In this document: positions 1-53,203 of the stretch, in pieces | Position numbering within the stretch: the first letter of the stretch is position 1 | Layout of the letters: every line of letters starts with the position of its first letter | From: Nanobdellati archaeon | Lineage (GTDB): Archaea > B1Sed10-29 > JAGVWA01 | Direction of reading: 5' to 3' | Assembly (NCBI GenBank): GCA_018304505.1 | Contig: JAGVWA010000018.1 | Span: 1-53,203, forward strand | DNA length: 53,203 bases | Made by a program: the position numbers and the translations under genes | The notes under the pieces: model-generated | What the model was told of the DNA's origin: nothing | The model's input: only the letters and a program-made list of their open reading frames with translations | Database searches by the model: none

Positions 1-1947
1 ATAAGCAACAAGGGCGGCTTGACCCTGTATAACCTTTCAAGCTATACAGTGACGAATGCCACGGGTGGCAAAATCGTGTTGCCTAGCCCGGTTTACAAAC
101 TGGTTTTCACGGCAACAGATGGCATCCAGACGCAAACGAACGAAGTCAACATTTCTTATCACGAGAGAAATAAGTTAGTAACCGGAATGCTGAAATGGCC
201 CATAACGCTTCAAGGCGAAATCAACTTGACGACTGAAATCGTGCCTGTGGAGATGTTCGCTGATTCAAACATCAGCAACAATAAGAACGTTACGACCTAT
301 GGCGTCAAAGAGGAGACATTGCTTGCGCCAAATTGCCTTACGCAGCCAGACGAACATGGCTTCCTGGATTTGAGGGCAAGGGCGGGAGTCTATGATAATG
401 ATGGGAACTTGTTCTGTTCAGACACCGGCGTTTCAGTAACCATTGACGGGCAAACCCATGGGCTGAAACGCTATGCTGGCTGCACATACGCAAAGTTAGT
501 TCAGCTGCCAGGCGGCGATTACACTGCAACATATGAAGCAGAATTCCTGGATCATCCAAAGCAGCAGGCAGTGTGCACATATACCTCTGAGGAAGAATCA
601 GCAGCGGACGTCATTGTTTATGGAATAGGCCGGGGCTCAATAGTTAGGGCAGGACAGAACATAACGCTTGAAGCAGTGGCCACAGTGAGCCGATCCAAGG
701 TCTCTGGGGCTACCATATCTGTCGGCCTTGCAGAAGGAGACCAGGTAGTTGAAGCAAAACAAATGACTGAAAACGCTAGAGGGATACACTCTGCAGAAAT
801 GTCAATCCCGACACAACCCGGTGAGTACTCATTTGTTTACTTGATGGAGTACCAGGGCTTTACAGCAACAGAGATAATAGGGTTCACAGTAACAACCGAC
901 CCTGCAAAGGTTACGTTAGAGGAAATCACGCTAGGGAACAGGATGTTTATTATTTATCCCCAAGCAAAGGAGTACACAGTGGGGCAGCGGCTGCCGCTAC
1001 AAGTCGAGGTAATAGATGACCGCGGAGCTGCCTTGACTGACATCACGATGGTTGCAGAGGTCTACCAAAACGGTGCCCTGCTAGACTCAGTTGCACTGCC
1101 GATTCACAGGGACGGCTTTAGGGCCTTAAGGGAATTCACGCAGCCAGCAAACTACGACGTGGTGTATAAAACCGTAGTGCAGGGCGTTGAGCTGTCAGAG
1201 CGGGTCTCGTTTGTAATGGGCGAGCCAACGCAGATCGCGCAGGTAGCTGAGTTCGCAATACAAGTGATATCGCCGCAGGAAGACGTTTACGCTGAAAACT
1301 CGGAACTCATTGTCAGGGTGCAAGTAACAGAACAAGGATCGCCGGTAGCAGATGCCAATGTCAAGCTGGTTATTGACAACACTGAGCTGCAAATGGCCTA
1401 CGACAGCTTCGGCGAATACGAAACGGTAATAGGACCACTGGAAAGCGGCGAGTACAACATCCGCGTCGTTGCGTTGAAGCAAAACAAGGTTACAGAAGAG
1501 AGGATTACATTTATCATCAGCGACAAGTTCATTACCCTCGACGTGGTGAACCCAGTACCTAAAGCTGATCTAGAGCTTGAACTAGGGCAGCCAGTCGCGC
1601 TCAGAATAAAGGCGCTTGACGAAGCATCAGACGTGGTCTCTGCTGTAATAGTGCGCGGCTCGATTCTGGAGCCAAGCGGCAGAAAACTGACGTTGCAGTT
1701 CACACAAGACCCAGTTACTGGAGACTACACATCTGTCTTCTATCCAAATGACGAGGGCATATACAAAATCGACGTCAGGGCCACCAAGCCGGGCTTCATT
1801 TCAGACGAGATCTCGAGCACGTTCAACGTGAACATCCTCGTTGAAGAGACGCAGCCATTAACAGTCGACACAAGCACCGTGCTCACAATCGTCGTGGCCT
1901 TGGCGATCATCATCGCGCTAATAACAGTAATCCGCATGATCCTCTAA
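1..1947 (+). CDS. Large surface protein with Ig-like repeats (5' partial)
   Basis: The reading frame is open from the first base, so the true start lies upstream of the window. The visible 648 codons form about five beta-rich repeats of 80-100 residues, each closing with a 'GEY/GDY/GIY' turn and an alternating strand pattern like Ig or macroglobulin MG domains. A single C-terminal hydrophobic helix (about 22 residues) followed by one Arg anchors it, so most of the protein should lie outside the cell. No catalytic motif is visible. It is probably an envelope or S-layer-associated protein. The fold class is an inference from pattern, not from a search. Confidence 0.75.
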   Translation: MSNKGGLTLYNLSSYTVTNATGGKIVLPSPVYKLVFTATDGIQTQTNEVNISYHERNKLVTGMLKWPITLQGEINLTTEIVPVEMFADSNISNNKNVTTYGVKEETLLAPNCLTQPDEHGFLDLRARAGVYDNDGNLFCSDTGVSVTIDGQTHGLKRYAGCTYAKLVQLPGGDYTATYEAEFLDHPKQQAVCTYTSEEESAADVIVYGIGRGSIVRAGQNITLEAVATVSRSKVSGATISVGLAEGDQVVEAKQMTENARGIHSAEMSIPTQPGEYSFVYLMEYQGFTATEIIGFTVTTDPAKVTLEEITLGNRMFIIYPQAKEYTVGQRLPLQVEVIDDRGAALTDITMVAEVYQNGALLDSVALPIHRDGFRALREFTQPANYDVVYKTVVQGVELSERVSFVMGEPTQIAQVAEFAIQVISPQEDVYAENSELIVRVQVTEQGSPVADANVKLVIDNTELQMAYDSFGEYETVIGPLESGEYNIRVVALKQNKVTEERITFIISDKFITLDVVNPVPKADLELELGQPVALRIKALDEASDVVSAVIVRGSILEPSGRKLTLQFTQDPVTGDYTSVFYPNDEGIYKIDVRATKPGFISDEISSTFNVNILVEETQPLTVDTSTVLTIVVALAIIIALITVIRMIL

Positions 1948-2044
1948 AAGAATCAGAAGAATAATCAGAGGCCAGAACATGGGCATGTGAAAAGCTTTAA
2001 AAACAACAAAGCACACAACAGACACAAGGCAGGGGGAAATCGGT

Positions 2045-2275
2045 ATGACAAAAAAGCAACAGGACGAGGTACTCGTATGGCAAGACGCAGAAGGAAAGTA
2101 CAAACTTGGATACTCCCAGTACTTGGACATGCAGAAACTTAAGTGGCAGAAGTTTATCTTCGCAGCTCTCATTGTCTTGATTGTGCTTTTAATAGTTGGC
2201 GGCGCAGTAGCCTGGAATCTAGTGCAAAGAATCGACGCCCTTGATCCTATAGGAAAGCTCGCAGCGCTGCGATAA
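2045..2275 (+). CDS. Small single-pass membrane protein
   Basis: This 76-residue protein has a charged N-terminal half and one strongly hydrophobic helix at about residues 38-62, then a short amphipathic tail. An AGGGGGAAAT purine stretch lies just before the ATG, and a promoter-like GAAAAGCTTTAAAAAC sits about 50 bases upstream. It follows the surface protein on the same strand and may belong to the same envelope group. I do not recognise the family. Confidence 0.65.
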   Translation: MTKKQQDEVLVWQDAEGKYKLGYSQYLDMQKLKWQKFIFAALIVLIVLLIVGGAVAWNLVQRIDALDPIGKLAALR

Positions 2276-2351
2276 ACTCGTTTCGCTATAAGGCGGCTGA
2301 ACAGCTCTATTAACAGCTAATTTTATATACAAAGGGGGGTTAGTGCAAAGT

Positions 2352-2492
2352 ATGCAAGCTAAACGAGCTAGGATAATACCACAAGGCAATGAGCGCACAA
2401 CCCTGGAAGAGTATGTCCTGATATTCATTACCATTGTAATCCTGCTGCTTTTGACGGTTGTTATTCTTACATTCCCGACTATAGGAAGCTAG
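2352..2492 (+). CDS. Micro-protein with one transmembrane helix (46 aa)
   Basis: This short ORF has an N-terminus rich in Arg and Lys, then 'LEEY' and a hydrophobic helix of about 22 residues ending in FPTIGS. A TATA-like TTTTATATAC lies about 30 bases upstream and a G-run sits between it and the ATG, which supports expression. The architecture matches the 76-residue protein just before it and several other one-helix proteins in the window. Function is unknown. It could be chance coding, but the start context and helix argue against that. Confidence 0.55.
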   Translation: MQAKRARIIPQGNERTTLEEYVLIFITIVILLLLTVVILTFPTIGS

Positions 2493-2538
2493 GTTCGGCG
2501 CTAAACATTTAATAAGGCGCGTTTTGTAATCAGACACA

Positions 2539-4230
2539 ATGAAGGCACTATCCGCGTTTCTCGCAATTCTCGCATTGTCGGTCATGATGGGCTGCACGTA
2601 TTTCCAGCCTGCTGAAGAACCGATGCCCCCCGTGGCTATTGAGCTGCCGGCAAGAACAGTGACTATTAATGTTGAGGATCAAGATGGAAACGCATTTGAG
2701 GGGGCTGTGATAAGCATCGATTACCGAAACATGACGATAGAGAACTACATTATAAATGGCACACATGACATCGAAATCTTCGACACAGCGCCTTTCATAA
2801 TCCTCACGTGCCCAGAAGGCACAGATGGCGGATTTACACAAAACCTGGACACCACGGCAACTAATAACTTCACACTCATGTGCAATCTCCAACCAAGAGA
2901 GGTGTTGGCAGGGATTTTCGAAACCGGGATGGAATTCGACATCACTACATGGGGCTACAGGAAATCGCACGAAGGAATCGAGGTGCACCTTGGATTAAAC
3001 CCCGATGGGTCAGTGTACCTTGCAATCATTGGCAAGGACAGGGAAACAAACACTGAATTTTCGATATCCCATGACCTTTCAGCAGAGCCAGGACAATACA
3101 TGCTGGCACAGGGCGTGGTAAAATTCAATGTAACCATACACAAGATTGAGAAGTTGTATGAGCAGTACAAGGCATCCATTACCCTACAAACCACGCGCGA
3201 ATACTTCGATTATGGGGAAGAATTCGAAATCAACTTAAGGGAAGGCCTGCTTTCGCGCGACACAAACGTAACGCTAACAATGTACCAAATCGACGGAAAA
3301 TATTACCTGTATGTCACAAGCACCCGCAGTCCGAAGCTCTATGATGAGCTGCTCGACATGTCCTCTGCCATAGTTGAAACTGCAAAAGAAGAAAACAGGA
3401 TTTCTTTCGAAGTCATCAAGATTGATGAGCAGAATCAAAAGGCAGTCATAAAGGCCACGAAACCAGTGTACATAAAAGATGGTGAAGAATTCACCCTGAA
3501 GGAAAACGAGTCCATTAGGACAACTGACGGCTACGAAATAAAACTCGAAAAGGCCTCACAGAATTTCCATATTATTAGGAATGAAGCAACTCAACTAGAA
3601 GAGACGGAATTCATTCCAGTTGCAGAGGTAACGGTTTCGCGATACAATGTGCCGTACAGTACAGCGTTCAGGGAATACAACTACGATAAAACGCGCTACA
3701 CAATGACGTCGCTTAGTACAAACAGGCTGTTCCTCCTGTCGAGCCATGGCAACTACACCAATCGTCATTACTTCGACTCGCTGTTTTTCACAGACGAACG
3801 CAACGTCGGCAAGGCCCGCGTCTTCTTGAAAAACGTAACCGGCACAGAGAAAAACGCGACAAGCAACAAGACCGTAACATTATCCCTAACTAGAAACGAC
3901 TTCATTGCCCCGACAGGCACCCTAATCGTGCCTAGGTTGAATTACGCGCCAAAGGAGTCCATTAACGTCACATACACAGTTGATGACCAAAGCCAGGTAG
4001 GTGTAATTTATTTGGTCATGAAAAACGTGAGCGCGTCAGGCGAAACAATTACTTATCATTACATTAATTATGACTCGGCCAACAAGTACTATAGAGGATT
4101 GTTTAGGCTAGTGGGTGCCTTTGTTCTTTTTGAAGTGGTTGCATACGACAAGGCAGGCAACAAAGGCGTAATAGGCGGCCAGCTCGGAGGCCCACTCAAG
4201 ATGACTGAAGACCTAACTATCCCTGTCTAA
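2539..4230 (+). CDS. Putative lipoprotein / surface protein
   Basis: This 563-residue protein starts with a short hydrophobic signal and a lipobox-like MMGC at about residues 16-19, suggesting export and lipid anchoring. Residues about 40-120 resemble a carboxypeptidase-regulatory beta sandwich ('VEDQDGNAFEGAVISI'). Residues about 455-555 resemble an Ig-like module ('PKESINVTYTVDDQSQVG', 'VAYDKAGNKG'). Many N-x-S/T sequons (for example NMT, NGT, NFT, NVT) would allow N-glycosylation. It lies in the same envelope cluster as the upstream repeat protein. No enzyme motif is seen. Confidence 0.65.
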   Translation: MKALSAFLAILALSVMMGCTYFQPAEEPMPPVAIELPARTVTINVEDQDGNAFEGAVISIDYRNMTIENYIINGTHDIEIFDTAPFIILTCPEGTDGGFTQNLDTTATNNFTLMCNLQPREVLAGIFETGMEFDITTWGYRKSHEGIEVHLGLNPDGSVYLAIIGKDRETNTEFSISHDLSAEPGQYMLAQGVVKFNVTIHKIEKLYEQYKASITLQTTREYFDYGEEFEINLREGLLSRDTNVTLTMYQIDGKYYLYVTSTRSPKLYDELLDMSSAIVETAKEENRISFEVIKIDEQNQKAVIKATKPVYIKDGEEFTLKENESIRTTDGYEIKLEKASQNFHIIRNEATQLEETEFIPVAEVTVSRYNVPYSTAFREYNYDKTRYTMTSLSTNRLFLLSSHGNYTNRHYFDSLFFTDERNVGKARVFLKNVTGTEKNATSNKTVTLSLTRNDFIAPTGTLIVPRLNYAPKESINVTYTVDDQSQVGVIYLVMKNVSASGETITYHYINYDSANKYYRGLFRLVGAFVLFEVVAYDKAGNKGVIGGQLGGPLKMTEDLTIPV

Positions 4231-4241
4231 AAAGCCTCTGC

Positions 4242-5291
4242 CTAAAACGCACACTTTAGCAAAACATCGTAAGGCGCGTCAGTCTTTATGCCATAGCCAG
4301 AAAACAGCGTGCCAGAAGCGTGAAAACCATTAGCCTGAATGGCCTTTACTATCACCGACTTTTGCTTGTTCTTCTTATTTAAAAATTTTCCAAGTTCATG
4401 CAAGTCATAGTAGAATGGCAAGTGCGCCTCGCTGTTGATTTTTTCAAACAGCGTGTGCTTGTAAGTCAGGTTTTTCAGAAAGTCAGAATCATACGTCCCC
4501 CCTAAGTAAATCGGGCCGCTGCACTTTAATTGATTTCCACATTTACATGTGCTAAGGGCGCTTGAATACAACCCGCGGGTGTGCTGGCGTAGGCACTTTT
4601 CGCACTCTGCAACAAATCCCTGCTGCTCGATTTTTTCGTCAGTGCGTTTTCTGCTGTCAACGGTTTTTAGGAACACCCGGTAGTAGTGCAGCCTGTGGTA
4701 ACTAAATAATGGCTCAAGGGCAATGTTGAACTTGGCGGCCTCGCGCATTGCATAAGTAATCAGGAGTCGTAGGCCAAGTTCATGCGCAAAACTTGTCTTG
4801 TGCACAACGCTTCCATATTTCCTGTAACAAGCATTCTGGAATGTGCCGCTCAAGCTTCCGATGTCTGTCGCAGTCAGGCAAAGTAAACCGTTGTTGCTCT
4901 TAAGTGCTCTGAAGGCATTAAAAGTGAACTTTCCCGGCGATCCGAACGGGTCGATGTCGATGCAGTCAAAGTATTCCCGTCTATGCCCAGTTAAGAAATC
5001 GTTAGCCTCTTCATTTGATATTTTCAAGTTGACCTTGTTCAGGTCTGCATTTTTCTCGATGAGCTTGACAGCGCTTGGCTGCACGTCGTTTGCCCATACC
5101 TCGAAATCGTTGCCCTCGACTGCATAACGCGTTGCTCGGGATCCGGTTCCCGACAGCAAGTCCAGTACCTTTGCCCTATTGGGCAAGTACTGCCTTAGCA
5201 GCAGTGCAGAGATGTCCCTGTCGTAACTCATCTTGGGGTTATAGAAAACCAAGGCATGCGCGGGATCGTCCAAGCCTTCTTGCCGTGGCAC
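4242..5291 (-). CDS. trm1: tRNA (guanine26-N2)-dimethyltransferase Trm1
   Basis: The enzyme dimethylates G26 in tRNA using S-adenosylmethionine. Visible family marks are VFYNPKMSYDRDI near the N-terminus, the SAM-binding 'VLDLLSGTGSRATRYA', and the catalytic motif IDPFGSP. A four-cysteine zinc site (CEKC...CKCG, about residues 235-255) follows. The called GTG start gives 349 residues. However, the frame stays open for 13 more codons upstream and encodes EGKTKLEVP, which matches the conserved Trm1 N-terminus. No ATG, GTG or TTG lies in that extension, so the real start may be a rare codon such as ATC. The gene is divergent from rnhB and shares its promoter region. Confidence 0.9.
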   Translation of the reverse strand: MPRQEGLDDPAHALVFYNPKMSYDRDISALLLRQYLPNRAKVLDLLSGTGSRATRYAVEGNDFEVWANDVQPSAVKLIEKNADLNKVNLKISNEEANDFLTGHRREYFDCIDIDPFGSPGKFTFNAFRALKSNNGLLCLTATDIGSLSGTFQNACYRKYGSVVHKTSFAHELGLRLLITYAMREAAKFNIALEPLFSYHRLHYYRVFLKTVDSRKRTDEKIEQQGFVAECEKCLRQHTRGLYSSALSTCKCGNQLKCSGPIYLGGTYDSDFLKNLTYKHTLFEKINSEAHLPFYYDLHELGKFLNKKNKQKSVIVKAIQANGFHASGTLFSGYGIKTDAPYDVLLKCAF

Positions 5292-5346
5292 CTCGAGCTT
5301 TGTCTTCCCTTCGATGACTGTTTCTTTTTAACGCTTTCGTGAAGTC

Positions 5347-5354
5347 TTTATATT
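5347..5354. promoter_or_regulatory. Shared TATA box of divergent trm1 and rnhB
   Basis: On the plus strand TTTATATT begins 30 bases before the rnhB ATG. Read on the minus strand the same bases give AATATAAA, placed correctly for a trm1 transcript. One AT-rich element may therefore serve both directions, and both mRNAs would be leaderless or nearly so. No second TATA is obvious in the 85-base gap. Confidence 0.5.
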
Positions 5355-5376
5355 CCAGTTCTGCTTACGCATATCA

Positions 5377-6045
5377 ATGAGAATCTTAGGCATAGACGAA
5401 GCGGGCCGCGGTCCTGTTTTTGGTTCATTATTTATTGGGGGCGTTTTGATAGACGACTCATTAAATGATGAATTGAAAAAAATCGGCGTCAAGGACTCCA
5501 AGTTATTGACGAACCAGCAGCGTGAGAACCTGTACAGGAAGGTCAATGAAATGGCCGATGAGGTTCATTATGTCGAAATCACTGCGAGCGAGATTGACGA
5601 CAAGAGAAAATACATGTCCCTGAATGAGATTGAGGCCATGAAGATGGCAGAATGCATTGAAATGTTTGACCAGTCGAAGATCGACAAGGTCATTTTCGAC
5701 TTACCTGAGCCCAACGGCAACCGATTTATTGGAAAGGTGCAGAAATACTTTGATTTCCGTCAGCCGGCGATTGCAGAGCATAAGGCCGACGTCAATTACC
5801 CTGCAGTTTCCTGTGCCAGCATTATTGCCAAGGAACGCCGAGAACGCTCACTAAAGCCGATTTATGACCAGTTCGGGTTTTTCGGCAGCGGCTACACCCA
5901 TGATCCCCGCAGCATCGAATTGTTAGAGCGCTTAGCAGATCATGCAGAGTATCCTGATTTTGTCAGGAGATCTTGGGACACGGCGATACAGGCGAGGAAC
6001 AGAAAGAATCAGAGCAGCCTGATGGATTTTAACAAGTCTAAATAA
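5377..6045 (+). CDS. rnhB: Ribonuclease HII
   Basis: It cleaves the RNA strand of RNA-DNA hybrids during primer removal and ribonucleotide repair. The 222-residue length is normal for archaeal RNase HII. The active-site residues are visible: D7 and E8 in GIDEAGRGPVFGS, D108 in VIFDLP, and D138 in HKADVNYP, followed by the family block SIIAKERR. The ATG sits 30 bases after the TATA box, so the message is probably leaderless. Confidence 0.95.
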   Translation: MRILGIDEAGRGPVFGSLFIGGVLIDDSLNDELKKIGVKDSKLLTNQQRENLYRKVNEMADEVHYVEITASEIDDKRKYMSLNEIEAMKMAECIEMFDQSKIDKVIFDLPEPNGNRFIGKVQKYFDFRQPAIAEHKADVNYPAVSCASIIAKERRERSLKPIYDQFGFFGSGYTHDPRSIELLERLADHAEYPDFVRRSWDTAIQARNRKNQSSLMDFNKSK

Positions 6046-6093
6046 TGGTTCAAGATAGCGAATTTGATTGTGAATTTGATTGTTACTTGCTGC

Positions 6094-6549
6094 TTATTCT
6101 TCTTCAGGAAAGTCTTCTTCGAGCTCTTTTTCAAGGTCCACGATCGGCTCCTCTTCATATCCTGGCGGTTCTGGAGGTTTCTCTGATGGCTTGAAGGCTT
6201 CCTCTGGCCTGAACAGGAAGTTCATGAATTTTTCAGCGGTCTCTGCTACTGCTTCTACAGCGCTTTGTTTCTGGCTGTCGTATAGGCACTTGAACACGAT
6301 TTTTCCTGTCTGGGCTTCAAAGTTCGCGAGCGCATTGTAAAACCCATCGAGCGACTCGTGGTTTTTTTCGTAAGTATCGACTACAATGACAAGTTGATCA
6401 AAGTCTTGCCATTTTTTCAAGTAGGCTAGGACATCAAATATGTCGATGACGCGCTTCTTTTCAAAATATATGTCCTGTACTTTGTACTTTGTGGCGTCTA
6501 TGAAGATGTCCGAGAAGTCTCCGCCGTACTCGATGATGCCGACTTTCAT
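6094..6549 (-). CDS. Conserved-looking hypothetical protein with acidic tail
   Basis: This 151-residue protein begins 'MKVGIIEYGGDFSDIFIDATKYK'. It has an alpha/beta pattern up to about residue 110, including LVIVVDTYEKN, which resembles a Rossmann-like core strand. The tail is Pro- and Glu-rich (PPEPPGYEEE, then mostly acidic), typical of a disordered interaction arm. It lies just downstream of the thermosome gene on the same strand and could be co-transcribed. I do not recognise the family. Confidence 0.6.
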   Translation of the reverse strand: MKVGIIEYGGDFSDIFIDATKYKVQDIYFEKKRVIDIFDVLAYLKKWQDFDQLVIVVDTYEKNHESLDGFYNALANFEAQTGKIVFKCLYDSQKQSAVEAVAETAEKFMNFLFRPEEAFKPSEKPPEPPGYEEEPIVDLEKELEEDFPEEE

Positions 6550-6596
6550 GAGTTACATATGGGTTTTGAGAATAAAAAGAAGGGGGTTGGGAATTG

Positions 6597-8237
6597 TTAC
6601 ATTCCCATTCCGCCCATGTCTGGAGGCATGCCTCCTGGAGGCATTCCACCGCCGCTGGCCTTGGTTGCAATGATGTCGTCTATCTTGAGGATCATTTCTG
6701 CTGCCTCGGCTGCTGAACTTATTGCCTGCTTCTTGACCTTCATTGCTTCAATGACGTTTTGTGCGCTCATGTCCTCGACCTTTGCAGCCATGACGTTGAT
6801 GCCGTGGTTCCTGTTGCCCTTAGCGTGCTGGTTTCTTAACTCGACGATTGAGTCGATTGAGTCCATGCCTGCGCTCTCTGCCAATGTCCTTGGAATGATT
6901 TCGAGTGCGTCTGCAAATGCTTCGATGCCCAACTGTGCTCGGCCGCCTTCTTGTCTTGCAAAAGTGCGTAGCTGCTCAGCGATCTCGATTTCCACTGCGC
7001 CCCCGCCGCTAACGATCTTGCCTAGTTCCAAGGCGCTTGTTGTTGAACCGATGCCGTCCTCCACTGCCCTTTCGGCCTCGTCAATCACGTGTTGCGTGCC
7101 TCCGCGTATGAGGACTGTAACTGCCTTCGGGTTTGTGCAGCCTTCGACAAAGGTCATTGCTTCGCCCGAGACTTTGCGTTCCTCGACTGTTTGTGCTTTG
7201 CCAAGGTCTGAGTCGCTTAGGTCTTTAAGGCTTGACACAATCTTTGCGCCTGTCGCTTTTGCCAATTTGTCGAGATCTGACTTCTTAACTCGTCTTACTG
7301 CAAAGACCCCTGCCTTGGCAAGGTAGTGCTGCGCCATGTCATCAATGCCCTTTTGGCAGAACATGACTGTTGCTTTGCTTTCAACGATTTTGTCCACCAT
7401 GTCCTTGAGCATTTTTTCTTCTTGTTCTAGGAAGGCTTGCATTTGGTCAGGGCTTGTGATTCTAATTTCGGCATCTGTCTCGGTGTCCTTGATTTCAAGG
7501 GCCACGTCTATGAGCGCGATTCTGGCGTTCTCGACTCTTTGTGGCATTCCTGAATGAACGCGTTCTTTGTCCACGACGATGCCCTCTATCAGCTGTGAGT
7601 CTGTGACCATGCCACCTTCTTTCTTTTCAACCTTGATGTAGTCCTTGTCCACAATTGCTTTCCCGTCTCGCTTTTCAGCCACTTTTATAATGGCGTTAAC
7701 AATTATCTTTGACAAGTGGTCCTTCTGGTGGCCTATTGAGCCTTTGCTGGCCATGGTTGTCGTGCATACGTTTATGAGTTTTTCCTTGTCGTCAATGCTT
7801 ATTGGCTGCGCGATTTCTTGCAGGATCTCCTGCGCCTTCTGCTCTGCGCTCTTGTATCCGCGGACGATCATTGTCGGGTGAACATCCTGATCAAGTAGGC
7901 CCTCGGCTTTTTTCAGGAGCTCCCCCGCGATCACTACTGCTGTTGTCGTTCCGTCTCCGGTTTCAGCGTCCTGTGTTTTTGCGACTTCTACGAGCATTTT
8001 TCCAATTGGGTGCTCAATAGACATTTCTTCGAGTATTGTTGCTCCATCGTTTGTTATTGTGATGTCTCCGATTGAATCGACGAGCATTTTGTCCATGCCC
8101 TTCGGCCCAAGTGTGGTCTTTATAGCTGTTGCCACGGCTCGGGCAACGAGAATGTTAATTCTCTGCGCGTCTTTACCTAATGTCCTCTGGGCACCTTCTG
8201 GTAGTATATATACTGGTTGCCCTGTTAGCTGCGTCAT
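6597..8237 (-). CDS. thsA: Thermosome subunit (group II chaperonin)
   Basis: The ATP-driven folding chamber subunit is 546 residues, normal for the family. Visible signatures are '[15 protein letters not shown]' near residue 40, the nucleotide-binding GDGTTTAVV near residue 95, and the flexible C-terminal Gly-Met tail ([18 protein letters not shown]) that projects into the chamber. A GGAGGT ribosome site lies about 10 bases before the ATG, and the leader is about 60 bases, unlike the many leaderless genes here. No second thermosome gene is in the window, so the ring could be homomeric. Confidence 0.97.
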
Positions 8238-8320
8238 TTAAAAACCTCCGATCTGTTTCTATTTTAGTTATTTACTATGATAAGAATAACTTAGACTAAG
8301 GAATTGATTTGTGGACATTC

Positions 8321-8340
8321 ACTTATATAAAGCTTTTGCC
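8321..8340 (-). promoter_or_regulatory. Thermosome promoter (BRE/TATA)
   Basis: Read on the minus strand this is GGCAAAAGCTTTATATAAGT: an A-rich BRE followed by TTTATATA. The same GAAAAGCTTTATATA-like core recurs before several other genes in the window. It predicts a transcript start near 8300 and a leader of about 60 bases before the thermosome ATG. Confidence 0.55.
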
Positions 8341-8381
8341 TACCTATGGCCTATATATACATGCATTCCTTTTTTTAGAGC

Positions 8382-9161
8382 ATGGACTCGGGAAAAATTG
8401 ACATGTACAAGACAGCGCTTTACTTGCTGTTGGCAGTCATTGTGGCAATGCTCTCAGTGATCTTTGTGCCAATTGAACCAAGCTCGGTGATACAGAGCAA
8501 CAGAACTGATGTAAGTATACAAGGCGTTTCGTTCAACATCAGCGCAACTGGCACGGCTACTGTTTATCTCAACCCTGATGAAGTCACGGTAACGCTTGGC
8601 GTGGAAACCCTGGACATGAACGCGCAAGCGTCACAGCAGCAAAATACGCTGGCCATGAACGCTGTAATTGATTCACTCAGGGGGCTTGGCATTCATGACG
8701 ATGACATCAGGACCGTGACGTACAGCCTTACCGAGCAATACGACTACACCAGAGAAACTCGGGTATTTGCTGGTTACAGGACAGCGCACCACGTAACCGT
8801 GACAAGTAATGATGTAAAAAAAGCAGGGTTGATCATTGATTCTGCTTCAAAGGCTGGCGCCAACTACATTGGAGAGATAAACTTTGGCTTGCAAGACGAA
8901 ACCCGGCGTGCGGCATTACTGCAGGCTGTCACAGAGGCCACGCGAAACGCTTACGTAAAGGCCGAGGCCTCATCAAAGGTCTTCGGAGCAGACCAACTCA
9001 AGCCTGTAAACGTGCGCGCAGAACAGGACATCATTTATCCATTGTTCAGGGAATCGCTTGTAGTGGATGTGCAAGGCGCGTCTACTGAGGTAAGTCCAGG
9101 CCAAGTATCCGTGTCAGCAACCGTCACAGTGGACTTCCACGCAAGCGACCTTGGGATATAG
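8382..9161 (+). CDS. SIMPL domain (DUF541) exported protein
   Basis: A 259-residue protein with an N-terminal transmembrane or signal helix at about residues 9-27. A SIMPL domain follows, with the typical 'ISATGTATVYLNPDEVTVTLGVET' opening strand, an alanine-rich helix with 'QQNTLAMNAVIDSLRGLGI', and a closing 'GQVSVSATVTVDF' strand. SIMPL proteins are periplasmic or extracytoplasmic, with poorly defined roles in oxidative stress and signalling. TATA (CTATATATAC) lies 31 bases before the ATG, implying a leaderless mRNA. Confidence 0.88.
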   Translation: MDSGKIDMYKTALYLLLAVIVAMLSVIFVPIEPSSVIQSNRTDVSIQGVSFNISATGTATVYLNPDEVTVTLGVETLDMNAQASQQQNTLAMNAVIDSLRGLGIHDDDIRTVTYSLTEQYDYTRETRVFAGYRTAHHVTVTSNDVKKAGLIIDSASKAGANYIGEINFGLQDETRRAALLQAVTEATRNAYVKAEASSKVFGADQLKPVNVRAEQDIIYPLFRESLVVDVQGASTEVSPGQVSVSATVTVDFHASDLGI

Positions 9162-9184
9162 CTTAAACTGTTGAATTGCAAATG

Positions 9185-9192
9185 TTTAAATA
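9185..9192 (+). promoter_or_regulatory. TATA box of the Cys leader / tRNA-Cys / cysS unit
   Basis: TTTAAATA follows the SIMPL stop by about 24 bases. With the 26-30 base spacing seen elsewhere in the window, transcription would start near 9211-9215. That is at the second ATG of the Cys-rich leader ORF and about 110 bases before tRNA-Cys. No better TATA is visible nearer the tRNA. Confidence 0.5.
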
Positions 9193-9206
9193 AAACGAGG
9201 GGTATA

Positions 9207-9260
9207 ATGAGTTGCATGATTAACCAACGCACATGTTGCTGTTGTACCCAAACGAGGTAA
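9207..9260 (+). CDS. Putative Cys-codon leader peptide before tRNA-Cys/cysS
   Basis: The ORF encodes MSCMINQRTCCCCTQTR: 17 residues with five cysteines, four of them consecutive (TGT TGC TGT TGT at 9234-9245), then TAA. The alternative start at 9216 gives a leaderless 14-mer that keeps the four-Cys run. AGGGG lies 4 bases before the first ATG. The ORF directly precedes tRNA-Cys, a GNAT gene and cysS. A run of codons for the amino acid charged by the downstream synthetase is the hallmark of ribosome-sensing leader peptides in bacterial attenuators. The codon run is seen directly; translation and regulation are inferred. Confidence 0.6.
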   Translation: MSCMINQRTCCCCTQTR

Positions 9261-9306
9261 TGGTTAGTTCTAGCTCTGTTTCTCTGTTGAGATGAACGCG
9301 GGCTAG
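9221..9306 (+). promoter_or_regulatory. Structured leader RNA around the Cys codons
   Basis: TAACCA (9221-9226) can pair with TGGTTA (9261-9266), closing a hairpin around the Cys codon run, so a stalled ribosome would open it. Just after it, CTAGCTC (9270-9276) pairs with GGGCTAG (9300-9306) with one G-T wobble, and TCTC/GAGA (9281-9284/9289-9292) forms an inner stem. A clear poly-U terminator is not seen, so the output (transcription, stability or tRNA processing) is unknown. Confidence 0.4.
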
Positions 9307-9322
9307 TGAAAACTTTGAAAAT

Positions 9323-9469
9323 GCAGGGATGGCAGAGTCTGCGTTGAACTCGTTCAACGAGCTTTCAGCGCGGCTGCAATGGCCATGCACCCGGCTGCAG
9401 TTCAGTTCTCTGTAAACTGGAGGACGGGACAGGAACCGGGAGACACGGATTCGATTTCCGTTCCCTGCT
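9323..9469 (+). tRNA. tRNA-Cys (GCA) with two introns, one in the D-loop
   Basis: Acceptor GCAGGGA (9323-9329) pairs with TCCCTGC (9462-9468), and the discriminator is T, as expected for tRNA-Cys. The T-arm is ACGGA-TTCGATT-TCCGT. The anticodon stem is CCCGG (9390-9394) with CCGGG (9436-9440) and the anticodon GCA is at 9397-9399. The canonical 37/38 intron is 9401-9434. Its splice motif has bulges AGT and GAA and a central helix CTGC/ACAG with one C-A mismatch. The D-loop intron is 9338-9379: central helix GCAG/CTGC, bulges AGT and AAT, inner stem CTGCG/CGCGG. Removing both leaves 71 nt with a normal D-loop (AGTGGCCA). Confidence 0.88.
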
Positions 9470-9491
9470 TTCATCTTATCGGGTAATTAAA

Positions 9492-10052
9492 ATGAATGGT
9501 TTAAATCAATATGACGGAAAAACCTTGCCTGGGTACACAACACCTGATGGCGAAGAGATAGTCATACGCGTAGTGACAAGGTCAGATGTAAGCAAGCTGT
9601 ATACGTTTTACAACAAAATGATAGGCACTGCCCCGTTTTCAAGGTATTTCAATCAATCGGATTCAGAAGAAAAAAAGAAAAAATGGATAAATGATTACAT
9701 TGAGTCAGACTACCAAACACTTGTGGTTGCAGAAGCCAAAAATGAAATCATTGGCTCAATAGGATTAGAGCTTACAGATGTGCCCGGCGCAAGCCATGTC
9801 GGTACATTACGGGGCATATCGGTAATTGAAGCTTGGAAGGGCAAGGATATATCGCGGCATATTGTTGCCGGCGTACTCAGTCTCGCGAAAATTGTTGGTC
9901 TTGAACTCATAATTTTGTCAATTAGGAGTGGGAACAACCTTGCTATAAGCCTATTTATCTCTGCAGGGTTTACAGAATATGGTAGTCTTCCCCAGGGGAG
10001 GAAAATTGATGGCAAGTACTATGATTCAATAATGCTCTTCAAAAAATTGTGA
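9492..10052 (+). CDS. GNAT-family N-acetyltransferase
   Basis: This 186-residue GNAT protein has the acetyl-CoA fold. Motif A is visible as 'LRGISVIEAWKGKDISRHIV', where the usual Q/R-x-x-G-x-G/A pyrophosphate loop is loosely kept. It is followed by 'LELIILSIRSGNNLAISLFISAGF', the standard motif B. It begins 22 bases after tRNA-Cys and its TGA overlaps the cysS start (TGATG), so the three are probably one transcription unit. Substrate is unknown. Given the context, acetylation of an aminoacyl-tRNA, cysteine or a translation protein is possible but unproven. Confidence 0.8.
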   Translation: MNGLNQYDGKTLPGYTTPDGEEIVIRVVTRSDVSKLYTFYNKMIGTAPFSRYFNQSDSEEKKKKWINDYIESDYQTLVVAEAKNEIIGSIGLELTDVPGASHVGTLRGISVIEAWKGKDISRHIVAGVLSLAKIVGLELIILSIRSGNNLAISLFISAGFTEYGSLPQGRKIDGKYYDSIMLFKKL

Positions 10053-11440
10053 TGCAAATGATCAAACTTTACAACACGCTTACACGACAAAAGGAAGAAT
10101 TCAAGACAATAAACGACAAGGAAGTCACTTTTTATAGCTGCGGGCCTACGGTTTACTGGTATGCGCACATCGGCAATCTAAGGGCGTACGTGTTTGCAGA
10201 CCTTCTAAAGAAAACCCTGGAATACAATGGCTACAAAGTAAGGCATGCCATGAACATAACCGATGTTGGTCACCTCACAAGCGACAGCGACACAGGCGAG
10301 GATAAGATGGAGAAAGCCAAAAAGCGCGAAGGGAAAAACGCATGGGAAATCGCCAAGTTCTATGAGGCCGCATTTTTCATGGACACTGATCGGCTCAACA
10401 TCGCGCGGCCAACAATAACGTGCAGGGCAACAGACCACATCAAGGAACAGATAAGCTTAGTAACGGCACTGGAAGAAAAAGGCTACACGTACCGTATTGA
10501 AGACGGAATCTATTTCGACACGTCCAAGTTATCTGATTACGGAAAGCTGGCAAGGCTCGACATTGAGGGCTTAAAGGCCGGCGCGCGCATCGAACTAGTT
10601 CCGGGTAAGAAGAACCCGACGGACTTCGCCCTATGGAAATTTTCCCCAAAAGACGCACAGCGCGACATGGAATGGGACAGCCCGTGGGGCATCGGGTTTC
10701 CAGGATGGCACATTGAATGCAGCGCGATGAGCATGCACCATCTCGGTAATCATTTTGACATACACACAGGCGGTGTTGATCACATTCCAGTACATCACAC
10801 AAACGAGATCGCGCAGTCAGAAAGCGCAACAGGGGAACAGTTCGTGAATTATTGGCTCCATAACGAGTTTGTTAATTTTAAGGACGTGAAGATGAGCAAG
10901 AGCAGCGGGGACATTTTGACATTGGACGTCCTAATAAACAGTGGCTACTCTCCAATGGATTACCGCTACCTGCTTTTGATGAGCCATTACAGAAGCCAAG
11001 TCACGTTTTCATTAGAAGCAATGGACAATGTAAAGAACACCCTCGAGCGGCTAAAGCGGCATGTTGTAGAACTCAGAAAGTCAGGCACAGGAAAAATTAA
11101 CGAAGCGTACGTGACAAAATTCGTTGAGAAAATGAATGACGATCTCAGCACGCCGGAAGCCCTTTCCGTGATGTGGGAGATGGTCCGCGATGATTCCATT
11201 TCAAGTAGCGATAAATACGCCACGCTCCTCGATTTCGACAAAATCCTATCATTGGGCATTGCGGAAATGCAGGAAGAGAAAGTAGAATTGACTCCCGACG
11301 AGCAGGCACTGGTGGAAAAACGCGATAAGGCACGCGCAGAGAAGGATTGGAAAACCAGCGACGAAATTCGGGATGAATTGAAGAAGCGCGGCCTGCAACT
11401 GCTTGACACGCCAGAGGGTACCAAGGTCGAGCAGGCGTAG
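10052..11440 (+). CDS. cysS: Cysteinyl-tRNA synthetase
   Basis: A class I synthetase that charges tRNA-Cys. The N-terminal 'YSCGPTVYWYAHIGNLRAY' carries the HIGH-equivalent HIGN and the first zinc cysteine. 'GWHIECSAMSMHHLG', the zinc and substrate block, and 'DVKMSKSSGDILT', the KMSKS loop, follow. The C-terminal helices are complete, and about 460 residues is normal. ATG at 10052 overlaps the preceding stop (TGATG), which suggests translational coupling; a second ATG at 10058 is possible. Its cognate tRNA and a Cys-codon leader ORF lie upstream. Confidence 0.97.
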   Translation: MQMIKLYNTLTRQKEEFKTINDKEVTFYSCGPTVYWYAHIGNLRAYVFADLLKKTLEYNGYKVRHAMNITDVGHLTSDSDTGEDKMEKAKKREGKNAWEIAKFYEAAFFMDTDRLNIARPTITCRATDHIKEQISLVTALEEKGYTYRIEDGIYFDTSKLSDYGKLARLDIEGLKAGARIELVPGKKNPTDFALWKFSPKDAQRDMEWDSPWGIGFPGWHIECSAMSMHHLGNHFDIHTGGVDHIPVHHTNEIAQSESATGEQFVNYWLHNEFVNFKDVKMSKSSGDILTLDVLINSGYSPMDYRYLLLMSHYRSQVTFSLEAMDNVKNTLERLKRHVVELRKSGTGKINEAYVTKFVEKMNDDLSTPEALSVMWEMVRDDSISSSDKYATLLDFDKILSLGIAEMQEEKVELTPDEQALVEKRDKARAEKDWKTSDEIRDELKKRGLQLLDTPEGTKVEQA

Positions 11441-11490
11441 TGTAAGATGTTGTGGCTTAGAAGCTTAGGACGGTTAGGTGAATAACTTCA

Positions 11491-14397
11491 TTAAACCTTC
11501 GCAGCTACAACAGTAATACTTGCTTCAGCGATCTTTGCCTTTGTCTCTTCGCCGGCTAGCGATTTTTTCTCAACAACATTTATTGAATCAGAGTTTGTGG
11601 TCTTCTGCACTTCATCCAACGCCACCGAGTTCTTGAAATCGCGAGGCGCGATCACTTCGACCTTGATGTGGTCAGGCTCTTGCAAGCCGAGTTGTTTCCT
11701 CAGTTGCTGCACTGTCCGAATTAAATCGCGCGTAGCACCTTCTTTCCTCAACTCGTCATTGAGTTGCTTGTTCAAGTAGACCGTTCCTGACCCGAATTGC
11801 GCTTCTGCATAGTCCCCCTTTGGCGCTTCTTTTGCATGTTTTATTTCGTGAACATTCAGTTGCTCTTTCATTATGTGCTCAACGCCAGCCAGAGGAACTG
11901 GCGAATCGCTAACTATAACAAGGTCTTGCAATGGCTGCCTGACTTTCATTCCAATCTCGTTCCGCAATGCTAGCGCTGATTCCATTATCTGTTTCATCCT
12001 TATGAATTGCTCTTCGAGTTTCTCGTCGTGCATTTCATCATTCGCTTCTGGGAATGTTTCCAAGTGCACTGACTCGTTGCCAGTCAGGTTTGTGTAGATT
12101 TCGTCAGACGCAAACGGCATTATTATTGATGAAATAATCGAAGTTTCCCTGAGGAGCTTGTTCAGCACATCAAATACGGCTTCATTGTTGCGGTTTTCCT
12201 TTACGCGCGAGCGTATGTATTTTACGTAGTCTCTTGACAAGTCATTCACGATGAACTCATGCAAGGCCCTTGCAGGTATAGACGTGTTAAGCTCTTTTTC
12301 GTAGCCCTGCACTGTATCGATTTTCAGCTTCTGGAGCCTTGAGAGTATCCACTTATCCTCGATTTCAAGCTTTTCTGGCAGTGGCTCTTTTGGCGTATAT
12401 CCATTCAGCAGCATGAATTTGACTGCGTAATTGTAGACGTTCCAGTAGGTGTTCATGGCGTTTTGTATTATCCTAATGTTGTCTTCGTCCCACTGCACGT
12501 TATCCCATGGCGTTGATGCCCACAGCAAGAACCACCTCACAATGTCAGGCCCGAATTTCTCAATAACGTCAAATGGCGCAACAACATTGCCCCTGCTCTT
12601 GCTCATTTTTTCGCCCTTCGCGTCCAGCACCAGGCCATTGACAAGGACCGAGTTAAACGGTGCCTCGTTGAAAACAATTGTGGATTCAACCAGCATAAGG
12701 TAGAACCAGCCCCTTGTTTGGTCTAGCCCTTCGGTTATAAAATCAACGGGAAACCATTTCTTGAATTCTTCATTTCTTGGATAACCAAATGGCGCCCAAG
12801 TGTCAGCACCAGCGTCGAACCAAACGTCGGTAACGTCCGTAGTGCGATGTGATTCCTTGCCACAGTTTTCACACTTTATGGTTACCTCATCAATATACGG
12901 CCTGTGCAGGTCCATACCCGCCTTGTAATTTGTGGCCTTTTCTCGTAGCTCTTTCACACTACCAATGACAGTGAGTTTGTCACAATCTGAGCATTCCCAT
13001 ACCGGAATCGGTATGCCCCAATACCTCTGCCTGGAGATGTTCCAGTCCCGGGCATTGGAAAGCCAATCATGGAATCGCTTCTGGCCGGCCCAGTCTGGTA
13101 CCCACCTTATTTTCGAGTTCAGGTCGAGCATTCGCTGCTTGATCGGCTCAATTTTGATGAACCACTGCGGCGTCGTTATGTAAATCAGTTTAGTTCTGCA
13201 CCGCCAACAGTGAGGATAGCTATGCGTAATTTTCTCGGTAAACAAGAGTGAGCCTTGATGGTCCAGCATTTCATTTATCTCGTTGTTGACCTTCAATACA
13301 TTTTTTCCCTTTAGTTCGGGGCCCGCTTCTTCATTATACTTTCCAGCCCGGTCAACGGGAGACAGTATTCTCAGATTGTATTTTAGTCCCGAGTTGTAAT
13401 CGTCTGGCCCATGCCCTGGGGCTGTGTGGACAACGCCTGTGCCGTCTCCAGTTGTGACATATTCTTCTGTAATTGTTTTGTGCACGAATTCCTTGTGCAC
13501 AGGCACCTGGTTTTCTAATGGATGTACATACGTCAGGTTCGTCAAGTCCGCTCCCTGCATCTCCTCAAGAACTTCGTAGACATCATGGCCGAGTTTTTTC
13601 ATCACGCTTTCAACTAAGTCCTTGGCGAGTATGTATACATCATCTTGGACTTTGACCCTGGCATAGGTAAAAGTTGGATGCACTGCCACGGCAACGTTGC
13701 TCGGTATTGTCCACGGGGTTGTTGTCCAAACCAAGAAGTACTCATTGTCCTTGTCGTTTATCTTGAACCTAAGGTATATCGAGGTATCGGTAACGTCCTC
13801 ATATCCCTGGCTGACTTCATGCTGCGCTAAACCGGTTTGGTGGTGCGGGCACCATGGCGTAGAGCCCTGGCCCTTGTACAATAAGTCTTGAGCATGCGCT
13901 TTTTCAAAAAAGAGCCACGTTGAGTCAATGTAATCATTTTCAAATGTTATGTATTTGTTGTCTAAGTTCCACAAGCTCGATGAGCCGAACTTTTCATAGA
14001 ATTCACCCCATAAATCCAGGTACTTTAGCGCGTGTTCCCGGCACGCCTTGTTGAACTTTTCAATGCCGAATTTCTCAATGTCAGAGCTGTCGAGTTTCAG
14101 TTCGTTTTGCACCATTGTCTCGACTGGCAGGCCGTGGGTGTCAAATCCAGGCTGGAGCCACACATTCTCCCCCTTAAGCAATCTGTATTTGCAGATGGTT
14201 TCGCGCAGGGTCCTGGTAAGGGCATGCCCCATGTGCGGCGGCGCGTTGGCATATGGCGGCCCATCGAGGTAGAAAAACTTTTTCCCCATTGCGTTTTTTT
14301 TCTTGCGCTTTTCAAGTAACTTGATGTCGCGCCATCGCTTGATGAACTTTTCCTGCAATTCAGTTGCGTTGTATTGTCCAACAGATTCCATTGTCAT
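11491..14397 (-). CDS. ileS: Isoleucyl-tRNA synthetase
   Basis: A class I synthetase of 968 residues. It shows 'YLDGPPYANAPPHMGHAL' with HMGH as the HIGH motif, the CP1 editing domain with 'VWTTTPWTIPSNVAVAVHP', 'NISRQRYWGIPIPVWECSDC', and 'KMSKSRGNVVAPFDVIEKFG' as the KMSKS loop. A long C-terminal anticodon-binding region follows. It starts 12 bases after the valS stop on the same strand, so the two synthetases for the branched amino acids Val and Ile form an operon. A leader ORF rich in Val and Ile codons lies upstream of valS. Confidence 0.97.
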   Translation of the reverse strand: MTMESVGQYNATELQEKFIKRWRDIKLLEKRKKKNAMGKKFFYLDGPPYANAPPHMGHALTRTLRETICKYRLLKGENVWLQPGFDTHGLPVETMVQNELKLDSSDIEKFGIEKFNKACREHALKYLDLWGEFYEKFGSSSLWNLDNKYITFENDYIDSTWLFFEKAHAQDLLYKGQGSTPWCPHHQTGLAQHEVSQGYEDVTDTSIYLRFKINDKDNEYFLVWTTTPWTIPSNVAVAVHPTFTYARVKVQDDVYILAKDLVESVMKKLGHDVYEVLEEMQGADLTNLTYVHPLENQVPVHKEFVHKTITEEYVTTGDGTGVVHTAPGHGPDDYNSGLKYNLRILSPVDRAGKYNEEAGPELKGKNVLKVNNEINEMLDHQGSLLFTEKITHSYPHCWRCRTKLIYITTPQWFIKIEPIKQRMLDLNSKIRWVPDWAGQKRFHDWLSNARDWNISRQRYWGIPIPVWECSDCDKLTVIGSVKELREKATNYKAGMDLHRPYIDEVTIKCENCGKESHRTTDVTDVWFDAGADTWAPFGYPRNEEFKKWFPVDFITEGLDQTRGWFYLMLVESTIVFNEAPFNSVLVNGLVLDAKGEKMSKSRGNVVAPFDVIEKFGPDIVRWFLLWASTPWDNVQWDEDNIRIIQNAMNTYWNVYNYAVKFMLLNGYTPKEPLPEKLEIEDKWILSRLQKLKIDTVQGYEKELNTSIPARALHEFIVNDLSRDYVKYIRSRVKENRNNEAVFDVLNKLLRETSIISSIIMPFASDEIYTNLTGNESVHLETFPEANDEMHDEKLEEQFIRMKQIMESALALRNEIGMKVRQPLQDLVIVSDSPVPLAGVEHIMKEQLNVHEIKHAKEAPKGDYAEAQFGSGTVYLNKQLNDELRKEGATRDLIRTVQQLRKQLGLQEPDHIKVEVIAPRDFKNSVALDEVQKTTNSDSINVVEKKSLAGEETKAKIAEASITVVAAKV

Positions 14398-14409
14398 CTT
14401 CCGATATCA

Positions 14410-16722
14410 TTATTTTATGTTGTGCATTATTACTAAGTCATCTTTGAACAGTTCTAACTCTTCAGGTATTTTAATGCCCGTGATTTCTGCTTTTAATGAA
14501 ATGCCTTTTTCTTTTTTTGTTTTCCAAATCATTGAGTTGAAGTCCATCAATGCTTGCGTTTTTTCGCTTAGAATTTGTGGCGTTTTCGCATCGTATTCTG
14601 GAAACGTCTCGTTGTGTATCAATCCGCTGTACAGCTCATTGTAAACCTTGTGCGTAACAAACGGTGTTATCGGCGCTAGTAGTTTAAGGACGCCCTGTAA
14701 AACGTAATGCAGCGTGTACAATGCCGAAGCGTCGTTGTCATAAGCCCTGTTCTTGACCATTTCAACATAGTGACTCGCAAACTGGTTCATGACAAACTCC
14801 CTGACGCGGTTTGCCGGAACGAAGAAATTATAATCTTGGTAGCCTTTTAGCGATTCCTTAACAAGGTTGTTGAACTCCTCCAGGATCCACTTGTCTGTGC
14901 CCGTTAGTTCTTTTGGTTTCTCAGCCTGGGCGAACATGGAAATCAGTTTTGAGAGGTTCCAGAGTTTTGTAATGAACTTTGCCGCTCCGTTAATGCGGTC
15001 TTCAGAAATCCTGAAGAACTCCCCAACATTGGATTCGCTGGCGGCCCATAATCGCCATGCATCGGCCCCGTATTTTTCTAGTATTGGGTTTATTTCCAGG
15101 TAGTTGCCTGCCGACTTCGACATTTTCTTTCCATCTTCTGCCAAGCCGAGGCCGTCGATCCACACCTTTTTGAAAGGCGCTTCATTCAATAGCTGCAAGT
15201 TGCGGAGGATCGTATAGTACAACCAGGTTCTGACGATTTCTGGACCCTGCGGTCGAATCGAAACAGGAAATGCTTTTTTGAACAACTCATCGTCGCGCGA
15301 AAACCCGGAGATGTAAAGGCTGGACAAGGATGAGTCAACCCACGTATCAAATACTTTATCTTCGCCAATAAACTCTGTGCAGCCGCATTCTGTGCATTTC
15401 GTAAACGGTGCCTTGTCCTTCCACGGCCTATAGTACGGGCCTGGCTCTGGCAGCATAGGGTGATGATTGTCCTTGCAGTACCACAACGGAATCTCAGTGT
15501 GATAGTACCTGCGTCGTGATATCGGCCAGTCGATTGTTATCGAGTTTATCCAGTCAGTAAGTATCTGCTTGTTTTTCGCTGGCAGGAACGTCATCGCGTC
15601 TGCCTTTTTCCTAACGTCATCTAGAAATTCGAGTTGTTTGATGTACCATTCCTTCATGCTGACGAATTCTAGAGGGTCTTTTGAGCGCTCGCACGTCGGA
15701 GTCCTGTGCGTCATGTCTTCTTGTTTCACGAGCAGGTCTTCATGCTTAAGCTTTTCAATAATTGTCTTGCGCGCCTCTTTCACAGTAAGACCTTTCAGAA
15801 ATCCAGTGGCTTGTGTCATTAGACCGTCTTCGCCAATGCCTTGCACTGGCTCCAAGCTCAATTCTCTGAAGATCTGCACATCGCTTGTGTCGCCGTAGCT
15901 GCATATCATTACGATTCCAGTGCCGAATTCAGGCTTGGCGTAAGTGTGTGCATAAATTGGAACTTCAGTTCCATACAATGGAACGATTGCATGTTTTCCG
16001 TGTAAGTATTTGTAGCGCTCGTCGTCTGGATGGACTAGGATTGCTTTACACGCCACCAATAGTTCTGGCCGTGTAGTACCAATTTCGATTTCGTCATTGG
16101 TTTCCGTTACCTTGAATTTTATAGTATTCATTTTGCTTGGCAATTCTTCGTAAACAATTTCGGCTTCCGCTATCGTTGTCCTGCAGCCGGGGCAGTAGAA
16201 GTTTGGCCGTAGGTGTTCGACAATTTGCCCCCTGTGCCACATTTCAATGAACATGGCTTGAGAGAAAGCCCTGTAGTCGTCACTGTCTGTGGCGTACGCG
16301 TTTTTGAAGTCAAAACTCATTCCGGAGCGCTTGAAAATATCAATGATACTTGTACCGATTTTGTTCATCTCGATAACGCATTCTTTGACGAAGAATTCCC
16401 TGTCCATGTCATGGATGCTCTTCTTGTGCTTTTTTTCAACTAAGAGTTCTAGGTTTATGCCGTTCCTGTCGAGGCCAATTGGAAAGAGAACATTGTAGCC
16501 TTGCATCCTTGCGGTGCGTCCGATCATGTCGATCTTGCAGTAGTGCGCCAGCTGTCCAGGATGGGGATCTCCAGAAGGATACGGCGGGGGATTGTCTATT
16601 GAAAACGTTTCCTTGTCCGAGTTCCTGTCGAACGAGAAATCGTAGTCAATATCGAATTCTGTTATGAGTTCTTTTTCGTTTTCGCTCGTGAATCTCTTTT
16701 CAGTCAGTTTCGCTTCAGCCAA
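14410..16722 (-). CDS. valS: Valyl-tRNA synthetase, archaeal type
   Basis: The 770-residue class I enzyme shows 'IDNPPPYPSGDPHPGQLAHY', where the HIGH motif reads HPGQ (H54, G56, Q57). Next come 'DRNGINLELLVEKK', the editing-domain 'GTTRPELLVACKAILVHPDD', the zinc-like cysteines around residues 400-440, and 'DGKKMSKSAGNYLE'. No C-terminal tRNA-binding coiled coil is present. The start must be TTG: an in-frame TGA directly precedes it, no other start lies before the HIGH motif, and GGTGA lies 5 bases upstream. It heads the valS-ileS operon behind a Val/Ile leader ORF. Confidence 0.94.
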   Translation of the reverse strand: MAEAKLTEKRFTSENEKELITEFDIDYDFSFDRNSDKETFSIDNPPPYPSGDPHPGQLAHYCKIDMIGRTARMQGYNVLFPIGLDRNGINLELLVEKKHKKSIHDMDREFFVKECVIEMNKIGTSIIDIFKRSGMSFDFKNAYATDSDDYRAFSQAMFIEMWHRGQIVEHLRPNFYCPGCRTTIAEAEIVYEELPSKMNTIKFKVTETNDEIEIGTTRPELLVACKAILVHPDDERYKYLHGKHAIVPLYGTEVPIYAHTYAKPEFGTGIVMICSYGDTSDVQIFRELSLEPVQGIGEDGLMTQATGFLKGLTVKEARKTIIEKLKHEDLLVKQEDMTHRTPTCERSKDPLEFVSMKEWYIKQLEFLDDVRKKADAMTFLPAKNKQILTDWINSITIDWPISRRRYYHTEIPLWYCKDNHHPMLPEPGPYYRPWKDKAPFTKCTECGCTEFIGEDKVFDTWVDSSLSSLYISGFSRDDELFKKAFPVSIRPQGPEIVRTWLYYTILRNLQLLNEAPFKKVWIDGLGLAEDGKKMSKSAGNYLEINPILEKYGADAWRLWAASESNVGEFFRISEDRINGAAKFITKLWNLSKLISMFAQAEKPKELTGTDKWILEEFNNLVKESLKGYQDYNFFVPANRVREFVMNQFASHYVEMVKNRAYDNDASALYTLHYVLQGVLKLLAPITPFVTHKVYNELYSGLIHNETFPEYDAKTPQILSEKTQALMDFNSMIWKTKKEKGISLKAEITGIKIPEELELFKDDLVIMHNIK

Positions 16723-16746
16723 TCAATTCACCATAACTCGTTTTAA

Positions 16747-16793
16747 TAGCAACTCCAAAATGTTTGTTAGAGTAGCTATTTAGAAATAACTAC
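16747..16793 (-). promoter_or_regulatory. Two mutually exclusive hairpins between the Val/Ile leader and valS
   Basis: On the minus strand, hairpin 1 (16772-16793) pairs GTAGTTATTT with AAATAGCTAC. Its 5' arm holds the last Val, Val and Ile codons of the leader ORF. Hairpin 2 pairs TAGCTACTC (16770-16778) with GAGTTGCTA (16747-16755), with one T-T mismatch. Both use the TAGCTAC segment, so they cannot coexist. A ribosome stalled on the Val/Ile codons would block hairpin 1 and favour hairpin 2. No U-tract follows, so a classic intrinsic terminator is not shown. Hairpin 2 ends about 20-25 bases before valS. Confidence 0.5.
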
Positions 16794-16856
16794 TACGGGT
16801 TGAGGTAAAGAAATTATTTCTATTATAACTTTTGTAAGGTAGTACATGAGTCTCAT
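16776..16856 (-). CDS. Putative Val/Ile-codon leader peptide before valS-ileS
   Basis: A 26-residue ORF starts MRLMYYLTKVIIEIIS and ends in LPQPVVVISK before TAG. Nine residues are Val or Ile, including GTA GTA GTT ATT just before the stop. It is the only ORF found between its TATA box and valS, whose start lies 54 bases after the TAG. The composition matches the two amino acids charged by the operon behind it, and its 3' end overlaps two competing hairpins. This is the layout of a leader-peptide attenuator. Translation has not been shown; a hydrophobic micro-protein is the alternative. Confidence 0.6.
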   Translation of the reverse strand: MRLMYYLTKVIIEIISLPQPVVVISK

Positions 16857-16883
16857 TTTGCCCAGATAAATTAGCAGGGATTT

Positions 16884-16895
16884 GGTATATATTAA
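16884..16895 (-). promoter_or_regulatory. TATA box of the Val/Ile leader-valS-ileS operon
   Basis: The minus strand reads TTAATATATACC, and the leader ORF ATG follows about 35 bases later. It predicts a transcript starting just before the leader ORF and about 135-140 bases before valS. Confidence 0.55.
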
Positions 16896-17111
16896 TTGTT
16901 GCTCTCTTCCTGCATACTCACGGGTTTTGTTTCAAAAATGTCTTAGTTTGCTTTAGGAATTCCTTTAGCGTGAATTCTGTTAGTTTCGATCAAGGATTCG
17001 AAGTAAGGCTCTCTCTAGTGATATGTTAAGCAGCGGAAATTCATTATAGTCAAAACGTTAATCGAATCCATCAGCTAGGCATAAATTTAAGATGGTTTTT
17101 AAAACTATGCT
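16896..17111. other. Intergenic stretch without a recognised feature
   Basis: This is AT-rich sequence between the valS promoter and the repeats behind proS. Both strands were read for tRNA arms, long ORFs and long hairpins, and none was convincing. Only very short ORFs of under 12 codons occur. It may include a proS terminator. Confidence 0.4.
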
Positions 17112-17180
17112 TTAGTAATGCACAAAAGCTTGCATTAGTAATGCACAAAAGCTTGCATTAGTAATGCATGAAAATATGTA
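17112..17180. repeat. 23-bp tandem repeat, three units
   Basis: The unit TTAGTAATGCACAAAAGCTT+GCA occurs perfectly at 17112-17134 and 17135-17157, and degenerate at 17158-17180. Each unit contains TGCA at both ends of an AAGCTT core. It starts just past the 3' end of proS and lies well upstream of the valS promoter. On the minus strand each perfect unit reads as an 8-codon mini-ORF whose stop overlaps the next ATG, probably by chance. Confidence 0.8.
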
Positions 17181-17206
17181 TTGCCCCTGCACAATTTAAA
17201 ATAAGG

Positions 17207-18688
17207 TTAGTATGCCTTGGCAACGTACATGACGTGCTTGGCTTCTTTGCCACAACCAATACATTTCGCGCCATTGGCAACTCTTTCTTCTTTGCCAAAC
17301 TCGATAAACTTAGTGCCTCGAACTTCGGCATGGTATGCTTCGCCGATCTTGTCCGCGCATTTCAATCCATCCTTCTCGCGCGAGCAGAAATTCACCTTGA
17401 CGAAACCGCCTTTCTCTAGCTGCTTTCCGAGCTCTTCAAAATCCGTGGCCTCGTGAGTGTTTCCTTCAAACCATTTCATGGTTTGATCCTTTAGTGTTTT
17501 CAGAATCTCAGGAACTGCTTTTTCAATGTACGTTTCCAAGTCTTTTTGCTTGATTGTTTCCTTTTTTCCATTGTCCCTGCGCGCAATCGTTAATTCATGC
17601 TTTTCAAGTTCCTTGCTGCCGATTTCAATCCTCAGTGGAGTGCCCCGCGCTTCCCAGTAGTAGTACTTAGAACCTGGGCGCTTGTCACTGTCGTCGACCT
17701 CTGTTCGGTAATCAAGTTCCCTGAGTTGCGTTTGCAAGTCATAACACTCCTGAAGTAGGGTGGTGCTATCTGCGTCGGCCTTTAAAATTGGAACGATAAC
17801 GACTTGTGTAGGCGCAAGTCCAAATGGCAGCCTTAGGCCCTTGTTGTCTCCATGCACTGAAATCAGGGCTGCATAGATTCTGGAAATGGCTGGCCCGAAC
17901 GTGGTCTGGAACGCATATTTCTCCTTCTCGTTCTCATCAAGAAATTTTATGTTGTATGACTTCGCGAAGTTCTGCCCGTAGAAATGTGTGCTCGGTAACT
18001 GTAAAACTTTCTTGTCTGGCATCAACGCGTCAGCAGCGAAACTGTGTTGCCCGCCTGCGAACTTATCCCAGTCAGGCCGGTGAAAGAAAATAATCGGCAA
18101 CCCCCATTTATCACGCAATACATCGTAAGTCATTTCCATGTCTTCCTTAACCTGGTTCCAGGCTTCTTCTGCGGTGGCGAAAACGTCATGCGCTTCTATC
18201 CAGTGAAATTCCCTGTCACGTAAGAAAGGTCGCGTGTGCTTTGTTTCATACCTCCAAACTTGGCAAGACTGATAAATCTTCAACGGCAGGTCCCTGTGGC
18301 TGCGTATCCATTGCGAGTACGTGTCGTACATCGCGGTTTCAGATGTTGGCCGCATTGCCAGCTTTTCTTCAAACTCGTCATCCGTGCCACCTTTTGTCAC
18401 CCAAAACACGTTTGGGGCAAAGTTCTCGATGTGCTCTGCTTCCTTGGCAAAGTAGTGCTCTGGAATCAATGAAGGAAAACGCGCTGGCTTGTGGCCATGA
18501 GTTTCCAGCGAGGATTCCATGTCTGCATACATTCGCTTTTCTGTAATTGCGGCATTTGGCATGTGGACTATGAAGCCCTTCAAGCGGTACCTTTGGTCTG
18601 CCAGCTCGGCGTAACTGACGATTTCAGTAAACCATTCTGAGAAATTCTTTTCCTTATCGATGTTAAATCCCTTGTCTTCCTCTGCCAT
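17207..18688 (-). CDS. proS: Prolyl-tRNA synthetase, archaeal/eukaryal type
   Basis: This class II synthetase has 493 residues. 'RPTSETAMYDTYSQWIRSHRDLPLKIYQSCQVWRYE' covers motif 2 and the substrate loop, and 'FLRDREFHWIEAHDVFAT' follows. The C-terminal zinc domain has four cysteines (CSREKDGLKC and CIGC) and the protein ends in the conserved Tyr. A TATA box lies about 30 bases before the ATG, so the mRNA is leaderless. Unlike the Cys and Val/Ile operons there is no room for a leader ORF. It lies upstream of valS-ileS on the same strand. Confidence 0.96.
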   Translation of the reverse strand: MAEEDKGFNIDKEKNFSEWFTEIVSYAELADQRYRLKGFIVHMPNAAITEKRMYADMESSLETHGHKPARFPSLIPEHYFAKEAEHIENFAPNVFWVTKGGTDDEFEEKLAMRPTSETAMYDTYSQWIRSHRDLPLKIYQSCQVWRYETKHTRPFLRDREFHWIEAHDVFATAEEAWNQVKEDMEMTYDVLRDKWGLPIIFFHRPDWDKFAGGQHSFAADALMPDKKVLQLPSTHFYGQNFAKSYNIKFLDENEKEKYAFQTTFGPAISRIYAALISVHGDNKGLRLPFGLAPTQVVIVPILKADADSTTLLQECYDLQTQLRELDYRTEVDDSDKRPGSKYYYWEARGTPLRIEIGSKELEKHELTIARRDNGKKETIKQKDLETYIEKAVPEILKTLKDQTMKWFEGNTHEATDFEELGKQLEKGGFVKVNFCSREKDGLKCADKIGEAYHAEVRGTKFIEFGKEERVANGAKCIGCGKEAKHVMYVAKAY

Positions 18689-18774
18689 GCAATTGATTCA
18701 GTCAAACTGAGTTTAAATAAGTTTGGAAGTGTGGTACGCGTACATTTATAAAGTTTGAGTTCAATAAAGGCTGC

Positions 18775-19353
18775 ATGAAGAAAGCAGTGATGCTGGTACT
18801 TTTAATTCTGTTAATTGCAGGCTGTACCAGCAATTCAAATAGCCAAACTTATTCTACAAGTTATTCTACAGACATACTCAGTTCACAAAATGAAAGCATT
18901 CAAGTAAACACAAGCTCAAATGCAGGAGAGGATAAAATGACAAATGAGAAGACAGCACAAAATGGCGACACGGTCAAGGTGCATTACACTGGTCGGCTCA
19001 AAGATGGCACTGTGTTCGATAGCAGTGAAGGCCGAGACCCGTTACAAGTTACCCTAGGCAGCAGCATGGTGATTCCAGGATTCAACGACGGAATTCTTAA
19101 CATGAAAATTGGGGAGAAAAAGACTGTTGAGATTCCAGTAGACCAGGCGTATGGCCCTGTTGACCCAATGAGGTTTATGAATGTTGAGCCGGCAGAGCTC
19201 CCGGGTGCAGAAGTTGGCAGGATGATCCAGGCAAACAACGGCATGATCGGAGTCATTACAGAAGTGTACCCTGACAGGATTGTGGTAGACTTCAATCATC
19301 AGCTTGCTGGCAAAGACCTGATTTTCGAAATCGAACTGGTTGAAATCGCATGA
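18775..19353 (+). CDS. Lipoprotein FKBP-type peptidyl-prolyl isomerase
   Basis: The 192-residue protein begins with a lipoprotein signal, lipobox IAGC at residues about 14-17, then a Ser/Asn/Thr-rich linker to about residue 60. An SlyD-like archaeal FKBP domain follows ('NGDTVKVHYTGRLKDGTVFDSS', 'GFNDGILNMKIGEKKTVEIP', 'AYGPVDP'), with an insert-in-flap domain near residues 135-175. It probably assists folding of exported proteins. TATA (CATTTATAAAG) lies about 30 bases before the ATG. It is divergent from proS. Confidence 0.93.
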   Translation: MKKAVMLVLLILLIAGCTSNSNSQTYSTSYSTDILSSQNESIQVNTSSNAGEDKMTNEKTAQNGDTVKVHYTGRLKDGTVFDSSEGRDPLQVTLGSSMVIPGFNDGILNMKIGEKKTVEIPVDQAYGPVDPMRFMNVEPAELPGAEVGRMIQANNGMIGVITEVYPDRIVVDFNHQLAGKDLIFEIELVEIA

Positions 19354-19466
19354 CGCAATCGGGACTTATAAATAACTGAATTGTGCTGTACGTTTTCTCT
19401 TTGCGTACATTAAAAAATCAGAATTGAGATCTCTGAGTTGATATATAGTTGAGAGAGGATGCTTAA

Positions 19467-19865
19467 CTATTTGACACGCTGCACGAATCGCTGTCCCATG
19501 ACAGCCTGTACCTCGACCTCTGACCCCGCCTGTATCTTGCTTCTGAATTCGGCAGGTATCTCGGATTCGTAGGTCTCGAAGCTTTCCATGTCCATCAGTT
19601 GCCATTTTCCATTGCCAACATCAGCCACTGCTGATGCGGTTTCTTTCTTTAGAACAGGCACCTTGACCCTGTGCCCTGTCGGCGACAGTAATGTCTTCTT
19701 TTTGCCCGTAAAAAGCGAGACGCCCTCAATACGCGCTTTTGCTTCCCCATGCTTTCCTGGTTTTGAAATAGAAATGCTTGTAACCCTGCACGGATCTTCT
19801 TCAATGATAATGTAGCGTCCTTCCCTTGCTTCCTTTGCTTCGATTACTGTATACTCTTCTGGCAT
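19467..19865 (-). CDS. eif5a: Translation factor aIF5A
   Basis: aIF5A relieves ribosome stalling. The 132-residue, two-domain protein carries the modified-lysine loop as SKPGKHGEAKA, with the lysine that becomes hypusine or deoxyhypusine in GKHG, followed by an OB-fold C-terminal domain. The usual loop reads S-K-T/P-G-K-H-G-x-A-K, so the glutamate is slightly unusual. GGGGGAGAA lies directly before the ATG. It starts 12 bases after the flippase-like gene ends, suggesting one operon. Confidence 0.96.
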   Translation of the reverse strand: MPEEYTVIEAKEAREGRYIIIEEDPCRVTSISISKPGKHGEAKARIEGVSLFTGKKKTLLSPTGHRVKVPVLKKETASAVADVGNGKWQLMDMESFETYESEIPAEFRSKIQAGSEVEVQAVMGQRFVQRVK

Positions 19866-19877
19866 TTTGTTCTCCCC

Positions 19878-20876
19878 CTATTCGTTTTCATCGTATTTCT
19901 TTATTCCTAGATAGTATGATGAAAAGAGCCCGCCAAAGGTCAGCAACCAATATGAGATGAGCCTATCGACCATTGTAGCGGTTCCTGCTAATAATAATGA
20001 AATGCCGGACGAAGTATAAATAAGTATCATTGCGCCCTCAACCAAGCCCAACCCGCCGGGAAGCAATGGGATCAAGCCAGCAAGCGGTGCAAGAACCAAC
20101 ATTATTAGGATGAGCTTTGGGTTAACTGCTGCGCCCAGGGCGAGGAAAACAAAGTACACGCGCAATACGTCTGAAACCCACATTATGCTTGAGTAGAAAA
20201 TGCCCCAGCCCCAGAGGCGTTTCTTTTTCAGGAAGGCCTTAACAGTTTCAGAGTACGCCGACACGTCATCTTTGAGTTTTTTTCTCAGGGGCTTGAGCAT
20301 ATCGAATTTCTTAACAAAGAGAGAAACAATACCCGAGCTGATGTCATGCGTTATAGAAAGGTATGTGATAAAAAACATTATCAGTAATGTCAGAACTAGT
20401 GACACTGTCAATGCGATGCTGACCCAGTCCGGCAAAAAGAAGCTTGACAATACAAAGAACAGCGTTATGATTGTAACAAGAAAGAACGAGAACTGATCAA
20501 ATATCCGGTCAGTGATGATAGTTGCTAGGCTTTGAGCAGTGTCTGCTGTGCTGTGTTTCCTAAGAAAAAATGTCCGCACTGGCTCTCCGCCAAGGCGGGA
20601 AGACGGGGTTATGTTGCTAAATGCTATGCCTGAGAGCGTTGAGTTAAACAATTTCCACCGGTCGGTTTTAATTCCGTCGTACTCAACGATCTTCGCCCAG
20701 CGCATGTTTGTGGCCCATACTGCTATGACCTGGAAAAACAGCGCATACCCCAAATAGGCCGGCTGCGCATTCCTCAGGACACTCATGATGTTTTCCACGC
20801 CAAAGCCTGCGCCAAATGCGAATGAAATGACGATGCCGGCAACCAGCGTGTAGACTATGAGCCTTTCCGGCTTCAT
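19878..20876 (-). CDS. Flippase-like membrane protein (UPF0104 / LPG-synthase TM family)
   Basis: A 332-residue integral membrane protein with eight or more hydrophobic helices. It shows the family block 'SNITPSSRLGGEPVRTFFLRK' near residue 95 and the late 'PLLPGGLGLVEGAMILIYTSSGI' block near residue 270, both typical of the lysylphosphatidylglycerol synthase transmembrane region. Archaeal members lack the catalytic transferase domain, as here, so a lipid or lipid-carrier flipping role is inferred. It lies upstream of aIF5A on the same strand. Confidence 0.85.
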   Translation of the reverse strand: MKPERLIVYTLVAGIVISFAFGAGFGVENIMSVLRNAQPAYLGYALFFQVIAVWATNMRWAKIVEYDGIKTDRWKLFNSTLSGIAFSNITPSSRLGGEPVRTFFLRKHSTADTAQSLATIITDRIFDQFSFFLVTIITLFFVLSSFFLPDWVSIALTVSLVLTLLIMFFITYLSITHDISSGIVSLFVKKFDMLKPLRKKLKDDVSAYSETVKAFLKKKRLWGWGIFYSSIMWVSDVLRVYFVFLALGAAVNPKLILIMLVLAPLAGLIPLLPGGLGLVEGAMILIYTSSGISLLLAGTATMVDRLISYWLLTFGGLFSSYYLGIKKYDENE

Positions 20877-20925
20877 GAGCTATTAGTGGAAGTAGTATTA
20901 TATAAACTCTATCAGTAATTCAGGC

Positions 20926-21666
20926 ATGATCGACACGCACTGCCATCTTGACGTTAAGCAGTTCAACAAGGATCGCGATGACGTTATTGAACGGGCAAGG
21001 CAGCAGCTACGTTATGTAATAAACCCCGCGACTGATTTTGGGTCGAACATTAGGGTCCAGCAAATCCAAAAGCAGCATAGGGGATTCGTGTTCGCGTGCA
21101 TGGCCCTTGACCCAGTGAATTTCGTGAAACAGCAGGACCGACAAAATGAATTTATCGAGCTGGCGAGGCAGCACAGCAACGACATCGTGGCGATTGGAGA
21201 AGTCGGTTTAGATTATTATTGGCTGCCCGACAAAAAGGGGGTACAGCAAAGCAACTTTATAGCTATGATAGAGCTCGCGAACGAGCTCAAGAAAACGCTT
21301 GTGATACATTCACGCAACGCAATGGAAGACGCACTGGAAATATTGGAGCGGCACGCAAATACCAGGGTTGTGATGCACTGCTTCTCAGGCAACAAGACGC
21401 AGATGAAGAGGTGCTGGGACAGCAATTACATAACCAGTTTTGCAACAAGCATTTGCCGCATGGGCAAAGTTTTAAGTAAAAGCCTTGATTTAGACAAGAT
21501 TGTAGTGGAAACCGATTCCCCGTATCTGAATCCTGTAAGCACCGAGCGCAACGAGCCAGTAAACGTAAAGTACGCGATTCAAAAGATCGCGGAAAAAACA
21601 GGAACAACGTTTGAGGAAATCGAAGCCATTACTGATAAAAACGCTATGAGGGCCTTTAATTTGTAG
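20926..21666 (+). CDS. tatD: TatD-family metal-dependent hydrolase
   Basis: This 246-residue TIM-barrel nuclease begins IDTHCHLD, the first metal site. It continues with GEVGLDYYW (metal Glu), VIHSRNA, VMHCFSG and VETDSPYLNP, all standard TatD ligands. The family cleaves DNA 3' to 5' and has been linked to repair. An ATG near a TATA box at about 20895 suggests a leaderless start. A NYN-domain gene follows 8 bases later. Confidence 0.93.
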   Translation: MIDTHCHLDVKQFNKDRDDVIERARQQLRYVINPATDFGSNIRVQQIQKQHRGFVFACMALDPVNFVKQQDRQNEFIELARQHSNDIVAIGEVGLDYYWLPDKKGVQQSNFIAMIELANELKKTLVIHSRNAMEDALEILERHANTRVVMHCFSGNKTQMKRCWDSNYITSFATSICRMGKVLSKSLDLDKIVVETDSPYLNPVSTERNEPVNVKYAIQKIAEKTGTTFEEIEAITDKNAMRAFNL

Positions 21667-21674
21667 GGATAAAA

Positions 21675-22136
21675 ATGCTGTTTAGAACATTTGGAAATTT
21701 CTTAAGAAGAAACACGCGAAAACGAATCGGGGTGCTGGTTGACGGCCCCAACATGCTACGCAAGGAATTCGACTTTGACTTTAATAAGATAAAGCAAGAG
21801 CTGCACCAATTCGGGGACATAAGGATAGCCCGGGTCTTCCTCAATCAGTTCGCGCCAGGAAAACTGATAGAGGCAGTGACAAACCAGGGCTTTCAGCCGA
21901 TCATGATCACTACCGGGGACGTGGATGCGCCAATGGCTGCAGAAGCCATGGAAATAGTTTACAATAACAACATAGACATGCTTTGCTTAATGACCCGGGA
22001 CAGTGACTTTCAACCAGTGCTGCAAAAGGCAAAGGCCCATGGTAAGGAAACAATCGTGATTGGGGGAAAACCATTTTCAGTAGCGTTAAAAAACACGGCG
22101 GACCACATAATAATGCTTAAGGATCTAAGCAAGTGA
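21675..22136 (+). CDS. NYN-domain (LabA/DUF88-like) ribonuclease candidate
   Basis: The 153-residue protein has a PIN-like NYN core. Catalytic-type acids appear in 'GVLVDGPNMLR' (residues about 18-28), in ITTGDVDAPMAAEA, and in 'LMTRDSDFQPVLQKAKAHGKETIVIG'. These match the DGxN and DxD/SD signatures of LabA/DUF88 proteins, thought to be RNases. It follows tatD closely, suggesting a nuclease operon. Confidence 0.85.
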   Translation: MLFRTFGNFLRRNTRKRIGVLVDGPNMLRKEFDFDFNKIKQELHQFGDIRIARVFLNQFAPGKLIEAVTNQGFQPIMITTGDVDAPMAAEAMEIVYNNNIDMLCLMTRDSDFQPVLQKAKAHGKETIVIGGKPFSVALKNTADHIIMLKDLSK

Positions 22137-22194
22137 CAATTAATGATCAACTATATAAGTGATGTATTTTAAGATGTAATTTAAGTGATGTATT

Positions 22195-22797
22195 ATGAAC
22201 ATAGCAGCGGGGACAGAACTCGAAACCGGCAAGCAGATCGGGAGCTTCGATGCAAAGTCCTATATTACACGCTTAATGGCGGACTCATTCAGCGGATATT
22301 TGTGCGCAACAGTAGAAGAAAAGCACGGATTTGAAGAGGGCATCCTGCTATTTAATGCCGGGCAACTAACGCTGGCAGAGTACGAGTACTTTCACTTTTC
22401 AAGGGTCTACAAGGGCAAGGAAGCGCTAGACCGGGCACTTAATGCACTGACCGCAAACAGCGGCATAATGGATACTTATTCGCTGACGTCGCAGGAAACG
22501 CAACTCGCCATGTCCTTAAACGCTGAATCGATCATACCCCAGATAATAACAGTACGCGATTTCAAGATGCCTCAAGCTTTTTCACGGACATATGAAGAGC
22601 AGTTGTTGGAGCAAAAGCAGGAAGAATTTGGAAAGCAACAATTATTAAAGAAGATGGGCATAACTAAAAGGAGAGAAGTGACAAACGAACAGCTCCTCGA
22701 CAAGTCAAGGGACGAGCAGAAAGAAGAAATCGAAATGTCCGAAGCAGCGGAAACAGATGAATCCGGGGCAATGCAAGACGATGAATCTGAATCATAA
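22195..22797 (+). CDS. Hypothetical archaeal protein, DUF2226-like
   Basis: A 200-residue protein. The first 125 residues form a mixed alpha/beta domain with 'SGYLCATVEEKHGFEEGILLFNAGQL', which recalls the archaeal DUF2226 family (my recollection, not a search). The C-terminal third is Gln/Glu/Lys-rich, probably coiled coil, ending in a highly acidic tail. It precedes two small genes, minD and lsm on the same strand, with short gaps. The function is unknown. Confidence 0.6.
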   Translation: MNIAAGTELETGKQIGSFDAKSYITRLMADSFSGYLCATVEEKHGFEEGILLFNAGQLTLAEYEYFHFSRVYKGKEALDRALNALTANSGIMDTYSLTSQETQLAMSLNAESIIPQIITVRDFKMPQAFSRTYEEQLLEQKQEEFGKQQLLKKMGITKRREVTNEQLLDKSRDEQKEEIEMSEAAETDESGAMQDDESES

Positions 22798-22803
22798 AAT
22801 ATG

Positions 22804-22844
22804 AATTCGAAACAATGAACAATTAATTCGAAACAATGAACAAT
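22804..22844. repeat. Tandem 20-bp repeat, two copies
   Basis: AATTCGAAACAATGAACAAT occurs at 22804-22823 and again at 22825-22844, one base apart. It lies in the short gap between two hypothetical genes, before the 22872 start. It may be replication slippage or a paired binding site; nothing else distinguishes these. Confidence 0.75.
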
Positions 22845-22871
22845 GAATTGAATCAACACATGTGATTGAAA

Positions 22872-23318
22872 ATGGGCGTATTTTTGTCAAAACTCATCGG
22901 GAAATCAACACGCGCAGAGCGCGAAAGGAAAAAAGCTGCATTCATAAGAGAGCTATTAAGAATAAAGAGCCTGAGAAACCAAAAGGCAAAGCCGGATGAA
23001 TACATAAAGAACCTCGCGCATGACTTCCTGATTGATGAGATGACCGTTACGAAAAAAGATGGCTCTGTATTGCTGACGACCGACAAGACGAATGCATTCA
23101 AAAAAGCAGTAGCCAGCTCAAGCGTCTATGAATTCATAAAGTCAGAATACCCTGATTCTAAAATGCTGACAATAAAAGACGATGACCATTACAACATAAT
23201 CTACTCAGAGGGAAACCTTATCTACATAATGAAAAGCACGGGCGAGATAACGCCCATAGAGACAAAGAAAATCGTCGAGTACGTAAATGGAAAGCTAAAT
23301 AAAGCAGCGATAGCATAA
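22872..23318 (+). CDS. Hypothetical protein, possible roadblock-like fold
   Basis: A 148-residue protein with a basic helical N-terminus (about residues 1-45). An alpha/beta part follows, whose strands 'EMTVTKKDGSVLLTTD' and 'HYNIIYSEGNLIYIMKSTGEI' resemble the profilin-like roadblock/LC7 pattern, an inference only. ATG at 22872 is chosen over the in-frame TTG at 22866. It lies directly upstream of minD, so a role with that ATPase is possible. Confidence 0.6.
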   Translation: MGVFLSKLIGKSTRAERERKKAAFIRELLRIKSLRNQKAKPDEYIKNLAHDFLIDEMTVTKKDGSVLLTTDKTNAFKKAVASSSVYEFIKSEYPDSKMLTIKDDDHYNIIYSEGNLIYIMKSTGEITPIETKKIVEYVNGKLNKAAIA

Positions 23319-23376
23319 TACAACAAGGAATGCAGAATGCACAACTTGCGCGCAGAAAAATAAAGAAAAGATAAAC

Positions 23377-24255
23377 ATGACGAGAACAATCGCAATCGTT
23401 TCTGGAAAAGGGGGAGTTGGAAAAACAACCATAGTGGCGAACCTAGGCCTTGCGCTTGCGTCACTTGGAAAATCAGTAATACTTCTGGACGCTGACCTGG
23501 ACATGGCAAATCTTGAATTAGCCCTGGACATGGCTGGCAGACCAATCACCATGCAAGAGGTGCTAACAGGGGAATCAACAATAGCAGACGCTACATACGA
23601 GGTTGCAACCAACATGAAATTCATACCCGCGGGCGTGTCAATCGAGCAGTACCGACGCGTGGATCCTGAAAAACTCGCCAAAGTCGTTGCAGAGGTGTCG
23701 ACGCAAGCTGATTTTGTGTTGATAGATTGCCCTGCAGGCATTGGGCGAGACACCATGGCGTGCCTCAGCGCAGCCAAGGAAAACATCATAATCGCAATGC
23801 CAGAGACCATGAGCGCAGTCGACGCGTTCAAGACAAAAATGACTGGAGAAAAGATGGGCTCAGAAACCATAGGTCTGGCAATCAACCAGATACGAAAAAT
23901 CAGGGGTGAGGAGTCTGAACGAGACATGCAAACAATGCTCGAAGCGCCAATAATAGCCAGGATTCCTTATGATAACGATTTAAAGATATCTATCCTTGAA
24001 AAAAAACCGCTGTTTACCAGAAAACCGAACTCGCCGGCAATGATCGAAATTGCCAAGATAGCTGCACACCTAACCGGAATCGAGTTCAAGCCCCCAGAGA
24101 AGGGGCCAGGATTGCTTCAAAGTATCCTCTCAAAATTACCATTTGGAAGAAAGACTGAAAAGCCAAACTCGCAAGCAACACAATCCGCAAAGCAAACACA
24201 GCAAGCAACAAAGCTAGCTATGCAAGCAAAGGTAATACAAGGAAACAAAAAATAA
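23377..24255 (+). CDS. minD: MinD/ParA-family ATPase
   Basis: A 292-residue deviant Walker ATPase. 'IAIVSGKGGVGKTTIVANLGLALA' is the deviant P-loop with the signature Lys, 'VILLDADLDMANLELALDM' is switch I, and 'FVLIDCPAGIGRDTMACL' is Walker B. Residues about 245-292 are a Gln/Ser/Lys-rich tail of low complexity instead of a clear membrane-targeting helix. MinD-like proteins place cell division or surface structures. It sits between a hypothetical gene and lsm in one run of genes. Confidence 0.93.
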   Translation: MTRTIAIVSGKGGVGKTTIVANLGLALASLGKSVILLDADLDMANLELALDMAGRPITMQEVLTGESTIADATYEVATNMKFIPAGVSIEQYRRVDPEKLAKVVAEVSTQADFVLIDCPAGIGRDTMACLSAAKENIIIAMPETMSAVDAFKTKMTGEKMGSETIGLAINQIRKIRGEESERDMQTMLEAPIIARIPYDNDLKISILEKKPLFTRKPNSPAMIEIAKIAAHLTGIEFKPPEKGPGLLQSILSKLPFGRKTEKPNSQATQSAKQTQQATKLAMQAKVIQGNKK

Positions 24256-24275
24256 AAAAAAAGAGGAAGGAGAGA

Positions 24276-24506
24276 ATGAACGACATGAACATAAGCAGGC
24301 CGTTCGATTTACTCAACAATGCCATAGGAAAACCAGTGCTCCTAAAGCTAAAGGGCAACAAGCAATTCAGGGGAAAGCTCCAGGCATTTGACCAGCACAT
24401 GAATGTGGTGCTTGAGGAAGTCGACGAGTTAGAAGATGGAAAAAAAATAGAAACAATAGGCAAGGCGCTCATCAGGGGAGACACAATAATTTACATCGCT
24501 CCATGA
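24276..24506 (+). CDS. lsm: Sm-like archaeal RNA-binding protein (LSm)
   Basis: The 76-residue protein has Sm1 ('RPFDLLNNAIGKPVLLKLKGNKQFRGKLQAFDQHMNVVLE') and Sm2 ('IGKALIRGDTIIYI', the I-R-G-D/N motif). Seven copies form a ring that binds U-rich RNA. It starts 20 bases after minD and lies about 70 bases before tRNA-Ala. Archaeal lsm genes often sit near RNA-processing or tRNA genes. Confidence 0.95.
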   Translation: MNDMNISRPFDLLNNAIGKPVLLKLKGNKQFRGKLQAFDQHMNVVLEEVDELEDGKKIETIGKALIRGDTIIYIAP

Positions 24507-24574
24507 ATCAACAAGAGCAACTGTTTTTAAGGCCAAAAAGCACAATGAATAGCGAAAGCAATTTGGCGAAAACT

Positions 24575-24646
24575 GGGCTCGTGGTTCAGCGGAAGAACGC
24601 TCGGCTGGCAGCCGAGAAGTCGGGGGTTCAAATCCCTCCGAGTCCA
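24575..24646 (+). tRNA. tRNA-Ala (GGC), no intron
   Basis: Acceptor GGGCTCG (24575-24581) pairs with CGAGTCC (24639-24645), including the G3-U70 wobble that identifies alanine tRNAs; the discriminator is A. The D-arm is GTTC/GAAC, the anticodon loop is CTGGCAG with anticodon GGC at 24607-24609, and the T-arm is GGGGG-TTCAAAT-CCCTC. The 72-nt gene has no intron and no encoded CCA. Confidence 0.97.
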
Positions 24647-24654
24647 TAAGAGGG

Positions 24655-24729
24655 GCTTCGCTTGCAACGAAACTTCGTTTCGTTGAAGATTTGAAAAACA
24701 AGTTTTTTCAAATTTGGCAAACGCGAAGC
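24655..24729 (+). other. Three-way-junction-like inverted repeat after tRNA-Ala
   Basis: An outer helix of 11 pairs (24655-24665 with 24717-24729, two-base bulge) encloses two hairpins. One is GAAAC/GTTTC extended to nine pairs at 24665-24685, the other ATTTGAAAAA with its complement at 24689-24713. The helices would stack as a small three-way junction in RNA or a cruciform in DNA. It may terminate tRNA-Ala and the convergent gene, be a small RNA, or be a mobile repeat. Confidence 0.6.
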
Positions 24730-24762
24730 ATTCTGCGTGCAATGAAATATCGCACGGGGGTA

Positions 24763-25032
24763 TTAATATCGATATGGATTAGACGCGCCTGTTTCTGGTT
24801 TTCCACGTAGTGCCTTGGCGTCAGCAAGAATGCGCCGCACTTTTTCAGGATCTGTAACCCCTATAGCTGTGAGGCCTGCAAGCAAATCCCGCGGGGTGCT
24901 TGGCCGTTTCCCGGTTTGCTCTTCAATCTTTTTGGCGGTTGTGATGTACAAATCCCCTGGGCGTGGCTCCCCTTTTTTGATTCTCGCCTGAGCTGTTGCT
25001 CGCCGCTGCGCGTATGGATCAATTACTGCCAT
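24763..25032 (-). CDS. Small basic hypothetical protein (89 aa)
   Basis: The 89-residue protein has a basic N-terminus (YAQRRATAQARIKKGEPRPG) and a helical domain 'TPRDLLAGLTAIGVTDPEKVRRILADAKAL', and ends in NPYRY. It is compact, soluble and without cysteines. It lies downstream of L10e on the same strand with a 67-base gap, so it could be a ribosome- or RNA-associated factor. I do not recognise the family. Confidence 0.6.
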   Translation of the reverse strand: MAVIDPYAQRRATAQARIKKGEPRPGDLYITTAKKIEEQTGKRPSTPRDLLAGLTAIGVTDPEKVRRILADAKALRGKPETGASNPYRY

Positions 25033-25099
25033 ATTAGAATCAAGTTACAGGCATTAAAAAACGTTACTATGCACTGATTGACCAAGCCGCGACGATTAA

Positions 25100-25654
25100 T
25101 TAAGCTGCAGGTGTGGGCACGTAATTCTTGTTTGGCTTTACTTCAATTCTGAATGTACCGGGGAGTTTTCGTGCCGCCCTTGCTAGGCCTTCACGCGCTA
25201 CCTTGTCGTGCTTTTCATCAGTGTAGATAGATGCAACCGGAGTCCCTGGACGCAGTCGCGCAGCCCTGCCCTTGACCTTGCCAAATGACAACCTCATTCC
25301 AGTGCTCAGACGGTCAGCGCCTGCCCCTGAAGCCATTGTGTGCTCCCTAATAACCTCATGCGGAAACAAGCGCATCTTGTAGTAATAATTCTCCTTCAAA
25401 ATCTTCTTTTCAAAAACCTTGTTAGAGAAAGTACGTGCTGCTTCAAGCGAGTTATCCCTCGCAAGGATAGTCACATTCGGCATTAAATTATATTGCATGC
25501 TGAACTCCGACAGCTTTGTAGGGCTCCCTAAGTCATACTTCCTGATCCGTGAGTCAGGTACACCTCGGATGAAAGCCTTGCGCTGCTTTTTCCTCGCAGT
25601 CCTGCTCCATGACCTCAGTAACCCTCTTAAGGTGTGCGCTGGTCTTAGTCCCAT
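25100..25654 (-). CDS. rpl10e: Ribosomal protein uL16 (L10e)
   Basis: A large-subunit protein near the peptidyl-transferase centre. The 184-residue sequence opens 'MGLRPAHTLRGLLRSWSRTARKKQRKAFIRGVPDSRIRKYDLG', very close to archaeal L10e. The later 'LFPHEVIREHTMASGAGADRLSTGMRLSFGK' block contains the functional loop. The gene stands alone, divergent from the eL15 operon across the PH-domain gene. Confidence 0.95.
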   Translation of the reverse strand: MGLRPAHTLRGLLRSWSRTARKKQRKAFIRGVPDSRIRKYDLGSPTKLSEFSMQYNLMPNVTILARDNSLEAARTFSNKVFEKKILKENYYYKMRLFPHEVIREHTMASGAGADRLSTGMRLSFGKVKGRAARLRPGTPVASIYTDEKHDKVAREGLARAARKLPGTFRIEVKPNKNYVPTPAA

Positions 25655-25777
25655 TTTGTCTACCTCAAAATCTACCTATAAAAGTAGTGAATACTTTGTC
25701 ATTCCTCAAATATAAAAGCATTGCGGTGTTCCTACTGCCATTCTGAAATGATTTAATCCTGTATATCGCTCTGTATA

Positions 25778-26299
25778 TCATTCTATATTCTCTTCAAAAT
25801 TACTTTTGAAGGTTTGAAACACTTCCTTAACATTGGGTACATGCTTCATCATGTGTCGTTGTTCGCCGCGCCCAAAAATCCAAAAATTCCGCGAGGGGGA
25901 CGGCGTCGAAATTATTATGGTTCCAGAATCCCTATTGAACAACGCATCAAATGCGCTCTTGTGAAGTTTTATGTCCTTTATTTGGCTGAAGCTGATCCTT
26001 TTTGGGTCTTCCCATGCCCCCTGGAGCACAGCACCCTTATTTGTAATCAAATAATGTTCATTTTTATGGTAGTATAGAATAAACCAGATTAAAAAAAGAT
26101 TGAGTAGAAGCTTAAAAACGAGGCTAGGAGATAGTGATTCCCATTTTAGTTCCCCTCCCTCTGGCAAAATAAGATTAATCACAAGCACTAAAATGAATAT
26201 TGGCACTATGGCGTTTTTAATAAAGAATGGCCAGAACTCGGGTTTTCCTTTCCAAAGAACCGTTTCATTAATGCCTACTAACCCATCGATTTCATTCAT
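25778..26299 (-). CDS. Membrane protein with bacterial-type PH domain
   Basis: A 173-residue protein with two hydrophobic helices at about residues 25-48 and 60-82. A bPH2-like domain follows ('EHYLITNKGAVLQGAWEDPKRISFSQIKDIKLHKSAFDALFNRDSGTIIIST'). The organisation matches the YdbS/YdbT-like PH membrane family of unknown function. It lies divergent from eL15. Confidence 0.78.
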   Translation of the reverse strand: MNEIDGLVGINETVLWKGKPEFWPFFIKNAIVPIFILVLVINLILPEGGELKWESLSPSLVFKLLLNLFLIWFILYYHKNEHYLITNKGAVLQGAWEDPKRISFSQIKDIKLHKSAFDALFNRDSGTIIISTPSPSRNFWIFGRGEQRHMMKHVPNVKEVFQTFKSNFEENIE

Positions 26300-26354
26300 C
26301 CCACCTACTTTGGCATACCCTATTTATTAATCCCCCATATTGACGTGGCCCTAA

Positions 26355-26370
26355 GGAAAACCTTTATATA
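26355..26370 (+). promoter_or_regulatory. BRE/TATA promoter of the eL15 operon
   Basis: GGAAAACCTTTATATA combines a purine BRE with a TATA box. Nearly the same string (GGAAACCTTTATA) occurs on the minus strand before the 37.5-kb gene and the mscS-like gene. It predicts a start near 26385 and a leader of about 75 bases before the chosen eL15 ATG. Confidence 0.6.
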
Positions 26371-26462
26371 CAAACAGCTCCACAAGAAAATCACTCATTA
26401 TCGAGTAACATCAAATGTTCGCCGAAAGAGCGAGAATGATGACGAGGGGAGATGAAAATCAC

Positions 26463-26993
26463 ATGGCAGCAGCTAGCAAGTACATAATGCAGTCTTTCCA
26501 GAAATCAGTAAGCGGAAAGGACAAGGTGCTAAGGGACGCTTACAAAAGCAGATTAATCACATGGCGCAAGGAACACGTCGTCGAACGCATCGATGGCCCA
26601 ACAAACCCAGTCCGAGCCAGGTCATTGGGGTACAAGGCCAAGAAGGGCTTTGCAGTAGCCAGGGTAAGGATCCGAAAAGGCCGTTCAATGAAAACTCGTC
26701 CAAACAAGGGGCGCAGGCCAACAACGATGGGCGTAAAGAAACTTAAACTTAACAAGAGCACGCAGCAAACCGCAGAGGAGAAGGTGTCTCGAAAGTTTCC
26801 GAACCTTGAGATCCTCAACAGCTACATCGTAGGCGAAGATGGCGTTAGCAAGTTCTTCGAGGTAATCATGATCGACCCAACAAGGCCAGAGATTATGAAC
26901 GACAAGGACATAAGCTGGATCATAACAGAGACAAGAAGGGTCTTCAGGGGCAAAACCTCTGCAAGCAAAAAGACTCCAGGTAGACAAAAGTGA
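26463..26993 (+). CDS. rpl15e: Ribosomal protein eL15
   Basis: 'ASKYIMQSFQKS' at the N-terminus and 'RSLGYKAKKGFAVARVRIRKGRSMKTRPNKGRRPTTMG' are the eL15 signatures, ending in a basic tail. ATG at 26463 is chosen because it matches the family N-terminus and has GGGGAGATG upstream; the frame is open to an ATG at 26415, which would add 16 residues. It opens a long operon of RNA-processing genes, and its TGA overlaps the GTG of the next gene. Confidence 0.93.
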   Translation: MAAASKYIMQSFQKSVSGKDKVLRDAYKSRLITWRKEHVVERIDGPTNPVRARSLGYKAKKGFAVARVRIRKGRSMKTRPNKGRRPTTMGVKKLKLNKSTQQTAEEKVSRKFPNLEILNSYIVGEDGVSKFFEVIMIDPTRPEIMNDKDISWIITETRRVFRGKTSASKKTPGRQK

Positions 26994-27424
26994 GAAAGTT
27001 TAACTCCATAACCATAGAGCTGTTCGAATACCCGACAGAGCAACGTAGGTTAGTAGAACACGCTCTGAGCCACTTGTTTTCAAATATTGATTACAGCGCT
27101 GAAGAGAGCAGGATCGAAAGTTATTATGGCCCTGAAATAAAAAGAATTGAAGTAACTGTGAAAAAACAGCAGGAAATCACGGCGTTGTTAAGCAATTTAT
27201 TACTGAGCCTACCAGAAGCCGAGAAAAAACAGCTTGCTGCGGAAGCGAAAAAACGTATAGACCATGAGGGGGCTTTCCACTTCAGAATCAGCAAGCAGCA
27301 CCTTGTTGACGGGCAAGTACGGATTCTTGACTCTGGAGACATTGTGAAAATCAAGGTAAGGGCCGCCACATATCCAGCAAGCCCAGAGAAGGCATTACGA
27401 ATAATTGAGGAAGTGTTTAAATGA
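26990..27424 (+). CDS. COG1325-type exosome-operon RNA-binding protein
   Basis: A 144-residue protein with the archaeal COG1325 pattern: 'VEHALSHLFSN' and a C-terminal 'HFRISKQHLVDGQVRILDSGDIVKIKVRAATYP'. The family is predicted to bind RNA and is encoded beside eL15 and RNase P genes in many archaea, exactly as here. The GTG start overlaps the eL15 stop (GTGA) and its own stop overlaps the next ATG (ATGA). Confidence 0.82.
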   Translation: MRKFNSITIELFEYPTEQRRLVEHALSHLFSNIDYSAEESRIESYYGPEIKRIEVTVKKQQEITALLSNLLLSLPEAEKKQLAAEAKKRIDHEGAFHFRISKQHLVDGQVRILDSGDIVKIKVRAATYPASPEKALRIIEEVFK

Positions 27425-27960
27425 CTGACTACTACGACCTGCTGGCGCCGGACCAGGAATTTGCGGAAAAACTCGGCTTTTCCAAAATTGACGTGAGCAA
27501 AATAAATTACATTGAGCCAAGGTCAGGAAATGACATAAAGCCCCAAAAGAACAAAATCAACATAATAAGGGGGGGTGACGAAAAAATAAATCAGGAGGCG
27601 GTACGGACACGGAACGTCCATGTCCTGCTTGATCCAGTAAACTGGGAATTTGGGAAGTTTGACACGGCCACAGCAAACATGGCCAAGAAAAATAACGTCG
27701 CGATTGGAATTTCTCATGCCACCTTTATTGAGGCAAAGGAATCGCAGCGCGTCAAGCTGATGTTGAATTTACAGCGCATGGTCAAGGTCACGAACAAGAT
27801 AAAGAACAGCATCGTAATCGTGTCAAATTCAAAGGGCAAGTATGGTATGCGAGCCCCACTCGACCTCGTTGGCATTGGCGCATTTATCGGATTGACTGAA
27901 AATCAAGCCAAATGGGCAATATCTGAAGTGCCAAAGTCAATTTTTGAGGTGAAAACATGA
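27421..27960 (+). CDS. rnp3: RNase P protein component 3 (Rpp30)
   Basis: The 179-residue TIM-barrel-like protein assists RNase P RNA in 5' tRNA maturation. Visible blocks are 'KINIIRGGDEKINQEAVRTRNVHVLLDP', 'MAKKNNVAIGISHATFIEA', and 'IVIVSNSKGKYGMRAPLDLVGIGAFIGLTENQAKWAISEVP'. These match archaeal Rpp30 strands and the conserved S-N/A-x-x-P-x-D-L region. It overlaps both neighbours by four bases, so it is translationally coupled with pop5. Confidence 0.92.
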   Translation: MTDYYDLLAPDQEFAEKLGFSKIDVSKINYIEPRSGNDIKPQKNKINIIRGGDEKINQEAVRTRNVHVLLDPVNWEFGKFDTATANMAKKNNVAIGISHATFIEAKESQRVKLMLNLQRMVKVTNKIKNSIVIVSNSKGKYGMRAPLDLVGIGAFIGLTENQAKWAISEVPKSIFEVKT

Positions 27961-28283
27961 AACCATATCCCCCGACCCTGATGGACAACGACCGGTACAT
28001 CCAGTTCACGGTCCACTCTGACAAAAAATTCAAACAGGCAGATGTCTGGAAAGCGATTTACAAGATAGCCAAGGAAAACATAGGCCTCAAGGGCATTGCA
28101 GATGCGAATCTGGCACTGATAGACTTCAATGAAACCGAGCAGAAAGGCTTAATAAGGACAAATACAAAAAGCATATATATAGTGAAAGGAGTAACAAGCA
28201 TGTTGGCCGAAATAGAGTCAACCCCGGCTTTTATCCAAACGTTACGTGTTACAGGCACAATAAAAAAATCTAGAGGTGTATAA
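27957..28283 (+). CDS. rnp2: RNase P protein component 2 (Pop5)
   Basis: At 108 residues it matches archaeal Pop5, the partner of Rpp30 that activates RNase P catalysis. 'PPTLMDNDRYIQFTV', 'IGLKGIADANLALIDFNETEQKGLIRTNTKSIYIVKGV' and the C-terminal 'LRVTGTIKKSRG' are typical. Its stop abuts the psmA ATG with no gap. Confidence 0.92.
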   Translation: MKPYPPTLMDNDRYIQFTVHSDKKFKQADVWKAIYKIAKENIGLKGIADANLALIDFNETEQKGLIRTNTKSIYIVKGVTSMLAEIESTPAFIQTLRVTGTIKKSRGV

Positions 28284-29015
28284 ATGTATCCTGGAGCGGC
28301 AACGCAAGCATACGACCGAGCAATTACAATATTCTCCCCCGACGGACGACTTTTCCAAGTAGAGTACGCCAGGGTCGCGGTAAAGCGAGGAACAACCGCA
28401 GTCGGCATTGTCTATGGCGACGGGGTTCTTTTGGCTGCCGACAAAAACGTTACAAGCAAGCTCATGAAAGGAGAATCGATTGAAAAGATTTACAAGCTTG
28501 ATGCACACATAGGCGCAGCTACATCTGGTTTAGTGGCAGATGCACGCAGGCTAATTGATTTTGCAAGATACGAGGCTCAGGAAGAGCAAATCACGTACCA
28601 GGAGCCTATTGAAATTGAGACGCTGACAAAGCGGATATCAGACGTAAAACAGTACTACACCCAATGGGGAGGCGCAAGGCCATTCGGAGCCGCGCTCATC
28701 ATCGTCGGAGTAGATGACACGGGGCCAAGGCTGTTCGACACTGACCCCAGCGGGGCCATAGGTGAGTGGACTGCAGTTGCCATAGGCTCGGGAAAACAGG
28801 AAGCAGAAGAAGTGTTCGAAAAAGACTACAAGGAAAGCATGACACTGGAAGAGGCAATTGAATTAGCATTAAAAGCCCTAAAACAGGTTGGTGACAAGAA
28901 GGTCACTATTGACACAGTAGAAATGGCATATGTACCGGTGAAGACAAGAAAATACACGAAGCTGACAGAAAGCCAGCTATCGAAGTACATCGGCCCACAA
29001 AGCAAGAAAAAGTGA
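28284..29015 (+). CDS. psmA: Proteasome alpha subunit
   Basis: The 243-residue outer-ring subunit of the 20S proteasome begins with the family block 'AYDRAITIFSPDGRLFQVEYARVAVKRG', which gates the pore, and shows 'GGARPFGAALIIVGVD'. The N-terminal threonine nucleophile of beta subunits is absent, as expected. It sits inside the exosome/RNase P operon, a linkage known across archaea. No beta subunit is in the window. Confidence 0.97.
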   Translation: MYPGAATQAYDRAITIFSPDGRLFQVEYARVAVKRGTTAVGIVYGDGVLLAADKNVTSKLMKGESIEKIYKLDAHIGAATSGLVADARRLIDFARYEAQEEQITYQEPIEIETLTKRISDVKQYYTQWGGARPFGAALIIVGVDDTGPRLFDTDPSGAIGEWTAVAIGSGKQEAEEVFEKDYKESMTLEEAIELALKALKQVGDKKVTIDTVEMAYVPVKTRKYTKLTESQLSKYIGPQSKKK

Positions 29016-29022
29016 GTAAAAA

Positions 29023-29724
29023 ATGATTCCATTAGAAGACGCCGTGATAGCACGATACAGCCACAGCGGATCGCACTTTGAGGTTCTGGTTGGCCCAGAT
29101 GCAGCCCAGGAGATCAAGAAAAAAGGGAGCATATCCGACCTAGACGCTTGTTTTGCATCAGGTGAAGTCTTTAGCGACTCAAACAAGGGGATGCGCGCTG
29201 CCGAAAGCGACATAAATCGGGTATTCGGAACAATTGACTTTTCAGAAATCGCAATACGGATACTGCAAAAAGGCGAGATCCAGCTAACAACCGACCAAAG
29301 AAGAAAGATGCTGCATAACAAAAAACAGCAGATCATTACACGCATAAGCCGCTTTGCAGTCGACCCGAGAACACACACGCCACATCCACCGCTAAGGATT
29401 GAAAAAGCAATAGACGAAGCTAAGGTGCACATTGACCCATTCAAGACCGCTGAAGAACAGGTTGAGGGAATCATAAAGCTGCTGAAACCAATACTCCCGA
29501 TAAGCATGGAAGTCAGCCAGGTAATGCTTAGAATACCAACGGAATTCACTGGGCGTGCGTACAGCGTTCTCAGGGAGCACAAGACCATCAAGGAAGAGTG
29601 GCAGAACGACGGCTCACTAAAAGCGGTTATCGAACTTCCAGCGGGCTTGCAAGGAGAATTTTTTGACAAATTGAACAAAGCAACACAAGGAAACGTGCAA
29701 AGCGAAGTCGTTCCAACGCGCTAA
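29023..29724 (+). CDS. sdo1: Ribosome maturation factor SBDS/Sdo1
   Basis: The 233-residue protein has the N-terminal SBDS domain ('[23 protein letters not shown]', '[21 protein letters not shown]', '[29 protein letters not shown]') and the helical and ferredoxin-like C-terminal domains. SBDS releases the aIF6 anti-association factor from the large subunit in eukaryotes. It starts 7 bases after psmA. Confidence 0.95.
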
Positions 29725-29818
29725 GAACATTAAAACACGATAAATAAAAACAAACATAAAAAAACAGGATACGAAATCAGAATATTTAAATCAAGAATCA
29801 CAAAGGAGAAATGAAATT

Positions 29819-30409
29819 ATGAAAACAATTGTAGTTCCGGGGGAGAAACTATCCTCGGAGACAAGATTCAATACATATAAAGACAATGGCGAAACATTCT
29901 CGCTCGTCTGCGGAGTTTTCAGTGAAAACGACAAGGGCGGAAAAATCGTCCCAATAAAAGAAAAGTACATCCCAAAGATAGATGACCAAATTATCGGCGT
30001 CGTCAGCGAACCAAAATACGGGGGGGCTGTCATAGACATAAACTCGCCGTACAGCGCTTTTTTGCCTACAAAACGGGAGTATAAGCACTACGAGATCATC
30101 AGCGCATCAGTAATGGAAGTTGACGAGACCAATAATCCAAAACTTGGTTATGAAAAACTGCTCACGGGCGGGGAGGTCATTAGCGTGGCCCCTGAAAAAA
30201 TTCCGAGGATCATTGGCAAGAATAATTCCATGATCGACGCCATACGCAACGGAACAGGCTGCATGATCATGGTCGGCCGCAACGGCAGGATCTTCATAGC
30301 AAACGGGGACATCGAAAAGGCAAAGCAAACCATAAAGAGGGTTGAAAAAGAAGCGCACAAGTCAGGTTTAACAGATGAAATAACAAAATTTTTAGGTGAA
30401 AAACAATGA
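29819..30409 (+). CDS. rrp4: Exosome RNA-binding subunit Rrp4
   Basis: At 196 residues it has an N-terminal beta domain, an S1 domain ('QIIGVVSEPKYGGAVIDINSPYSAFLPT') and a KH domain ('PRIIGKNNSMIDAIRNGTGCMIMVGRNGRIFI'). It forms the cap that feeds RNA into the Rrp41/Rrp42 ring. Its own promoter (AATATTTAAAT) lies in the 94-base gap after sdo1. GGAGAA precedes a three-codon ORF at 29811 that ends just before the true ATG. Its TGA overlaps rrp41. Confidence 0.95.
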   Translation: MKTIVVPGEKLSSETRFNTYKDNGETFSLVCGVFSENDKGGKIVPIKEKYIPKIDDQIIGVVSEPKYGGAVIDINSPYSAFLPTKREYKHYEIISASVMEVDETNNPKLGYEKLLTGGEVISVAPEKIPRIIGKNNSMIDAIRNGTGCMIMVGRNGRIFIANGDIEKAKQTIKRVEKEAHKSGLTDEITKFLGEKQ

Positions 30410-31137
30410 GTAGCAACACAGATGTACAATTGATAAAAAACGGAAAAAGGTTGAGCGGAAGAAAGCTCGAAGACTTAAGGGAAATAAAAATACAGCCAGG
30501 GGTGCTGGACAACGCGGACGGCTCATGCTATCTGGAATGGGGTAACAACAAGGTCATCGCCGCTGTGTATGGCCCAAAGGAAGCCATGCCACGGCACACG
30601 CAAAACCCGCTAAAGGCGGTCATGAATTACAAATACAACATGGCGCCGTTTTCTGTAGAAGACAGGAAACGCCCAGGCCCGGACAGGCGGTCAACGGAAA
30701 TTTCAAAGATCTCAGGGGCGGCCCTTTCAAAGGTGGTCCTCCTGGAGAAATTTCCAAACATGCAAATCGACGTGTTCGTTGATGTGCTGCAAGCAGACGC
30801 AGGGACGCGATGCGCCGCACTAAGCGCAGCTTCTGTTGCGTTGGCAGACGCAGGCATTCCAATGACAAGTTTGATAGCCTGCTGCGCTGCTGGAAAAATC
30901 GATAACAAGGTAGTTGTAGACCTGGACAAGCCTGAGGACAACCACGGCCAGGCTGACGTGCCGATGGCAGTGATTCCTAGGACAGAAGAAATCGTGCTTC
31001 TGCAGATGGACGGGCACCTAACGGCAGATGAATTCAAAACCGCGATGAGGATGGCCATTGACGGCTCCAAGAAAGTTAATGAAATACAAATACAGGCACT
31101 AAAAGAAAAATATCAAGGTGAATTAAATGGAGACTAG
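30406..31137 (+). CDS. rrp41: Exosome catalytic subunit Rrp41
   Basis: The 243-residue RNase PH-type subunit phosphorolyses RNA 3' to 5'. 'YNMAPFSVEDRKRPGPDRRSTEISK' holds the RNA- and phosphate-binding arginines. 'DVLQADAGTRCAALSAASVALADAGIPM' is the GTR phosphate motif, and 'EDNHGQADVPMAVIPRTEEIVLLQMDG' holds the catalytic aspartate. It overlaps rrp42 by 11 bases. Confidence 0.97.
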   Translation: MSSNTDVQLIKNGKRLSGRKLEDLREIKIQPGVLDNADGSCYLEWGNNKVIAAVYGPKEAMPRHTQNPLKAVMNYKYNMAPFSVEDRKRPGPDRRSTEISKISGAALSKVVLLEKFPNMQIDVFVDVLQADAGTRCAALSAASVALADAGIPMTSLIACCAAGKIDNKVVVDLDKPEDNHGQADVPMAVIPRTEEIVLLQMDGHLTADEFKTAMRMAIDGSKKVNEIQIQALKEKYQGELNGD

Positions 31138-31918
31138 CGAAGTATTATTAGCATTGCAAAAGCCCCGATTATATGAACTCGCAGCAGCGGGGGCGCGAAT
31201 CGATGGGCGCAAACCCGATGAATACAGGCAGATAACAATAGATGAGAATTTCATCGCCTTTACAGCAGAAGGCAGCTGCAGGCTCAGAATGGGCAACACC
31301 GACCTCATAGCAGGCGTGAAACTCACTACCGGCACCCCGTTTCCGGACACGCCAGAAGAGGGGGTCCTGATGACTGGCGCAGAACTGCCGCCATTGGCGT
31401 CATCTGAATTCTCGTTTGGCCCGCCAAGCCCGTTCGCCATAGAAACAGCGAGGGTCATAGACAGGGGCATTAGGGAATCCAAAATGCTCGACGTTAAAAA
31501 ACTCGTGATAGAACCAAAAGAATCGGTGTGGATCGTAAACATCGACATACAAGCCCTAAACTACGACGGCAACTTGATAGACGCAGGCCAGTTGGCTGCA
31601 GTGAAAGCTTTATTAAGCACAAAAATACCCAAATATGAAGATGGCAAGATTATTAGAGAAGAGTCATCTGGCAACCTGCCAACACAAGACAAGCCCATAT
31701 CGACAACCTTTGCCCAAGTCAACAAGCACAACTTCTTGGACCCAAAGTTCGAGGAAGAGCGCCTTGCAGATGCCCTCCTAACAATACAGAGCACAGAAAA
31801 AGGCGCGCTCTGCGCAATGCAAAAACAGGGCACTGGGTCATTCATGCCAAAGGAAGTCGAGGGCCTTGTTGAAGAGTCAATCAAAAAGGGTAAGGAAATC
31901 AGGAAAAAATTCCTATAA
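31127..31918 (+). CDS. rrp42: Exosome non-catalytic subunit Rrp42
   Basis: The 263-residue RNase PH-like protein pairs with Rrp41 to make the hexameric ring. 'RIDGRKPDEYRQITI', 'GSCRLRMGNTDLIAGVKL' and 'YDGNLIDAGQLAAVKALL' are visible. The GTR phosphate loop of Rrp41 is missing, which agrees with a non-catalytic role. The start lies within the last codons of rrp41, giving translational coupling. Confidence 0.96.
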   Translation: METSEVLLALQKPRLYELAAAGARIDGRKPDEYRQITIDENFIAFTAEGSCRLRMGNTDLIAGVKLTTGTPFPDTPEEGVLMTGAELPPLASSEFSFGPPSPFAIETARVIDRGIRESKMLDVKKLVIEPKESVWIVNIDIQALNYDGNLIDAGQLAAVKALLSTKIPKYEDGKIIREESSGNLPTQDKPISTTFAQVNKHNFLDPKFEEERLADALLTIQSTEKGALCAMQKQGTGSFMPKEVEGLVEESIKKGKEIRKKFL

Positions 31919-31945
31919 CCAAAATGATTAACCAACGTGATTAAA

Positions 31946-32227
31946 ATGGCAAGAAAAAAAACGAAATTGGGAAGCGCAAGCCGCTATGGCCCGCGATATG
32001 GGTCGCCTCTAAAACACCAGGTCAGGAAAATTGAGGAAGTGCAAAGGAGACCGCAGCAGTGTCCCCAATGCGGCCGCAAATCACTGCATAGGCAAAGCAA
32101 CTCAGTTTGGGCATGCCGAAAATGCAATGCTGTTACAGCCGGCGGGGCATACGCACCAACAACCACAATCGGTATTGCAGCCAAGAGGATAGTAACAAAA
32201 ACAGGCCTAAAAGAAGTGGGTGAGTAA
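31946..32227 (+). CDS. rpl37ae: Ribosomal protein eL43 (L37Ae)
   Basis: A 93-residue zinc-ribbon large-subunit protein. 'KLGSASRYGPRYGSPLKHQVRKIEE' is the typical opening. Zinc ligands are CPQCG and CRKCN, spaced as in the family. ATG at 31946 (MARKK) is preferred over an ATG three codons earlier because family members start that way. rpoP follows 4 bases later. Confidence 0.95.
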   Translation: MARKKTKLGSASRYGPRYGSPLKHQVRKIEEVQRRPQQCPQCGRKSLHRQSNSVWACRKCNAVTAGGAYAPTTTIGIAAKRIVTKTGLKEVGE

Positions 32228-32231
32228 CAAC

Positions 32232-32357
32232 ATGTGGATATGCATAAAGTGTAACAAAAAAATCACGTCAGCAGAAATAATAAAGTGCCCAAGTTGCGGC
32301 TACAGGCTGTTCAGAAAAGAAAGGCCCCCGTTCGTAAAAAACGTCCAAGCAGTATAA
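32232..32357 (+). CDS. rpoP: RNA polymerase subunit P (Rpb12-like)
   Basis: This 41-residue protein (42 codons with stop) reads MWICIKCNKKITSAEIIKCP, then SCGYRLFRKERPP. The CxxC...CxxC zinc ribbon and the basic GYRLF.KxRPP tail are diagnostic for RpoP/Rpb12. It sits between eL43 and the Brix gene with gaps of 1-4 bases. This conserved gene pair order supports the call. Confidence 0.95.
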   Translation: MWICIKCNKKITSAEIIKCPSCGYRLFRKERPPFVKNVQAV

Positions 32358-32358
32358 C

Positions 32359-32823
32359 ATGACACTAATAACAACCAGCAGAAAGCCAGTGCAGAACACC
32401 CGCACTTTTTCAAAAGCCCTCGGCGCACTGCTGCCGATGAGCGAATACAAGGCCCGTGGCAAATCTGCACTTGAAACAATAATCGAATACGCAGGCAGCA
32501 GGGGCCATGGCACCGTCATCATAATAGAAGAAAAAAACGGCAATCCAAAATCAATCAGGTCACTGAAAATCCACAACCATGAATGGGACTGGCAGCCACG
32601 ATATCTTGAAATCCTCGGCTACCGACTCGTCAAAAAATCTGGACCAGTAAAAGATATTGAAGTATTGGGCAGCAGCACAGACGCCATAACCGAGCTGTTC
32701 GGCATAGAATCAACAGACGCAGTTGAAGTTTCACTTAAAGCTGAAGATAATGAGCTAGTGTTTGCCAAGAATGATGAACAATTAATGAAGGTACGCATAA
32801 AAATACAAAAAATGGAGGTATAA
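32359..32823 (+). CDS. Brix-domain rRNA-processing protein
   Basis: The 154-residue short archaeal Brix protein has 'ITTSRKPVQNTRTFSKALGALLP' at the start and 'HGTVIIIEEKNGNPKSIRSLKIHNHEWDW', the sigma70-like Brix core. Eukaryotic relatives (Imp4, Brx1) act in rRNA processing. It lies one base after rpoP and two before prefoldin beta in the conserved operon. Confidence 0.9.
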   Translation: MTLITTSRKPVQNTRTFSKALGALLPMSEYKARGKSALETIIEYAGSRGHGTVIIIEEKNGNPKSIRSLKIHNHEWDWQPRYLEILGYRLVKKSGPVKDIEVLGSSTDAITELFGIESTDAVEVSLKAEDNELVFAKNDEQLMKVRIKIQKMEV

Positions 32824-32825
32824 CC

Positions 32826-33191
32826 ATGGCAGAGCAAAAACAAAAGGCGGAAGGACAAAGCGCAGCAGACATTACAAAGAAACTATCAGAAATGCAAGCA
32901 CAACAGCGGCAGCTGCAAGTAACGTCAATGCAACGACAGCAATCTGAATACGAGTTCGTCCAAACAGAATCAGCAATCGCCGCACTTGAAACTTCAACTG
33001 GTACGGCTTACAAAGCAATTGGATCTATCATAGTAGAGGGAAAACCAGAAGACATAAAGCAAGAACTGTGGAACAGGAAAGAAACCGTGCAGGTCCGGAT
33101 AGAGTCGTTTAAAAAACAGGAAGAGCGGCTAAAGAAAAGCATCGATGAGCAACAGGCTGAATTGCAAAAGTTCCTTGAAAGATCAAAATGA
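32826..33191 (+). CDS. pfdB: Prefoldin beta subunit
   Basis: The 121-residue chaperone subunit is two long coiled-coil helices joined by a beta hairpin ('TGTAYKAIGSIIVEGK', about residues 58-73), with Gln/Glu/Lys-rich heptads on both sides. It hands unfolded proteins to the thermosome encoded near 7 kb. It is the last gene of the eL15 operon; the next gene has its own TATA. Confidence 0.92.
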   Translation: MAEQKQKAEGQSAADITKKLSEMQAQQRQLQVTSMQRQQSEYEFVQTESAIAALETSTGTAYKAIGSIIVEGKPEDIKQELWNRKETVQVRIESFKKQEERLKKSIDEQQAELQKFLERSK

Positions 33192-33255
33192 TGCGACAAA
33201 AAGCAAAAAGCAAAACTTTAAAAAGCATCATTGCCTTATCCACACAGGTGGGAAA

Positions 33256-33492
33256 ATGAACCGAGTAAGCGACATATACGGAAGGCGGATATACAACCAA
33301 AATTCAGAGTTCGTTGGCACAGCCAAGGACCTGCTAATTGAACCTGAAACAGGAAACATAAAATACCTATTAAAGGCAGAGGCCGAGTCGATATTCGGAA
33401 GAGATGCCAAGGAAGCAAAGAACTTCGCCCGCGAAAACTTCATCCCATTCACGAAGATAATCGCTATCAGCGACATAATCATAATCAAATAA
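33256..33492 (+). CDS. PRC-barrel domain protein
   Basis: The 78-residue PRC-barrel protein has the typical 'SDIYGRRIYNQNSEFVGTAKDLLIEPETGNIKYLL' with a final 'FTKIIAISDIIIIK' strand. PRC barrels occur in RimM and archaeal cell-division proteins (CdpB-type) that bind FtsZ or SepF partners. A TATA-like ACTTTAAAA lies about 40 bases before the ATG. The longer frame reaching back into pfdB is not needed. It is adjacent to another small PRC-like gene. Confidence 0.8.
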   Translation: MNRVSDIYGRRIYNQNSEFVGTAKDLLIEPETGNIKYLLKAEAESIFGRDAKEAKNFARENFIPFTKIIAISDIIIIK

Positions 33493-33514
33493 CGTACACA
33501 CTTGGTAGATGCAC

Positions 33515-33763
33515 ATGACAACACCCGTTTTAGGAAGCAAACTGCGACAGAAACGAGTCATTTCAGACAATGGCCTGGACATAGGATACGTCCTAGACGC
33601 TGAATTTGACGCAAGCCAGGCTAAACTGACCGCAATACTCATAAAACCAGAACATGAAACAAAGGAAATAAAGGAGTACGTAAATGAGGACCATGTGCTC
33701 AAGATCCCATATGAAAGGGTGTCTGCAATTGGCAGGCACGTTATAGTCAAGTTCCCGTTTTAA
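33515..33763 (+). CDS. Second PRC-barrel-like protein
   Basis: An 82-residue protein with 'VLGSKLRQKRVISDNGLDIGYVLDAEFDASQAKLTAILIKPE' and 'VLKIPYERVSAIGRHVIVKF', the same PRC-barrel plan as its neighbour. ATG at 33515 is preferred to the one at 33509 (MHM). Tandem PRC-barrel genes suggest a heteromer, perhaps in cell division as proposed for haloarchaeal CdpB1/CdpB2; that link is inference. Confidence 0.75.
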   Translation: MTTPVLGSKLRQKRVISDNGLDIGYVLDAEFDASQAKLTAILIKPEHETKEIKEYVNEDHVLKIPYERVSAIGRHVIVKFPF

Positions 33764-33807
33764 GGCAAGTAAGAAATGGGCAAATGTCCAATATATACCA
33801 CATAAAC

Positions 33808-33914
33808 TGGCCATGTTGCATGGGTATTGGCCATTTCACCCCTCAAACTGGCCATTATTTGGCTGCCGCAACCTGATTTTAACCTGATTAGCCAAATCGA
33901 AAGCTTTATATATG
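33808..33914 (+). promoter_or_regulatory. Promoter with three spaced TGGCCAT boxes
   Basis: TGGCCAT occurs at 33808, 33828 and 33849, spaced 20 and 21 bases, so on one face of the helix. AAACTGGCCAT is repeated at the first and third. ATTTGGCT (33857-33864) and AGCCAAAT (33890-33897) form an inverted repeat around two AACCTGATT copies. GAAAGCTTTATATATG (33899-33914) is a strong BRE/TATA. This is heavy operator structure for a promoter with no annotated gene behind it on that strand. Confidence 0.6.
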
Positions 33915-33928
33915 AGATGTTTCATAAA

Positions 33929-34013
33929 ATGATATGCCGCGAATTTTCTGGAGAGGATAGGGACACGTACTGTTTATATCCATTGGCTGGGTGAGTTCAT
34001 TCTCCTCCTCTCC
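33929..34013 (+). ncRNA. Candidate small RNA or micro-ORF behind a strong promoter
   Basis: The predicted transcript start is near 33930. GGAGAGGA (33950-33957) pairs perfectly with TCCTCTCC (34006-34013), closing a 64-base hairpin-like domain, and a T-run follows at 34038-34043. Two micro-ORFs also start here: 21 codons at 33929 and 8 codons at 33934 (MPRIFWRG). I cannot decide between a small RNA and a micro-protein. No C/D or H/ACA boxes are clear. The rest of the gap to 34130 holds nothing else I can name. Confidence 0.35.
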
Positions 34014-34130
34014 AACCCCACTTCATATTAGCCCTAATTTTTTGGTTTAAAATCACAAAAGCGATAGCAGTAAAATTAAAAAACAAAACCACTAACAGAC
34101 ACAACACGCCAAAAATAAGCTCAAAGGTAA

Positions 34131-35039
34131 TTAAGCATTAGGGATGTCAAGGCCCAGCCGATCTTTGAGTTCCCTGTATCTGTTTCTAATAGTTACTTCT
34201 GTCACGCCAGCAATGTCAGCTACCTCTTTCTGCGTTTTGCGTTCGCCCATTAAAACACCCGCGATGTAGACTGCAGCTGCCGCCACGCCAGTTGGCCCCC
34301 GACCTGAAATCAAGCCCTGTTTTATGGCCTTGTCGAGAATCGTGGTGGCCTTCTCTTGAACCTGCCCTGACAAGCCAAGTTCAGATGCAAAGCGGGGGAT
34401 GTAATGAATTGGATCCGTCAAGGGCATTGAAATTCCAAGATCGCGTTTCAGGAATCGGTATGTTCTGCCTATGTCCTTCTTGTTGGCTCCAGAGACTTCG
34501 GCGATCTCGTCTAATGTCCGTGGAACATTGTATTGCCTGCATGTGGTATATAACACAGCGGCAACAACGTGCTCAATCAGCCTGCCCCTAATCAGGCCTT
34601 TTTCAACAGCCTTTCTATACAAAAGGGCACTGGATTCCCGAATGTTGCTTGGCAAGGACAGCATTGAAGAAGTCCGCTCTAGTTCCGCAAGCGCAATGCT
34701 GAGGTTTCGCTCCATGCTAGAGCTTATCGACGTGCGCTTGTGCCATCGCCTGAGCTTGTACATCTGGCTCTTTTGCTGTGCGCTTATCGGGACACCGCGG
34801 ATGTCCTTATTGAACGCGTCAATTTCAGTGGAAAGGCCTTTGTTGGCCCTTGTGAGCTTTATCGGGGCCCCTGTCCTGGCCCTTTTGGCTGATTGATCTG
34901 AGTCGAAGGCACGCCATTCCTGCCCAGGGTCTACGATCTGCTCGTCTATAACTAAGCCGCATTGGTTGCAAACAACCTCTGCCCGAGTATAATCATGCGA
35001 AAGGCTCACCGAGCCACAGTCTGAACACTTATCTGCCAT
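34131..35039 (-). CDS. tfb: Transcription initiation factor TFB
   Basis: The 302-residue TFIIB homologue has an N-terminal zinc ribbon (CSDCG...CNQCG), the B-finger region 'WRAFDSDQSAKRARTGAPIKLT', and two cyclin repeats. It ends in 'GVTEVTIRNRYRELKDRLGLDIPNA', the HTH that reads the BRE. It recruits RNA polymerase to TATA-TBP complexes such as those seen throughout the window. It follows gar1 by 19 bases on the same strand. Confidence 0.97.
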   Translation of the reverse strand: MADKCSDCGSVSLSHDYTRAEVVCNQCGLVIDEQIVDPGQEWRAFDSDQSAKRARTGAPIKLTRANKGLSTEIDAFNKDIRGVPISAQQKSQMYKLRRWHKRTSISSSMERNLSIALAELERTSSMLSLPSNIRESSALLYRKAVEKGLIRGRLIEHVVAAVLYTTCRQYNVPRTLDEIAEVSGANKKDIGRTYRFLKRDLGISMPLTDPIHYIPRFASELGLSGQVQEKATTILDKAIKQGLISGRGPTGVAAAAVYIAGVLMGERKTQKEVADIAGVTEVTIRNRYRELKDRLGLDIPNA

Positions 35040-35058
35040 AATGCTTCAACTCAAGATT

Positions 35059-35271
35059 TCATCCGTAAAGGTCCTTGCCGTAAAATGGCTCTGGTGCTTT
35101 TTTCGGGCTGATCAATAAGTATGGCCCCATTGTCGGGCCGAAATAATCGATAACCGTGCCTACAAATGCGCCTTCTTCGTCATAGATCTTGGCGCCGATT
35201 TTTACAAGCTTCTCTGTCTTGAGCACCAGCTTGCCTTCGTTAATGCTTTTAACAACGCCCAGCTTCTTCAT
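35059..35271 (-). CDS. gar1: H/ACA RNP subunit Gar1-like
   Basis: This 70-residue beta-barrel protein reads 'KKLGVVKSINEGKLVLKTEK', 'IGAKIYDEEGAFVGTVIDYFGPTMGPYLLISPKK', matching the archaeal Gar1 core that supports Cbf5 in RNA-guided pseudouridylation. ATG at 35271 is chosen over the upstream in-frame ATG because it follows a GGGGGGT site and fits the family length. The gar1-tfb pairing is common in archaea. Confidence 0.9.
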   Translation of the reverse strand: MKKLGVVKSINEGKLVLKTEKLVKIGAKIYDEEGAFVGTVIDYFGPTMGPYLLISPKKAPEPFYGKDLYG

Positions 35272-35389
35272 GTATAAACCCCCCACTCAGCATGTGTTTT
35301 TTTGTCAAGAACTAGTTAGGTATTTATACTTCTTTGATTTCTTATATATAAAGCTTTTGGTATCCATACGTTGATTGCCGTAAATTGGG

Positions 35390-35560
35390 CTATGAGACAA
35401 TGCCAGTTACAGCAGAGTAAAGCCCTTCTACCGACGTTGGGAAAATGAATTGCAGGCCGAGCATTGGCAGCGCGTACAGGACAAGCATTAGCGCGATGGC
35501 GATCCAGAACGCCCAGGCTTCCTGTACAGTTAATCCGGTTATCTTGTCGATTTTCGTCAT
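35390..35560 (-). CDS. One-helix membrane micro-protein (56 aa)
   Basis: The protein starts MTKIDKITGLTVQEAWAFWI and has one hydrophobic segment of about 30 residues (IAIALMLVLYALPMLGLQF), then a polar tail ending SAVTGIVS. A TATA box (TTTATATAG on the minus strand) lies about 30 bases before the ATG, so the start is well supported. It sits between gar1 and tRNA-Ser. The family is not recognised; it recalls small Sec-like or stress proteins only in size. Confidence 0.65.
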   Translation of the reverse strand: MTKIDKITGLTVQEAWAFWIAIALMLVLYALPMLGLQFIFPTSVEGLYSAVTGIVS

Positions 35561-35685
35561 TATTTTTCCTAACTCGGTTTCGCTATATAAATGTTGGTAT
35601 TGATGTTTCTAAGCAGTTAAGCTGGTAATCATTTATATACCCCAAAAAATGTATCTAATGAAGCAAATTAAGCAATTTTTGTCAA

Positions 35686-35811
35686 GCCGAGGTCGCATAG
35701 ACTGCAAAGGAGCAGGGCTCTTTGAATCTGCACCTTGCAGGTGCAGCGGTATTGCGCTGGTCTTGAAAACCAGTCCCTCTGGGATCGTGGGTTCAAATCC
35801 CACCCTCGGCG
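35686..35811 (+). tRNA. tRNA-Ser (TGA) with a D-loop intron
   Basis: Acceptor GCCGAGG/CCTCGGC with discriminator G. The anticodon stem CTGGT/ACCAG holds loop CTTGAAA with anticodon TGA at 35764-35766. A long variable arm (TCCC/GGGA) and T-arm GTGGG-TTCAAAT-CCCAC follow. The D-loop holds a 46-nt intron at 35701-35746. Its splice motif is central helix GCAT/GTGC (one G-T), three-base bulges AGA and AGC, and inner stem CTGCAA/TTGCAG. Removal restores a normal D-loop (AG-CGG) and an 80-nt class II tRNA. There is no intron at 37/38. Confidence 0.93.
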
Positions 35812-35814
35812 CTC

Positions 35815-36225
35815 TCACTTTTTTCTAACTTCCTTTTTCTTGAAATCAAGCGCGGCGCTGTTGATGCAGTACCGCAAGCCCGTAGGCTGTGGCCCGTCGT
35901 TAAAAACGTGCCCCAGGTGGCCTTGGCACTTGCTGCACAGCACTTCTGTGCGCGCCATGAGCATTGCATTATCCGATTTTGTGTCAACGCTATCTGCCTT
36001 TGCTGGTTTGTAGAAACTCGGCCACCCGGTGTAAGACTCGAATTTTGTTTCAGAAGAGAAGAGTTCCGCGCCGCAGGCTGCGCAAACATACATCCCGTTG
36101 TCCTTTTTGTTCCAGTACCTTCCAGTAAATGGAACTTCAGTGCCATTTTCCCGCAGGATCTGGTATTGCTCTGGCGTTAGGCAGGTTTTCCATTCCTGCT
36201 CTGTCTTCTTTACAGCCGTTTTCAT
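35815..36225 (-). CDS. msrB: Peptide methionine-(R)-S-oxide reductase
   Basis: The 136-residue MsrB repairs oxidised methionine. Two zinc CxxC pairs are present (CAACG and CSKCQG). '[23 protein letters not shown]', '[11 protein letters not shown]', '[25 protein letters not shown]' include the catalytic Cys in RYCIN. The N-terminus lacks an export signal, so it is cytoplasmic. It is convergent with tRNA-Ser, only 3 bases away. Confidence 0.97.
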
Positions 36226-36259
36226 AACCCTTAATATACCAAAGCTACATAAATACTTT

Positions 36260-36430
36260 ATGTGGCAGAGCGACAGTGCAGTGCATGGGGACGAACCCGA
36301 GGCTTCTCAAAAACCGCAGGGCCAAACCCCAGTAACAGAAGATACGCCAAAAAATGTAGAAATACCGATAGACAGGGGCACGGATCCGAAAGACCACTAC
36401 ACCCTTTTGAAGCAAGAGTTTTCGTTTTAG
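36260..36430 (+). CDS. Small acidic, probably disordered protein (56 aa)
   Basis: [20 protein letters not shown] opens a 56-residue polar protein rich in Pro, Asp, Glu and Thr, ending in KQEFSF. No cysteine or membrane helix is present. TATA-like TTAATATACC lies about 30 bases before the ATG, supporting the start. It may be a degraded or very small adaptor; function is unknown. Confidence 0.5.
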
Positions 36431-36493
36431 GCCTTTGACGCACGCGCATCGGCACGCGGAACGTTTTTAAAACCCTTTTCCTTTCAGATAAGC

Positions 36494-37519
36494 ATGGGCG
36501 TAGAACTCGGCGAATTGCTTGAAAAGGAAAAAATCGAGCTTTCGTCGTTGTCTGGAAGAAAAATCGCTATCGATGCGTTTAACACGCTCTACCAGTTTTT
36601 GTCGATCATCAGGCAGCCTGACGGCACGCCGTTAATGGACTCCCGTGGCAGGGTGACATCGCACCTATCAGGCTTGTTGTACCGCACGGCAAACGTAATA
36701 AAAGAAGGCATCTATCCAGTATACGTTTTTGACGGCAAGCCGCCTGAGTTGAAGCACAAGACCATCGAAGAACGAAAGCAGGTTCGGAAAAAGTCAATGG
36801 AAAAATGGGATGCGGCGCTAGAGCGGGGCGAAAAAGAAGAAGCCCGCAAGTACGCGCAGGCCTCGTCAAGACTGACAAATGAAATGATTGAAAACTCAAA
36901 GCAACTCCTGGACGTGTTAAATGTTCCGTATGTTGATGCGCCCGGGGAGGGGGAAGCGCAGGCAAGTTTCATGGCACGCAAAGGCGACGTGTGGGCTAGT
37001 GCGTCGCAGGACTTCGATTCCTTGCTGTTTAATTCACCAATCCTCATTCGGAACTTGACCATAACAGGACGTAGAAAATTGCCGCGGCGCAACGTTTACG
37101 TCATGGTTGAGCCTGAAAAAATCATCTTGGACGCAAACCTGCAGAGGCTTAAAATCACTAGGGAGCAGTTGATTGACATCGCGTTGCTGATGGGCACAGA
37201 CTACAACGAGGGCATAAAGGGCATTGGCCCAAAAACCGCGTTGCAGTACATCGAAAAAGGCATGACTGCCGATGATGTTTACAAGCAGAAGCAAGCAAAG
37301 CCCGAAGTTGACCTGAAGCAACTACGGCAGCTGTTCCTGAAACCAGATGTTACAAAGAAGTACGCGCTGAAATGGAAAAAACCCGATGACGAAAAAGTGC
37401 TGGACTTGATGGTTAACGAATTTGACTTTTCACAAGATAGGGTGCAAAGTGCCCTTGAAAAAATCCACGGGCACTTAGAAACAAAAGGGGCCCAGTCGAG
37501 GCTGGACCAGTGGTTTTAG
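36494..37519 (+). CDS. fen: Flap endonuclease 1
   Basis: The 341-residue structure-specific nuclease removes 5' flaps in lagging-strand synthesis. 'SGRKIAIDAFNTLYQFL' and 'GIYPVYVFDGKPPELK' carry N-domain aspartates. 'VPYVDAPGEGEAQASFMARKGDVWASASQDFDSLLF' carries the I-domain EGEA and SQDFD, and 'LMGTDYNEGIKGIGPKTAL' is the helix-hairpin-helix. The C-terminal 'GAQSRLDQWF' is the PCNA-binding PIP box. Together with RNase HII it covers primer removal. Confidence 0.97.
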   Translation: MGVELGELLEKEKIELSSLSGRKIAIDAFNTLYQFLSIIRQPDGTPLMDSRGRVTSHLSGLLYRTANVIKEGIYPVYVFDGKPPELKHKTIEERKQVRKKSMEKWDAALERGEKEEARKYAQASSRLTNEMIENSKQLLDVLNVPYVDAPGEGEAQASFMARKGDVWASASQDFDSLLFNSPILIRNLTITGRRKLPRRNVYVMVEPEKIILDANLQRLKITREQLIDIALLMGTDYNEGIKGIGPKTALQYIEKGMTADDVYKQKQAKPEVDLKQLRQLFLKPDVTKKYALKWKKPDDEKVLDLMVNEFDFSQDRVQSALEKIHGHLETKGAQSRLDQWF

Positions 37520-37536
37520 CTTAAGACATTAGTGTC

Positions 37537-37815
37537 CTATTTTCTAAGCAAGCTTGCAATTGCGTCGTCGCAAATCATACGTTCTGCTGATGCTGCGCCG
37601 CCTGTTAATTGCATTACATCCCTGCGGAATTCACCCCAAGACCTTAGTTCCACGTCTCTGTTGAGCCGCTCTTGCTCTCCTGGTAGCTGCCTTGTTAAGC
37701 CTGCCACCTGTACCCGTAAATGAACGGATTCTGGAGCACGTGCGCGTCGGTCTTGCAAAGCACTCAGTTGTGCCTCGAGTGGCGTTGCATTTGCATCTAT
37801 AAATTTGTCCCACAT
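37537..37815 (-). CDS. Hypothetical helical protein (92 aa)
   Basis: ATG at 37815 is chosen because GGTGA precedes it; the in-frame GTG upstream lies inside that site. The protein (MWDKFIDANATPLEAQLSAL...) is largely helical, Arg-rich and without cysteines apart from one near the end. The promoter at 37863-37881 reads AAGGAAACCTTTATATAGG on the minus strand, one of the strongest in the window. The family is not recognised. Confidence 0.6.
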   Translation of the reverse strand: MWDKFIDANATPLEAQLSALQDRRARAPESVHLRVQVAGLTRQLPGEQERLNRDVELRSWGEFRRDVMQLTGGAASAERMICDDAIASLLRK

Positions 37816-37931
37816 GTATTTTTTCACCTCTGTTAGGTTATTACAATATATTTGCAGGTCTTCCTATATAAAGGTTTCCTTACACAAATGTAACGATAAC
37901 TTTATATATCAAAGTAAATTAATATTACAAT

Positions 37932-38189
37932 ATGATTAAGGAAACCCGCGTTAAGATAGACCTTAGGATCGACCTGTTCCTGAACAAAATAGTGACTCAG
38001 GCGTTGAACATTGCGGTACTCACCGGGCTGGCGCTGCCGTTCATAAGCACGTCTACGTGGCGCTTCGAATTCGACCAGGCCCTGATAAGCAACGACAAAT
38101 ACATAATCTTCATTTTCGTCCTCGCCTTGCTCAACTACTTATGGCACAGGCAACACGAAAAAGCCAAAGCTGCAACTGGAAAGAAGTAA
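37932..38189 (+). CDS. Small two-helix membrane protein (85 aa)
   Basis: A charged N-terminus (about 20 residues) leads to two hydrophobic segments, at about residues 25-40 and 54-70, and a Lys-rich tail. TTTATATATC lies about 30 bases before the ATG, so it is probably leaderless. It is divergent from the 37.5-kb gene and followed by the PIN-associated pair. The function is unknown. Confidence 0.65.
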   Translation: MIKETRVKIDLRIDLFLNKIVTQALNIAVLTGLALPFISTSTWRFEFDQALISNDKYIIFIFVLALLNYLWHRQHEKAKAATGKK

Positions 38190-38218
38190 TTTAAACCTCC
38201 TCCACTTTTTATTAATCC

Positions 38219-38779
38219 ATGGAGCCAATAACAGAAAAGCTAATTGACGAACTGCTAAAAGAGCTGGTTTTCTACATAGAACAGAACAACACGACAGAGC
38301 TCAGGGAGCTCAGCAACCGCATAATCGAACGAGCCCTGGTATTCGAAGATTCAAGGCTGATCGACATTTCGCTAACAGCCTACGCACTGTCAAAATTGCT
38401 GTCAAAGCCACACATCATGGATCAAAAGGGCTTCAAAAAACTCAAGGTCCAACTCATCAAGCTGATCGAAAAAGAGGTCAAGGAAGAGCAGACAATACTG
38501 CACATGGAGCACATCCTAGAAAAGGTAATGAAGCTAATCAGCGAATATGATGACAAGGAAGGCAACTACCTCCAGGACGTGATTGAAAAGGCGCGGCTAA
38601 AACAGGCAAGCCGAGCCTACGCGCTAGGCCTGAGCTTAAGACGGGCGGCTGAACTAACAAGGGTAAATACAGCAGCGCTGCTGCCTTATGTCGGCCAAAC
38701 AAAAATACACGACAGGCCGTACACGCAATCAAAAGGCCTCAAGGCGCGATACCAAAGCCTGAAAAAGGTGATGCAATGA
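38219..38779 (+). CDS. Helical DNA-binding-like partner of a PIN protein
   Basis: A 186-residue all-helical protein. Residues about 1-125 form long amphipathic helices ('KLKVQLIKLIEKEVKEEQTILHMEHILEKVM'). Residues about 135-160 ('SRAYALGLSLRRAAELTRVNTAALLPYVG') look like a helix-turn-helix. It overlaps the PIN gene by four bases (ATGA), the usual antitoxin-toxin coupling, although it is larger than standard VapB. Regulation or inhibition of the PIN partner is inferred. Confidence 0.65.
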   Translation: MEPITEKLIDELLKELVFYIEQNNTTELRELSNRIIERALVFEDSRLIDISLTAYALSKLLSKPHIMDQKGFKKLKVQLIKLIEKEVKEEQTILHMEHILEKVMKLISEYDDKEGNYLQDVIEKARLKQASRAYALGLSLRRAAELTRVNTAALLPYVGQTKIHDRPYTQSKGLKARYQSLKKVMQ

Positions 38780-39432
38780 ACACAATCGTGTGCGACGCAA
38801 GCTCACTAATTTCGCTGTCAGACAACTGCCTGTTCAAGGTGCTCTTGGGGCTATCGAAAAACGTAGAATTCATAATCCCGCCAGGTGTCCTTGGCGAAAT
38901 AATAGAAAACCCCATGCACTCTAAGCGTTTTGAACTAAAGGCCATAATGATGAAGGACTACCTGACAAGCGGCGCAATCAAGGTATCAAACAACAAGGGC
39001 ATACAAGATAAAACTGAGCGGATAATAAACGTGTCTAATCAGCTGCTCATGCACAAGAAACGGCCAATAAAGATAATTCACCAGGGCGAAGCAGAGGCCA
39101 TAGCGTGCCTGCAGGACCGCGATTTGCGGTACCTACTTATTGATGAGCGCACGACGAGGCTCTTGATTGAAGACACCGACCAGCTAAAGGACTACATCGA
39201 AAACCGCACCGGGCTCAAGTTAACTGTTAATGAAAAATCGCGAAGAGAACTAGAGCCATACATAACGGGCATTAATGTCGTCAGGTCTGCAGAGCTGCTT
39301 GCCTATGCGCACGAGCAGGGCCTTCTCGAGGAATATGGAAAACACGGCTTTGAAGCAGCATTGTGGGCCCTAAAATTCTCCGGGTGCTCAATAACAAATT
39401 CAGAGATCGATGAATACCTCCGCATGTTCTAA
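38776..39432 (+). CDS. PIN-like domain protein
   Basis: The 218-residue protein shows PIN-type acids: 'NTIVCDASSLISLS' (D7), 'GEAEAIACLQDRDLRYLLIDERTTRLLIE' with the middle Glu and the DE pair. Residues about 150-218 are an extra helical domain. It resembles COG2405-type predicted nucleases. Coupled to the upstream HTH gene by an ATGA overlap, it may be the toxin of an unusual pair or an RNA-processing nuclease. Confidence 0.72.
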   Translation: MNTIVCDASSLISLSDNCLFKVLLGLSKNVEFIIPPGVLGEIIENPMHSKRFELKAIMMKDYLTSGAIKVSNNKGIQDKTERIINVSNQLLMHKKRPIKIIHQGEAEAIACLQDRDLRYLLIDERTTRLLIEDTDQLKDYIENRTGLKLTVNEKSRRELEPYITGINVVRSAELLAYAHEQGLLEEYGKHGFEAALWALKFSGCSITNSEIDEYLRMF

Positions 39433-39488
39433 CCAGCAGAATGTTCTAACAAAGGTTTATTTAAACAACAACATCTAAAAGTGGTACT

Positions 39489-40352
39489 ATGGCGGGTTTA
39501 GATGAGTTAAAGAAGAAGCTCACAGAGAAAGAGCCTGAAGACCTAAAAAAGCGCATGAACAAAACCGGCACAGAGAACAAGCTCGTAAAGAAATTTGAGG
39601 GCACACCCCTACTGGTGTCCCAAACTGAAAAAAAGGCCATGATGTATATGGACAATGACACAATTGAAATTAATAGTGCCCCAGAAAATCCACGGGAATC
39701 CGGAATGGCGTACTTAAAACGGCACAACATAATGCTTGGCGAAGAGGCCCCATTGGAAGAGGTGATGGCTAAAAAGCTAGCCAAGGCCCCAGTTGCGGAA
39801 CCAATCATGGTTGCAGAAGAGATCCAGGCGCAAATGAAAAGACAACAGAGCCAAAAACTAGAACAACCGCTGCCTGCACAAGCCCAATCCCTAGATAAAG
39901 CGCCCATGGCCCGGGAGGCAAGGCCATTTAGGAGCAGGCTTTTCTCCATGCTGACAAAGTCAGAAAAGCCAAAGCAGCAAGAAGAAAATCCGATCATGAC
40001 TGTTGAGGAACACATAGAATCGAAGAAGCGAGAGCAGATGCTGCCAATGCCAAAACCCGAAACGCCAAAAAAGCCGCGCCAGGAGCCGGTTCTTGAGCTC
40101 ACAAAACAAGGCACCTTCAGGGATGCGAACGAGCCTGTGAAGACCCAAGGTGTTGCAGCACCTGAAAACCCTGAGCCACAATTACAGCAGCAGACCGGGA
40201 AATTGATTACTGAAAACGAGATCAACACGGCTCGCGAGGCAATGCGCCACGGCATTCCGCTGCACGAGATCTACGACGCCCTCGACCTGGACGGATTCAA
40301 CAATGCCCAGATACGCGAGATCATAAAAAAGGCGAGTGCGCAACAGCTCTAG
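39489..40352 (+). CDS. Low-complexity protein with C-terminal helical module
   Basis: A 287-residue protein. Residues about 30-60 include a short ordered part ('NKLVKKFEGTPLLVSQTEKKAMMYMD'). Residues 90-235 are Pro/Gln/Glu/Lys-rich and probably disordered. The last 50 residues ('NEINTAREAMRHGIPLHEIYDALDLDGFNNAQIREIIKKA') form a UBA-like or SAM-like three-helix bundle. It could be a scaffold. A TATA (TTTATTTAAAC) lies about 30 bases before the ATG. Confidence 0.55.
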   Translation: MAGLDELKKKLTEKEPEDLKKRMNKTGTENKLVKKFEGTPLLVSQTEKKAMMYMDNDTIEINSAPENPRESGMAYLKRHNIMLGEEAPLEEVMAKKLAKAPVAEPIMVAEEIQAQMKRQQSQKLEQPLPAQAQSLDKAPMAREARPFRSRLFSMLTKSEKPKQQEENPIMTVEEHIESKKREQMLPMPKPETPKKPRQEPVLELTKQGTFRDANEPVKTQGVAAPENPEPQLQQQTGKLITENEINTAREAMRHGIPLHEIYDALDLDGFNNAQIREIIKKASAQQL

Positions 40353-40446
40353 CCTCACAAACTGAAAAACAAATAAAAAAATAGTTTGAAGAGGGCAGCA
40401 CTTTTGCACAGCCCCCCAAATTCTTGGTTTTCATGCTTTTTTGGTT

Positions 40447-41160
40447 TTACTTCTTTTGCTCTTTAATCTGCCCGAAGAAGTTGTCAAACACCCGTTGGTT
40501 CTTTTTAGCTGCTGCAGCTATTGAGTCTTTTAAGCCCAAGCCAAACGCTATTGCCAAACCAAAGCCTATCGCCACGGCTGCTGCTCCAATGAAGAGTTCA
40601 AATGCCCTCTCCAAAATAGCGACCTTGACGCCCGGCAATATCAACGGCAATGCAATGACCAAAGCTATATACGCCACAAACAGTTGTACTACAGCCGCCA
40701 CCATGTTCGTAATTGGCATGCTGCTGCTTCTCTTGATGAGTCTTGCAATGTAGTCTGAGAACAGCAAACCGACCACGAGTATGGCCACACCTTGGATCAA
40801 TGTTGGTACGTATATTACTGCCAACTTTATCAAGTCGGTAAACAATCCTAGGTTGACGACTTCCGTTGCTGTCCCTAAGAATGCGAGTACCACAAAGATC
40901 TTTACCAAGGCGGTTGTTATTCCTGTTAGAGTGAAGCCTAGCAGTACCCTGTCGAGTTTTTGTCTTCTAATGCGTTTCTCTACCTCGATTTGTTCAAACA
41001 CGCGGATGATTACCTGATTTACCACCCAGGCTACAAAGTAACCGAGCACTAGAAAAACAGCGATCACCACGACAGAGATCAGGGCATTCACCAGTTGGGC
41101 TATAAAGCTGCTTAGTGTTTCTGTTAGCTTTGAAAATGTTTGTGTTGCTAAGTCTGCCAT
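40447..41160 (-). CDS. Small mechanosensitive-channel-like membrane protein
   Basis: A 237-residue protein with four to five hydrophobic helices. The blocks 'VFLVLGYFVAWVVNQVI', 'VPTLIQGVAILVVGLLFSDYIARLIK' and 'GAAAVAIGFGLAIAFGLGLKDSIAAAAKK' match the conserved TM-helix repeat family related to MscS, where the Gly/Ala-rich last helix lines the pore. No cytoplasmic beta vestibule is present. GGAGGTG precedes the ATG, and the promoter holds an inverted repeat. Confidence 0.8.
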   Translation of the reverse strand: MADLATQTFSKLTETLSSFIAQLVNALISVVVIAVFLVLGYFVAWVVNQVIIRVFEQIEVEKRIRRQKLDRVLLGFTLTGITTALVKIFVVLAFLGTATEVVNLGLFTDLIKLAVIYVPTLIQGVAILVVGLLFSDYIARLIKRSSSMPITNMVAAVVQLFVAYIALVIALPLILPGVKVAILERAFELFIGAAAVAIGFGLAIAFGLGLKDSIAAAAKKNQRVFDNFFGQIKEQKK

Positions 41161-41182
41161 CTGGAATTACACCTCCATCTAA

Positions 41183-41214
41183 GGGAAACAGCTTTGGCTT
41201 TATAAAGGTTTCCC
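41183..41214 (-). promoter_or_regulatory. TATA box flanked by an inverted repeat
   Basis: GGGAAAC (41183-41189) and GTTTCCC (41208-41214) form a perfect 7-bp inverted repeat around the minus-strand TATA (TTTATAAAG) of the channel-like gene. One arm doubles as the BRE (GGGAAACCTTTATAAAG). A repressor binding both arms would block TFB and TBP. Confidence 0.45.
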
Positions 41215-41359
41215 TAGACTTACCTATAAAATTAACGTCAAGTTATACTCACATTTTTTAGTTCACAATTTGACCTTTGAATTGCTTTCGCGGTAACCCG
41301 AATTGTTTGGAGACCTAAACAACTAAGATAAAACTCAATAAATAAAAACCGATGGATAA

Positions 41360-41648
41360 TTAAGACTTAATAGCCTCTTTTATCTTAGCAACAAACTCTT
41401 TCACTAGCCCAATCCCCTGCATTACATCAAAAATCTGATCAAATGTGATATCAAAATATTCATGCGACAAAAGATTTCTGTAAAACACTAGCCTACCCAA
41501 AGAACTGGACATCCTGCCGTCTATTACATTGTTTTTATTCAAAATAGTGAATATCTCCTTTACTTTTAATGCTCAGCCTATCAAGGTCATCAAAATACAT
41601 CTCAATATCGCTTAGAATCTTGCCGATTCTTTCAGCATCATACTTCAA
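41360..41648 (-). pseudogene. hepT: Degraded HepT (HEPN) toxin with internal deletion and frameshift
   Basis: The N-terminal fragment (41648 to 41535) encodes KYDAERIGKILSDIEMYFDD and continues to a TAA. The C-terminal fragment (41542 to 41360) lies in the +1 frame and encodes 'RLVFYRNLLSHEYFDITFDQIFDVMQGIGLVKEFVAKIKEAI'. Together they match both ends of a HepT/DUF86 protein. The RNase-site motif is RNLLSH here, of the Rx4-6H type. Roughly 30 middle residues are missing. The TTG start overlaps the MntA stop region as in intact HEPN-MNT pairs. Confidence 0.8.
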
Positions 41649-41649
41649 T

Positions 41650-42012
41650 TTAAACACCCACTGCAGCCAAATGACGTTCTATTGTTGGCTTAAAGTCGAG
41701 ATAATGCCTTATTGCTTCATTAATTATTCTATTAGTCCAGCCCTCATCTTTATTAAAAAGAACTTTTCCTTCTTTTAAGACCCTGTATCGCATGTTAACT
41801 GGTAAATCCCAAAATAACGAGACATCAAGCTTTTTTGAAGAATAACTAAGAATCTCAGCCCAGGTGTCTTTTGAAACATCTTTCGCTGTTATTACACATA
41901 TATCTACGTCTGAATATGGCCTTGCTGTACCCTTTATTGAAGATCCAAACTGAAGAATAACCTTTACACCCTTAATCTTTCTAATGTCATTTACAATTGA
42001 ATTCAACTGCAT
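41650..42012 (-). CDS. mntA: MntA-type nucleotidyltransferase antitoxin
   Basis: The 120-residue minimal nucleotidyltransferase has 'VILQFGSSIKGTARPYSDVDICVI', which is the GSx10DxD catalytic motif, and a helical C-terminus. MntA proteins neutralise HepT by adding AMP to it. The reading frame is intact while its partner hepT downstream is broken, so it is probably a relic antitoxin. No strong promoter is seen upstream beyond AT-rich sequence. Confidence 0.88.
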   Translation of the reverse strand: MQLNSIVNDIRKIKGVKVILQFGSSIKGTARPYSDVDICVITAKDVSKDTWAEILSYSSKKLDVSLFWDLPVNMRYRVLKEGKVLFNKDEGWTNRIINEAIRHYLDFKPTIERHLAAVGV

Positions 42013-42158
42013 TACATTTTATAAGGGTAAACATGTTAATAAACATATAACTTTTCATTACCAAGCTATTTTAGAGGCCACTCTACTTCAACCAACTTGC
42101 GAATTTGACTTAACTTCTATCAGCTAAGTATAAGTATCCCTACTGACTTGTGATTTTC

Positions 42159-42872
42159 ATGTACGAAGTCTCGATCGCTGTTGCAGTGCTTCTGTCGGTT
42201 ATTCACCACATGGCAGACCACCTAGCAGGGCACGTTGAAAAATACAAGAGCAAGCTAAGCAGTTTCAACGCAGGCCTTTTCCTTTCAATCATATTCCTAT
42301 TGTTCCTGCCGGAAATCACTATACGGAACCCCAACCCTAGCATGTGGATTTTTGAGATAATCCTCCTGGGCTTTATAGCCTTTAGGTTTGCAGAGAAATA
42401 CATCTACATCCACATACCAGACAGAAAAATGCGCACAAGGGACCTCGATGAGTTGCACGTTGTCAGCTTCTTCGCCGACAGCTTCGTCATTGGATTCAGC
42501 CTGGTGTTTTTCGAAATCGTTGGATACACGTCCACATTGAATTCAATAGTGATCCTGCCGTTTTTCCTACACACCATTGCCGCCACGCTCTCCATCCACG
42601 TGCTTGTTAAGGGCCTGAAATTAGGCCATTTAGCCAAGCTGGGTTTGTCTTCATCAACAATTATTGGCGCACTTGCGGGAATAGCCATTGGCTCAACGGC
42701 ATTGACAAGCCTCTTCTATCCTATCTTTGCATTCATTACCGGCGTCTTGATTTACATTGTTGTTCGGGAACTAACACCACCAGAAGTACGGGGAACCCCA
42801 GGGTTTCTTGCCCTTGGCGTCCTTGTGGGGATTTTGTCCCTTGACGTGCTAAGAAATTTGTTCACGGTCTAA
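42159..42872 (+). CDS. ZIP-like metal transporter family membrane protein
   Basis: A 237-residue protein (from ATG 42159) with about seven hydrophobic helices. Histidine-rich helix ends are visible: 'SVIHHMADHLAGH' near the N-terminus, 'FFLHTIAATLSIHVLVKGL' mid-protein, and 'FITGVLIYIVVRELTPPE' resembling the ZIP helix V block. Zinc or another divalent metal is the likely substrate. Residue spacing departs from classical ZIP, so the call is moderate. ATG 42159 lies about 30 bases after TATA. It converges with htpX, overlapping 11 bases. Confidence 0.65.
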   Translation: MYEVSIAVAVLLSVIHHMADHLAGHVEKYKSKLSSFNAGLFLSIIFLLFLPEITIRNPNPSMWIFEIILLGFIAFRFAEKYIYIHIPDRKMRTRDLDELHVVSFFADSFVIGFSLVFFEIVGYTSTLNSIVILPFFLHTIAATLSIHVLVKGLKLGHLAKLGLSSSTIIGALAGIAIGSTALTSLFYPIFAFITGVLIYIVVRELTPPEVRGTPGFLALGVLVGILSLDVLRNLFTV

Positions 42873-43761
42873 ATTGACGCAGCGCCTTGATGCGCTTTGC
42901 TGTCAATGGATGAGACATGAAAATTTCGACGAAGCCGTGTTTTTCTTCTTCAGCCATCCTGCCCTCAACGTCATGCAAACTCGTGGCCTGATCAAGGATG
43001 TAGAACGAATTGAGCATGGCATTCCCCGGAACTGGTTTTGACCTTGACAAGCCATAACTGATTTTTGCCAGTGCACTCCCGAGCGCGTCAGGATTCCTGG
43101 TTGCCCTTGCAGAGTGCTCATCAGCGTGGTACTCCCGAACCCTTGACAAATAAAGCACAAGCAGTGACCCTATGAACTGCGCAATCAAGCCCCCAAAGTA
43201 AGCGCCGAGCCAGAATCCAATGCCACCATTGTTCCTGTCCCTGCCGCCCGCCATCATGCCCCCGAAGTAGAAAATGTAGAACAGCAATGTCGGGAGTACC
43301 GATGCAAGCGTCATTATAATTACGTCCCTGTGCTTTATGTGCCCGACTTCATGGGCAATAACGCCCCTCAATTCATCCTTGTCCAGCAAATTCAGCAAGC
43401 CAGTGTGCAGCGCAATGGAACTTGACTTCTGTGTCCTACCAAACGCGAAGGCGTTGGGCGTGTGGTTCTCGACAATGTAAACCTTGGGTGTTGGAACGCC
43501 GGCGTTCTGCGCCTCTGCTGAAACCATGGCAAGTACACCCGAGTCATTGCAATCCCGCATCCGGGTCATGAATTTAATAAGCCATGGACCGATGTACCAC
43601 TGTAGCCCCGTGAAGAACAGCACGAAGGGAATCATGTAAACCAAGGCCGATTCTGCGTTGACGCCGAAGAACCACAGCGCGGCTAGATAAACCAAGGACA
43701 GCAGTGCAAACAGCACAGCCATTGTGACAGCCATTGCCCCGAAGAGCCGATATGAACTCAT
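42862..43761 (-). CDS. htpX: HtpX-like M48 zinc metalloprotease
   Basis: The 299-residue membrane protease has two N-terminal helices, then 'NHTPNAFAFGRTQKSSSIALHTGLL', the zinc motif HEVGH in 'GVIAHEVGHIKHRDVIIM', further helices, and 'REYHADEHSARATRNPDALGSALAKI' with the third zinc ligand Glu. HtpX degrades damaged membrane proteins. The promoter on the minus strand is AAGAAAGCTTTATAAAA. A Gly/Asn-rich loop (GGRDRNNGG) lies between the helices. Confidence 0.95.
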   Translation of the reverse strand: MSSYRLFGAMAVTMAVLFALLSLVYLAALWFFGVNAESALVYMIPFVLFFTGLQWYIGPWLIKFMTRMRDCNDSGVLAMVSAEAQNAGVPTPKVYIVENHTPNAFAFGRTQKSSSIALHTGLLNLLDKDELRGVIAHEVGHIKHRDVIIMTLASVLPTLLFYIFYFGGMMAGGRDRNNGGIGFWLGAYFGGLIAQFIGSLLVLYLSRVREYHADEHSARATRNPDALGSALAKISYGLSRSKPVPGNAMLNSFYILDQATSLHDVEGRMAEEEKHGFVEIFMSHPLTAKRIKALRQFRP

Positions 43762-43820
43762 TACCTTAATATCTGTACGAAGTTTTTTATAAAGCTTTCT
43801 TAAGAAATTAAGGCGACACA

Positions 43821-45008
43821 GTGAAACGTATGTTGAACTTTTGCATGACCAACGCCTTTTTTCACCCGTTCATTGGTGGAACAGAAAAGATGATGCTGGA
43901 ACTCGGAAAGAGGCTGGCGAAAAAGACGAATTTTCACGTGCTCACCTCCGCATTGCCAGAGGCGCCGGAAAGCGAAATCTACGAGAACATGACAATCCAT
44001 AGAGTACCAGCTACGCTGCAGAGAATGCCATACCTCTACCCACCGCCAATGGTCTTCGCGCCACAGGCCCGCAAATACCTAAGGGAACTTGATCAGGAAC
44101 AGGACTTTGACGTGTTTAACTGCCACGGCAGGTGGTTTCCGGACTTTGCCTATTCAATTAAGTATGCGCACAAAAACCACAAGTACTCAACATTGACCTT
44201 GCACAACAAGCGGCCACACGGGATTCAAAAGCGCCTGACCGCAATCGGACTCATGTATGAGTACTGGTACGGCATCAACATAATGAAACAAGCCACAAAG
44301 GTAATCGCGGTAAGCGAAGGCGGAAAACGCGACGTGATGAAATACGGCATACCTGAAAGTCATTTCGAAGTTATACACAACGGCGTTGACACCAACAAAG
44401 TGAAGCAAGCAGAACCCACATACAGGGAAAAATACGCCGACGGTTTTGACCATGTAATCGGGTTCCAGGGCCGCGTCATAAAGCAAAAAGGCATCGACTA
44501 CCTAATCGATGCAATGCCCAGCATTCTCGATGAGTTTCCAAAAACAAAGCTCCTCATCGTAGGCAAGGGCAAGATGCTGCCAGAGTTAGAGAAGCAGGTT
44601 TCAAAAAACGGACTGCGGGACAACATCACATTCACGGGCTTTATTCCGGAAGAAGAAATCAACAACATGTTCTCAAGCCTCGACGTGTTTGTCATGCCGA
44701 GCCTCTGGGAAGTGCTGTGCGTCGCGCTGTTGGAGGCCATGTCATGCGGTGTTCCCCTTGTTGCTACAAACGCCACAGGCAATGACGAAATAGTGAAAGA
44801 CGGCGTCAATGGGTACGTCGTTCCAATGCGCCAGCCCGACGCGCTGGCAGAGAAAATCAAAACCCTTCTGCGCGACGATGCGCTGCGGAAAAAGATGGCA
44901 AAGAACAGCCGCGACATCGCAGTAAAAAACTTCGAATGGGACATCATCGCAAAGCAAACGCTTGATTTTTATGAGAGGGAAACTAATGAGTTCTACAAAA
45001 CGCGTTAA
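43821..45008 (+). CDS. GT4-family glycosyltransferase
   Basis: The 395-residue GT-B enzyme has the acceptor domain with 'FFHPFIGGTEKMMLELGKRL' and the donor domain with 'VIGFQGRVIKQKGIDYLIDAMPSIL', 'LLIVGKGKMLPELEK' and 'FVMPSLWEVLCVALLEAMSCGVPLVATNATGNDEIV' (E-x7-E motif). It likely builds envelope glycolipids or N-glycans. A second glycosyltransferase with a fused GT2 domain lies 300 bases downstream in the other orientation. Confidence 0.93.
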   Translation: MKRMLNFCMTNAFFHPFIGGTEKMMLELGKRLAKKTNFHVLTSALPEAPESEIYENMTIHRVPATLQRMPYLYPPPMVFAPQARKYLRELDQEQDFDVFNCHGRWFPDFAYSIKYAHKNHKYSTLTLHNKRPHGIQKRLTAIGLMYEYWYGINIMKQATKVIAVSEGGKRDVMKYGIPESHFEVIHNGVDTNKVKQAEPTYREKYADGFDHVIGFQGRVIKQKGIDYLIDAMPSILDEFPKTKLLIVGKGKMLPELEKQVSKNGLRDNITFTGFIPEEEINNMFSSLDVFVMPSLWEVLCVALLEAMSCGVPLVATNATGNDEIVKDGVNGYVVPMRQPDALAEKIKTLLRDDALRKKMAKNSRDIAVKNFEWDIIAKQTLDFYERETNEFYKTR

Positions 45009-45104
45009 TGAGTCAATGAGAAGAACGTTTTTATACCCTGATTTTCTATAACAACCGGGATAATAACACAAACAAAACACAAAAAGAAAACGGAGGAATA
45101 AAAC

Positions 45105-45266
45105 ATGTGGGAAAATCAAGAGCCTTCACAACCAGTGCATTGGCCAACAATTGTCGGAACCGACATTCGGAAAGTGACATTGGCTGCCTTGCTGTCCAAC
45201 GAGAATGAAAACCCCCCAAAACAGATCGGGGCGCATGGCCTGGATTGTTTAAGCACCTATGACTAA
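45105..45266 (+). CDS. Small soluble protein with strong ribosome site (53 aa)
   Basis: The 53-residue protein begins MWENQEPSQPVHWPTIVGTD, contains one Cys, and ends LSTYD. GGAGGAATAAAAC directly before the ATG is one of the best ribosome sites in the window, so it is likely translated. It follows the GT4 gene with its own AT-rich promoter. The family is unknown. Confidence 0.6.
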   Translation: MWENQEPSQPVHWPTIVGTDIRKVTLAALLSNENENPPKQIGAHGLDCLSTYD

Positions 45267-45284
45267 TGGACCCGCGCGCGTGTT

Positions 45285-47153
45285 TCAGTGCTCGATTTGT
45301 TCAAAGTAGCCCTTCTTAGTCGGTACCTTCTTCACAAACAAATCGTAGTACGCGTTGGCATATTCAATGAACACCCTGACGTGCCCCAGTTGATGAAATC
45401 TCCGGGGAGAGCTGTACACCTGCATGTACGGATCAACGTTCAGCTTGCCGTGCTTTTTAATCCGCAGCCCCAAATCAAGGTCTTCCAACGGGCCTAGCTG
45501 CTCGTCAAAGCCTGCTTCCTTTTCATAAACCGTCTTCAGGTATGCGCAGTTGTTGCCTATGAACTGGTAGAACTTGATTTGCTTAGTCATCCTGAACATC
45601 AGGTTGTTGGTCGTGTAATACAAAACATCATCACTCAAGTCGCCTTTCCACGGCGCGACGACGCCGCCTACCCCAACGAAGCCTTTTTTGAAGTTTTCGT
45701 TGATGCGCTCCAGCCAGTCTTTTTTAGGTATTGTGTCCCCGTCAATAAATGCCACAACCTGACCTGTCGCTATTTTCGCGCCTAAGTTGCGTGCAGCAGC
45801 AGCCCCTTGCTTTTCATCCAAGACTACCTTGTCAGCGTGCTGTTTCGCGATTTCAATTGTCTTGTCATTTGAGTGCGCGTCAACAACAATTATCTCGTGC
45901 GCAGGATAAGTCTGTTCCTTAAGCGATTCAAGGCACCGCTTTATTGTCCTCTCCTCGTTCATTGTAGGCACTATAACTGAAATCTTGAAGTCAGTGCCGT
46001 AAGCGTATTCATTAGCCGGCTTGATTGGCTTGTATTTGAAGTGCGTGCTAATGAATTCCGTGTCATGACCTTCAATCGTGCTATAGTACAGCTCTTCAAG
46101 CTGCTTCGTCATCTTTGGAACAGTGTACTTCTTCGCAGTTTCCCTGGCGTTTTTCTTCATCAGGGTTTTGATTTTCTTCACCTTCCTTGCCAGGTCCTCA
46201 GGATCGTCTGGCTTGAATGTGTATCCATTGTAGCCGTTTTTTACCGCGTCTGGTAATGCCAGTGCGTTTGCGACCACAACCGGTGTGCCACAGGCCATGG
46301 CTTCTATTGCCACAAGCCCCTGTGTTTCGGTTTTCGATGCTGAAATGAAAACGTCTGCTGCGCTGAAGTACAGCCTTTTCTGCTCGTCAGTGACAAAGCC
46401 AGTGAAAACAATCCGTGGATCCTTGCTACGCTTTTTCAGTTCATCGAGCAGTGGGCCTTTTCCAACTATGAACAGCACTGAATCGCCATCAAGGAAACCA
46501 TTTGCAGCATCAAGTACTATGTCTATTGATTTTTCCTTCGATATCCTACCAAGGTAGAGATAAACGTGCTTTTGCGTTATCCCAAGTTGCTTTCTCGCTT
46601 CCTTTTGCGAAACGCCCTTGAAATCCCCAGAGATCCCTGATGGCAACACCGCTATTGGTTTTTTAACCCTGCTGAGATATTGCTTGATTGATTCGCTCGG
46701 CACAATGACGCGGTCATAGTTGTTGAAGTGCTTGTTCACGTAGGCATCGGCGATCTTTCTAAGCGCAGGCTTGGCTCGCGGAGACACGTAATGCGTGTAC
46801 TCTTGCATCACCGTGTGATATGTCCCAATGGCAGGGATGTTGCGCCTTTTCGCTACCCTCAATGCAAAGACGCCGAACGTAAATGGAGAATGCGAGTGAA
46901 CAATGTCTAGGTCAGCAACAGAGCTGGTCTTCAGCGGAAAGCCGACCTTGTATTCCGGATACGGCCTGAATGTAATCGACGGATAATCATGCACCATCAT
47001 GCCATGGTCTTGTTTCACGTTGCTTTTTGGGCAATACACATAGACTTCATGACCCCTGTTAACTAGTTCCTGGCCAAAGCCCTGCATTGACGTGACCACG
47101 CCGTTTATCTGCGGAAGGAATGTGTCCGAGAAAAACCCTATCTTCATGCCCAT
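45285..47153 (-). CDS. Fused GT4 + GT2 glycosyltransferase
   Basis: A 622-residue two-enzyme fusion. Residues about 1-370 are a GT4 domain ('FSDTFLPQINGVVTSMQGFGQELVNRGHEV', 'YLGRISKEKSIDIVLDAA', 'SKTETQGLVAIEAMACGTPVVV'), like mannosyltransferases of lipid assembly. Residues about 388-622 are a GT2 domain ('ISVIVPTMNEERTIKRCLESL', 'VVDAHSNDKTIEIA', 'VAFIDGDTIPKKDW' with the DGD metal motif). Both active sites look complete. It may add two successive sugars to an envelope carrier. The start sits on a promoter AACCAAGCTTATAAAGC. Confidence 0.92.
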   Translation of the reverse strand: MGMKIGFFSDTFLPQINGVVTSMQGFGQELVNRGHEVYVYCPKSNVKQDHGMMVHDYPSITFRPYPEYKVGFPLKTSSVADLDIVHSHSPFTFGVFALRVAKRRNIPAIGTYHTVMQEYTHYVSPRAKPALRKIADAYVNKHFNNYDRVIVPSESIKQYLSRVKKPIAVLPSGISGDFKGVSQKEARKQLGITQKHVYLYLGRISKEKSIDIVLDAANGFLDGDSVLFIVGKGPLLDELKKRSKDPRIVFTGFVTDEQKRLYFSAADVFISASKTETQGLVAIEAMACGTPVVVANALALPDAVKNGYNGYTFKPDDPEDLARKVKKIKTLMKKNARETAKKYTVPKMTKQLEELYYSTIEGHDTEFISTHFKYKPIKPANEYAYGTDFKISVIVPTMNEERTIKRCLESLKEQTYPAHEIIVVDAHSNDKTIEIAKQHADKVVLDEKQGAAAARNLGAKIATGQVVAFIDGDTIPKKDWLERINENFKKGFVGVGGVVAPWKGDLSDDVLYYTTNNLMFRMTKQIKFYQFIGNNCAYLKTVYEKEAGFDEQLGPLEDLDLGLRIKKHGKLNVDPYMQVYSSPRRFHQLGHVRVFIEYANAYYDLFVKKVPTKKGYFEQIEH

Positions 47154-47206
47154 GTTGTATGTATGTACCGTTATGCTTTATAAGCTTGGTTTTTCTTTAA
47201 AACACA

Positions 47207-47686
47207 ATGAGGCTAAAGCAAGCATTGGAGAAGATCAAAGGCAACAAGGAAATAAAGGCCCTGGAGAACCAGGGGTACTTTTTGAATTCGTGCATCGCCA
47301 TGATGAAATACAGCGACGCAGAGCCTGAATCATGGACCCTTACTTATTTCAGCAATGCTACTGAGCTGGTTTCAGCAGTCAACGTCAACAACGGGGTTGA
47401 TGTAAAACAACCTGCAAGAGCCACGTCGAAGACAACAAGAAAACTGGACTTGAAGCAAGTGAAGGTCTTTGACAAAAACGTTCTAGAGAAGTCCAAGCAG
47501 GCTTTTGAAAAGGGGTTCAGGACCTCATCGAAACAGATAATCCTTACCTTAAGCCACACTGGGAACAGGCTGTTATGGAGCGCGAATTTTGTTACCCCAA
47601 ATCTAGAACTCGTTATAATCAAAACAGATGCAGAAACAGGCGAGGCCATCTCAAAGACAAAAGAGAGCCTCACCGCCCCCGTGTAG
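47207..47686 (+). CDS. Hypothetical protein (159 aa)
   Basis: A mixed alpha/beta soluble protein with a helical start (MRLKQALEKIKGNKEIKALE), 'WTLTYFSNATELVSAVNV' and a beta-rich end 'QIILTLSHTGNRLLWSANFVTPNLELVIIKTDAETGEAIS'. It resembles small archaeal proteins of unknown function. It is divergent from the GT4-GT2 gene and shares its short promoter gap. No catalytic or metal motif is visible. Confidence 0.6.
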   Translation: MRLKQALEKIKGNKEIKALENQGYFLNSCIAMMKYSDAEPESWTLTYFSNATELVSAVNVNNGVDVKQPARATSKTTRKLDLKQVKVFDKNVLEKSKQAFEKGFRTSSKQIILTLSHTGNRLLWSANFVTPNLELVIIKTDAETGEAISKTKESLTAPV

Positions 47687-47693
47687 CGATTGT

Positions 47694-48098
47694 TTAGCGC
47701 GTAGCTGGCTTGCTGAACTTGGCTTCAAGGTCGCGCTTTATTGACTCTGCGTCTTTGATGATGACGTCCATGTGCGCGTTTAGCCTGTCCTTTTCCTTCT
47801 GTAGCTCCTTGACTTGCTTGTAAGGCTTTACAGCCTCTTCAAACATCCTGTAGTCCATTGTCGAGTACGGGTTCTTGTCCATTTCCTGCGAAACATTCTC
47901 AACTAGCTCCCCAAGGAACTTGTTCATGCCGACCTTTACGTCTTTCTTGATCTGCTTGTTCTTGTCGATGTACTTCTTCATTTCCCTGACAACTGCGGCT
48001 GTTGGAAATGGAAGCCTTTGCTCCGCGTCAAGCGCTTCGTCTTCCACTTCTTCTTCCACTTCTTCCTCATGTGTAAGCTGTACTTCTTCGTCTGCCAT
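47694..48098 (-). CDS. Candidate histone-fold protein with coiled-coil tail
   Basis: The 134-residue protein opens with about 27 mostly acidic residues. Residues about 29-95 then follow histone-fold spacing: 'LPFPTAAVVREMKKY' (compare archaeal histone 'LPIAPIGRIIKDAG'), a long central helix 'IKKDVKVGMNKFLGELVENVSQEM', and 'YSTMDYRMFEEAVKPY' (compare 'TIKAEDIELAVRRF'). Residues 96-130 are a heptad coiled coil. A histone fold followed by a coiled coil is a reported prokaryotic histone variant layout. This is alignment by eye; a plain coiled-coil protein is the alternative. Confidence 0.5.
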   Translation of the reverse strand: MADEEVQLTHEEEVEEEVEDEALDAEQRLPFPTAAVVREMKKYIDKNKQIKKDVKVGMNKFLGELVENVSQEMDKNPYSTMDYRMFEEAVKPYKQVKELQKEKDRLNAHMDVIIKDAESIKRDLEAKFSKPATR

Positions 48099-48210
48099 AA
48101 CCCTATCTCACCTTCTCAGCGTTTTTCTTTCCTTTCTATAATTAGCCCTAAGTGATCTCGTGGCCATAGAAATTCGTGTACTAAATATGAAGTTTAGTGA
48201 ATATAAAGGT

Positions 48211-48225
48211 TTTGCGCATGCTCAG
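48211..48225. repeat. 15-bp direct repeat, left copy, at the vapBC edge
   Basis: TTTGCGCATGCTCAG here is identical to 48900-48914. It overlaps the stop codon of the broken VapC. The two copies bracket the whole antitoxin-toxin unit, as would an attachment-site or recombination duplication. Confidence 0.8.
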
Positions 48226-48636
48226 AATTCCCTGTAAAAGAGGTTTACAAAGTCCCTTGTTTTTAGAATTGGAAGTGATTTTTGCTTGTCAAAATGCTTA
48301 TCCTCAGACCAAATCACTGCATCCCCCTGACTTAAGGCTGCAGCAATAAATGTAACATCTTCGGGGTCTATATGCTCCATTATCCGCTTTGCATTTTCCC
48401 AATGGAACATCACTTCCTCTGTTGGGATCAAACGAATGAACTTAAATAGATTATTCAGGATCAAGGAATACTCTGCCTCAGAGAGCCCTGACTTTTTAAT
48501 AACCATATTTTCTAATCGTGTGCAAGGAAGGTTCTGGAAAGCAGAAGTCCTGTTCGGTTTTTAGAATGATTTCCCGGGTTGTTGAATCCTTGATTAACGC
48601 GGATAGTATGACATTAACGTCAACAATAACGATCAT
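48222..48636 (-). pseudogene. vapC: Frameshifted VapC PIN toxin
   Basis: The first part (48636 to 48496) encodes 'MIVIVDVNVILSALIKDS' with the first PIN aspartate and runs to 'HTIRKYGY' plus TAA. From about 48506 the +1 frame continues 'MVIKKSGLSEAEYSLILNNLFKFIRLIP', then 'AKRIMEHIDPEDVTFIAAALSQGDAVIWSEDKHF' with the later PIN acids, to the end. The two halves join as one normal PIN protein, so a single-base indel near 48500 breaks it. The ATG overlaps the antitoxin TGA. A sequencing error is possible. Confidence 0.8.
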
Positions 48637-48866
48637 CGCTTGTTCAGCTCTTTGAATGTCTCTGCCTTGATCTTGCGAGACAATTCATCAACGTCCTTCT
48701 GCGTCAACTTGCTCTTCTTAGCGATTTTGTCCATCGAATCTAAAAGCTCGACCTTCTGTGTTATTGTTTTTCTGACAACCTCACTCCATCGGATTTCAGA
48801 GTGTGCCCTCATCCTTTCCTGTAATTCATTTGGCAATGCAAGTGTAATGTTACCCATTCCGTTCAC
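48633..48866 (-). CDS. vapB: VapB-type ribbon-helix-helix antitoxin
   Basis: The 77-residue protein has 'GNITLALPNELQERMRAHSEIRWSEVVRKTITQKVELL', a typical RHH DNA-binding domain, then a Lys-rich helix that would wrap the toxin. An in-frame ATG three codons later (MGNIT) may be the actual start. It is intact, while the following vapC is frameshifted. It overlaps vapC by ATGA and would repress its own promoter. Confidence 0.88.
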   Translation of the reverse strand: MNGMGNITLALPNELQERMRAHSEIRWSEVVRKTITQKVELLDSMDKIAKKSKLTQKDVDELSRKIKAETFKELNKR

Positions 48867-48899
48867 CTGTGAATTAATGTGTTTTCACATATATAATAC

Positions 48900-48914
48900 T
48901 TTGCGCATGCTCAG
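48900..48914. repeat. 15-bp direct repeat, right copy
   Basis: TTTGCGCATGCTCAG again, 689 bases from the left copy. It includes the TGA stop of the 75-residue gene at 48911-49138. Insertion at the 3' end of a gene that keeps its stop codon is typical of site-specific integration. Confidence 0.8.
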
Positions 48915-49138
48915 GTAGTACTGATCTCCAGATACGCCTTGTATCCATTCTCGCTGCAAATGTCATGTACCCGCTCTTCCACGAAGCTCTGCAAATGCTT
49001 GCAGTGTGAGAAATCAAGCACGACAAAGACATGCTTGTTTTCCTCATTCAATTCTATGCTTTTCAGGATGCCGAGCTGTGAAATTGAGTCGCCGTTGATG
49101 TCCTGTATGCTATTGAGTTCATCATTAATGTTTGCCAT
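48911..49138 (-). CDS. Small protein, possibly MIP18/DUF59-like
   Basis: The 75-residue protein reads 'LNSIQDINGDSISQLGILKSIELNEENKHVFVVLDFSHCKHL...' and ends in ISTT. The pattern 'D-x-x-G-x-x-I-x-x-L-G-I/V' followed by strands and a Cys recalls the DUF59/MIP18 iron-sulfur assembly domain, but key residues differ, so this is tentative. Its stop codon lies in the 15-bp repeat bordering the vapBC insertion. No other context clue is available. Confidence 0.4.
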   Translation of the reverse strand: MANINDELNSIQDINGDSISQLGILKSIELNEENKHVFVVLDFSHCKHLQSFVEERVHDICSENGYKAYLEISTT

Positions 49139-49234
49139 TAACTATAGCTAGTGAAGGAAGCTTTAAAAACGCTCGCATCCGAGGGCGAAACCACTGGAAA
49201 AGAAGTTATAAAACGTTTTGAAAAGCAGAAATGA

Positions 49235-49672
49235 TTATTCCTGTTTCCAATAATCGTCGCCAACATAATGCAAATTCCTAAGGACCTTGCCTTGCGTCAT
49301 CTGCTTCATTTCCCCAGACGAAAACAGGGCTTGGCATATGGCCAACGGCTTCTGGTTTTTTTCATCAACCACAACAACCAGCGCGCCTTTTTCAAACTCA
49401 TCTATTTTCGTAATGCCTGGCCGCATCACATCGGCGCCTTTGGCAACGAACTTCACCGCACCCATGTCGACGGTAACTAGAGGCAGGCCGCTCTCGGTTT
49501 TCAATGAAGGCACCATGATGTCTTGCTTTTCAATAAGCACAAGCTTCTTGTCTACAAAATACAACTTTTTATTATCGGCTTCCTGCACTTCTATGCGCGA
49601 TTTCCTGCCAATAAACCCGTACTGCTCTGCAAGTTTTTTGACTTCCTTTCCACTCAGCTGGTACTGCTTCAT
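49235..49672 (-). CDS. PUA-domain RNA-binding protein
   Basis: The 145-residue protein has an N-terminal alpha/beta part (about residues 1-70). A PUA domain follows ('LPLVTVDMGAVKFVAKGADVMRPGITKID', 'GALVVVVDEKNQKPLAICQALFSSGEMKQMTQGKVLRNLHYVGDDYW'). This matches the archaeal MCT-1-like stand-alone PUA family linked to translation. The MRPGI motif binds RNA in relatives such as archaeosine transglycosylase. Confidence 0.9.
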   Translation of the reverse strand: MKQYQLSGKEVKKLAEQYGFIGRKSRIEVQEADNKKLYFVDKKLVLIEKQDIMVPSLKTESGLPLVTVDMGAVKFVAKGADVMRPGITKIDEFEKGALVVVVDEKNQKPLAICQALFSSGEMKQMTQGKVLRNLHYVGDDYWKQE

Positions 49673-49723
49673 TCAATCGGGTTAGCCAGGCAAGTTATTT
49701 AAAGCCACGCCCCCTCTCAATAA

Positions 49724-50611
49724 ATGATGAAAATCATTATCGCCCTTGGCGGCAACGCCATGATCCTGCCAAAAGAACGCGGAAGCAAAGAGGAACAAGT
49801 GAAGCACATTCGTTACACCGCAAAGAGGCTTGAGTCACTGGTAGACAGAAACCAGTGCGTTATTACCCACGGCAACGGCCCCCAAGTAGGAAACCTGATG
49901 ATACAACAGGAAGCCACAGGCGAGGTACCAAAGATGCCCCTGGATGTGCTTGTAGCCGAAACGCAAGGCGAATTGGGGTACATGCTGCAACAGGAGTTCG
50001 ACAATGCGTTCGACAAGGACGTCATTACAATAGTAACGCAGGTTGTTGTTGACAAAAACGACGCGGCTTTCCAGAACCCGACAAAGCCCGTAGGCCCATT
50101 CTTCAAAGAACCAAAATCGGGATACAAAGAGGACGCCGGCAGGGGCTACAGGAAGGTAGTCTCATCACCAATGCCGCTTGAGGTGCTTGAGGCTGAGCAG
50201 ATCAACAGCCTCATTTCAGACAACGCCTGCGTCATCGCCTGCGGAGGCGGAGGAATTCCGGTTGTTCAAATAGCGCCGGGGAAACACGAAGGTGTCGAGG
50301 CCGTGATCGACAAGGACCTGGCGTCGCAAGTCCTGGGCAACCAGATCGGTGCAGACCTACTAATAATACTAACTACGGTGCCTTACGCATACCTAAACTT
50401 TGGCAAAACAAATCAGAAGCAGATCGAAAAAATGACCATAGACGAGGCCAAAAAATACCTCGAAAAGGGTGAATTTGCAGAGGGCAGCATGGCCCCAAAA
50501 ATCAGGGCGTCAATAAGGTTCCTGGAAAACGGGGGCAGGAAGGTCATAATTACTGACATTGACACGCTGGACCCGGCACTGAAACTCGAAGCTGGAACGA
50601 TAATTGAGTAG
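49724..50611 (+). CDS. arcC: Carbamate kinase
   Basis: The 295-residue amino-acid-kinase-fold enzyme interconverts carbamoyl phosphate and carbamate plus ATP. 'IIIALGGNAMILPKERGSKEEQ', 'VITHGNGPQVGNLMIQQE', 'VIACGGGGIPVV', 'EAVIDKDLASQVLGNQIGADLLIILT' and the late 'GSMAPKIRASIRFLENGG' are all diagnostic. No arginine deiminase or ornithine transcarbamylase is nearby. A start at the second ATG (49727) is equally possible. Confidence 0.96.
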   Translation: MMKIIIALGGNAMILPKERGSKEEQVKHIRYTAKRLESLVDRNQCVITHGNGPQVGNLMIQQEATGEVPKMPLDVLVAETQGELGYMLQQEFDNAFDKDVITIVTQVVVDKNDAAFQNPTKPVGPFFKEPKSGYKEDAGRGYRKVVSSPMPLEVLEAEQINSLISDNACVIACGGGGIPVVQIAPGKHEGVEAVIDKDLASQVLGNQIGADLLIILTTVPYAYLNFGKTNQKQIEKMTIDEAKKYLEKGEFAEGSMAPKIRASIRFLENGGRKVIITDIDTLDPALKLEAGTIIE

Positions 50612-50629
50612 TTATGTTACCAGATAGTT

Positions 50630-50665
50630 ATGTTTAGATATATGTTTAAATATATGTTTAAACAT
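50630..50665 (+). promoter_or_regulatory. Three 12-bp iterons over the vapBC TATA box
   Basis: ATGTTTAGATAT, ATGTTTAAATAT and ATGTTTAAACAT follow without gaps at 50630, 50642 and 50654. The central TTTAAATA (50645-50652) is 30 bases before the vapB ATG and serves as TATA. Repeats over the core promoter suggest autorepression by the RHH antitoxin and its toxin complex. Confidence 0.55.
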
Positions 50666-50674
50666 AGTCTTTGC

Positions 50675-50920
50675 ATGGCATTTAAAACAATAACCATCAA
50701 AGAAAGCGTCTACAATGAACTTTTCAACTTCAAATACCCCTCAGAGAGTTTTAGCGAGCTTTTCGAGCGCTTCCTACACAAGAAAAAATTGGACGTGCAC
50801 CGATTCTATGGGGCTTGGAAATTGACAAAAAAGAAATCAGCAAAGATAGACTCAGAATTAAAAAAGATGCGCGTTGAAGCAGAGAGGGGCTTCAAGAGGA
50901 GAACCAATGAAAGTTCTTGA
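50675..50920 (+). CDS. vapB: VapB-type antitoxin (DUF217-like)
   Basis: The 81-residue protein begins 'MAFKTITIKESVYNELFNFKYPSESFSELFERFLHKKK', the archaeal DUF217/RHH antitoxin pattern, with a Lys-rich C-terminal toxin-binding helix. ATG at 50675 is chosen because it is exactly 30 bases from the TATA and fits the family start; the longer frame runs back through the repeats. It overlaps the toxin gene by 14 bases. Confidence 0.88.
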   Translation: MAFKTITIKESVYNELFNFKYPSESFSELFERFLHKKKLDVHRFYGAWKLTKKKSAKIDSELKKMRVEAERGFKRRTNESS

Positions 50921-51302
50921 CTCCGACCTTTTAATCGGCATAATGAAAAAAAATTCAGACGCCTTTGATTGGTTTGAAGCTTCAAAAAATAGCAGGGAGG
51001 ACCTTGCGACAACTGCCCTAAACGCCCAGGAACTGTTGTATGGCTCATTGCTAACTATAAATCCATCTGAAGGCTACAGATTAACAGCTGAATTCATTAA
51101 AAGCCTCAGCATCCTAGATCTTGACCTTGAATCTGCAGAATTATCATCAAGACTTAGATCAGAACTGAAAAAAAAGGGGCAATCAATCGGTATCATGGAT
51201 GAGATGATTGCAGGCATTTGTTTACGAAATGATGCTTCGATTGTGACACGCAACACTAAACACTTTTCACGGGTAGGTGGTCTAGATGTCGAGAAATGGT
51301 AA
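50907..51302 (+). CDS. vapC: VapC PIN-domain toxin, intact
   Basis: The 131-residue PIN ribonuclease has the four acids in place: D5 and D7 region in 'MKVLDSDLLIGIMK', Glu in 'TALNAQELLYGS', 'GIMDEMIAGICLRNDASIVTRNTKHFSRVGGL' with the D-x-x-I-A and T-R-N blocks. VapC toxins cleave tRNA or rRNA. Unlike the two other toxin genes nearby, nothing is broken here. Start ATG 50907 lies inside the antitoxin end. Confidence 0.92.
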   Translation: MKVLDSDLLIGIMKKNSDAFDWFEASKNSREDLATTALNAQELLYGSLLTINPSEGYRLTAEFIKSLSILDLDLESAELSSRLRSELKKKGQSIGIMDEMIAGICLRNDASIVTRNTKHFSRVGGLDVEKW

Positions 51303-51415
51303 AATGAAGAAGAAAGTTGGTGCTGAATTTGGGCGCCTAGAGAATTTATCCGCCATAAACAGACAAAATATAAAATGGCGGATTATGTCCGACAAATAAA
51401 ATTGGAGCGCAATAC

Positions 51416-52756
51416 ATGGAAAAACACAAGCCTAAAAAAGTAATAATAATGGGGGCTGCGGGCAGGGACTTCCACAATTTCCTGAGGTTCTACAAAGACA
51501 ACCCAAACTACGACGTGGTTGCGTTTACGGCGACGCAGATCAGCGGCATCGAGAAAAGAAAGTTTCCAAAACAGCTTGCTGGCAAGCTGTACAAGCGCGA
51601 CATTCCAATTTACCCCGAAGCCAAATTAGGGGAACTGATAAAAAAGCACGGCATTCATGAAGTGGTGTTCGCGTACAGCGACGTCTCATACACATACGTG
51701 GCTGAGAAATCGGCAGTGGTGAACGCTGCCGGAGCTGATTTTATTTTGATGGGGCCAAACACAACGATGATAAAGGCGCGCAAGCCCGTGATTTCGGTGT
51801 GCGCCGTGCGCACTGGCAGCGGTAAATCGCAGACATCCAGATACATTGTTGGGATACTGAAAAAGCTCGGAAAGAAATCAGTCATCATTAGGCACCCGAT
51901 GCCCTACGGCGACCTCATTAAACAGGAAGTGCAGCGCTTTTCCTCATTAAGCGACTTGGAAAAACACAATGCTACGATAGAGGAACGCGAGGACTACGAG
52001 CACCACATCCGCGCAGGCACTGTGGTTTACGCAGGTGTTGACTATGAAAAGATCCTGAAACAGGCAGAGAAGGAGGCAGACGTGATTGTGTGGGACGGCG
52101 GAAACAACGACTTCCCGTTTTACAAGCCAGACTTGCATGTTGTGGTTGCAGACCCGTTAAGGCCAGGCCATGAATTAACTCATTATCCTGGATCAGTGAA
52201 TGCACGCATGGCTGACGTTGTCGTGATTAACAAGGAAAACAGCGCGCGCAAGGGCGACATTGAAACTGTTGTAGGGAACATCAGGTCAGTAAACCAAAAA
52301 GCGCTGGTGGTGCACGCTGACTCTTTAGTCAAAATTGAAAAACCAAATGAGGTAAAGGGCAAGCGCGTGCTTATTGTCGAAGATGGCCCAACAATGACGC
52401 ATGGCAACATGAGTCATGGTGCGGGCTACGTCATTGCAAAGCAGCTTGGCTGTAAAATAGTTGACCCAAGAAAGCACGCCGCGGGAAGCATAAAAGAAAC
52501 CTTCAGGAAATTCACGCACCTAAAAGAGGTTTTGCCTGCCATGGGCTACTCTAAAAGACAATTAAAGGAACTCGAAGCCACTATCAACGCCGCGCCTTGC
52601 GATGCCGTCATTATTGGAACGCCTATTGACTTATCCTTGTTCATGAACATCGACAAGCCGAGCTACAAGGTCTCGTATGAATTGAAGGAGAAAAAACCAG
52701 GATTGCTTGAAAGATCAATAGTATCAACACTGGCTGTGGTTTCAAAAAAGGCTTAG
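51416..52756 (+). CDS. COG2403-type predicted GTPase / cyclic-2,3-DPG synthetase-like
   Basis: The 446-residue protein has a Rossmann-like N-terminus ('VIIMGAAGRDFHNFLRFYKDNP') to about residue 115. A P-loop follows in 'PVISVCAVRTGSGKSQTSRYIVGILKKLG', and a later 'DVIVWDGGNNDFPFYKPDLHVVVADPLRPGHE' is Walker-B-like. Families are COG2403 GTPases and cyclic 2,3-diphosphoglycerate synthetase. It lies near carbamate kinase, and the two are often neighbours in small-genome archaea (my recollection). The exact reaction is uncertain. Confidence 0.85.
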   Translation: MEKHKPKKVIIMGAAGRDFHNFLRFYKDNPNYDVVAFTATQISGIEKRKFPKQLAGKLYKRDIPIYPEAKLGELIKKHGIHEVVFAYSDVSYTYVAEKSAVVNAAGADFILMGPNTTMIKARKPVISVCAVRTGSGKSQTSRYIVGILKKLGKKSVIIRHPMPYGDLIKQEVQRFSSLSDLEKHNATIEEREDYEHHIRAGTVVYAGVDYEKILKQAEKEADVIVWDGGNNDFPFYKPDLHVVVADPLRPGHELTHYPGSVNARMADVVVINKENSARKGDIETVVGNIRSVNQKALVVHADSLVKIEKPNEVKGKRVLIVEDGPTMTHGNMSHGAGYVIAKQLGCKIVDPRKHAAGSIKETFRKFTHLKEVLPAMGYSKRQLKELEATINAAPCDAVIIGTPIDLSLFMNIDKPSYKVSYELKEKKPGLLERSIVSTLAVVSKKA

Positions 52757-53035
52757 TATAAAACCAACCAGGACTACAAGAAAAAAGAGGACGATGAAAA
52801 CCATTACCATGTCTGCCATGCTCTGCTCGCTAGCAGCGATTTCCTCCTTGCTGGCCTCGTAAGGCGCGTTTTCAATCGGCACCCTCCGGCCATCTTGGGT
52901 GTACCCATATCTTGTCTGCAGAAATCGAATGTAAGCGCCCCCAAAGAGCCTGCCCCAGCGGGCCCTTCGAGTCCTTTTCTTGGCGTCCTTGGTTTTGCGT
53001 TTGGACGCCCTGATTGCTTCCTTCATCCCTGGCAC
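52742..53035 (-). CDS. Basic small membrane protein
   Basis: A 97-residue protein with a very basic N-terminus (KEAIRASKRKTKDAKKRTRRAR), a middle 'YIRFLQTRYGYTQDGRRVP', and one C-terminal helix of about 22 residues (MVMVFIVLFFLVVLVGFIL). It should be a tail-anchored protein with a cytoplasmic basic domain, possibly RNA or lipid binding. It overlaps the COG2403 gene by 15 bases on the opposite strand. Another tail-anchored protein follows downstream. Confidence 0.6.
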   Translation of the reverse strand: MPGMKEAIRASKRKTKDAKKRTRRARWGRLFGGAYIRFLQTRYGYTQDGRRVPIENAPYEASKEEIAASEQSMADMVMVFIVLFFLVVLVGFILSLF

Positions 53036-53045
53036 TGGCTCACCT

Positions 53046-53203
53046 TCAGAAGAACACTTTCAAGATGGCTCCAATAATCAGTACTGCGAGGACAATAATT
53101 AAGATAATAATCATGCTTTCCTTGCCAAGGTACCTCGGCTCCTTGGCGCCATGAAGGTAGGCGGCTTCGCGTGCTTTTGATTCTGCAAGTTTCTCCTTGA
53201 ATT
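53046..53203 (-). CDS. Tail-anchored membrane protein (5' partial)
   Basis: The frame is open to the window edge. The visible 51 residues include 'KLAESKAREAAYLHGAKEPRYLGKES', then a single helix (MIIILIIVLAVLIIGAIL) and KVFF before the stop. The layout, soluble arm plus C-terminal helix, resembles the next gene at 52742-53035, so they may be paralogues or an operon pair. The N-terminus lies outside the window. Confidence 0.55.
   Translation of the reverse strand, partial: FKEKLAESKAREAAYLHGAKEPRYLGKESMIIILIIVLAVLIIGAILKVFF

Follow-up and report, generated by a model that had tools for sequence, protein, structure and literature searches.

A 26-codon ORF upstream of the valS-ileS operon of a Nanobdellati archaeon (B1Sed10-29; JAGVWA01) is probably a leader-peptide gene, and together the two would sense the charging of Val-tRNA and Ile-tRNA through the ribosome, acting by translational attenuation. 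Judging from the sequence comparisons, we put the probability of this reading at about 0.6. By computation we showed the ORF itself, the bias of its codons across several diverged genomes, its place behind a TATA-like box and a hairpin kept at its stop codon. The window is the whole stretch of DNA that was analysed, 53,203 nt of contig JAGVWA010000018.1, and its features around the leader are collected in Table 1.

The leader ORF and the valS-ileS locus

Table 1. Features of the valS-ileS leader region, in coordinates of the window
Feature	Position	Strand	Basis or remark
Leader ORF, 26 sense codons + TAG	16776..16856	-	Sequence; Ile/Val enrichment; counterparts in relatives
TATA-like box, TTAATATATA	16886..16895	-	30-39 nt before the leader ATG
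valS, valyl-tRNA synthetase, TTG start	14410..16722	-	NCBIfam valine--tRNA ligase, 873 bits against a cutoff of 738
ileS, isoleucyl-tRNA synthetase	11491..14397	-	883 bits against a cutoff of 621
Putative valS Shine-Dalgarno sequence, GGUGA	16728..16732	-	Sequence
Strongest local hairpin of the leader region, segments 3:4, -12.5 kcal/mol	16745..16780	-	Starts 2 nt before the leader stop
Second hairpin, inside the ORF, segments 1:2, -8.4 kcal/mol; arms hold the VIIEII and VVVIS codons	16781..16822	-	
Alternative hairpin, segments 2:3, -8.7 kcal/mol, excluding both 1:2 and 3:4	16771..16794	-	Window genome only
UUUACC in leader codons 16-18	16804..16809	-	Predicted pairing with GGUGAA at 16727-16732 (fold)

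The original prediction described a minus-strand ORF of 26 codons with nine Val or Ile residues, preceded by a TATA box and followed by valS and ileS. We found each of these elements in place, and NCBIfam models identified the two synthetases. The peptide, MRLMYYLTKVIIEIISLPQPVVVISK, contains four Val and five Ile residues, and their codons lie at positions 10-15 (GTT ATA ATA GAA ATA ATT) and 21-24 (GTA GTA GTT ATT). The run PVVVI, which had been taken as the end of the peptide, is present, but the true end is PVVVISK. The position of the TATA-like box implies a 5' UTR of about 10 nt for the leader; many genes in the window have such a box about 28-30 nt before the ATG. The leader lies 53 nt upstream of valS, which is followed on the same strand by ileS after 12 nt, and proS is located on this strand 484 nt upstream. 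Since the host 16S rRNA contains AUCACCUCC, Shine-Dalgarno sequences of the GGUGA type are plausible.

Two side observations concern the same locus and the host rRNA. In the long proS-valS gap, just after proS, a 23-nt unit with the palindrome TGCATTAGTAATGCA is repeated in tandem to give about three copies (17101-17169). The 16S rRNA gene of the host (L190 and L191; G000:C15, 18912-21250) appears to be interrupted, as its 3' part matches about 0.8 kb past the main match. The anti-Shine-Dalgarno end lies further on still, which suggests rRNA introns.

Leaders in related genomes

The host genome (G000; 917 kb, 93% complete) was compared with seven other genomes of its order, among which it is the sole member of its family. 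Five leader loci from four families were compared, and all genomes are drafts. Orthologous ValRS proteins with 51-56% identity are encoded in five of the other genomes, and a promoter-proximal short ORF precedes valS in four of these five. The leader peptides of G001 (MPYQLVICGIVVIQ), G003 (MAFISIKQITVIVTIS) and G007 (M..KMPSITTKTKIIIPIS; MKMPSITTKTKIIIPIS, or six residues longer) are clearly Ile/Val-rich, so that the Ile/Val codons are kept there while the sequence diverges. The short ORF of G002 (MLPMTTKTAGNMIIHRKKVFTPFS) is not enriched in Ile and Val. G005 has no leader ORF before valS; its valS directly follows proS after a gap of just 45 nt, and its ileS is on another contig, away from valS. 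We counted the absence of the leader from this genome, where the two synthetase genes are not adjacent, in favour of the leader model. The two genes adjoin in G000, G001, G002 and G003, whereas the G007 contig ends inside valS. G006 was left out of scoring because its contig also ends inside valS. The central part of the original prediction, a Val/Ile leader peptide that would control valS-ileS, withstood the refuting conditions set out with it: three diverged relatives have a clearly Ile/Val-rich ORF at the corresponding site and G002 a weak one, with none in G005.

The arrangement of the locus is similar in the five leader-bearing genomes, with 46-64 nt between the leader stop and valS. Each of them has a TATA-like box at -31 to -44 relative to the leader ATG, and in three no such box lies between the leader and valS. 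The promoter may lie before the ORF, rather than downstream of it.

The stop-codon hairpin and transcription termination

The strongest local hairpin of the region starts close to the leader stop in every leader-bearing genome, at -2 nt in G000, +3 nt in G001, -4 nt in G003, -8 nt in G002 and +3 nt in G007. The corresponding energies are -12.5, -13.1, -20.5, -8.3 and -13.6 kcal/mol. In shuffled sequences, the best hairpin falls within this range of positions with a probability of 0.06-0.13 per genome and about 4e-6 jointly, the range having been set post hoc. Hairpin stability alone, combined over the genomes, gave P=4e-4. The hairpins have a common position and do not share sequences, and in a MAFFT alignment the stretch from leader stop to valS was too diverged for covariation counts.

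A rival reading is transcriptional attenuation of the kind found in the bacterial ilv, thr and pheST leaders, where termination by RNA polymerase ahead of valS would depend on whether the ribosome stalls or moves on. The mutually exclusive hairpins 1:2, 2:3 and 3:4 of the window are indeed arranged like a bacterial attenuator, but this set is not seen as such in the relatives. Pairing of the hairpin arms with the ORF was above chance in G001 only, and we rejected it as a common alternative structure. The stop-codon hairpin is without a U-tract in all five genomes. Between the leader stop and valS, no U-run of at least 5 occurs in any of them; the longest T run is 4 in the window and shorter than 4 in each of the other genomes. 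A terminator hairpin with a U-tract of the trp/ilv/pheST type was accordingly not found before valS in the five genomes. Archaeal intrinsic termination depends on U-tracts, and the absence of such a terminator favours translational over transcriptional attenuation, which we consider unlikely. The analogy with bacterial ilv leaders that accompanied the original prediction is therefore incomplete.

A T-box or another known RNA family at the valS leader was rejected for lack of a covariance-model match. Rfam models, including the T-box, had no match at the gathering threshold over the window, and a permissive scan of 16700-17220 returned one unrelated weak hit.

Proposed translational control of valS

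Pairing between the end of the leader and the valS ribosome-binding site would be one route to translational control. Base pairing of the valS Shine-Dalgarno sequence with the final 12 nt of the leader was above chance in G003 (9 bp, P=0.002), G002 (7 bp, P=0.018) and G007 (7 bp, P=0.009), and this pairing spans around the hairpin. It was not above chance in G000 or G001. In G000, the UUUACC:GGUGAA pairing could possibly sequester the valS ribosome-binding site, although it was not above chance in the window genome. Pairing of the whole ORF with the ribosome-binding site was above chance in none of the five genomes; we rejected it as a common mechanism and kept the narrower form with the last 12 nt. 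We also modelled occlusion by a stalled ribosome, comparing a ribosome on the Ile/Val codons with one at the stop. Occlusion made the valS start region cheaper to open in G001, in G003 and, to a small extent, in G007, and not in G000 or G002; the Ile/Val position favoured opening in G001 and G003, and slightly or not in the other genomes. As these results were mixed across genomes, occlusion folding was dropped as a proof of ON and OFF states. On the whole, we take translational attenuation, with moderate confidence, to be the likeliest mechanism.

The mechanism that we propose begins with a transcription start about 10-20 nt before the leader, which ribosomes would then translate. When Ile- and Val-tRNAs are charged, the ribosomes would get to the stop codon and leave, and the stop-codon hairpin together with the pairing of leader end and ribosome-binding site would keep valS translation low. 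If either tRNA is undercharged, ribosomes would stall at the Ile/Val codons near the stop and cover the leader end. The ribosome-binding site of valS would then be freed, and more ValRS and IleRS would be made. We infer from the computed features that the leader is translated, that ribosomes stall on it and sense charging, in which direction the operon responds, and that control acts on translation rather than on transcription.

The leader could instead act by coupling or reinitiation, feeding ribosomes to valS or, through the stop-codon hairpin, setting termination and restart, with no sensing of amino acids. Such a role would agree with the fixed gap and the hairpin at the stop codon, which all five genomes have, even G002 with no Ile/Val enrichment. 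It leaves unexplained why Ile and Val exactly are favoured, and before valS only, and we regard it as quite unlikely.

Ile/Val enrichment of the leaders

As background for the enrichment we took 4000 dinucleotide shuffles of the 200-nt stretch preceding valS. The window gave P=0.003, which is suggestive and not compelling alone because the site had been picked by eye from 53 kb. The weight of this signal rises with its repetition in independent relatives. The original prediction had proposed a comparison of this kind, and enrichment over shuffles was indeed found in G001 (P=0.0013), G003 (P<0.00025) and G007 (P=0.012), with P=0.61 in G002. The Fisher combined P is 1.6e-7 with the window and 3.7e-6 without it. 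Four of the five valS regions reached P<0.02, compared with about 1 of 30 other synthetase upstream regions with room in the same genomes; these control genes (Cys, Leu, class II, Trp and Tyr) came from eight genomes of the order. Of 190 residue pairs counted over the pooled leaders, Ile+Val ranks first in enrichment (30 observed, 12.9 expected; P=4.8e-6). Leu, Phe, Met, Ala and Trp together are not enriched (14 observed, 17.7 expected), indicating that the Ile/Val bias is not one of general hydrophobicity.

Outside the order, the signal was essentially absent from the regions searched. Among 20 valS regions of other archaea with an upstream gap of at least 100 nt, none reached P<0.02 and the best P was 0.028; 47 further archaeal valS regions had too little upstream room and were left out. 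The genomes related at class level (G008-G018) encode a different ValRS or leave no room for a leader, and none was seen in those inspected. Initial protein-pattern scans for the leader over genome contigs and viral contigs gave no match. The profile scan gave 80 named loci.

These results bear on the reading of the ORF as a chance product of AT-rich intergenic DNA, or as a small hydrophobic protein unrelated to valS control. The modest P value at the hand-picked site of the window, the weak case of G002 and the preference of AT-rich DNA for Ile codons would all suit a chance ORF, but the signal is repeated in independent genomes with composition-matched controls. A hydrophobic protein is opposed by the unenriched Leu, Phe and Ala, contrary to what a membrane peptide needs. 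We find this reading very unlikely in either form.

The residues before the leader stop are VISK, VTIS, IPIS, TPFS and VVIQ. Another reading is arrest by the nascent peptide, in which a conserved ending would stall terminating ribosomes and the signal would be a small molecule, for example free Ile or Val, instead of codon-specific starvation. In its favour, four of the five leaders finish in Ile-Ser or Phe-Ser or have such a pair adjacent to the end, and the last codons are similar in DNA (ATTTCTTAR in three leaders). The similarity of the endings could equally come from Shine-Dalgarno pairing, and the peptides differ outside the ending, whereas arrest peptides need a defined sequence. We give this reading a slight chance.

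Short ORFs upstream of other synthetase genes

The original prediction regarded the leader as an independent second case of leader-peptide control of synthetases in the same genome, the first presumably being a Cys-rich ORF before cysS. That ORF (MSCMINQRTCCCCTQTR, 9207-9260, plus strand) lies upstream of GNAT-cysS, has a TATA-like box about 24 nt before it and gave P=0.0006 against shuffles. It was not found before cysS in the relatives of the order; the idea of a second case is not upheld, and the Cys-rich ORF does not corroborate the valS leader. In G003, a tRNA-Cys(GCA) gene is directly upstream of cysS (L114, 1368-1438). In the window, a gene resembling tRNA-Ser(GGA), with an intron of 63 nt in its anticodon loop (9322-9468, plus strand), was detected by ARAGORN in intron mode at a lowered threshold only and was missed by the default tRNA and Rfam scans.

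Short ORFs were also seen before two other synthetase genes of the relatives. In G005 (L170), MFWWYNQSIKQGSKVKNQAKSIKMMNE with two Trp residues ends 12 nt before trpS (P=0.015, in a single genome). The one upstream of leuS in G007 (L136) has 4 Leu among 20 residues and ends 16 nt before leuS (P=0.007); it may be part of a longer unrelated ORF.

Comparison with known systems

Leader peptides of bacterial amino-acid operons are classic, and the sensing of tRNA charging by a leader is a textbook bacterial mechanism. The pheST operon of E. coli, a synthetase example, has an attenuator (pheM) whose leader peptide holds many cognate residues and acts with a transcription terminator. The valS leader resembles it as a cognate-rich leader ahead of an aminoacyl-tRNA synthetase operon. 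The pheST system is bacterial and has one amino acid and a terminator, whereas here two amino acids are matched to two synthetases and there is no terminator. T-box riboswitches, which occur at ileS and valS of Firmicutes and Actinobacteria, likewise make the expression of a synthetase depend on tRNA charging. They bind the tRNA directly without a leader peptide, and the valS leader had no Rfam match. By its sequence, the valS-ileS leader would thus work like an amino-acid-sensing leader peptide, distinct from a T-box and without the terminator of a transcriptional attenuator.

Bacterial ilv leaders (ilvGMEDA, ilvBN and the corynebacterial ilvBNC uORF; PMC10272879) are alike in having a short ORF with a run of Ile/Val codons after the promoter and hairpins before the first gene. 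They control biosynthesis and commonly end in a terminator, whereas the present leader precedes an archaeal synthetase operon without one. With the translational attenuators of the ermC/ermCL type (PMC10219788), the proposed common logic is that stalling of a ribosome on the leader uncovers the Shine-Dalgarno sequence of the following gene. The inducer of ermC/ermCL is an antibiotic acting on the nascent peptide, whereas uncharged tRNA is the proposed inducer here, and sequestration of the Shine-Dalgarno sequence is supported in three of five genomes only.

In archaea, uORFs have been stated in general terms to act (PMC10219788), and Ribo-seq in Methanosarcina gave sORFs in 5' UTRs without assigned function (PMC11456600). 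We found no archaeal amino-acid leader peptide in the open-licence full-text literature searched, where absence is not proof.

Biological meaning

The ilvD gene for dihydroxy-acid dehydratase was found in none of the eight genomes of the order, and the same search was positive in 14 of 14 control genomes. This fits a dependence on external Ile and Val, within the limits that draft genomes set to the claim. Control at the level of the charging enzymes would make sense under such dependence. The leader suggests a way for organisms without an evident Ile/Val pathway to match the supply of synthetases to scavenged amino acids.

In a broader proposition, to which we give even odds, a small-genome archaeal lineage evolved its own leader-peptide sensor, terminator-free, translational and dual in its amino acids, for two matching synthetases, independently of bacterial attenuators. 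It would then be the first example from Archaea of amino-acid sensing through a leader peptide. With defined codons, a stop-codon hairpin and a matching two-synthetase operon, archaeal leader-peptide attenuation becomes directly testable in laboratory archaea.
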